In this document: positions 1-26,986 of the stretch, in pieces | Numbering within the stretch: position 1 is the stretch's first letter | Layout: each line of letters begins with the position of its first letter | Virus record (IMG/VR): IMGVR_UViG_3300028177_000028 | Coordinates: 1-26,986 of that record | Length of the DNA: 26,986 nt | Reading direction: 5' to 3' (one strand) | Origin: a virus | Translations under genes and position numbers: made by a program | Notes under the pieces: generated by a model | Told to the model about the DNA's origin: nothing | Database searches by the model: none | Seen by the model: the letters and a program-made list of their open reading frames with translations, nothing else

Positions 1-459
1 TAGTTCTTTAATTATTTTATCCGTACTACCAAAGTTAATGCTACCCAAACATATAGTAACATCGTACTCGATGGTTGCTTCATAATCCAATGTATGTACC
101 ATTATATCTGCACGTTCATTGTACGGGTCTATGCCCGTTAAGTTTTGGATTTTTCCTTTGAACTCATTATATCCACAGCCAATATCCAATACGTTAGTTG
201 GATTTAATGCATTCACCTCATCAATGATGCTCAACCCACTGTACTTATATTTCTTGGTCTCGGGTTGCCAAACTTTAGCGAAGTAATTTTCCATTACTGC
301 TTCGTCGATTAAATTAGTAAGTACAACAATATCATTATCTGGATTTATATCAATGCAAAATTCCCCACTTATTGCTTGTCGTAACGCATTTGTGTTTAAT
401 AATAATTGTGGACTGTCCTTAACCATTTGATTAATTTTGTTAAATATTTTTGTATTCAT
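1..459 (-). CDS. SAM-dependent methyltransferase, class I (3' end cut by window)
   Basis: The reading frame starts at the ATG at 459-457 and stays open to base 1, giving 153 codons, so the C-terminus lies outside the window. Residues 90-96 read VLDIGCG, the glycine-rich SAM-binding motif I of Rossmann-fold methyltransferases, followed about 12 residues later by TGIDPY, which fits the acidic end of strand beta-2. The substrate cannot be told. The start overlaps the stop of the sulfotransferase-like gene by one base (TAATG), so the two are probably translated together. With the SGNH hydrolase next door this suggests small-molecule or glycan modification. The methyltransferase fold is seen clearly; the role is inference. 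Confidence 0.75.
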   Translation of the reverse strand, partial: MNTKIFNKINQMVKDSPQLLLNTNALRQAISGEFCIDINPDNDIVVLTNLIDEAVMENYFAKVWQPETKKYKYSGLSIIDEVNALNPTNVLDIGCGYNEFKGKIQNLTGIDPYNERADIMVHTLDYEATIEYDVTICLGSINFGSTDKIIKEL

Positions 460-1031
460 TATTTTATTATACTTACTAAAATGTCGTCGTACGAGGTGTT
501 TACTTCTATATCTAACCCAAATGTAGTTTTAATCCATTCTGTTGTAAAGTAATTCCATGTTGCATTGTGTTTATGTGCAAATCGTAATATATTATTATTT
601 TGCTCTTTAATCGCATCGAACATATTTTCACTATTTTTATAATGACTGTAGTTGGGGTATGATATTTCAAACCCACCTGCTTGATGCCACCATGCATTGC
701 TAACTTCATTTGGTCTATAAACTAACATAGCCCAATCATCGATGAATCCTGGTTTAATCACATCTAGCATATATGCCCAATCATGACTTTTAACTATTTT
801 AATTCCATCTCCACCATGCCATGCTTGGTCTACCTTAGTTGGGTCAGGATAGAACTCCATTCCTTGTCCAAAGTATGCACCTTTATGCCCACTGTAAGTA
901 TTATGTGCGTATTCACGTTCTGGCATTCTATCCGATGTATTAAATGCACTATCAGATTCTAATATTTGGGCAATCCCAGACCATTTACTTCCCGGCACAC
1001 CTGTAAAAAATATTCTATTAGGTAAATTCAT
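459..1031 (-). CDS. Sulfotransferase-like protein
   Basis: This 190-residue protein opens with RIFFTGVPGSKWSGIAQIL (residues 6-24). A beta strand followed by a glycine/serine loop and helix at the N-terminus is the layout of the PAPS 5'-phosphosulfate loop of sulfotransferases. Later WAMLVYRPNEVSNAWW (around 100-115) fits the 3'-phosphate-binding region, where a strand ends in R-x-P. Sulfotransferases move sulfate from PAPS to sugars or small molecules. The protein is shorter than most bacterial sulfotransferases (about 250-300), so it may be minimal or divergent. It overlaps the SGNH gene by 14 nt and shares TAATG with the methyltransferase. A P-loop kinase-like fold is the main alternative. 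Confidence 0.55.
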   Translation of the reverse strand: MNLPNRIFFTGVPGSKWSGIAQILESDSAFNTSDRMPEREYAHNTYSGHKGAYFGQGMEFYPDPTKVDQAWHGGDGIKIVKSHDWAYMLDVIKPGFIDDWAMLVYRPNEVSNAWWHQAGGFEISYPNYSHYKNSENMFDAIKEQNNNILRFAHKHNATWNYFTTEWIKTTFGLDIEVNTSYDDILVSIIK

Positions 1032-1851
1032 AATTCTCCATTACGTATTCAAATGCTTGTTGATGTGCTTCTTCTAGTGGGTGTCCGTTTTTTTTACCCA
1101 TAGGAAATCCACACTCTTGTGCCCAACTATTAAACCCCATACCATTGAACCAAAATATATCAGGTTCTACAATATTCTGAATCGTGTCTACATAATCGGG
1201 GCAATGGTATTTTTTATCAAGAATCAATTCATCAGTACATGTCATCATGAATGATATGTTCATATTTTTTAATATGCTTGAAACTAATAGCATCAATTTC
1301 AAAGTTTCGAACTTATTCCATAATTCCGATTGCAAATATTTAAAGTACAATGTTGATATTTCTGATTTATCATATGGTCGCACTGTTCTCCATGAATCAC
1401 AATAGGGATTAGTGGAAACATCGACATCAATCATGGTTTCGGATTCTAGAAGTATTTTCATTTCCTCATCCTCGTAATTTTCATCATAGATATCCCATCT
1501 GTCGATGAATGTCCAATTTAAAACAACAAAATCATCTACTGTAATGTGTGGGAGATATTTGAAAAATTTCCTAGAAATCGTTGAGTTGGAACAACCTGGG
1601 TTCGCAAAACACCTATATTCCATATTCATTTTATTTGCGTATAACGCAGTCCATGTGCTTCTACTATAGCCAGCGGTTATGGCAGTTATCCTATGATTGA
1701 AATCACTATCACTAAATTTCCCAATACGAATTTTTGAATGGTATTTTTTGTATGTTGAGAATGTCCCCACATCGGAAAGTGGGGTTGCTAATTCATCTTT
1801 TAACTCCGAACCCCACGTGAAACTGTCGCCAAAAGCAATTAATTTATTCAT
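1018..1851 (-). CDS. SGNH/GDSL-type hydrolase-like protein
   Basis: The 277-residue protein starts MNKLIAFGDSFTWGSEL. GDS at residues 8-10 is block I of SGNH hydrolases and carries the nucleophile serine. FANPGCSNSTISRK fits block II (glycine), VVLNWTFIDRW sits where block III is expected, and GHPLEEAHQ (histidine near 257) fits the C-terminal catalytic His block. Members hydrolyse esters, often acetyl groups on sugars. No signal peptide is visible, so it probably acts in the cytoplasm or on the virion. No Shine-Dalgarno sequence precedes the ATG; instead a perfect 10-bp inverted repeat (1857-1885) ends 6 nt upstream. Similar proteins occur in marine phages (recalled, not checked). Confidence 0.75.
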   Translation of the reverse strand: MNKLIAFGDSFTWGSELKDELATPLSDVGTFSTYKKYHSKIRIGKFSDSDFNHRITAITAGYSRSTWTALYANKMNMEYRCFANPGCSNSTISRKFFKYLPHITVDDFVVLNWTFIDRWDIYDENYEDEEMKILLESETMIDVDVSTNPYCDSWRTVRPYDKSEISTLYFKYLQSELWNKFETLKLMLLVSSILKNMNISFMMTCTDELILDKKYHCPDYVDTIQNIVEPDIFWFNGMGFNSWAQECGFPMGKKNGHPLEEAHQQAFEYVMENYEFT

Positions 1852-1856
1852 GTGGG

Positions 1857-1885
1857 TATTTAGTACAGCGGTAGTGTACTAAATA
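1857..1885 (-). repeat. Inverted repeat just upstream of the SGNH gene
   Basis: TATTTAGTAC (1857-1866) and GTACTAAATA (1876-1885) are perfect 10-bp arms around a 9-nt loop. The hairpin spans the TAG stop of the gene at 1879-2415 and ends 6 nt before the ATG at 1851. No T-run follows it on the minus strand, so it is not a typical intrinsic terminator. It more likely affects translation of the SGNH gene or RNA processing. Confidence 0.6.
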
Positions 1886-2415
1886 ATATTTGCTTGTTGT
1901 TGGATTAAGATAATGTCTTTATCTTTATTATCGTAAACAGAGTTTGTTTTGAGACCCGCTGATTCACGCATTGTGTTGAGGTCTGCTTCTTTGTTGATTC
2001 TGTATTCTCTAGGACTAAGTAGTAAACGTGATTCTAAGTAATCAACATCGAAATCCATTTCACTATCGTCGTACTTAACAGTCCAATCCGATGCTTCGTA
2101 CTCAGTTAATGATGCTAAATCCTTAACTAACTCTTCGATTTGTTTAGGTAGTGAACTTCTACGTTTAACTTCAACGTACACTAAGTAACGGTTTGGTTTA
2201 ATTTCACCAGGACTACGGTCTGCATCTAGCACAAAGTCATAACCTTTCTCAAACCATTCAACTAAATCATCTGCTACTTTGCTGTTTTTAGTATAAAAAC
2301 TAACTGTAGCAATATCGTCGTCATTGCCCATCTTACTAACGAACTCATCGATGTGTACGGTAGGTTTAATCAACCCAACCATATCTTTGTGATTTAATCC
2401 TTCCTGTAGGTTCAT
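1879..2415 (-). CDS. Conserved T4-like phage protein of unknown function
   Basis: The protein has 178 residues, is mixed alpha/beta in appearance and acidic. It has no signal peptide, membrane segment or catalytic motif I can name. The start MNLQEGLNHKDMVGLIKPT and the phrase FVLDADRSPGE resemble a hypothetical protein I recall from cyanophage genomes near replication genes; this was not checked. The gene lies 2 nt after the 70-residue gene and ends in the hairpin at 1857-1885, so it is probably the last cistron of a cluster starting at gp44. A weak AGG sits about 11 nt before the ATG. Function unknown. Confidence 0.7.
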   Translation of the reverse strand: MNLQEGLNHKDMVGLIKPTVHIDEFVSKMGNDDDIATVSFYTKNSKVADDLVEWFEKGYDFVLDADRSPGEIKPNRYLVYVEVKRRSSLPKQIEELVKDLASLTEYEASDWTVKYDDSEMDFDVDYLESRLLLSPREYRINKEADLNTMRESAGLKTNSVYDNKDKDIILIQQQANII

Positions 2416-2417
2416 TT

Positions 2418-2630
2418 TTAAATACCTGCTAGTTTTTTAAGGTCAGATTGCTCAACACTTTCATTTGTTGATGCGTTGTAATTACCATTATCGTCCAAAC
2501 TATCCTCTAAAGCCTCTGCTTCGTCCTTTATAACTCTTGCGAATCCATCTAGTTCAATGCTATCCATCGGGGACAAATCCTCACCTTTATATATTTTTAA
2601 TATTTCTATTAAGTGATGTGTTATTGTCAT
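2418..2630 (-). CDS. Small acidic hypothetical protein
   Basis: A 70-residue protein, acidic in the middle (KDEAEALEDSLDDNG), probably helical at the N-terminus and disordered at the C-terminus. It starts one base after the stop of the 175-residue gene (TAG-C-ATG) with AGGAAG as Shine-Dalgarno, and it ends 2 nt before the next start. It is clearly part of the gp44-linked cluster. I do not recognise the family and assign no function. Confidence 0.65.
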   Translation of the reverse strand: MTITHHLIEILKIYKGEDLSPMDSIELDGFARVIKDEAEALEDSLDDNGNYNASTNESVEQSDLKKLAGI

Positions 2631-2631
2631 G

Positions 2632-3159
2632 CTATGCTTCCTGTTCTGTTCCTTCTTTATTCAAATCTTGCTCGTACGCTAAATTTAAATCCTCTAAGTC
2701 AATGTCTTGACCTTCTAGTTCTGTGCTACCTGTTTGAATATCTGTGATTAAGTCTTTCGGCATCGTAATTTCAACTAACCAAATGTCTTTCTCAATAATC
2801 TTTGGTTTCTTTGTACCATCGATAAAGTCATCAGATGTCATAACTTTAATAGGGATTTTCATTGTTGATTTCTTGTACTTGACTGTACAATCGAATGGGA
2901 GTAAACGCTTTGCTCCACGAGGGTCGGGCATACTATCTGCTAACCACATGAATGTACACGTTACTGTATAACGTCCAATTTCTGGACCTTGTACTAATTC
3001 GCCTAAATCCCAATTTTGGAATGCATAGATATCAATTTCATCCAACACCCTCTCAAAATCTAGTAATGCGTTTACACTACCATCACTTAGGTACAGGTCT
3101 TTGATTGTTTTTGATATTTGCCAGTAATCAACGTCGTTGTCTAAAAAGTTCTTTTTCAT
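2632..3159 (-). CDS. Conserved T4-like phage protein of unknown function
   Basis: The 175-residue protein has a beta-rich core with VTCTFMWLADSMPDPRGAKR (around 74-93) and a strongly acidic C-terminal tail. I recall marine T4-like phages having a hypothetical protein with a matching W-x-x-x-x-MPDP-x-G-x-(K/R)R motif beside replication genes, but this is unverified. It lies where T4 has the small clamp-loader subunit gp62, directly after gp44, and is close to gp62 in length (T4 gp62 is 187), yet I see no sequence resemblance. No Shine-Dalgarno sequence is visible, and a TATAAATA lies only a few bases before the ATG. Confidence 0.65.
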   Translation of the reverse strand: MKKNFLDNDVDYWQISKTIKDLYLSDGSVNALLDFERVLDEIDIYAFQNWDLGELVQGPEIGRYTVTCTFMWLADSMPDPRGAKRLLPFDCTVKYKKSTMKIPIKVMTSDDFIDGTKKPKIIEKDIWLVEITMPKDLITDIQTGSTELEGQDIDLEDLNLAYEQDLNKEGTEQEA

Positions 3160-3176
3160 GTATCTATTTATACATT

Positions 3177-4091
3177 TTAAGTTGTTAGTTCAACCAATGT
3201 AGCACTAAGGTTAATTTCTGGGTCAGCAACGAAACTATGATTAACTAATCCATTACGTATTGATAGGATTGCTTTGTCCCTCATTTCATCAGTATCACCA
3301 AACAAGTCTAAGTTATCATATAACCATCGGTACACTTCTTCCATGTCATCGGGTCTGACACTAGTACATAATAACTTTCTCGCTTCCTTAATCTTACCTT
3401 CTTTGAATAAGTTAACCGCACTTAATTTATAATCTTGCATCCCACCCTCATCCCCGTTGGGGGCAGTTAATGTGCCATCAGAACTGCTCATCTGACACAT
3501 ATTTAAACACTTACGGAGGTCTGGGTATGTTGCTTTGACATAACTATCAAGTACATCTAGGTCGAACTCAACGTTCTCATCAATTAGTACCTGTGCGATT
3601 CTCGATGTGAAATCGGTTTTATCAACCTTCTCAATATGAAACCCTTGGCATCTACTGTGTAACGCAGGGATGATTTTATTTGGGTAATTACATGTTAGAA
3701 TGAATCTTGCATTAGATGCATATGTCTCCATTACACCACGCAACGCGGCTTGCCCATTGGGGGATATGTAATCCGCCTCATCTAATAGTACAACTTTAAA
3801 TTCGCCGAACGACATGGTACCAACAAAATTAGTAATCTTGTCTCTAATGGTATCTACACTGTTCTCACGACTCGCATTAATCTCAAGGGTATCGAACTTA
3901 TTAACACCCAATGAGTTGATTAGTATCTTCGCCAATGTTGTTTTACCAACACCTGCTGAACCACTGAAAAGAAGATGCGGTATGGTACCATCATCTATCC
4001 AACTCTGTACTTGTTTTCGTTGTACATCATCTCTGAATACATATCCATCTACAGTAGATGGTCTGTACTTTTCAGTCCACAATTGTTTCAT
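3177..4091 (-). CDS. 44: Sliding-clamp loader large subunit (T4 gp44-like AAA+ ATPase)
   Basis: This 304-residue AAA+ protein is the ATPase that opens and loads the ring-shaped DNA clamp on primed DNA. It begins LWTEKYRPSTVDGYV, the typical RFC-box start of clamp loaders. Walker A is GSAGVGKTT (44-52), Walker B VVLLDEAD (100-107), sensor 1 ILTCN with Asn135, and SRC (146-148) carries the arginine finger. T4 gp44 is 319 residues, so it is full length. No gp62 or gp45 gene is recognised nearby. No Shine-Dalgarno sequence is seen; the ATG ends one arm of an 8-bp inverted repeat whose other arm overlaps a TATAAT promoter-like element. Identification is firm. Confidence 0.95.
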   Translation of the reverse strand: MKQLWTEKYRPSTVDGYVFRDDVQRKQVQSWIDDGTIPHLLFSGSAGVGKTTLAKILINSLGVNKFDTLEINASRENSVDTIRDKITNFVGTMSFGEFKVVLLDEADYISPNGQAALRGVMETYASNARFILTCNYPNKIIPALHSRCQGFHIEKVDKTDFTSRIAQVLIDENVEFDLDVLDSYVKATYPDLRKCLNMCQMSSSDGTLTAPNGDEGGMQDYKLSAVNLFKEGKIKEARKLLCTSVRPDDMEEVYRWLYDNLDLFGDTDEMRDKAILSIRNGLVNHSFVADPEINLSATLVELTT

Positions 4092-4122
4092 AATATAATC
4101 TGTTTTAAAAAACTATATTATA
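4090..4122 (-). promoter_or_regulatory. TATAAT element and start-codon hairpin of gp44
   Basis: TATAAT lies at 4122-4117 on the minus strand, 26 nt before the gp44 ATG. It overlaps the arm at 4114-4121, which is complementary to 4090-4097, the arm that ends with the AT of the start codon. G-U and A-U pairs can extend the stem. RNA starting at this promoter would lack the 5' arm, whereas read-through RNA would hide the start codon. The DNA is AT-rich, so an 8-bp match alone is weak evidence; the shared layout at two other genes strengthens it. Confidence 0.4.
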
Positions 4123-4127
4123 ACTTA

Positions 4128-4412
4128 TTAAAAGGAAAAATAATTCTTAACTTTGTCCCAAAATGAGTGTTTTGGTGCTACGTACGCAGGTTTCTTTTTG
4201 GTAGGGGGGGTTGGTTTACCAACAATCTTAGCAGGTGCTTTCTTCTTTGCTACTGATGATGCTTTCTTTTTAGGTGCTTTCTTTTTAGCAGTCTTCGATG
4301 CTTTAATAAGTTCAGTAATCATATCCTTTTTGGATTTCCTGCGGTCTAACTCAATGCCGATAGTTCTACCATGTGCTTCCAATTGTTTCTTTGTCATTTT
4401 CTGCAAATTCAT
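4128..4412 (-). CDS. Lysine-rich DNA-binding-like protein with SAP/Rho-N-like N-terminus
   Basis: A 94-residue protein in two parts. Residues 1-36 (MTKKQLEAHGRTIGIELDRR, then KSKKDMITEL) have the helix-turn-helix spacing of SAP, HeH or Rho-N domains, which bind nucleic acid. Residues about 40-80 are Lys/Ala/Pro repeats (KKKAPKKKA, KKKAPAK) like the tails of histone H1 and bacterial Hc1 proteins. The end, HSFWDKVKNYFSF, is aromatic and amphipathic. Together this suggests a small DNA-compacting or RNA-binding protein. The Shine-Dalgarno AAGGAG sits well before the ATG at 4412. It lies between the DNA methyltransferase and gp44 genes. Function is inference from composition and the N-terminal motif. 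Confidence 0.65.
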   Translation of the reverse strand: MNLQKMTKKQLEAHGRTIGIELDRRKSKKDMITELIKASKTAKKKAPKKKASSVAKKKAPAKIVGKPTPPTKKKPAYVAPKHSFWDKVKNYFSF

Positions 4413-4461
4413 CTTCTTCTCCTTGTGTGAAATTTTGTATTTTTATTTAGTTAATATTATG

Positions 4462-5148
4462 TTAGAAGAATAATTCTTTAAACATGTTGATTTTATTTGA
4501 CTGTTTTGTCTCTCGCATATTATCAGATGATACCTTATAATAAACATCGTTTAATTCTATACCGATAAACCCTCGGTTCATCGATTTACATGACATTCCA
4601 GTTGTTGCAGTGCCCATAAAACAATCCAACACAGTATCATTCTCATTTGTGAAGTTTTCAATTACCCAATCAGAAACCTCACGATGCATTACTGCTTTGT
4701 GATTTTTTGGCATGTTAGAGTTTACGGATGTCGTTATTGTGTTTTTGGTATATGTACTGTTGGATGTTAACGATGCTTCACCAAACACAATTATATATTC
4801 ATGCGAATTCGTAATGCTACCACCTGATGCTGGCATTGGGTTGGATTTCTCCCATATAATTACTTCCTGTATTGCATCGCTGTATTTCCCAATAAGATTG
4901 AAAACATCTTTTTTATTATAAAAGTTTTTCTGTATGTTGAAGAATACATTGCCATTGGTAATTCGTATCAATTCATCTATCACATTGCACATCCACGCAT
5001 AATAGTCATCAACTATATCATCGTAGTGGTCGTATTTGTCGTTGCGTTTTCTATTATATGGTGGAGATGTGAACGCAAAATCAACAGAATTATCTGCCAT
5101 CTTCTTCATTTCGTCCAAGCAATCACCATGAATCAATACTTCAATCAT
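4462..5148 (-). CDS. DNA methyltransferase, N6-adenine/N4-cytosine type (beta class)
   Basis: This 228-residue enzyme moves a methyl group from SAM to an exocyclic amino group in DNA. The catalytic motif IV TSPPYN (27-32) comes before the SAM-binding motif I region DCFMGTATTG (175-184), the order of beta-class enzymes (N6_N4_Mtase family). The GDC-x-x-x-M start and the HREVSDWVIENFT stretch before motif I are also typical. The region between, about 40-160, would hold target recognition. No restriction endonuclease is adjacent, so it is an orphan, probably protecting or marking phage DNA. No clear Shine-Dalgarno sequence is seen. Adenine or cytosine specificity cannot be told from sequence alone. 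Confidence 0.9.
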   Translation of the reverse strand: MIEVLIHGDCLDEMKKMADNSVDFAFTSPPYNRKRNDKYDHYDDIVDDYYAWMCNVIDELIRITNGNVFFNIQKNFYNKKDVFNLIGKYSDAIQEVIIWEKSNPMPASGGSITNSHEYIIVFGEASLTSNSTYTKNTITTSVNSNMPKNHKAVMHREVSDWVIENFTNENDTVLDCFMGTATTGMSCKSMNRGFIGIELNDVYYKVSSDNMRETKQSNKINMFKELFF

Positions 5149-5169
5149 TCACTATATTTAAGAATATTA

Positions 5170-5580
5170 TTAAGCATTATGTGAGTTGTGCATTGACCCA
5201 TGAATACGTGCTCTATCAGATGTTACGACAATTGCATCAGTGTGGGTATCATCAATCTGTTTTACGTCGCTTACTAATAAAATATCATTGTTATCCACAC
5301 GGCGCAATGTCAAGTCAGTGTCGCCAACTTCAATTTTAATACCACGTGTCCATCTACCGTGTGATGTCAGTACATACTGCCCCACAGACACATCAGTTTG
5401 TTTGTCACCGATTGCATATACTTCCGCCCACCTAGGTCTAATGCCAGTAGATGTTTTATCGTCACCCGGAAGAATAATACCATTGGAAGTGAATCTCTCT
5501 CCAAAATGCATATCCTTTACTAGTATGTTATCGTGCAGTGCTTTAATTGAATCGATTTTGTATGTATTAATTGATGCCAT
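5170..5580 (-). CDS. 31: Co-chaperonin, T4 gp31-like
   Basis: This 136-residue GroES-fold protein is expected to cap the GroEL ring and enlarge the cage so that the major capsid protein can fold, as T4 gp31 does. IKALHDNILVKDM (12-24) aligns with the first strands of GroES. ERFTSNGIILPGDD (28-41) is the mobile loop, with the GIIL-type hydrophobic contact that docks on the GroEL apical domain. WAEVYAIGDKQTDVSVGQYV (51-70) matches the GroES pattern EV-x-A-x-G-x-G...V-x-x-G-x-x-V. It has a C-terminal extension of about 30 residues beyond the fold. It overlaps the preceding gene by TAATG. It is distinct from the canonical GroES at 24054-24341. Confidence 0.85.
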   Translation of the reverse strand: MASINTYKIDSIKALHDNILVKDMHFGERFTSNGIILPGDDKTSTGIRPRWAEVYAIGDKQTDVSVGQYVLTSHGRWTRGIKIEVGDTDLTLRRVDNNDILLVSDVKQIDDTHTDAIVVTSDRARIHGSMHNSHNA

Positions 5581-6035
5581 TAGATTTTTTTAACTCCTTT
5601 TTTACCACGTGACTTTTCTCGTGGTGTTTCTGTTTTTTTCTGTTCTACTTCTCTTGCTTTAGCAATTGCTGATGCTAATCCGCCTTTTTTAGGTTTGGAT
5701 TTAGTAGGGGTTCCCTCACTTACTTTTGGCGCAACTTCAACCACTTCTTTCGTTGATTCTAATGGTGTATCAAACCCTTCTATCGTCGTATCAACCACCG
5801 CAACTTCTATCTTCCCGCCCACCGGAACATCTTCTATTTGGTTTCTAATCTGCTTTCTATAATTTTGATTAACTTGGTGCGCCTTCGATGTAATGGTCTC
5901 ATTTTTCTTATCAATCACATCACCCTTTGCATTCACCCCCATATTTCCGACTGCCCGCACATTCTCATTTTTTAATAATAATGCCCCCATATCAACGGGT
6001 TTTCCAAGTGCTGACCGATATAATTTACTTGACAT
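5580..6035 (-). CDS. Conserved T4-like phage protein, mostly disordered
   Basis: A 151-residue protein with a conserved-looking N-terminus (LYRSALGKPVDMGALLLKNE, then VRAVGNMGVNAKGDVIDKKN) and a long Pro/Lys/Glu-rich disordered tail ending in KSRGKKGVKKI. I recall an N-terminal block like this in cyanophage hypothetical proteins from the structural region; unchecked. Such low-complexity tails occur in scaffold or assembly proteins. It is translated just before the gp31-like gene (TAATG overlap), so a role in capsid or tail assembly is reasonable but unproven. The Shine-Dalgarno GAGG lies about 10 nt before the ATG, and TTAAATAC, a weak late-promoter-like motif, lies about 34 nt before it. Confidence 0.7.
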   Translation of the reverse strand: MSSKLYRSALGKPVDMGALLLKNENVRAVGNMGVNAKGDVIDKKNETITSKAHQVNQNYRKQIRNQIEDVPVGGKIEVAVVDTTIEGFDTPLESTKEVVEVAPKVSEGTPTKSKPKKGGLASAIAKAREVEQKKTETPREKSRGKKGVKKI

Positions 6036-6071
6036 ATTTTCTGTACCTCGATATTAATTAATTACATGTAT

Positions 6072-6575
6072 TTAACGTAGAAATTCACCTACGTCTAAAT
6101 TGTAGAATATGCTATCTATTTTATGAACTTCTAATTTATACAATACATAACTAGAAACGCTTGACCCACGCCCAACCCCCCATATTATGTTATTTTGTAT
6201 CATAGTATCTACTAGGTATTTCATGTACTTCAATAGGTTAAATAAACTTCGTTCTTGATACATAATAAGTTCATACCCACATCGTTGGAGTTCCGCATCA
6301 GTGTTGCATTCCGATAATATGTACTCAGCGATATCTAAATCTTTGTACTCATTTGGCATATACCAATTTTCTTGATTTTTTCTATCAAATTCAAAGACAG
6401 TATCGGATGGTTCAACGTATTGCACTACGGTTTGGGTACCTGTGTAATTATTAACATTCGACACATTAACCCCATTTACTAAAAATTGGGAAGATGTGAT
6501 ATCAATTCCTTGCATAATAATATCACTAACATCATCCTCATCGTAGATGTATTGTCCGAATTTATCCTTTATCAT
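6072..6575 (-). CDS. DNA polymerase III alpha-like 'GRGS' domain protein (stand-alone fragment)
   Basis: The chosen start (MIKDKFGQY) overlaps the previous stop as ATGA; an in-frame ATG at 6593 is possible. The product has 167 residues. Its C-terminus reads GVGRGSSVSSYVLYKLEVHK followed by IDSIFYNLDVGEFLR. This matches the pattern in bacterial DNA polymerase III alpha, G-V-G-R-G-S-x-x-x-S-L-V-x-Y-x-L-x-I-T-x-I-D-P-x-x-Y-x-L-x-F-E-R-F-L. Pol III alpha is over 1100 residues and has a PHP domain and a catalytic Asp triad; neither is present here. It may be a remnant or a repurposed nucleotide- or DNA-binding domain. The match is seen directly; the function is unknown. Confidence 0.7.
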   Translation of the reverse strand: MIKDKFGQYIYDEDDVSDIIMQGIDITSSQFLVNGVNVSNVNNYTGTQTVVQYVEPSDTVFEFDRKNQENWYMPNEYKDLDIAEYILSECNTDAELQRCGYELIMYQERSLFNLLKYMKYLVDTMIQNNIIWGVGRGSSVSSYVLYKLEVHKIDSIFYNLDVGEFLR

Positions 6576-8233
6576 TGGTAATTCACCAAACACTCTAATT
6601 CGGGGAAAACGTCAATGAGTTTTTCATTTCGTATATTATCAATTTGTGTTATTTTTTTCCAAAACCCATTGGCATCAAATATAGATGTTTCGTCTGTTAA
6701 CGCGGTGAGTATGGATTTGAAAGATGTCACTGATTTTTCCGTTTTATCTAATGGTATTAGCCAATCTATATGGGTCGAAATTTTATTATAAATTTTTTGT
6801 TTTAATTTACGGGGAGCGTTCTTTAGGCTAAACACGCTTGGATAATCTAACACCTTTGGGTTAAATTGTTCTGGTATTATTAACCCATCCTTAACCCATG
6901 CTTTGTGAAAATGTGGAATATGCAATGCGTTTACCAAACTAACAGTTGCATCGATGCTGAACCCTACTTCTGGTAGTTTTTGTAGCATCATATATCTATT
7001 ATTAACGATTGTATCCCATTTTGTTCCACTCCTCCAATATTCGGCACGTGTACCCATTGCATCTAGGCTTGCACCAATATGAATATGGTTGAACGCCCCC
7101 CAATAATCAAAAATACTTTTACCACGAAAGGTCAAATTTGTAAAGTTGGTATTAAAAACCAATTCAATATCAAATCGTTCCTGTTTGTACAAACTTTCGA
7201 GAATATCCCAACATTCCTTTATTATTAATGGTTCCCCCCCAGCAAAATAAATATATTCCACGTGGTCTAAATGTTCCATATATTGGGAAAATACTCCACT
7301 TGGGCGTAGTAATTGTTGATATTCTAAATTTCCATTAATTAATTTAGAATCAGCAAACCACGAGGTGGACGAATGTGGACTGCATGTCCTACACTTCAAG
7401 TTACACAAATTATTAAATCTTATATCCCATGCAACGTGTTCATATGGGAATGCCCCATCATCCCCAGTATTCTCAGTTCTTGGTATATGATGCAAAAACT
7501 TATTATTTGCAGATTGTCTAAATGTCGCTTTTTCTGATGATTCATTTATAGAACACACCTCGCATCCATGTATGGGTATGTCATTTAACATATCTGTCCG
7601 TATTTGACGCATACTCTCGTTATTGAATATTTCACTTAATGAATTGTCATTAACATCACCAACTGCACTATTCGAATTATAAACACAGCATGGATAAACC
7701 AACCCATTCGGTCTTACTTGAGTTTGAATCCACGGCATGATACAAAAATTCTTGTTATTATCTATAATGTTTGCTGTATTCTTTGTTAAGTTGTCCAACA
7801 TTACATTTTGTGGGATTACTTCTGTAATAAGGGTGTCTATCTTTTTAAATTTTCCAAAACATTTATATATTTCGAAGGATATATTATCTGATGAAAAATT
7901 CTTTAAGATATGTGTATATTCCGATTCAACATTGTGGTTTGTTGTTAAAAACAATATGAAAAAATTACTAATATCTACTTTATTAATAATTGTTTGTACG
8001 GTTTTTAACAATGTTCCGTAACTTGATGTATTGTATTGGTCTAGTGATGAATGTATTAGTATTCTCTGTTCTTGCCCATATGCTGTTTTATACAATTCGT
8101 TTATCTCTAACTGCAGATTTGCAAGAGAGTGAATATAATTATCTAAATTGATGGTGCCTAATATTTGATAGGAATCATTCAGTGAAACAATGCACTGATG
8201 GATATCCAAGTCTGTTGTTTTTAAATTTATCAT
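6572..8233 (-). CDS. Radical SAM protein with SPASM/twitch-like cysteine region
   Basis: The 553-residue protein has three parts. Residues 1-150 are an unrecognised N-terminal domain. Residues 160-230 hold FCIMPWIQTQVRPNGLVYPC with CC at 182-183 and CEVC at 224-227, the cysteine pattern of SPASM/twitch auxiliary-cluster domains. From about 265 the radical SAM core begins, with CNLKCRTC (Cys277, 281, 284; CX3CX2C) binding the 4Fe-4S cluster, then YIYFAGGEPLI, the GGEP motif that contacts SAM. Such enzymes make 5'-deoxyadenosyl radicals for peptide or small-molecule modification. The auxiliary part comes before the core, as in a group I recall from cyanophages and pelagiphages. ATGA overlaps link it to both neighbours. 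The substrate is unknown. Confidence 0.9.
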   Translation of the reverse strand: MINLKTTDLDIHQCIVSLNDSYQILGTINLDNYIHSLANLQLEINELYKTAYGQEQRILIHSSLDQYNTSSYGTLLKTVQTIINKVDISNFFILFLTTNHNVESEYTHILKNFSSDNISFEIYKCFGKFKKIDTLITEVIPQNVMLDNLTKNTANIIDNNKNFCIMPWIQTQVRPNGLVYPCCVYNSNSAVGDVNDNSLSEIFNNESMRQIRTDMLNDIPIHGCEVCSINESSEKATFRQSANNKFLHHIPRTENTGDDGAFPYEHVAWDIRFNNLCNLKCRTCSPHSSTSWFADSKLINGNLEYQQLLRPSGVFSQYMEHLDHVEYIYFAGGEPLIIKECWDILESLYKQERFDIELVFNTNFTNLTFRGKSIFDYWGAFNHIHIGASLDAMGTRAEYWRSGTKWDTIVNNRYMMLQKLPEVGFSIDATVSLVNALHIPHFHKAWVKDGLIIPEQFNPKVLDYPSVFSLKNAPRKLKQKIYNKISTHIDWLIPLDKTEKSVTSFKSILTALTDETSIFDANGFWKKITQIDNIRNEKLIDVFPELECLVNYQ

Positions 8234-8469
8234 GATATGTTAATTTTATCACTGTGGTCATCCCCTTTATCTTTGGGAAACATGTCATTTAACTTTTGTG
8301 CACGAGCAGTATTATAACTTTCAAGTGCCATTGCGACTTGATTAATAAGATTTTGGTTATTAGTTTGGTACGCGAAACTTAACTTTCCTGACAATTCAGA
8401 AATTTTATTCTGAATTTCATCAAGTGTTGATTCTGCTAAGTCATTTGCGCTAAGAAAGGGGTGTTCCAT
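8230..8469 (-). CDS. Small conserved T4-like phage protein
   Basis: A 79-residue, mainly helical protein (DEIQNKISELSGKLSFAYQT, then NNQNLINQVAMALESYNTAR) ending in a charged tail. I recall this family from cyanophage genomes, where it is uncharacterised; unchecked. The start codon has no Shine-Dalgarno sequence and forms the last three bases of one arm of a perfect 13-bp inverted repeat (8467-8519), with a TATAAT element in the loop. The stop overlaps the start of the radical SAM gene (ATGA), so control at this hairpin would also affect that enzyme. Confidence 0.75.
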   Translation of the reverse strand: MEHPFLSANDLAESTLDEIQNKISELSGKLSFAYQTNNQNLINQVAMALESYNTARAQKLNDMFPKDKGDDHSDKINIS

Positions 8470-8519
8470 AAAATAGAATTATAAAATAATTAGTATTATA
8501 TATGTTATTCTATTTTATG
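8467..8519 (-). promoter_or_regulatory. Start-codon hairpin with TATAATAC promoter element in its loop
   Basis: CATAAAATAGAAT (8467-8479 on the plus strand) and ATTCTATTTTATG (8507-8519) are perfect 13-bp arms around a 27-nt loop. On the minus strand the 3' arm ends exactly with the ATG of the 79-residue gene. TATAATAC at 8500-8493 (minus) lies in the loop, 24 nt before the start. A transcript starting there would lack the 5' arm and leave the ATG free, whereas read-through RNA would bury it. Confidence 0.6.
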
Positions 8520-8552
8520 TGCAATGTGAAATACCCGAAATATATAAAATGG

Positions 8553-9296
8553 TTAAGCCCAAGTAGCAATCGCAACTCTTTTCCAAATGCTGGTCGCCCC
8601 ATCATAATCAGCAGTACACGCGTACATGTAACTTGCGTCAAATGCTGACATACCCTTTAAATCCCCATTTGCCCCAACTGCAGTAGCAGGTGTTCTAAAT
8701 TCGGTGGTGAATTGTGGGGTGGATACCTCATTAATCATAACTGTGGTTCCACCATCACGTGTACTTAATTCGTAAATGTATGTTCCAGGTGTGCTTACTG
8801 TAATAATTTGTCCAGTTTGCCCTGTTACACTTCCGCCTGAAACTGAAGCAGGTAATGTAATGGTTTTGGCAACACTATCAATTATTACTTCTAACCGTAC
8901 TTTACTGTAGTTGCTAGTTGTTGGCCAATCAGCACTAGCGCCATCACTAAATGCCAAGGTAAAAGATGCGTTTGGGGTAATTGTGTGATAAGAACCTGCT
9001 TTAATACCTAAATTAAGTGGATTTTCCGTAGCAATGTGGGCAACCACAGTTTCCCTAGTATCATCCAACTTCACCGCACTTATGATAGCACCACCCATGT
9101 CATTGGCTAGGCTTCCTACTCCTATCAACGCACTCTTAAATATGCCTTTATTTTGTACATCTTCTATCTCGGTCTTCGCTTCGATAAAATTGGAATTTGT
9201 ATTTGCGAAATTATCTCTAAATCCTTGGCTATCATTATCTTTTCCAGCAACTGGATACGTGGTGTTGATAGTTGTTGTGTTAATATTACTTGCCAT
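8553..9296 (-). CDS. Phage structural protein (tail fibre/decoration type) with conserved N-terminal module
   Basis: A 247-residue, Thr/Ser/Gly-rich, beta-looking protein. The N-terminus, INTTYPVAGKDNDSQGFRDN then FANTNSNFIEAKTEIEDVQ, is a module I recall in cyanophage structural proteins. A related form begins the protein at 11855-12457. The rest, with patterns such as SVSGGSVTGQTGQIITVSTP, resembles beta-solenoid or fibre material, and WKRVAIATWA ends the chain. The Shine-Dalgarno GAGGAAAA precedes the ATG, and AATAAATAC lies 33 nt upstream, so it is probably expressed late. It is probably a virion surface or baseplate component. I cannot say which. Confidence 0.75.
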   Translation of the reverse strand: MASNINTTTINTTYPVAGKDNDSQGFRDNFANTNSNFIEAKTEIEDVQNKGIFKSALIGVGSLANDMGGAIISAVKLDDTRETVVAHIATENPLNLGIKAGSYHTITPNASFTLAFSDGASADWPTTSNYSKVRLEVIIDSVAKTITLPASVSGGSVTGQTGQIITVSTPGTYIYELSTRDGGTTVMINEVSTPQFTTEFRTPATAVGANGDLKGMSAFDASYMYACTADYDGATSIWKRVAIATWA

Positions 9297-9311
9297 TTAT
9301 TTTTCCTCTAA

Positions 9312-11831
9312 TTATGTGGTTTGTTTTGTATTTATTATATCTCTCTTGGGAAACATTAAATACTCATCAAATTTGTCAGTGACATCATAAGTTGTGTACG
9401 TATATGTGATGCCGTTATCTGCGGTAATATAAATATTATCTGTGGTTTTTGTTGATATATCACTCGAATTAATACGCGACTCGATAAATGCACATGACCC
9501 ACCGTCAAATATAGTTTTGATGGTAACGGCATTAACTAAGTCTACTGCTATTGTGTTGGCATCGACCGTAGTATCTATGCTATCTGCAGAAACTCCATGA
9601 TTATAAATATCAAATGTTGTCTCATTGGAGTGGTACCATCGTTGGTCTTCTGCATCCCAATTCTGTGTAAATTGTGACTCTAACATATACCTATCAACAC
9701 TAAAATCTATTTTATTCAATTGAGCCCCAAATCTTTTGGCAATATTGTATGCCACTAATTCAGATTGGCCTGGTAATGTATACGCGATTACCCACGATGG
9801 AGTGAACCCTAATATATTCCCATTTGCTTGTTTAGATAACATCCACGTTGGGAGTTCTGTTGATACTTGTCCTACTTTGTTAATAACTCGATTACGCATA
9901 TTATCCAAACTATTTGGATATACATCTCCGATACTAGTGTTAGCCGTCAGTGATACCCCACTATTATTATCTACTATTTGACTGTACACCACCTCGTACC
10001 GGATGTTATTCTTATCATCTAGTGCAATCGCTGTTTTAATCTCACCAAGTATTAAACGTTTATCATAGTGGTTATATTCTAATGTTTCGATGTATGAATT
10101 TAATGTTTCTGGAGAAAGTCCATATGCATGTACGTATGAAACATCTGTTGCTACTCCAAAATAAGGGTCATCGCTTCTGAACAATAGTTCTGTTTTAATT
10201 GTGTCTTGGTTAAGCAATAATGAATCTAATATACCTCTACCTGCTTCAGTCGGCAAAGCGTCGATGCGAATTTTATGTAATGGAAGGTTATATGTTCTAT
10301 TAACATTAATTGTGAATGTTTTAAACGTGGATATCCCGCCATCAGCACTAAATGCCTCTACTGTAAATGTAAATGTACTATCAATTGTTGTTTTCCCGCC
10401 ATCAAGTGTAATCGTTTCCCCGCCATTGGTATCGGCAGTAATTAAATTGGTATCGACTGCATTTCCACTATCAGATGTTATATTATAATCAACTAACCCA
10501 AACATTTGATAATCAACTTTACCAACAATATTTCCTGAACTTAATAAATTTAAGCCCTGTGGCAATTTACTATTTACGCCACCCTGTTTTAATCTATATT
10601 GCAGTGCAGTACCAGAAGTGGCAGAAGCGTTAATCATAAGGGTACTTATTCCGCCATTATCAATTGCACCAAGTAGAGTATCGGTATTCCAACTAACCCC
10701 CGCGTTGATATCCCCGATAACCTTCATCGTATAATTAAATGTATTGGATACCAATGGGTTATCCTTTCTGTATACTTTTATAGAAAAACTGTATTCCTCT
10801 TCGGTTAATCCAATATTAGGTAATATTCCATGCACTACCCCAGTATCCACATCCAGTTCAAGCCCACTTGGCAATGATGTAGTATAATCTGCTCTAATTA
10901 CTGATGTATCTGCCTTTGTAAATGTGGTGTCCGTAGTTTCAGATATCCCTTCGGCATAGTTTAGTATATCTCCGTTATAATCGACGCCAGGGAAATCATA
11001 AATGAAGTAATTATTATGCAAGAACGTTCCCAAATCTTCTTGATGCGGGGATATAAATGGAGCACGTGTGACTGTATCAGCAGTAATAACATCACTATCT
11101 ACGGTGTAGGCGGATGAATCTGCGGTCGTGATACCAACATATATGGAAAATGTTCTTAAATTATAATCAATGCCATCAGTGATTCTTAATGTGAAACTAT
11201 AATTTTTGCTGATTGTTCCGGTATTAAATTGTAATGGTAATGAATCCCACGCTTCGTTTTCCCACCCTGCTATGGACGTTTCTCCAATCTCAATAACTGG
11301 TTTAATATATCCGTAAATCAATCCAGTTTCAGATACTGTAATTCCAGGTGGCAATTCCCCACTAATTAATTTGACAATTGCTGTATCGCCAGGGTCAGTA
11401 TCTGTAAATTCAATTTGTTTGTTAATCAATTCCCCATCGAAATATTTCCCCAATTCGCCACGTGGGGTTATAAATTCAGGGGCATCTTGACCAGTAACAG
11501 TTATAGTGAATGTTCTATCAGTTAATCGGTCTTGTGAAATTGTACCGTTAGTTTCCTTTTCGGTAAAAACTCTAATTGAAAATTTGGATATTACATTTTC
11601 GGCAACGGCTGTTGGAATACCTTGGATAGAAGCAACAGGGGTGCCCTCTATCGTACCGTTAGTATTGATTTGGATTCCTTGCGGTAAGGTACCGGAAACT
11701 TTGATGTACTTAACTTTGGAAGAATCAGATGGGAAATCTGGGTCATACGCTTCCAAAGTGGCTCGATAAAATTTCCCTTCCGGTATGGTTCCTAAACTGC
11801 CAGAATCAGTGACCCAAGATGGCTGTGCCAT
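9312..11831 (-). CDS. Large structural protein with He_PIG/Ig-like repeats
   Basis: The start chosen is MAQPSWVTDSGSLGTIPEGK at 11831, because GAGGGAAATCAA precedes it; an upstream in-frame ATG at 11930 would overlap the previous gene by 76 nt. The product has 839 residues. At least four copies of the pattern L-P-x-G-(I/L)-x-(I/L)-x-x-x-G-x-(I/V)-x-G occur near residues 49-65, 160-178, 320-338 and 423-439, the hallmark of putative-Ig (He_PIG) cadherin-like domains. These are common in secreted adhesins and phage tail proteins. The last 300 residues differ and may form a tail-attachment or tip domain. No signal peptide is present, as expected for a virion protein. A receptor-binding or fibre role is inferred. 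Confidence 0.8.
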   Translation of the reverse strand: MAQPSWVTDSGSLGTIPEGKFYRATLEAYDPDFPSDSSKVKYIKVSGTLPQGIQINTNGTIEGTPVASIQGIPTAVAENVISKFSIRVFTEKETNGTISQDRLTDRTFTITVTGQDAPEFITPRGELGKYFDGELINKQIEFTDTDPGDTAIVKLISGELPPGITVSETGLIYGYIKPVIEIGETSIAGWENEAWDSLPLQFNTGTISKNYSFTLRITDGIDYNLRTFSIYVGITTADSSAYTVDSDVITADTVTRAPFISPHQEDLGTFLHNNYFIYDFPGVDYNGDILNYAEGISETTDTTFTKADTSVIRADYTTSLPSGLELDVDTGVVHGILPNIGLTEEEYSFSIKVYRKDNPLVSNTFNYTMKVIGDINAGVSWNTDTLLGAIDNGGISTLMINASATSGTALQYRLKQGGVNSKLPQGLNLLSSGNIVGKVDYQMFGLVDYNITSDSGNAVDTNLITADTNGGETITLDGGKTTIDSTFTFTVEAFSADGGISTFKTFTINVNRTYNLPLHKIRIDALPTEAGRGILDSLLLNQDTIKTELLFRSDDPYFGVATDVSYVHAYGLSPETLNSYIETLEYNHYDKRLILGEIKTAIALDDKNNIRYEVVYSQIVDNNSGVSLTANTSIGDVYPNSLDNMRNRVINKVGQVSTELPTWMLSKQANGNILGFTPSWVIAYTLPGQSELVAYNIAKRFGAQLNKIDFSVDRYMLESQFTQNWDAEDQRWYHSNETTFDIYNHGVSADSIDTTVDANTIAVDLVNAVTIKTIFDGGSCAFIESRINSSDISTKTTDNIYITADNGITYTYTTYDVTDKFDEYLMFPKRDIINTKQTT
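9329..9336 (-). promoter_or_regulatory. Late promoter-like AATAAATA
   Basis: The minus strand reads AATAAATAC, one base from the T4 late consensus TATAAATA. It lies 33 nt before the ATG of the structural gene at 8553-9296, the same distance as the perfect motif before 12457, and it is inside the 3' end of the upstream gene. Confidence 0.5.
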
Positions 11832-11854
11832 TTGATTTCCCTCACTGGTTAATA

Positions 11855-12457
11855 TTAATGTCCTGTACTTAGATTTGCACTTACATCCATAAAGTTTTGT
11901 AGGTACCAACTTGTACCATCTGAAATCCATGTAGTTACGTCGCCTGACGCTGTTGTAATGTCTGCTGAACCACCTTTAAGGTCAGTTCCAGTTACATCAT
12001 ATACAACTGCATGTGCTGAAATTATAGTAATAGTTTGCCCTGCAACACCATCGTCGAAGTCAGTGATAGTTACTGCACCGCCAGACTTAAACAAGTTACC
12101 ACCTGCGACTGTTGGTGTTGCATCCGCCGCACCAAAAGTAATAAATGTACCACTTGTACCTGCCGCCGCGAAACCACCGTTAACCGTAGTTGCACCTGTA
12201 ACTGTTACTGTACTACTTGCTGTTACTGCATTAGCAAGAACGATAGTACCTGTACCATTTGGGTCTAATGTTAAGTTACCATTAGTGTCATCCGTTGAAA
12301 TAGTGTTACCACTGATGCTAATATTACTTAAACTTGCTCCACCTAGTTCAGTGTAAACTTCGTTAAAGTTATCGTTAACTTTGTCGAATGCCGTTCTTAA
12401 TTGGTCGCCTGTGCCGTCATTTGCTGTAGCACCGATATTGATTGATTGTTGAGCCAT
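11855..12457 (-). CDS. Phage structural protein with conserved N-terminal module
   Basis: A 200-residue, Thr/Gly/Ala-rich beta-type protein. Its N-terminus, INIGATANDGTGDQLRTAFD then KVNDNFNEVYTELG, is a module common in marine phage fibre and structural proteins (recalled). It resembles the start of the 8553-9296 product (GFRDNF...NFIEAKTEIEDVQ). The middle (NGNLTLDPNGTGTIVLANAV) looks like the beta repeats of tail-fibre or peptidase-linked structural proteins. The Shine-Dalgarno AAGGAAAA precedes the ATG, and a perfect TATAAATAC lies 33 nt upstream. It is probably an abundant late virion protein; the exact place in the particle is unknown. Confidence 0.75.
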   Translation of the reverse strand: MAQQSINIGATANDGTGDQLRTAFDKVNDNFNEVYTELGGASLSNISISGNTISTDDTNGNLTLDPNGTGTIVLANAVTASSTVTVTGATTVNGGFAAAGTSGTFITFGAADATPTVAGGNLFKSGGAVTITDFDDGVAGQTITIISAHAVVYDVTGTDLKGGSADITTASGDVTTWISDGTSWYLQNFMDVSANLSTGH

Positions 12458-12489
12458 TTTATTTTTTCCTTAGTAAAATTGATTTATTG

Positions 12490-12517
12490 TATTTATACTT
12501 TTTCGTATGTATTTATT
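12490..12517 (-). promoter_or_regulatory. Tandem late promoter-like motifs AATAAATA and TATAAATA
   Basis: On the minus strand AATAAATAC (from 12517) and TATAAATAC (12497-12490) lie 20 nt apart. The second is a perfect T4 late consensus 33 nt before the ATG at 12457. The first overlaps the stop codon of the 309-residue gene. I predict strong late transcription of the structural genes downstream. Confidence 0.7.
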
Positions 12518-13446
12518 TACAACAAAACACTAGGACATGATATTTTTTTAACAGATGGATGTCTATTGACGAATGTCGTGTAACTCCCATCCGACCCCAC
12601 ATATTCAGTAGCATGAACAGTCAGGAATGGTAATAAGTCTGATAAATCAAATCGTATTCTATGATTAGTAATAAATGTCATTGATGGATTGATATTCCCC
12701 AATGATTCACCAACTATATTAAACATCCCACTTGAATCAAATATATTGGAGGCGTGTGCATCATGTATCTCCATTACGATATCGCCAATATTTTCAAAGA
12801 ACCTACGATTATCATCGGTGAGTGAATGTGTACCATCGTGGTAGTTTATTGGGTATTCTTTGGAAAACTGCATAATTGATGGTAGAAACCCACCTATCGT
12901 TTTTTCAATGGAGATATCAATTGCGAAGTCATCGGAACCAACTGCATTGGAAAATTCATCATCAGTGTAAATATTAGTAATATTGATGAAATCTTCGTTT
13001 GGATTATTATCAAAATCCATTACAAAGCAGTTAAAGTCTAAATTGTATGTTTTCTTCCTTAACGCAGTGGCATAAATTTTATTATGACCTGTTGTTGCTA
13101 TAACGTTAGAGTTGACTTTTATAACGAAAATAGGACTATGCCAATCTTCTTCTAACCCAATATTACATAATGCAATCTTTCTATGCAAATATGCTTTATT
13201 CGTGATGGTTCCATCACAATTTGATTTGAACAATACATTCGCTTCATTTTTGTAAATAGACACTTGATTGGAAAATGTGTTTTTTGAAAAATTGCATTTA
13301 TAAAAATTACAGAATTTTCGTATGTACGCGACAACCCCATCATTGAGTCCCGGTAGGCAAATCCTTGTATAATTGGTAGAGTGTTTCTTTTCGAATATTA
13401 TATCATTATTGTTGGATATAACTCGATATCCATCTGATGGATACAT
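12517..13446 (-). CDS. Hypothetical protein, last gene of the IF-1 operon
   Basis: A 309-residue protein of unknown function, cysteine-containing, with no signal peptide or membrane segment. Around residues 104-132 it reads SPIFVIKVNSNVIATTGHNK then IYATALRKK. This loosely recalls the ParB/sulfiredoxin-type pattern (strand, then G-H-x-R/K, then helix with A) that marks a nucleotide-binding nuclease-like fold, but the match is short and I do not rely on it. The start overlaps the IF-1 stop by one base (TAATG), so it is translated with IF-1. The downstream neighbours are structural genes, so a virion or takeover role is equally possible. Confidence 0.7.
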   Translation of the reverse strand: MYPSDGYRVISNNNDIIFEKKHSTNYTRICLPGLNDGVVAYIRKFCNFYKCNFSKNTFSNQVSIYKNEANVLFKSNCDGTITNKAYLHRKIALCNIGLEEDWHSPIFVIKVNSNVIATTGHNKIYATALRKKTYNLDFNCFVMDFDNNPNEDFINITNIYTDDEFSNAVGSDDFAIDISIEKTIGGFLPSIMQFSKEYPINYHDGTHSLTDDNRRFFENIGDIVMEIHDAHASNIFDSSGMFNIVGESLGNINPSMTFITNHRIRFDLSDLLPFLTVHATEYVGSDGSYTTFVNRHPSVKKISCPSVLL

Positions 13447-13664
13447 TAATTTCTTCTGGTAATACGACCTAGAGTAAGGTCGTATGGACTCATTGTTGCT
13501 TCTATGTTATCACCAAGTATAACTTTAATTCTATTTTTACGCATTCGACCAGAAAGATGACATAGAATTGTCCTATCTACATCATCCAATTTAACTTTGA
13601 ATTTGTTTCCAGGCAAGACCACAATGACCTTTCCTGTAACCTCTATATCATCGGCTTTCGCCAT
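13446..13664 (-). CDS. infA: Translation initiation factor IF-1
   Basis: The 72-residue product has the same length as E. coli IF-1. It matches nearly end to end: MAKADDIEVTGKVIVVLPGN, then FKVKLDD, ILCHLSGRMRKNRIKVILGD, and MSPYDLTLGRITRR. The H-x-SG-x-MRKN-x-I and PYDL-x-x-GRI blocks are the IF-1 signature of the S1-like OB fold that sits in the 30S A site during initiation. The gene is between the Hc1-like gene and the 309-residue gene with TAATG overlaps on both sides, downstream of a perfect TATAAATA late promoter. A phage copy could boost or bias initiation on phage mRNA late in infection. Identity is firm; the effect is inference. Confidence 0.93.
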   Translation of the reverse strand: MAKADDIEVTGKVIVVLPGNKFKVKLDDVDRTILCHLSGRMRKNRIKVILGDNIEATMSPYDLTLGRITRRN

Positions 13665-13846
13665 TAAGAACCAATTGCGGCCTTCTCATCCATGATTTCC
13701 TTGCGACGTTCTTTGCCTGCTTTGGTAATTTCTTGGATTGCTTTACGTGCTCTTGCTGCTGATGCTTTAACGCCTTTCTCTGTTAATTTTGCATGCTCTG
13801 CTAAGTAAACTTCGAACTGCTCTACGATAATTTCATGATTTGTCAT
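13664..13846 (-). CDS. Histone H1/Hc1-like small protein
   Basis: A 60-residue helical, Lys/Arg/Ala-rich protein. LTEKGVKASAARARKAIQEI (21-40) followed by TKAGKERRKEIMDEK matches the pattern G-x-K-A-x-x-x-R-A-R-K-(A/S) seen in short bacterial histone H1/Hc1-like proteins, which bind DNA and compact nucleoids. The basic tails of chlamydial Hc1 are absent, so it is a minimal form. It is the first gene of a late operon: TATAAATA at 13885-13878 is 32 nt upstream, and its stop overlaps the IF-1 start (TAATG). Possible roles are phage DNA packaging, host nucleoid remodelling or ribosome binding. Family assignment is moderate. Confidence 0.65.
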   Translation of the reverse strand: MTNHEIIVEQFEVYLAEHAKLTEKGVKASAARARKAIQEITKAGKERRKEIMDEKAAIGS

Positions 13847-13877
13847 TTTATATTTCCTTATTATTAAATATGCTTAT

Positions 13878-13885
13878 TATTTATA
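13878..13885 (-). promoter_or_regulatory. Late promoter-like TATAAATA for the Hc1/IF-1 operon
   Basis: A perfect T4 late consensus TATAAATA reads on the minus strand directly after the stop codon of the 95-residue gene, 32 nt before the ATG at 13846. It predicts late transcription of the Hc1-like, IF-1 and 309-residue genes together. Confidence 0.7.
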
Positions 13886-14173
13886 TTAAATTGTTGAGTG
13901 CTTTAATTTCTCTTTTCTTAATTTTCTTACTTTTTCTGCTTTTTTGATAAAAACCGTTTCCATTTCTTCCTCTGATAAATCCCTATTTTCAATTAGCCAT
14001 TCTAGTGCTTCCAACTTATTCATTGCATTTGGCATTTCAAAAAATCTTATATCCCTACACCCTTGTTTATAAATCCTATCATGGTGGGTTTCCATATTAT
14101 TTGTCCATCTTACTTTCAATAATCCATTTGGGCTTTTTGCGGTTCCTACTACTGTAAATGTTTCTTCTGACAT
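13886..14173 (-). CDS. Small conserved phage protein
   Basis: A 95-residue protein with an N-terminal beta part (ETFTVVGTAKSPNGLLKVRW) and a helical, highly charged C-terminus (AEKVRKLRKEKLKHS). The N-terminal phrase FTVVGTA-x-x-x-NG-x-LKVR resembles a hypothetical protein I recall in cyanophages (not checked). It has a good Shine-Dalgarno (GAGGAG, 7 nt before the ATG). It stands alone between the winged-helix gene and the IF-1 operon. No function is assigned. Confidence 0.7.
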   Translation of the reverse strand: MSEETFTVVGTAKSPNGLLKVRWTNNMETHHDRIYKQGCRDIRFFEMPNAMNKLEALEWLIENRDLSEEEMETVFIKKAEKVRKLRKEKLKHSTI

Positions 14174-14217
14174 TTATGTCTCCTCGTATTAATTAAAAAA
14201 TTGAATTATAATAAAAT

Positions 14218-14237
14218 ACCCATTTAAGGTAATGGGT
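14218..14237 (-). terminator. Weak hairpin terminator after the winged-helix gene
   Basis: ACCCATT (14218-14224) and AATGGGT (14231-14237) are perfect 7-bp arms around a 6-nt loop. On the minus strand the hairpin is followed by ATTTTATTATAA, a broken U-tract. It sits between the winged-helix gene and the 95-residue gene, so a partial terminator is likely. Its last bases run into a GGTTAACC palindrome. Confidence 0.45.
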
Positions 14238-14257
14238 TAACCGTTTTAACATATAAC

Positions 14258-14617
14258 TTATGAAATCGCGTAATTTTTTTCAGACCACATAATATGCTGT
14301 TGTTTACCAGAAGCACCACCTCGAGTTCGACCATCAATTTTAATATGACCAGACTTCTTAAGACTGCTATATTTAGATGTGATACTACCATATGGAACGC
14401 CGGGCAACGCTTTCAACACCTCATCCGAAGTTACACCTTTTTTACCTGCTGAATTGATTACTTTAAGTACTCTTTCAGATTGTGTTAAAGATGATTTGCG
14501 TCGTGCTGATGATGGTGCAATTTCAGTTAAAACTTTGTTAATTTTAAACATGTATCCATTCAAACGGTTTACTAATTTTTCGTTCTTTTTAACTTCTTTC
14601 TTCAATGAATTTTTCAT
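14258..14617 (-). CDS. Winged-helix DNA-binding protein (putative regulator)
   Basis: The 119-residue protein has a basic helical N-terminus (MKNSLKKEVKKNEKLVNRLN) that may form a coiled coil. A winged-helix core follows at about 45-110: SERVLKVINSAGKKGVTSDE, VLKALPGVPYGSITSKYSSL, KKSGHIKI, then a wing rich in Arg/Gly. The pattern (helix, GVTSDEV helix, recognition helix ITSKYSSLKKSG, beta wing) is typical of transcription regulators. The Shine-Dalgarno AGGAG precedes the ATG. GGTTAAC motifs lie both downstream (14235) and upstream (14751, 14773) of the gene, making them candidate operators. The target is unknown. Confidence 0.75.
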   Translation of the reverse strand: MKNSLKKEVKKNEKLVNRLNGYMFKINKVLTEIAPSSARRKSSLTQSERVLKVINSAGKKGVTSDEVLKALPGVPYGSITSKYSSLKKSGHIKIDGRTRGGASGKQQHIMWSEKNYAIS

Positions 14618-14664
14618 CGTTTTATTCTCCTATGTTATATAATTTTTAACTTATGTTGAAATCG

Positions 14665-14691
14665 GAAATAACATATTTTTTATGTTATTTC
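14665..14691. repeat. Inverted repeat upstream of the winged-helix gene
   Basis: GAAATAACAT (14665-14674) and ATGTTATTTC (14682-14691) are perfect 10-bp arms around a 7-nt loop. No T-run follows on either strand, so an operator or RNA structure in the leader of the winged-helix gene is more likely than a terminator. The 154-nt gap 14642-14795 that holds it also contains two GGTTAAC motifs and no ORF that I support. Confidence 0.55.
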
Positions 14692-14750
14692 TCAATCAAC
14701 AAATGCATTATAATCATAGAAAATTTATATATGTGAATAATTTTTGGTGT

Positions 14751-14779
14751 GGTTAACCTAAACAATGATTTCGGGTTAA
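14751..14779. promoter_or_regulatory. GGTTAAC direct repeats (candidate operator)
   Basis: GGTTAACC occurs at 14751-14758 and GGTTAAC again at 14773-14779, 22 nt apart, upstream of the winged-helix gene. A third copy, GGTTAACC at 14235-14242, lies just past its stop. TTAACATATAA follows both the 14235 and 14773 copies. Repeated palindromic motifs around a regulator gene fit autoregulation, but this is inferred from position only. Confidence 0.35.
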
Positions 14780-14795
14780 CATATAAGATATGCTA

Positions 14796-15005
14796 TTATG
14801 TTTTGGGGCTTGTTGTTTTATAATCATCGATAACATTTGATATGTCATCTGCAATATCCTGCATTACATCTTTAATTTCGGAATGTGTGGCGAACATCAA
14901 TCTTGCCCATTCATCATCTGTAAAAACTTCACTTGCAGGAGCACTAGAATGTTTATCTATAATTGCTTTTTTCTCTGCTTTGGATAACTTACGATTAGTC
15001 ATCAT
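14796..15005 (-). CDS. Small helical hypothetical protein
   Basis: Starting at the ATG at 15005 gives 69 residues (MMTNRKLSKAEKKAIIDKHS); the next ATG at 15002 is equally possible, and a TTG at 15011 is less likely. The start region overlaps the stop of the 76-residue acidic gene, so translation is coupled. The N-terminal third is basic and the C-terminal two thirds acidic and helical (EIKDVMQDIADDISNVIDDY). No family is recognised. It is the last gene of the acidic cluster at 14796-16540. Confidence 0.6.
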   Translation of the reverse strand: MMTNRKLSKAEKKAIIDKHSSAPASEVFTDDEWARLMFATHSEIKDVMQDIADDISNVIDDYKTTSPKT

Positions 15006-15225
15006 CTTCAAGTCGCCACTCTACATCAGTGCCACAATCCTTTTCTCGTACTAACTCACCTTCGTAACGTAAATCTTCGTCAATGGATTCTGTGTCATCA
15101 AGAAATGAATCAACATCTCCGTCGAACTCATCATCAAGACGCTTTTCTTGCTCATCGGTTAGTGTAATTTCAGTTTTGTACCACAGTGTTGTGGTATTGG
15201 TTTCCATTCTAATTAATCGTTTCAT
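14995..15225 (-). CDS. Small highly acidic protein
   Basis: The start at 15225 (MKRLIRMETNTTTLWYKTEI) is chosen because GGAG lies 8 nt upstream; an ATG at 15246 would overlap the previous gene and lacks a good ribosome site. The product has 76 residues. After a short basic start it is dominated by Asp/Glu (RLDDEFDGDVDSFLDDTESI) and ends in EWRLEDDD. This fits the style of the neighbouring acidic proteins and of phage DNA-mimic or inhibitor proteins, but no family is recognised. It overlaps the next gene by about 10 nt. Confidence 0.65.
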   Translation of the reverse strand: MKRLIRMETNTTTLWYKTEITLTDEQEKRLDDEFDGDVDSFLDDTESIDEDLRYEGELVREKDCGTDVEWRLEDDD

Positions 15226-15227
15226 TG

Positions 15228-15923
15228 CTATTCTCCGTGTTTCCAAAGGTACACGTAAATTCCTTTGCCTGTTGAATCTCCGCCTTCGTTATCTAAATCT
15301 TCGCCGTCGTAAGTTATATCTGCTATTAAGTCTGCACCAGTTCTCCAATCCTCAGCAGTAAACACTGTGATTTTTGATTTATCGAACTCTTCATCAATTT
15401 CAAATGTAGCATCAAAGAAGTTACCTTTTTCGTAACTTTCATATGTAACCATGTACTTCTTATCTATAAATTCTTGCCAAGTTGCTTTTTCGGCAGATGT
15501 CCACGTAGTATCGCATCTAATTTCGGTCTCGTCATCTGGCTCGTCTTTGTAAACTGCTTCGCCTATCACTACATCATCTACTGGTGGCGAGTAGAATTCA
15601 TTATCTGCGTCGTCTGGGTCTGTGAAAATACTTACACCATTTACTTCAACCTCAATGCGAGCATCATCAAACCCAATGCGCCAATAGTGGTCCACCATTC
15701 CAGGTGCATCGGAAATGAATTCACCATCTCTAAACTCTGCGAACTTAGGTATTTCAAATTCCATTTCGTCGTCGTCCCATGCAGAAATGTAGGTTTCTAA
15801 ATCTCCGTCTCCGTGCTCTACTGCATGTTCTTCCCACCATTCGTACGCTTCTTTCGATAATGCAACGTGTACTGTCTCGCAACCACCGCCGTATGTACTA
15901 ATATGTATTTTATTTTTTGGCAT
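15228..15923 (-). CDS. Acidic hypothetical protein, 231 residues
   Basis: A strongly acidic, tryptophan-containing, beta-rich protein. The N-terminal part (ISTYGGGCETVHVALSKEAY, then EWWEEHAVEHGDGDLETYIS) and the C-terminal part (YMVTYESYEKGNFFDATFEI) may be separate domains joined by an Asp-rich linker near 105-135. No signal peptide, membrane segment or metal site is clear. The Shine-Dalgarno AGGAG precedes the ATG at 15923. It is in one apparent operon with the other acidic genes. Acidic surface proteins of this kind in phages can mimic DNA or bind host enzymes; here that is only a suggestion. Confidence 0.7.
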   Translation of the reverse strand: MPKNKIHISTYGGGCETVHVALSKEAYEWWEEHAVEHGDGDLETYISAWDDDEMEFEIPKFAEFRDGEFISDAPGMVDHYWRIGFDDARIEVEVNGVSIFTDPDDADNEFYSPPVDDVVIGEAVYKDEPDDETEIRCDTTWTSAEKATWQEFIDKKYMVTYESYEKGNFFDATFEIDEEFDKSKITVFTAEDWRTGADLIADITYDGEDLDNEGGDSTGKGIYVYLWKHGE

Positions 15924-15944
15924 CTTATTCTCCTGTGTTATAAA

Positions 15945-16313
15945 TTATGCATCTGTGATACTTTCACAAAATTCTTGGAACTCGTCGTACGAATCCATTT
16001 GCTCCGCTTCGCTCAGTTCTTCCATTGCAAAAACGAATCCTTTGTTCCAATTATACGATTCTTCAAAATCATCCTCGTTGTACGTGGCATCAAATAACAG
16101 TCTAATGCGCATGGTATCGATATATACATCTTGTACCCTTTGATACAATTGTCCACTGTACCCATCGGTAAAGTCAAAACCCTCAGGTACTGTAATATCA
16201 AGAAAGTCCGTTGCGTTACTGTATACAATGTCTGTTTCTTCGTAAAATATAACTACAGCACATGCTTGGCAGAATTGTTCTTTTTGTTCAGTGTTTAAAT
16301 CATGTATTTCCAT
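15945..16313 (-). CDS. Acidic hypothetical protein, 122 residues
   Basis: An Asp/Glu-rich protein with a predicted alpha/beta pattern (EQFCQACAVVIFYEETDIVY, later FEESYNWNKGFVFAMEELSE). It has Cys residues but no recognisable metal motif. Its start overlaps the stop of the 75-residue gene (TAATG) with GGAG just upstream, so the two are co-translated. The family is not recognised. Confidence 0.65.
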   Translation of the reverse strand: MEIHDLNTEQKEQFCQACAVVIFYEETDIVYSNATDFLDITVPEGFDFTDGYSGQLYQRVQDVYIDTMRIRLLFDATYNEDDFEESYNWNKGFVFAMEELSEAEQMDSYDEFQEFCESITDA

Positions 16314-16540
16314 TACTTAATCTCCTTAGTTGACATCCATTCGCGTCCTGTTTCGATATTATCAGATTTTGCATCGTAATTGTAAACACATTCGTTTGAC
16401 CAATCCATGTCTTCTTCAAGTTCTTCATCTAGTGCTTCTTCTGATTCCGCTTCGTATGTGTTAACCACAGTTTCAAATAAGTCTTCACTCTCATCATTGT
16501 AGTGTGAAAAGTATCTAAATGTTACTTCATATTTTGGCAT
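16313..16540 (-). CDS. Small acidic protein, first of the acidic cluster
   Basis: A 75-residue protein starting with a beta hairpin-like stretch (MPKYEVTFRYFSHYNDESED) followed by an acidic helix (EAESEEALDEELEEDMDW). The layout, strand plus an E-A-E-S-E-E-A-type helix, recalls small beta-alpha phage proteins of unknown role. GAGGAG lies 5 nt before the ATG. Its stop overlaps the next start (TAATG). It follows the ion channel gene on the same strand, after a gap of about 40 nt, so the acidic genes and channel may share transcripts. Confidence 0.7.
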   Translation of the reverse strand: MPKYEVTFRYFSHYNDESEDLFETVVNTYEAESEEALDEELEEDMDWSNECVYNYDAKSDNIETGREWMSTKEIK

Positions 16541-16579
16541 AATGCTCCTCGTGTTTATATAATAACCACATTGATTATA

Positions 16580-17434
16580 CTACTTTTTATCTTGTAGCAT
16601 ATGTTGTTTTAATGACGATTCCATGCTTGTGATTTGTTGCTGTAAAGCAAGTACAACTTCGTGTGTGTCGTGTACTTCAAACGCTTCGCCTTTGCCCATT
16701 TCTTTACTGTGCTTTTCGTGCTCTTGACTAAACACATCAATAACGACACCAATCATCATGTTTAAGAATACAAATGCGTTTAAGAAGATAAAACTAAGGA
16801 AGTAAATCCAAGCAAGTGGGTACACGTCCATTACAGCGTACATAACTTCTGACCAATTATCAAACGTAACTACACGGAACATTGTAATCATTGCTACTGA
16901 AATATTGCCCCATAAGTCTGGGTCAACTGTGTTGAAGAACATACTACCTACGGCGCCGTACATATAGAATATAACAAACATAAGCAGTACCACGTATCCC
17001 ATCCTAGGAATTGCTTTAAGTAGCGCACCTACTAACATACGTAGTTCTGGTACGAATGAAATTAGTCGTAGTACTCTAAAGATACGCAACAGTCTAGCAA
17101 GTAGTACAGTTTCGCTGTCGTCTATTGGAATTAAACTAACAGTTACGATGATTGTATCAAAAACGTTCCATCCGCGCTTAAAGAAGTTTTTAAATTGTGG
17201 TTCAACCATCATCCTAATAATGATTTCAAACAGAAAGAATATAGTAATACCAAAGTCAAGTAATTCAAGTAGTGACATTGACCACGTAGGTAAGTTGTAT
17301 GTATTTGCACCAATTGCCAATGCCGAAACGACAATAACAACTATTACGAGTGTTTCGAAAATTTTACAAGTGTGTATGCCATCCAATCGTTCGATTAGAG
17401 TTACGTACTTTGATTTGATTGTGTGGATTGTCAT
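16580..17434 (-). CDS. Single-domain voltage-gated cation channel (NaChBac/BacNav-like)
   Basis: This 284-residue inner-membrane protein has six predicted segments: S1 26-43, S2 59-76 (Glu70), S3 88-103 (Asp93), S4 110-125, S5 145-168, S6 207-238. S4 carries Arg114, 117, 120 and 123 at every third position, the voltage sensor. The pore loop reads TFDNWSE (190-196), aligning with TLESWSM of bacterial sodium channels. Asp replaces the key Glu, as in the engineered calcium-selective filter TLDDWSD. A C-terminal helix (255-280, VVLALQQQITSMESSLKQHM) fits the coiled coil that holds the tetramer. Length matches bacterial channels (about 260-290). No Shine-Dalgarno sequence is seen; the ATG lies at the end of an inverted repeat. 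It could depolarise the host or carry Na+/Ca2+; that is inference. Confidence 0.92.
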   Translation of the reverse strand: MTIHTIKSKYVTLIERLDGIHTCKIFETLVIVVIVVSALAIGANTYNLPTWSMSLLELLDFGITIFFLFEIIIRMMVEPQFKNFFKRGWNVFDTIIVTVSLIPIDDSETVLLARLLRIFRVLRLISFVPELRMLVGALLKAIPRMGYVVLLMFVIFYMYGAVGSMFFNTVDPDLWGNISVAMITMFRVVTFDNWSEVMYAVMDVYPLAWIYFLSFIFLNAFVFLNMMIGVVIDVFSQEHEKHSKEMGKGEAFEVHDTHEVVLALQQQITSMESSLKQHMLQDKK

Positions 17435-17468
17435 AATACATATAGGTTAGATAGTTCTATGTATTATA
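17433..17468 (-). promoter_or_regulatory. Start-codon hairpin with TATAATAC at the channel gene
   Basis: ATAATACATA and TATGTATTAT form perfect 10-bp arms (17433-17442 and 17458-17467 on the plus strand) with a 15-nt loop. On the minus strand the 3' arm ends with the AT of the channel's ATG. The promoter-like TATAATAC (17468-17461) overlaps the 5' arm, so RNA started there would begin inside the loop and leave the start codon free. Confidence 0.55.
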
Positions 17469-17499
17469 ACTGAAAATAACAAAATGGTTATTGTGTTTT

Positions 17500-17685
17500 T
17501 TACTGAAGTTCTCTAATCAATTCATCACATAATGCTTGTGCTGATTCTGCTATATGCTTGGAATCATCGTCATAAGTAGTTAACACAATACTGTCCAATA
17601 AAGTCTTAATACCATTTAATTTAACAGAGCATTCATCCATTGAATGTTTGTATGTAGATGGTTGTAGTTTTTCTAAATTATTCAT
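17500..17685 (-). CDS. Small hypothetical protein
   Basis: The start at 17685 (MNNLEKLQPSTYKHSMDECS) is preferred because GGGAG lies 9 nt upstream; an in-frame ATG at 17733 overlaps the stop of the 51-residue gene as ATGGTAA and could also be used. The product has 61 residues (77 with the longer start) and is mostly helical, with an acidic C-terminus (SAQALCDELIRELQ). No family is recognised. A short inverted repeat AATAAC/GTTATT lies between this gene and the channel. Confidence 0.6.
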   Translation of the reverse strand: MNNLEKLQPSTYKHSMDECSVKLNGIKTLLDSIVLTTYDDDSKHIAESAQALCDELIRELQ

Positions 17686-17726
17686 TGGTTTTGTCTCCCA
17701 TATATTAGAATCTTTTGTGATTGGTC

Positions 17727-17882
17727 TTACCATTTTTCGTGTCTAATTTTTCTATTCATAACACGTTTGAGAAACTTACCCGTTCCAGAATGCCACCTAT
17801 GTGCTTTATGCCATTTTTTAGAAGTCCAATCTTTAATAACATCAATGGTATGTAACTTTAATTTTTTAACTTGTTCCTTCAT
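17727..17882 (-). CDS. Small basic, tryptophan-rich protein (51 residues)
   Basis: The ORF runs from ATG 17882 to TAA 17729-17727. A strong Shine-Dalgarno GGAGGG directly precedes the ATG, which supports it as a real gene despite its size. The product begins MKEQVKKLKLHTIDVIKDWT and continues with SKKWHKAHRWHSGTGKFLKR; it is strongly basic with four Trp. A nucleic-acid-binding role is plausible from composition. Its stop overlaps the possible upstream start of the next gene (ATGGTAA). It is divergent from the plus-strand endonuclease gene. Confidence 0.6.
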   Translation of the reverse strand: MKEQVKKLKLHTIDVIKDWTSKKWHKAHRWHSGTGKFLKRVMNRKIRHEKW

Positions 17883-17961
17883 AACCCTCCTAATGTTTTA
17901 TTTTCTTAAGTCAATAATACTTATACACATACAAAGAACCTTATATATTTTTTTACCCTCG

Positions 17962-17969
17962 TATAAATA
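17962..17969 (+). promoter_or_regulatory. Late promoter TATAAATA for the endonuclease gene
   Basis: A perfect TATAAATAC on the plus strand, 27 nt before the ATG at 17996, with AGAGGG as Shine-Dalgarno in between. It is on the opposite strand from nearly all other genes, so the endonuclease carries its own phage-type promoter. Confidence 0.7.
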
Positions 17970-17995
17970 CGTTATATATCAAGCAGAGGGTAAAC

Positions 17996-19231
17996 ATGTG
18001 GATTTACAAAAATAAAGAATTTACGGAGGATATTAGTGAATATGATTCATTTGTATATCTAATAACTAGATTGAGTGATGATGAGATTAAACCAAAGTAT
18101 TACATTGGTAAAAAAACATTTTGGTTTAAAAATAGAAAAAAAATTCCAGGGAGAAAAACACGAAAAATAATAAAAACGGAATCAAATTGGGTATCTTACT
18201 ATGGTTCATCAAATTGGCTCGAGGAAGTTATTAATGAAGAAGGTAAAGAAAACTTCAGAAGAGAAATTATCCATCTATGTTCTTCAAAAGGGGAATCATA
18301 CATATTGGAAGCAAAAGAACAGATGCAAAATAATGTATTGTCGAAGAAGTATAGTAATGGTATTAAGAAATTCTATAATAAGCATATTTTGGGGAAATAC
18401 ACAAAAGAATATTTTTCAACACGTGAATTGACTGAACTCATGTCATTCGAAAATGATATGAATCCATGTGGAATGATATGGATAACAAATGGCACGGAGA
18501 GCAAACAAATAAAAGAAATAGATGAAATTTTAAGTGGGTGGGAGCGTGGGTATCATTTTGGCAAGAATTACTGTTGGGTTAATAATGGAAGGGATGAAAA
18601 AAAAATATTACGTAGTGATATAAACAGTTTGATTTATAGAGAATGGAACGTCGGTAGATTATACTCACCATCGAAAAATAAAAAATGTATTCATAAGGGT
18701 GATAACATAAAGTACATCACAAAAGAAGAAGTTGATTCATACGTTGATGATGGGTGGGTGATAGGTAATACTAAATTAAGAAAGACATTAGAGGAAAGAA
18801 ACAAACTGCACGTATGCAATGATGATTCAAAGACACAAAAACTAGTTTCAAATCACGATATTAAAAACTTTTTATTAGAGAATCCCACGTGGCGAATCGG
18901 GCAATTCAAACGTGGGAACTTCACAACAGAAAATAAAGTTTTTGCCTATGATATGATGAGTAATGAAAAGGTTCAAGTAACAAAAGATGAATACAATAAT
19001 AACAAAAACTTGACTAGTGTTAAAACAAGAATGGTTAAGGTTAAACGAAAAAATAAAATTGTTTTTGAAGGGTTTTTACCACTTTTCTTCCAAAACTACG
19101 ATGTTCCAACTACACCATTTAATAAAAAATTAAGACTTGGTGATACCACCAAAATAGTAATCATTAAAGGGAAAAATAAGTGGATTACTGACGAAGGGTG
19201 GTCAATTGCTGAAATTACAAAAAAGGCATGA
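17996..19231 (+). CDS. GIY-YIG (SegE-like) homing-type endonuclease
   Basis: The 411-residue protein has a GIY-YIG-type nuclease domain at 18-120: VYLIT (20-24), KYYIGKK (34-40), then WVSYYGSSNWLEEVI, F-R-R-E-I-I-H-L-C and a Glu in ILEAKEQMQNN, the layout of T4 SegE-like free-standing endonucleases. Residues about 155-270 hold repeats of the type W-x-x-NG...GW-x-x-G (MIWITNGTESKQIKEIDEIL then SGWERGYHFG; CIHKGDNIKYITKEEVD then DGWVIG), common in the DNA-binding parts of homing enzymes. It is one of only two plus-strand genes, with its own late promoter, and A/K-rich unlike its neighbours, as expected for a mobile gene. The target site is unknown. Confidence 0.8.
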   Translation: MWIYKNKEFTEDISEYDSFVYLITRLSDDEIKPKYYIGKKTFWFKNRKKIPGRKTRKIIKTESNWVSYYGSSNWLEEVINEEGKENFRREIIHLCSSKGESYILEAKEQMQNNVLSKKYSNGIKKFYNKHILGKYTKEYFSTRELTELMSFENDMNPCGMIWITNGTESKQIKEIDEILSGWERGYHFGKNYCWVNNGRDEKKILRSDINSLIYREWNVGRLYSPSKNKKCIHKGDNIKYITKEEVDSYVDDGWVIGNTKLRKTLEERNKLHVCNDDSKTQKLVSNHDIKNFLLENPTWRIGQFKRGNFTTENKVFAYDMMSNEKVQVTKDEYNNNKNLTSVKTRMVKVKRKNKIVFEGFLPLFFQNYDVPTTPFNKKLRLGDTTKIVIIKGKNKWITDEGWSIAEITKKA

Positions 19232-19246
19232 ACTTTAGAACAGTTT

Positions 19247-19333
19247 CTTAAAGAACTCTTTAATGTCGTCCATGTAATCGTTAATAATCCACCCTGCGAT
19301 AAATCCTAGTACAAATGTTATAGTTAAAAACAT
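19247..19333 (-). CDS. 28-residue single-span membrane peptide coupled to the lipase
   Basis: The frame from ATG 19333 to TAA 19249-19247 encodes MFLTITFVLGFIAGWIINDY followed by MDDIKRVL. Residues 2-17 form one hydrophobic segment with a small-residue G-x-x-x-G-type face; the tail is charged. The ATG overlaps the lipase stop (TAATG), and AGAAG precedes it, so it can be translated by re-initiation. Short hydrophobic peptides beside a lipase suggest a membrane or lysis role, or an anchor, but none is shown. Real existence is moderately supported. Confidence 0.5.
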
Positions 19334-20289
19334 TACTTCTTCTCCTTTTTAGGGTCTTCTAAGAATGATTCACGGTCTTTCCAAAGCAACTCTTTAGCAC
19401 CTTTAATCTTAGGGTCGATATTTGCTATGTAATTGTCCATGAAGTGGTCAGGCATTTCTTTAAACATTTCCCACATTGAAAACCCTTCCTTTGCCGCGTT
19501 CAACCAAAATGAATTAACTCCGTTACCACGTGCTTGTGCCTGCTCTAAGAAGCAGTAGTACTCGTCATTGCATAACTTAACCATCTCACCGAAATGCACA
19601 TAACGTTTAAACATATACATTAACTCGACTGGTGGAACCAATGGAACAATGTCAGTTTCGTTAACTACACGTGTTAGTGGCAAATGTCCCCATTTCGCTC
19701 TGCCGTCTTTGTCAAATGCTTTTGGTTGCCCGAATGTAATAATCTTTCCTAGGTTCATCTTTGCTTGGTCTGTGTAAGCACCTACAATTAATGCTTCTGC
19801 GCCACCTAATGAATGGCCAGTAACATTAATAACATAATCCTTATCAGTCATTTTAGATGCTAAATCATCGAATATCATTTCAGCGGCTTTGTGGAATCCA
19901 CTATGCACTTTGCAATCTAAACGGTTTGATTTATCTTTATCGAACTTCATATCTTGCATTGCATTTTTAAAGTTGCTAGTGCCACGTATAACAATAGTGT
20001 ATGTCTTTGCTGTAACGTCTGTAATAAGCATAAAACGTATCTTTTTAATAACATTAACATATGCATTAGGATACTTTTTATTAATCTTCTTGTCGTCTTT
20101 TTCGTAAATAAATCTTGCTAGTTCAGCATAATGTTTAATTTCTTTCCAATTAACATCATGTGATTTTGTGAAATCTTGCTTGTACTGTTGTCCTAAGTTG
20201 TACTTACGTTGCATACGTTTTACAACTTTCTTACCTACCCAAGCGTAAAGTTTACCTAATAAGTACTGTTTTGCTAACCATGCTCCCAT
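19333..20289 (-). CDS. Class 3 lipase-like alpha/beta hydrolase
   Basis: The 318-residue protein matches the Lipase_3 family. VIRGT (100-104) is the oxyanion-hole strand, VHSGFH (128-133) is the usual motif before helix B, and TGHSLGGAEA (157-166) has nucleophile Ser160. ITFGQPKAF precedes NETDIVPLVPP (Asp213), and KRYVHFGE gives His232, completing the triad. The N-terminal 40 residues are basic and amphipathic (YLLGKLYAWVGKKVVKRMQR) and may bind membrane; there is no cleavable signal peptide. Family members cut acyl ester bonds in lipids. A role in host lysis or membrane remodelling is inferred. AATAAATA lies 30 nt before the ATG, suggesting late expression. A 28-residue membrane peptide is coupled downstream. 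Confidence 0.88.
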   Translation of the reverse strand: MGAWLAKQYLLGKLYAWVGKKVVKRMQRKYNLGQQYKQDFTKSHDVNWKEIKHYAELARFIYEKDDKKINKKYPNAYVNVIKKIRFMLITDVTAKTYTIVIRGTSNFKNAMQDMKFDKDKSNRLDCKVHSGFHKAAEMIFDDLASKMTDKDYVINVTGHSLGGAEALIVGAYTDQAKMNLGKIITFGQPKAFDKDGRAKWGHLPLTRVVNETDIVPLVPPVELMYMFKRYVHFGEMVKLCNDEYYCFLEQAQARGNGVNSFWLNAAKEGFSMWEMFKEMPDHFMDNYIANIDPKIKGAKELLWKDRESFLEDPKKEKK

Positions 20290-20318
20290 GTTGGGCTCCT
20301 AAAAATAATATACGCATA

Positions 20319-20326
20319 TATTTATT
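20319..20326 (-). promoter_or_regulatory. Late promoter-like AATAAATA for the lipase
   Basis: The minus strand reads AATAAATA 30 nt before the lipase ATG at 20289, within the spacing range of the other late motifs. It lies in the gap between the repeat protein gene and the lipase. Confidence 0.45.
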
Positions 20327-20357
20327 CTTAGTTGCCGTTTTATGGATTTTGGTTATT

Positions 20358-20750
20358 TTAGTACCTGATTTTTCCTTTAACCACCAATGAACTTGGTAAA
20401 TCCTCTTTCTCTATTGGAGTTCCATTTAGGTCTAAACTCCCACCAACGGTTAAATTCTCAGGAAGTACTCTTACACTAGTTCCACTAAGGTTTAAATTCT
20501 TACCAACAGTTAGATTGTTAGGGAGTGTGGTATGATGTCTTGGTAACCACAAACTACCATCCACTGTTAGTCCATCTTTGAGTTGAACTTCAAGTACAGA
20601 ATCATATGGGAATGGAAGATTGTCATCTAGTACCAAATCATAACTCCTAACATGATTGCTGTCGTCCAATCCCTTGCGTTTCAAAATATCACTAATATCG
20701 GGAGTAATTAACTCACTCGGATTACTGTGGAATTTATAGATATTCAGCAT
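20358..20750 (-). CDS. Repeat protein with 20-residue LTVGGSLDL-type repeats
   Basis: The start at 20750 (MLNIYKFHSNPSELITPDIS) gives 130 residues and a 17-nt overlap with the preceding gene; a longer frame from 20909 would overlap it by 176 nt and looks unnatural. Residues 61-130 hold repeats about every 20 residues: LTVDGSLWLP, LTVGKNLNLSGTSVRVLP, LTVGGSLDLNGTPIEKEDLP and LVVKGKI. This is the pattern of phage leucine-rich or beta-solenoid repeats (LP-x-x-LTVGGSLDL-x-GT-x-I). I recall such repeats fused to the C-terminus of proteins like the overlapping upstream one, so the pair may be a split gene. The function is unknown. Confidence 0.7.
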   Translation of the reverse strand: MLNIYKFHSNPSELITPDISDILKRKGLDDSNHVRSYDLVLDDNLPFPYDSVLEVQLKDGLTVDGSLWLPRHHTTLPNNLTVGKNLNLSGTSVRVLPENLTVGGSLDLNGTPIEKEDLPSSLVVKGKIRY

Positions 20751-21600
20751 AATGTTCTTTAATAAGCATATTAAGGAACTTTGTGTATCCTGGGTACTGC
20801 GACAGCACATCAATATCAGTCTGCGATATCGATGAATCAGATTCATCCACAAATTGATTGCTTTCGTACTGAAATTGGAACACACGCATTGACTTAGGGT
20901 CACCGTCATTCAAGATAACATCATAGAATGCACCTTGACCAGAATAGTGTTCAAAGTTATTGGTACTTGCAGTACAGAAGTTGGCAGCAGGTTCCTTACC
21001 ATCACCAATTGCAGCATTAGTACTAGCGTACACTGAACCTTGTGGCATTCTACATACTTCTCTTGCTTGTTCCTTTGTATGTGGTTGGAATACTTTAAAA
21101 GTACCTTCATCAATAATTAAATCACCACGGTCTGCCGATGCTTCTTCACCACGTGCCATTCGACCCGTGTTATCAATATCTTTATTCATCGCTAATTCAG
21201 CAGTTCTATCTGCTTGAACAATAGCATTCACAACTTCTTGTGTTTGTGCCTTTGTCATACGACCAATATCATTATTCTGTTGAGGTAATTTCTTACGTTT
21301 CTTCAATGAATCGAATTGCGTAAGTAATGTAGAGATTCCTTCAGCATCTTCACCAATAAAGAATTCACCATTACTGAACCATTTGACAACGGCAACCTCG
21401 TATTGTCCATTTCTACTAGGGTCAATAGAAATCAACTGCTCGGCAACTGATTTAATACCTTCATCTGACTTAACTAATTCATTATCAACTGTATGGTCTC
21501 TCTGCATACCTTTAACAATAAGTCTTGACATCTGCTCCCAACGATTCGGTGCTAGTATTTTGTCGCCTTTGCCTTCTAATAAAAATTCTTGTGCTCTCAT
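20734..21600 (-). CDS. Phage protein with conserved FCTAS...F-x-x-Y-x-x-x-G block
   Basis: The 288-residue protein begins MRAQEFLLEGKGDKILAPNR. The N-terminal half is helical. Around residues 205-260 it reads AANFCTASTNNFEHYSGQGA then FYDVILNDGD and VFQFQYESNQFVDESDSSIS. A block of this form (W/F-C-T-A...F-x-x-Y...G-x-L/F-Y-x-x...Y/F-Q-F...Q-F-x-D-E) is widespread in phage hypothetical proteins as I recall, with no function I know. CATAAATAC lies 29 nt before the ATG, suggesting late expression. The LTVGGSLDL repeat gene overlaps its 3' end by 17 nt. It could be a nucleic-acid-directed or ADP-ribosyl-type enzyme, but I have no firm evidence. Confidence 0.65.
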   Translation of the reverse strand: MRAQEFLLEGKGDKILAPNRWEQMSRLIVKGMQRDHTVDNELVKSDEGIKSVAEQLISIDPSRNGQYEVAVVKWFSNGEFFIGEDAEGISTLLTQFDSLKKRKKLPQQNNDIGRMTKAQTQEVVNAIVQADRTAELAMNKDIDNTGRMARGEEASADRGDLIIDEGTFKVFQPHTKEQAREVCRMPQGSVYASTNAAIGDGKEPAANFCTASTNNFEHYSGQGAFYDVILNDGDPKSMRVFQFQYESNQFVDESDSSISQTDIDVLSQYPGYTKFLNMLIKEHYAEYL

Positions 21601-21628
21601 AGTATTAAATATTAATTATAATTATTTG

Positions 21629-21636
21629 TATTTATG
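21629..21636 (-). promoter_or_regulatory. Late promoter-like CATAAATA
   Basis: CATAAATAC on the minus strand, 29 nt before the ATG at 21600, overlapping the stop of the winged-helix gene at 21632-21922. The same CATAAATAC variant precedes the plus-strand gene at 26967 with equal spacing. Confidence 0.45.
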
Positions 21637-21922
21637 CCATAACTAAAACTCTATCTCGCTTATCGGTATTTGACCCAACACTATTGGTTGTTATTAATTT
21701 TAATTTTTTAAGGACAAGTACATTGCGTTTTATCGTCGAAAATGATTGGTCATTAAAATATGACTCATTGGATATATCAGCAATACGTGTTCCTTGTCTA
21801 CTAGCAATGAACTCCAATGTTGCTTTTTCACGCTCACTCAACTCTGATAATCCCAATTGCTTCTCACAATATTGCACTGTCTTCCGATGTTCGAATAACT
21901 TTTCAATCTTCGCTTTGCTCAT
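21632..21922 (-). CDS. Small winged-helix DNA-binding protein (MarR-like)
   Basis: A 96-residue protein. LSEREKATLEFIASRQGTRI (26-45) followed by ADISNESYFNDQSFSTIKRN and VLVLKKLKLITTNSV has the order helix, turn, recognition helix and wing found in MarR/LysR-size winged-helix proteins. The final strand KRDRVLVMA closes the wing. A basic N-terminus precedes it. TATAAT at 21958-21953 lies 31 nt before the ATG; one arm of a bulged hairpin overlaps it. It could regulate phage or host genes; no target is seen. Confidence 0.65.
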   Translation of the reverse strand: MSKAKIEKLFEHRKTVQYCEKQLGLSELSEREKATLEFIASRQGTRIADISNESYFNDQSFSTIKRNVLVLKKLKLITTNSVGSNTDKRDRVLVMA

Positions 21923-21952
21923 TTTTTATAATGGTGTAGTTTAAAACTGCCT

Positions 21953-21958
21953 ATTATA
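21953..21958 (-). promoter_or_regulatory. TATAAT -10-like element
   Basis: The minus strand reads GTATAATAGG, 31 nt before the ATG at 21922. TATAAT-A-GG can pair with CCATTATA just upstream of the start codon with one bulged base, echoing the start-region hairpins at 4091, 8469 and 17434. No clear -35 box is seen. Confidence 0.35.
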
Positions 21959-21965
21959 CATAAAA

Positions 21966-22304
21966 TTAATTTGGTGTTCTAACTAAAAATTTATTTTGTC
22001 TTTTCCCAAACACGAGCGATGATTCTACCGAAATATACGGGGTTTCTTTAATTGCCTCATTAATCCTATCCTTTATGTAGTTCTTACTTTTGGGGTCAGT
22101 CAACGTTCTGAAACGTAGGGGGGTATAGAACATAAGTTCTTCCATTGTGTAACCAAAATTATCCTTCTCGATTAATAATACACGTACTGCATCCTTAATA
22201 TGCTCTTTGAATTCTTGTATTGATAAATTTTCGATTGTTTTGGTATCAATACTTTGTAAATATTCTTTCGTTTCATTTAAAACGTGAGGTGTTAATAGTT
22301 CCAT
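21966..22304 (-). CDS. Hypothetical protein, 112 residues
   Basis: A helical protein (EYLQSIDTKTIENLSIQEFK, then EHIKDAVRVLLIEKDNFGYT) with a basic C-terminal strand (FGKRQNKFLVRTPN). The layout of helices and a final beta hairpin (TPYISVESSLVFGKRQNKFL) is compatible with a winged-helix fold, but no signature is certain. AAGGAAAAAGGAAC serves as ribosome site before the ATG. It is the first gene after the groEL terminator, with a TATATAA stretch right at the terminator's end. Confidence 0.6.
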   Translation of the reverse strand: MELLTPHVLNETKEYLQSIDTKTIENLSIQEFKEHIKDAVRVLLIEKDNFGYTMEELMFYTPLRFRTLTDPKSKNYIKDRINEAIKETPYISVESSLVFGKRQNKFLVRTPN

Positions 22305-22329
22305 GTGTTCCTTTTTCCTTTATATAATA

Positions 22330-22366
22330 AAAAACCCCACCAACTATTACTATCGATGGGGTTTTT
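22330..22366 (-). terminator. Intrinsic terminator of the groES-groEL operon
   Basis: AAAAACCCCA (22330-22339) and TGGGGTTTTT (22357-22366) are perfect 10-bp arms. On the minus strand the G-rich arm runs straight into TTTTTTATT, a standard rho-independent terminator about 30 nt after the groEL stop. It isolates the chaperonin operon from the gene at 21966-22304. Confidence 0.85.
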
Positions 22367-22397
22367 GGGAGATTTAACTTCCCATAGGTTAGATTTT

Positions 22398-24044
<1,647 letters not shown>

Positions 24045-24053
24045 TTATTCTCC

Positions 24054-24341
24054 TTAGTTAATTACTGCTACAATTTCTTCTTCATGCATAATAACAAAAT
24101 CTTCGTTATCTACATTTACTTCTGTTCCGGCGTGTTTGTTAAACAGTACGATATTACCAACTGTGACATCTAGTGCTTGTAATTCACCGTTGTTATCGCG
24201 TACGCCATTGCCTACTGCAATCACTTCGCCACGACTTGGCTTTTCAGATGCTGTTCCTGGAATAATAATTCCACCCGACGTAACTTGTTCTTCTTCTGCT
24301 CTGCGTACTACTACGCGGTCATACAATGGTTTTAACTGCAT
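24054..24341 (-). CDS. groES: Co-chaperonin GroES (10 kDa)
   Basis: The 95-residue protein is canonical. [20 protein letters not shown] leads into the mobile loop [15 protein letters not shown] (21-35), then [30 protein letters not shown], and EEEIVAVIN. It forms the seven-fold lid of GroEL. AGGAGA lies before the ATG. It is followed 9 nt later by groEL, the usual bacterial order. The sequence differs clearly from the gp31-like protein at 5170-5580, so the phage carries two types of lid. Confidence 0.97.
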
Positions 24342-24400
24342 TTTTTTCTCCTATGTTATTATTATTATTATTATGTTATTTTTATATATCCAACAATACT

Positions 24401-24406
24401 ATTATA
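24401..24406 (-). promoter_or_regulatory. TATAAT -10-like element before groES
   Basis: CTATAATAG reads on the minus strand 60 nt before the groES ATG, with no clear -35 box. Between it and the gene are ATATAAAAATAAC and a run of TTA/TAA triplets (24354-24373). No NATAAATA late motif is found here, so the operon may be expressed earlier than the structural genes. Confidence 0.35.
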
Positions 24407-24475
24407 GATAAAAAAATAACAGGTGCGGTGTATATTTACTATTTTATGAATTACGGTAAAAAATAAAGTTACATT

Positions 24476-25261
24476 CTATGCTAGTCGCATGTTGTCATTA
24501 ATACCAATGGCAAAATCCAATAGTTCCAATGGACTTTTATCTTTTGCAAATTCTACAAATGCCTTTGTATCCTTCGGAAAACATGCCCCGCCGAACCCAT
24601 ATTCACCATCTGGTCCAGGAACTTGTAAATGCGATGAGCCAATTCGGGCATCCATACTTACAATTTCAGTTAATGCATCAAACGATGTTCCGCCATCCTT
24701 ATTGTACAGATGAAACAATTCATTGAAGAACACTACCTTCATTGCAAGAAAAGAATTGATTGTGTACTTTGCGAACCCTGCTGTTGTAATATCAGTAAAT
24801 CTAACTTGTCCTATATTACACACGTCTTTAAATATTTCGTACCAAAAACGTCCGTTATCACCACCAAACACAGCAAAATCTTGATTTAAGAAATCTTCAT
24901 TGGCATTACGTGCTAACAAAAACTCTGGCGAAAATGTTACGTTATCTTGGGTTATGTTACTTAGCGTAGCAATATCAGTAGTTGATTTAATTAAGATTGG
25001 CACAGTCTTTGTGTGTTTACGAATTTCATTAATGTAGTACGTAACCAACGAATCATCGCATTTCCCATTGGCATCAGGTGGGGTTGGCACACATATAATA
25101 ATACCATCGGGTGATGTGTATTTTAACTTATGTCCATTTTCACCCTTGGGTGGGTCAATTAACATAATATCATATTTGGATTCTAATGCATTAATTACGG
25201 CAGAACCAACGAATCCACTACCAATAACAGTGAATTGACTTTTCTCAGTGACATCTTTCAT
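24476..25261 (-). CDS. UDP-glucose/GDP-mannose 6-dehydrogenase-like protein, short form
   Basis: The 261-residue protein has an N-terminal Rossmann fold with FTVIGSGFVGSAV (10-22; GxGxxG for NAD), ICVPTPP (56-62), STTD (94-97), FSPEFLLARNANEDFLNQD, and the catalytic block FGGACFPKDTKAF with Cys227. These are family hallmarks. Usual enzymes are about 390-450 residues and end with a UDP-sugar-binding C-terminal domain, absent here, so the chain ends shortly after the central helix domain. Such enzymes oxidise the C6 of nucleotide sugars to uronic acids. A short form I recall from marine phages may act with a host partner or have another role. TATAAT at 25296-25291 is 30 nt upstream. Confidence 0.85.
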   Translation of the reverse strand: MKDVTEKSQFTVIGSGFVGSAVINALESKYDIMLIDPPKGENGHKLKYTSPDGIIICVPTPPDANGKCDDSLVTYYINEIRKHTKTVPILIKSTTDIATLSNITQDNVTFSPEFLLARNANEDFLNQDFAVFGGDNGRFWYEIFKDVCNIGQVRFTDITTAGFAKYTINSFLAMKVVFFNELFHLYNKDGGTSFDALTEIVSMDARIGSSHLQVPGPDGEYGFGGACFPKDTKAFVEFAKDKSPLELLDFAIGINDNMRLA

Positions 25262-25290
25262 TTGTGATTGCAGTTTGTATAAATGCTACA

Positions 25291-25296
25291 ATTATA
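25291..25296 (-). promoter_or_regulatory. TATAAT -10-like element
   Basis: TATAAT reads on the minus strand 30 nt before the ATG at 25261, within a small 5-bp hairpin TGCTA/TAGCA. The distance matches the TATAAT elements before gp44, the 79-residue gene and the channel. Confidence 0.35.
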
Positions 25297-25320
25297 GCAC
25301 CGAAAACTAATATGTTATTT

Positions 25321-25497
25321 TCAATGCAACCATTTTTGCGCTTCTAGTTCATCATTGATTCGTTGACTGACTCGATTGCATCCATCTTCTTTAAGTAACT
25401 TAACCAACGCATTGTATCTATTCTCTATTTCCTCGCGTTTGATTTTTTCATTTACATACAATTCGAATAATTCCGCATATTGTGTATTTTTTTTCAT
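25321..25497 (-). CDS. Small charged helical protein coupled to the metalloprotease
   Basis: The frame from ATG 25497 to TGA 25323-25321 encodes 58 residues: MKKNTQYAELFELYVNEKIK, then REEIENRYNALVKLLKEDGC and NRVSQRINDELEAQKWLH. It looks like one long charged helix or coiled coil. The ATG overlaps the stop of the metalloprotease gene (ATGA), a strong sign of translational coupling. No family is recognised. It might bind or regulate the protease. Confidence 0.7.
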   Translation of the reverse strand: MKKNTQYAELFELYVNEKIKREEIENRYNALVKLLKEDGCNRVSQRINDELEAQKWLH

Positions 25498-25904
25498 CGT
25501 TGTTCCATAAATGAATTATAAAGTTCTTCCTCTAACTGATATGCTTCGAGTTCCCAAGGTGGCGAAGATAAATCGTAGTCATCGCACGTAGTTCCCTTCC
25601 ATAAGCGTTGGTATTTAGTGGTGTATTGTTCAACCAATTCATTTTTTACTCCTTGCTTCACGTGTACCATCTCATGACACAAAGTCTTAATAAATTGATT
25701 AGTGGATAGTGATTTATCCACAGATATTTCGTAATTAATGCCATTATTATGTTGGCACCATCCATCAGTACGTTTAGTTTCTAGTGTTCGTAATAATACA
25801 TCGATGTTTATATCATGTGAGGGGATTAATTGATTATAGCAATGCACAATCACACTATATGCTAGTTCCTTTCTAATATTATCCCCACTAATACAAACTA
25901 CCAT
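25494..25904 (-). CDS. SprT-like zinc metalloprotease
   Basis: The 136-residue protein contains LCHEMVHVKQ (76-85), the HExxH zinc site (His77, Glu78, His81). PWELEAYQLEEEL (116-128) supplies a likely third ligand Glu. This is the core of SprT-like and related gluzincin-type phage proteases; T4-like phages often carry such a protein (recalled). It is short, with no signal peptide. The start codon is uncertain: ATG 25904 has no clear Shine-Dalgarno sequence and lies 16 nt after a strong hairpin with a T-run. It could process DNA-protein crosslinks or virion proteins. The catalytic motif is seen directly. Confidence 0.75.
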   Translation of the reverse strand: MVVCISGDNIRKELAYSVIVHCYNQLIPSHDINIDVLLRTLETKRTDGWCQHNNGINYEISVDKSLSTNQFIKTLCHEMVHVKQGVKNELVEQYTTKYQRLWKGTTCDDYDLSSPPWELEAYQLEEELYNSFMEQR

Positions 25905-25913
25905 ACACGCCCA

Positions 25914-25956
25914 TGCAAAAAAATATGTTTACAGGGTTCTCCCCATAAACATATTT
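25914..25956 (-). terminator. Hairpin with T-run (terminator or leader structure)
   Basis: AAATATGTTTA (25921-25931) and TAAACATATTT (25946-25956) are perfect 11-bp arms, with an inner GGG/CCC pair of 3 bp. On the minus strand the stem runs into TTTTTTT, an intrinsic terminator for transcripts coming from 26193. It lies 16 nt before the metalloprotease start, so it may also be an attenuator. Confidence 0.7.
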
Positions 25957-26031
25957 AGTTTCGGTACACAATTGTATCGTGTTACGTACTTCTTTCTCCT
26001 CATTTTGCCTATTAGTTAGGCGACTATCTTT

Positions 26032-26193
26032 TTAATATATCGCTGATGCAATTCCAAAAACATTTTGTTCACCGTATTGTGCTCTGGCGATGTATGTTGC
26101 TTCAAGTGCATCTAATGCTTCAATAATTACATCTTGTCGATATCCCTCTCTTAACATTACATAAACTTTGTACTTTGTTGTTTTATTTGTCAT
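26032..26193 (-). CDS. Small hypothetical protein (53 residues)
   Basis: The start at 26193 (MTNKTTKYKVYVMLREGYRQ) is chosen because AGGAG lies about 8 nt upstream; the longer frame from 26271 would begin inside the terminator at 26261-26284. The product has a beta-alpha-beta look (YKVYVMLREGYRQDVIIEAL, then EATYIARAQYGEQNVFGIAS), similar to small phage proteins with a YKVYV strand and an A-x-x-A helix. It is flanked by two terminators, so it has its own transcript. The function is unknown. Confidence 0.65.
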   Translation of the reverse strand: MTNKTTKYKVYVMLREGYRQDVIIEALDALEATYIARAQYGEQNVFGIASAIY

Positions 26194-26260
26194 ATCATTT
26201 CTCCTTTTTGTATTCTCTATTAGTATAATACCACAAACCATACAAAAAGTCAATACCAAA

Positions 26261-26284
26261 AAACCCCCCAATTAGGGGGGGTTT
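26261..26284 (-). terminator. Intrinsic terminator after the 135-residue gene
   Basis: AAACCCCCC (26261-26269) and GGGGGG(G)TTT (26275-26284) form a very GC-rich stem with a 5-nt loop. On the minus strand it runs into TTTTTTGG. It lies about 20 nt after the stop at 26305. Confidence 0.85.
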
Positions 26285-26304
26285 ATATTATACAAATTAT
26301 CACA

Positions 26305-26712
26305 TTAAACTGCCATTTTTGCCACATCCTTATATAACGTTGCTTTATCAGGCATTCCGGCAGACAACCAATCATGATTATAAATCTTTTCTTGGTCTTC
26401 CAATTGGTCATGGAAGTTTGTCGGTGCATCCGTAAAGTTTGCACCACCAGAAACTTGACTTAATTGGTGTACCACTAAATGATTCAAATGCGGTAATCTA
26501 TGAGTTTGGCAATATATGTCCAAGATACGTAGGTAACTCGGTACTGCTCGGTAATGAAGATTAAAAAGTTGTCCTAACTCTTTATACGTCATTGTCTCAC
26601 CTCTTATCGCAAGTAACTTTAACACTGGTATAAACGACAGTGCTAATGGAACCTTGTCCACCAATTCATCAAATGTTTGGTATTCGTACTTTTCTTTTTT
26701 TACTCTCTTCAT
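26305..26712 (-). CDS. Putative DNA-binding protein with ATL/MGMT-like winged-helix motif
   Basis: A 135-residue protein. After a basic start (MKRVKKEKYEYQTFDELVDK) it has MTYKELGQLFNLHYRAVPSY then LRILDIYCQTHRLPHLNHLV and VHQLSQVSGGANF. The pattern T-Y-x-E-L...R-A-V-x-x-x-L-x-x-I...LP-x-L-x-x-LVV...GGA/G resembles the winged-helix part of alkyltransferase-like (ATL/MGMT) proteins and a family I recall in restriction-linked genes. The MGMT catalytic PCHR motif is missing, so it would bind rather than repair DNA. The Shine-Dalgarno GAGGAG precedes the ATG, and a terminator follows. Family assignment is tentative. Confidence 0.6.
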   Translation of the reverse strand: MKRVKKEKYEYQTFDELVDKVPLALSFIPVLKLLAIRGETMTYKELGQLFNLHYRAVPSYLRILDIYCQTHRLPHLNHLVVHQLSQVSGGANFTDAPTNFHDQLEDQEKIYNHDWLSAGMPDKATLYKDVAKMAV

Positions 26713-26966
26713 TTTTTAATCTCCTCAGATTTAGTTAAACGGGTTTTATAACATATTACCATCTAAATTTAACATTAAATTAATAATATAGTGGGCAGTA
26801 TAACCTAAAAATACATAACGGTCAAGTATTTATTGCTATTATATTCACTATATGATATGAATATAACATATAATCTAAAATAGTAAGGTATCACTTACAT
26901 ATTTGATAAAAACTTTATCATAATTAAACGCATAAATACACTAAATTACACACATTTAGGGATATT
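26713..26966. other. Divergent intergenic region with two inverted repeats
   Basis: The 254-nt AT-rich gap lies between the minus-strand 135-residue gene and a plus-strand gene. TTATATTCA (26839-26847) and TGAATATAA (26858-26866) form a perfect 9-bp inverted repeat. TGATAAA (26904-26910) and TTTATCA (26914-26920) form a 7-bp one. AATAAATAC reads on the minus strand at 26834-26826, and CATAAATAC on the plus strand at 26931-26939. No ORF is supported. It is a bidirectional promoter and operator region, the only long non-coding stretch of the window. Confidence 0.6.
26931..26938 (+). promoter_or_regulatory. Late promoter-like CATAAATA (plus strand)
   Basis: CATAAATAC on the plus strand, 29 nt before the ATG at 26967, with AGGGA as ribosome site between. 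Same variant and spacing as the motif at 21629-21636. Confidence 0.5.
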
Positions 26967-26986
26967 ATGAACGGACAAGACTTTAG
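26967..26986 (+). CDS. Start of a plus-strand gene cut by the window edge
   Basis: ATG at 26967 opens a frame reading MNGQDF before the window ends. An AGGGA Shine-Dalgarno-like site lies about 6 nt upstream and a CATAAATAC late-type promoter 29 nt upstream, which is why I call it a gene start. Too short to identify. Confidence 0.45.

Follow-up and report, generated by a model that had tools for sequence, protein, structure and literature searches.

A large T4-like phage carries an infA gene for a predicted IF-1 within a candidate late-type block

The infA-like gene described here lies within a stretch of 26,986 bases from an IMG/VR virus record, referred to as the window, which covers part of the genome of a large T4-like phage. 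The gene occupies positions 13446..13664 and encodes a translation initiation factor IF-1 of 72 aa, MAKADDIEVTGKVIVVLPGNKFKVKLDDVDRTILCHLSGRMRKNRIKVILGDNIEATMSPYDLTLGRITRRN, read as 72 codons from 13664 to 13446 on the minus strand. The initial annotation had described a full-length 72-residue IF-1 with MRKN and PYDL-x-x-GRI blocks at this position; the coordinates held and both blocks were present (MRKN and PYDLTLGRI), and the placement is corrected here to the minus strand. The locus is arranged, in minus-strand order, as a TATAAATA box (13878..13885), a 60-aa Hc1-like gene that is the first of the block (13664..13846; Pfam PF07432, 41.5 bits against 23.5), infA, a 309-aa gene of unknown function (12517..13446), a second TATAAATA box (12490..12497) and a baseplate/tail-fibre connector-like gene with a T4 gp9/gp10-like N-terminus (11855..12457; phrog_677, PF07880). 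The 309-aa gene had no match in Pfam, PHROG or NCBIfam; it was kept in the related contigs L002, L003 and L015 and was absent from L001.

The infA gene had been proposed to be locked between its neighbors by TAATG overlaps, and single-nucleotide overlaps were indeed found at both ends: the stop codon of the Hc1-like gene overlaps the infA start codon by one base, and the infA stop codon overlaps the start of the 309-aa gene in the same way. One-base overlaps also occur at two other junctions within the window. The Hc1-like gene is preceded by a good Shine-Dalgarno-like AAGGA (13855..13859, minus strand; anti-SD energy -6.2 kcal/mol) and the infA start has a weak site (-3.3 kcal/mol), so that infA probably starts by translational coupling. 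Across the window, anti-SD energies of -4 kcal/mol or lower were found at 54% of start codons versus 19% of random coding positions. IF1 together with IF3 opposes non-canonical initiation, and leaderless mRNAs need IF2, with IF3 acting against them (PMC4611024). The earlier suggestion that the phage IF-1 favors weak or leader-poor starts is thus not supported: it runs counter to these roles of IF1 and IF3 and gains no particular support from the anti-SD energies.

The assignment of the protein to the infA family was supported by profile, structure and residue comparisons. The protein scored 79.5 bits against NCBIfam TIGR00008, the curated infA equivalog model (cut-off 61.15 bits), covering model positions 1-68 of 69, and 65.8 bits against Pfam PF01176 (IF-1; cut-off 30.2). 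Its best phage family was PHROG 30201, which is labelled as of unknown function. An AF2 model (pLDDT 90.7) gave an OB fold that superposes on 30S-bound IF1, with a Z score of 14.2 and 1.0 Å over 70 residues against E. coli IF1 in the 30S-IF1-IF3 complex (9fco_I), and a Z score of 13.1 against Thermus IF1 on the 30S subunit (1hr0_W). The counterparts of R40, K41, R45, R65 and R69 reportedly contact A1492/A1493, the 530 loop and S12 (PMC10913371; PMC4611024). In the window protein, the basic contact positions 40/41/45/65/69 are R, K, K, R and R, so that K in place of R45 is the sole change among them. Substitutions at 30S-contact residues that abolish binding had been named as grounds for discarding the assignment; the one found among these residues, R45K, leaves every mapped Arg/Lys position basic. 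Compared with cellular IF1 (E. coli infA; 9fco, 1hr0, 1ah9), the window protein shares the fold, the length and R40/K41/R65/R69; it differs from E. coli IF1 in sequence (43% identity), in the replacement of Y43 by R and of F68 by R, and in a loop that is one residue longer and lacks His29.

The neighbors of infA are phage genes, and they are conserved in L001-L003 and L015. The Hc1-infA pair was kept in L001, L002, L003, L015 and L244, and a wider block extending down to the clamp loader was kept in several relatives. The dN/dS of infA was 0.067 versus L001 and 0.042 versus L002, at a dS that is already above 1. Both GC and GC3 of infA fit phage genes. By these comparisons infA lies in phage DNA and is under purifying selection, the combination expected of a phage translation-hijacking gene. 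A host origin of the segment, which had been raised as an objection, or an artefact, was ruled out by the conserved phage neighbors together with selection. A functionless copy, either taken up recently from a host or produced by misassembly, would account for the patchy occurrence among relatives and for the cellular family to which infA belongs. This reading, however, is largely refuted and is now barely credible, given the dN/dS of 0.04-0.07, the same neighbors in independently assembled contigs, the clustering of phage copies in the tree, and the GC and GC3 values. The tree, of 73 columns and with few resolved forks, does not name the gene donor.

Several other genes were identified in the window. 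A bacterial-type GroEL (548 aa) with an adjacent GroES is encoded at 22398-24341 (minus strand); its best matches, at about 73%, are to enterobacterial GroEL, which points tentatively to a proteobacterial host. Besides this bacterial-type GroES, the window encodes at 5170-5580 (minus strand) another, divergent protein of the Cpn10 type that may be a co-chaperonin like T4 gp31. The gene at 16580-17434 (minus strand) encodes a 284-aa voltage-gated ion-channel-like protein (PF00520, E 2.6e-44), which to our knowledge is unusual for a phage. The sole clear plus-strand gene, at 17996-19231, encodes a SegE-type GIY-YIG homing endonuclease (PF19835), and a TATAAATA box is located before it at 17962. 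Genes for a radical-SAM/SPASM protein (6572-8233), a class 3 lipase (19333-20289) and a UDP-glucose/GDP-mannose dehydrogenase-like protein (24476-25261) are all located on the minus strand.

The first TATAAATA box of the block, a T4-late-type promoter candidate, is a perfect match; 39 nt separate it from the ATG of the Hc1-like gene downstream, and L001 has a box at the same place. The initial annotation had put infA directly behind a perfect box; the perfect match was confirmed, but the box precedes the upstream 60-aa gene and is about 220 nt from infA. Because infA is the second gene in an overlapping block, the promoter would serve the whole unit rather than infA alone. The second box precedes the tail-fibre connector gene by 40 nt, an arrangement also found in L001 and L002. 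By count, TATAAATA was no more frequent in the window than expected by chance (6 seen, 5.1 expected from shuffles), and position alone is informative. The box recurs 38-46 nt before start codons (of the Hc1-like gene, the connector gene and following genes) in the window, L001 and L002, which are related contigs, so that this recurrence represents conservation of place and not independent occurrences. We therefore take TATAAATA as a candidate late-type promoter in this close clade.

The box was not seen in L003, in L015 or in most of the wider clade. Large phages at a greater distance (L018, L033 and L039) have a sigma70 consensus, TTGACA-17 nt-TATAAT, ahead of the Hc1-like gene, and in them 3-4 kb separate this gene from infA. 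A scan of viral contigs for the second promoter-leader pattern gave no match. Late expression of infA is thus probable in one unit with phage genes in the closest relatives, where we infer it from the promoter, and the earlier proposal does not extend to the wider clade: the absence of the box from L003 and L015 and the sigma70 consensus in L018, L033 and L039 indicate that late expression is not a general rule.

Searches of phage databases recovered infA homologues as well as the conserved Hc1-infA pair in relatives. A tblastn search of 50,697 phage records gave 35 matches, none above 60% identity, which include Lak phages, Bacteroides phages, Sinorhizobium phage Phosso and uncultured huge phages. 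Some INPHARED matches were rejected as phage examples; Acinetobacter 'phage' MD-2021a carries leuBCD and truA beside infA and looks bacterial. In IMG/VR, 152 stretches encode a relative, many of them on contigs larger than 200 kb. A T4-type clamp loader was present on 15/15 large contigs tested, 14 of them with infA; this family also weakly matches cellular AAA proteins. The closest named clamp loaders, at 58%, belong to Pseudomonas jumbo phages such as PA5oct, and no PA5oct record was among the IF-1 matches of the tblastn search. Of 50 contigs that encode a related clamp loader, nine had infA and it was not found in the other 41, many of which are fragments; infA therefore seems dispensable within this kin group. 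The description of IF-1 as unusual holds among cultured T4-like phages but not among phages generally, given the 152 IMG/VR stretches and the report in 2020 by Al-Shayeb et al. of IF1 and IF3 in huge phages (PMC7162821).

This kind of phage IF-1 is thus already known from huge phages, and the present locus adds modest new detail. That report describes a bacterial-type IF1 borne by large phages and proposed to redirect host translation, as here; the window IF-1 has its setting in a candidate late-type block of a T4-like lineage and a residue signature of its own. Sinorhizobium phage Phosso (PV764938), a jumbo phage with a clamp loader at 46% identity to that of the window, has an annotated IF-1 that is 43.7% identical to the window protein; its gene follows a MutT-like gene and is outside the tail-fibre block.

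Companion genes were assessed in 23 IF-1-bearing contigs, of which 14 carried S21 and five carried IF3. S21 was as frequent in clamp-loader contigs that lack IF-1 (3/6) as in those that have it (2/4 of the IF-1-positive contigs checked), so that S21 and IF-1 keep company and we claim no association between them. One contig (L050, G010) has S21 and IF3 next to an ATPase match that may be ClpX, at 178386-180071; clpX also adjoins IF-3 in phage AP-J-162 (PMC11242549). A superoxide-dismutase-like gene (PF00081, marginal score) directly follows infA in about 30 large-phage loci (L016, L020-L045 and others), and a WYL_2-like gene lies upstream of infA in 31 loci. In other infA groups the neighbors are virion proteins or NUDIX genes. 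The L015 contig (G021) has one in-frame TGA inside an otherwise intact clamp-loader frame, at 23447-24361. RNA chaperone and antitermination activity is on record for E. coli IF1. With this precedent, and with a small Hc1-like protein encoded next door, the phage protein could be a moonlighting OB-fold protein that acts on phage transcripts as an RNA chaperone or transcription antiterminator and not as a ribosomal factor. This is quite unlikely, as the residues conserved across phage copies include the 30S contacts and many carriers also have S21 or IF3.

Residues that distinguish this lineage were counted in 33 distinct sequences; the first grouping had been made partly by sequence, and the count was redone with groups set by synteny. 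Position 68, which adjoins the essential R69, is Arg in 28 of the 33; in bacterial IF-1 it is aromatic in 32/38. Between positions 25 and 33, 32/33 have one extra residue, and His29 is missing from all 33. Position 43 also differs from the bacterial Tyr, but the IMG/VR search pattern demanded N or R there; as a signature from copies found by that pattern it is partly built into the search and was rejected. In nine copies found independently by way of the clamp loader, Tyr43 occurred in none and Arg68 in seven. By these alignments, Arg68 and the longer loop without His29 are the new detail for this phage lineage.

The loss of His29 and the replacement of F68 suggest that affinity for the 30S subunit could differ from that of the cellular factor. 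One tentative reading, which we regard as doubtful, is that the IF-1 of this lineage has diverged on its ribosome-facing side (Arg68, the longer loop without His29, no Tyr43), differs from host IF1 in how it binds the 30S subunit, and steers the choice of mRNA to late messages of the phage. Arg68 beside R69, the longer loop without His29 and a net charge of +5 versus +2 in E. coli IF1 would also suit a dominant-negative IF-1 whose altered 30S affinity blocks host initiation as a shut-off factor. This is unlikely, because all mapped contact Arg/Lys residues are kept (with one R to K), the predicted fold is intact, and infA sits with late structural genes, at a time when the phage itself needs initiation.

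We consider it probable, with fairly good confidence, that the window gene encodes a working IF-1 that binds the A site of the host 30S subunit and is made together with structural proteins. In the mechanism that we propose, the TATAAATA promoter before the Hc1-like gene would drive infA along with late structural genes, and the TAATG overlap would couple infA translation to that of the gene upstream. The phage IF-1, by analogy with cellular IF1, would occupy the A site and would raise the ratio of IF1 to 30S, or replace host IF-1, during bulk synthesis of virion proteins. Extra IF-1 would maintain a supply of free subunits for initiation and, with IF3, sharpen discrimination, and canonical phage mRNAs may thereby be helped to compete. 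We infer such a benefit from analogous cases: in cold-shocked E. coli, threefold more IF1 and IF3 per ribosome biases mRNA choice (PMC6511846); phage bS21 is expressed late in infection with structural genes (PMC9723584); and the T7 kinase phosphorylates IF1, IF2 and IF3 (PMC6375957). Like the window IF-1, phage bS21 is an initiation component encoded among structural genes and proposed to favor phage mRNAs late. It is, however, a ribosomal protein and not a cycling factor, and its timing comes from metatranscriptomes, whereas that of the window gene is predicted from a promoter. It is highly improbable that the phage IF-1 serves as a replacement to protect phage translation when a host defence acts on host IF-1; phage translation genes such as IF3 have been discussed as translation support or ribosome rescue under translation-targeting defence (PMC7824862).

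The infA assignment gives a function to PHROG 30201, until now listed as of unknown function. Few translation genes of large phages are as small as that for IF-1 or as open to testing: the protein is expected to bind one known site with mapped contacts, and rescue assays are available. Its late-type setting and residue signature would allow a direct test of whether an initiation factor supplied by a phage changes mRNA selection.

Follow-up and report, generated by a model that had tools for sequence, protein, structure and literature searches.

A jumbo phage fragment encodes a single-domain voltage-gated cation channel with an unusual selectivity filter

The AnclNavs, which include NavPp, CavMr and the gammaproteobacterial channels of Halomonas elongata and Teredinibacter turnerae, are channels with a single domain of six transmembrane helices (6-TM), a full voltage sensor and an acidic residue at position 7 of the selectivity filter (PMC7041947). 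NavPp, with the filter TLEDWTD, is Na+-selective (PCa/PNa 0.31) and is blocked by Ca2+, and CavAb-type filters failed to give it Ca2+ permeability. CavMr (TLEGWVD) is Ca2+-selective and needs the Gly at position 4; in its G4S mutant, which has a neutral residue at that position, monovalent selectivity was lost and PCa/PNa was 11.9. No current was obtained from the H. elongata and T. turnerae channels (PMC7041947). Outside this group, NsvBa of Bacillus alcalophilus (TLDSWGSG) has Asp at the HFS position and is non-selective for Na+, Ca2+ and K+, the single change D186E bringing back Na+ selectivity, and in NaChBac the change E192D lowers selectivity as well (PMC4225499). The 'beacon' review regards position 4 as decisive and classes filters with Asp at HFS and a neutral position 4 as non-selective; OsEukCatA1, with Asp at HFS and a neutral residue at HFS+1, is non-selective (PMC10120453).

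The DNA analysed in this study (the window) is a viral contig of 26,986 bases, on the reverse strand of which an intact open reading frame, from ATG to stop, encodes a channel protein of 284 aa (16580..17434, -). Residues 24-241 matched the Pfam family Ion_trans (PF00520; E = 2.6e-44), and the nearest single-domain relative in the PDB was NavRh (4dxw; sequence E = 1.4e-60). An AlphaFold2 model, built with 33 sequences, had a mean pLDDT of 74.6, with values of 84-94 in the pore blocks (about residues 151-230), and superposed on NavRh with a TM score of 0.86-0.90 (normalised to the target) at ~41% identity. The voltage-sensor domain (residues 24-127; 17054..17365, -) is made of the modelled helices S1 (24-42), S2 (50-77), S3 (88-101) and S4 (107-127). 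It is followed by the S4-S5 linker and pore domain (residues 129-246; 16697..17050, -), in which the model places S4-S5/S5 at 129-167, P1 at 178-189, P2 at 194-204 and S6 at 208-246. A C-terminal helix (residues 250-283; 16586..16687, -), similar to helix-forming tails in the relatives, is by analogy with BacNavs probably a tetramerisation coiled coil.

The charge-transfer centre is formed by F67 and E70 in S2 and D93 in S3, and the gating arginines of S4 are Arg114, Arg117, Arg120 and Arg123. These seven residues, and N225 in S6, were the same in the channel of a related phage (described below) and in 88/88 other bacterial-type channels compared. The S4 arginine repeat, the charge-transfer centre, the re-entrant P-loop and the 6-TM fold are thus all present, as expected of a single-domain voltage-gated cation channel. 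A preliminary description had read an S1-S6 layout with four S4 arginines from the sequence, and had called the protein voltage-gated; both statements agree with the modelled helices, the Ion_trans match and the presence of every voltage-sensor hallmark.

The window is part of the genome of a jumbo phage whose relatives include the Pseudomonas phages PA5oct and Paride. Its phage genes (PHROGs) code for a clamp loader, virion structural proteins and tail proteins, and it also has genes for GroEL and GroES-like proteins. The clamp loader was 58% identical to those of the jumbo phages PA5oct/Paride and 79% identical to that of a 97-kb phage contig (G001, loci L001/L003). This sister phage, which carries a T4-type DNA polymerase, encodes a channel that was 65% identical to that of the window, and ~24 kb of the window was collinear with it. 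The channel gene has phage genes on both sides and is found again in this collinear phage, which bears out the earlier statement that it is virus-encoded. Host contamination and a chimeric contig were considered and ruled out, because the channel and the same partner genes are present in both phages, at places that differ relative to the collinear backbone. Comparison of the two phage channel genes gave a dN of 0.24 and a dS of 1.31 (dN/dS about 0.18), and the gene is therefore under purifying selection.

Collinearity between the window and G001 is broken by a shared module, which consists of the channel gene, then a gene for an acidic partner protein of 231 aa (15228..15923, -), found with the channel in both phages and 59% identical between them, and then a 71-aa ORF (14796..15011, -), which was 75% identical over 48 residues to the ORF after the partner gene in G001. 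The module is located at 82-87 kb in G001, and in the window it is flanked by blocks whose counterparts in G001 are at about 15 kb and 8 kb. From this break it follows that the module occupies variable regions and has been relocated. Adjoining the module on the opposite strand is a gene for a SegE-like GIY-YIG endonuclease (17996..19231, +; PF19835, E 8.7e-31), which is possibly the agent that moves it. In the window, the next gene downstream of the channel is a small acidic ORF of 75 aa (16313..16540, -), with a GAGGAG ribosome-binding-like site before its start, and its stop is overlapped by an acidic ORF of 122 aa (15945..16313, -). Neither ORF had a match in PHROG or PADLOC, nor had the 122-aa ORF one in Pfam.

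The 231-aa partner protein is present in two copies in G001, and 91 matches to its family were found in IMG/VR, on contigs of up to 329 kb (L115-L194); no Pfam or PHROG match was obtained. Its AlphaFold2 model (pLDDT 33.5) was too low for use. A channel-specific role for this protein was rejected, as the family is common in phage contigs and no channel was nearby in the others checked. A defence system was also rejected, since neither the channel nor its neighbours had a PADLOC match. Promoter and terminator scans gave nothing above shuffles, and no gene for lysis or exclusion was recognised next to the channel.

Several other genes were observed in these regions. A class 3 lipase (PF01764; 19333-20289, -), 70% identical to an ORF of G001, adjoins the variable region of the channel and might act on membranes. 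In the sister phage (L001, 3394-7971), a subtilase of 1525 aa with a lipoprotein-like start ends ~30 bases ahead of the channel gene. A radical SAM/SPASM protein of 553 aa (6572-8233, -) adjoins a 173-aa DNA-polymerase-family protein in the window; the genes that flank it are adjacent in G001 (21350-21580 and 21589-22062), so that the window phage seems to have gained it by insertion, unless G001 has lost it. A protein of 872 aa (9312-11930, -) has putative Ig domains (He_PIG) and adjoins a short tail-fibre-connector-like protein, and a DNA methyltransferase (4462-5148, -) had many PADLOC type II methyltransferase matches.

Homologues of the channel were found at 449 bacterial loci, and the best 80 of these 449, at 52-61% identity, were nearly all gammaproteobacterial. 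The genera represented among the bacterial homologues include Thiodiazotropha, Marinobacterium, Halomonas, Methylophaga and others, and a homologue was present in 34/114 sampled members of the gammaproteobacterial class. The close relatives belong to marine gammaproteobacteria, as ordinary genes of the chromosome or of large plasmids; those on large plasmids of Pseudoalteromonas were 50-54% identical to the window channel in a protein-level search. In a tree of 90 sequences the two phage channels were sisters (100/99) and nested inside the gammaproteobacterial clade, and this gamma/phage clade was split from the outgroup BacNavs (L008-L011) with a support of 100/99. The nearest group to the phage pair was formed by two Saanich Inlet gammaproteobacterial bins and Pseudoalteromonas, with a weak support of 86/88. 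Because the phage clade is nested within gammaproteobacterial channels that are 50-60% identical to it, the channel was captured from a host. The capture was probably not recent, since the GC content of the channel gene (37.0%) fits that of the phage (35.5%) and not that of most host genes sampled (40-60%).

The chaperonin genes of the window comprise GroEL (22398-24044, -), an adjacent GroES-like gene (24054-24341, -) and, elsewhere, a second GroES-like protein (5170-5580, -) that matches a phage head-morphogenesis family. The window GroEL was 82% identical to that of G001. Against long GroEL matches in channel-bearing gammaproteobacteria it was 71-78% identical, and the best match (78% over 428 residues) was in one of the two Saanich Inlet bins near the phage pair. 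This likeness is consistent with a marine gammaproteobacterial host.

The selectivity filter (residues 190-196; 16847..16867, -) is encoded by ACG TTT GAT AAT TGG TCA GAA and reads TFDNWSE, exactly as the preliminary description had it. The filters of 84 bacterial relatives were TFEDWTD in 67/84, the Halomonas-type TFESWATA, longer by one residue, in 12/84 and TLEDWTD in 2/84, with TFESWTE, TFEGWSE and TFESWATQ found once each. The relatives, near ones only, were chosen through patterns outside the filter, so that these counts are free of search-pattern bias. TFDNWSE did not occur a second time among all the sequences found; the filter was rightly called unusual. The yardstick used for it, TLESWSM, was the wrong one, as the clade of this channel has TFEDWTD (67/84 relatives and the sister phage). 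Two further observations concern the relatives: L083 (1996-2838), from a Leucothrix bin, has the filter TFEGWSE, shares the Gly at position 4 with the Ca2+-selective CavMr and is a candidate native gammaproteobacterial Ca2+ channel; Halomonas-type channels (L042, L047, L057, L079 and others) with TFESWATA have the additional residue after the Trp like canonical BacNavs, yet are nested in the short-filter clade.

Position 3 (E192) was Glu in 84/84 bacterial relatives and is Asp in the window channel. Since this Glu is invariant and the sister phage has TFEDWTD, TFDNWSE is, by this comparison, derived from TFEDWTD on the window's own branch through four conservative changes (E-D, D-N, T-S, D-E), with T190, F191 and W194 unchanged. 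At positions 3, 4 and 7 the window thus has D, N and E, where the TFEDWTD type, the commonest but not the sole filter of the clade, and the sister phage have E, D and D. The number of acidic residues per subunit is two, compared with three in the relatives, so that relative to its real kin the aligned window filter has lost the acidic residue at position 4 and has gained none. Of the columns that are >=95% conserved, four are changed in the window channel (L183I, L185M, E192D, T195S), and 4/4 of these changes are in the pore helix and filter (residues 183-195), whereas the four changes of the sister phage at such columns are scattered along the protein. The probability of this clustering was about 7e-5, in a post hoc test picked once the data had been seen.

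The channel falls, with its phage sister, within the gammaproteobacterial TFEDWTD clade, and this clade filter resembles the TLEDWTD of NavPp. Judged by the clade filter and by the placing of Halomonas among the AnclNavs in PMC7041947, it is probably AnclNav-like; it differs from the AnclNavs in being phage-encoded and in the Asp and Asn at filter positions 3 and 4. NavRh, from the Rickettsiales strain HIMB114, aligns without gaps through the filter and has the same one-residue-shorter stretch past the filter Trp, but it is bacterial, and its filter, TLSSWET, has Ser at HFS. The canonical BacNavs NavAb, NavMs and NaChBac (TLESWSM/TLESWAS) share the fold, the voltage sensor and the C-terminal helix. 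Relatives of that type were ~28-33% identical, lie outside the clade, differ in the filter and have one more residue after the filter Trp; neither a TLESWxxG filter nor a position in the canonical clade was found for the window channel. NsvBa shares the Asp at HFS followed by a neutral residue and is, among the published precedents, the best fit for the window filter, but it belongs to another clade, and its filter loop is longer and contains a GxG motif.

The preliminary description had also likened the filter to the TLDDWSD of CavAb. This likeness is weak and is not supported, as CavAb-type filters have Asp at positions 3, 4 and 7, and the window has Asn at position 4 and two acidic residues where its kin have three. 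The Gly at position 4 of CavMr-type filters is replaced by Asn193. Charge count is no guide to Ca2+ selectivity in this background, because NavPp, with three acidic residues, is Na+-selective and Ca2+-blocked. The effects of a filter depend on its background; the CavAb-type logic failed in both CavMr and NavPp (PMC7041947). From the effects of Glu-to-Asp changes at HFS in NsvBa and NaChBac, and from the 'beacon' class, a poorly selective, Ca2+-permeable pore is predicted, at about an even chance. Ca2+ permeability as such is plausible, and a Ca2+-selective pore would be much less likely and is improbable.

The best explanation, which we consider probable by a narrow measure, is that a gammaproteobacterial host channel was captured by a jumbo phage and kept as an accessory gene whose product opens on depolarisation, its filter having changed from TFEDWTD to TFDNWSE; the tetramer, gating voltage, selectivity, host and role are what we infer. 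A jumbo phage lineage on marine gammaproteobacteria would have taken up an 'ancestor-like' (TFEDWTD) single-domain channel of its host as an accessory gene. In the host inner membrane the product would assemble as a homotetramer that stays closed while the cell is energised and opens on depolarisation. The depolarisation that naturally triggers it in the infected cell might come from the entry of DNA, from a further phage or from membrane damage late in infection. Through the open channel Na+, and in the window phage also Ca2+ and K+, would flow down their gradients, and depolarisation could be prolonged or amplified, the host Na+ cycle fed late in infection, or superinfecting phage excluded. 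The activation of Bacillus channels near -40 mV is remote from the bacterial resting potential (PMC4225499), and the opening of the channel in the host is for this reason uncertain.

A bolder version, possible but doubtful, is that the phage lineage reshaped the captured channel into a leak, non-selective, permeable to Ca2+ and triggered by depolarisation, through which the energetics of the host membrane are collapsed or reset at a defined stage of infection; it would be the first viral Nav/Cav-type channel, with a filter type unseen in cells. Alternatively, the channel might be an auxiliary metabolic gene with a selectivity near the NavPp type, allowing Na+ re-entry for the host Na+ cycle (antiporters, flagellar motor, pH homeostasis), so that the cell stays functional while a jumbo phage completes its long infection. 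This is unlikely. The ordinary chromosomal or plasmid setting of the kin agrees with it, as do the NavPp-like TFEDWTD retained by the sister phage and the service of Bacillus Navs in the Na+ cycle, such as NaVBP in alkaliphilic Bacillus (PMC4225499), but the four differences between TFEDWTD and the window filter, one of them at the invariant Glu, are unexpected if host-like Na+ selectivity was kept.

That the phage lets in Ca2+ through a Ca2+-selective channel, and so triggers or times lysis or blocks superinfection, appears improbable. The Asp at HFS and the acidic position 7 are superficially like TLDDWSD of CavAb, and CavMr G4S keeps its PCa/PNa of 11.9 with a neutral position 4 (PMC7041947); position 4 of the window is, however, neither Asp nor Gly, OsEukCatA1 and NsvBa combine Asp at HFS with a neutral neighbour and are non-selective (PMC10120453, PMC4225499), and no lysis gene was identified next to the channel. 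Drift of the captured gene towards loss of function, with relaxed selection on the filter and little or no conduction, could account for four changes away from a strongly conserved motif in a gene carried by few phages, but is very improbable given the intact reading frame, the dN/dS of about 0.18, the retention of all gating residues and the conservative nature of the changes, with T190, F191 and W194 kept.

A scan of IMG/VR (2.9 million contigs, by exact short peptide matches, with which diverged phage channels can be missed) found one further phage with this channel, the sister phage G001, so that the phage contigs with the channel gene were two only. Among 50,697 annotated phage records there was one match only, the bacterial-looking channel of 'Bacteriophage sp.' MT835812 (26.8% identical); it is probably bacterial, the record being unverified and unannotated with a prepilin-peptidase-like ORF beside the channel. 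Another candidate (L093), at the extreme end of a contig that is a provirus and carries tail genes of the lambda type, groups with Halomonadaceae-type channels and is probably a flanking host gene. No canonical BacNav was confirmed in viral contigs, and a viral fold search (BFVD) gave no match at E <= 0.001. A survey of viral channels covers K+ channels, anion channels and a few others; its main text lists no Nav/Cav-type channel and does not contain the word 'voltage' (PMC6163359). The K+ channels of phages, including several vibriophages, and of chloroviruses are likewise viral ion channels with cellular homologues, but they are mostly 2-TM and have a K+ filter (PMC6163359), the T-x-GYG/GFG motif of which is absent from the window channel. 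No convincing phage or viral Nav/Cav-type channel was found in the collections and literature searched, where absence is not proof.

Phage K+ channels were thus already known (PMC6163359), and what is new here, within the collections and literature searched, is a viral Nav/Cav-type channel and a filter unseen elsewhere. The presence of the channel under purifying selection in two related jumbo phages points to a use for depolarisation-sensing in infection. It also bears on the open question of the purpose of bacterial Nav channels. The natural pair of the sister phage channel (TFEDWTD) and the window channel (TFDNWSE), 65% identical, also makes it possible to test, in a background other than that of NavAb, which positions of the filter determine the choice between Na+ and Ca2+.
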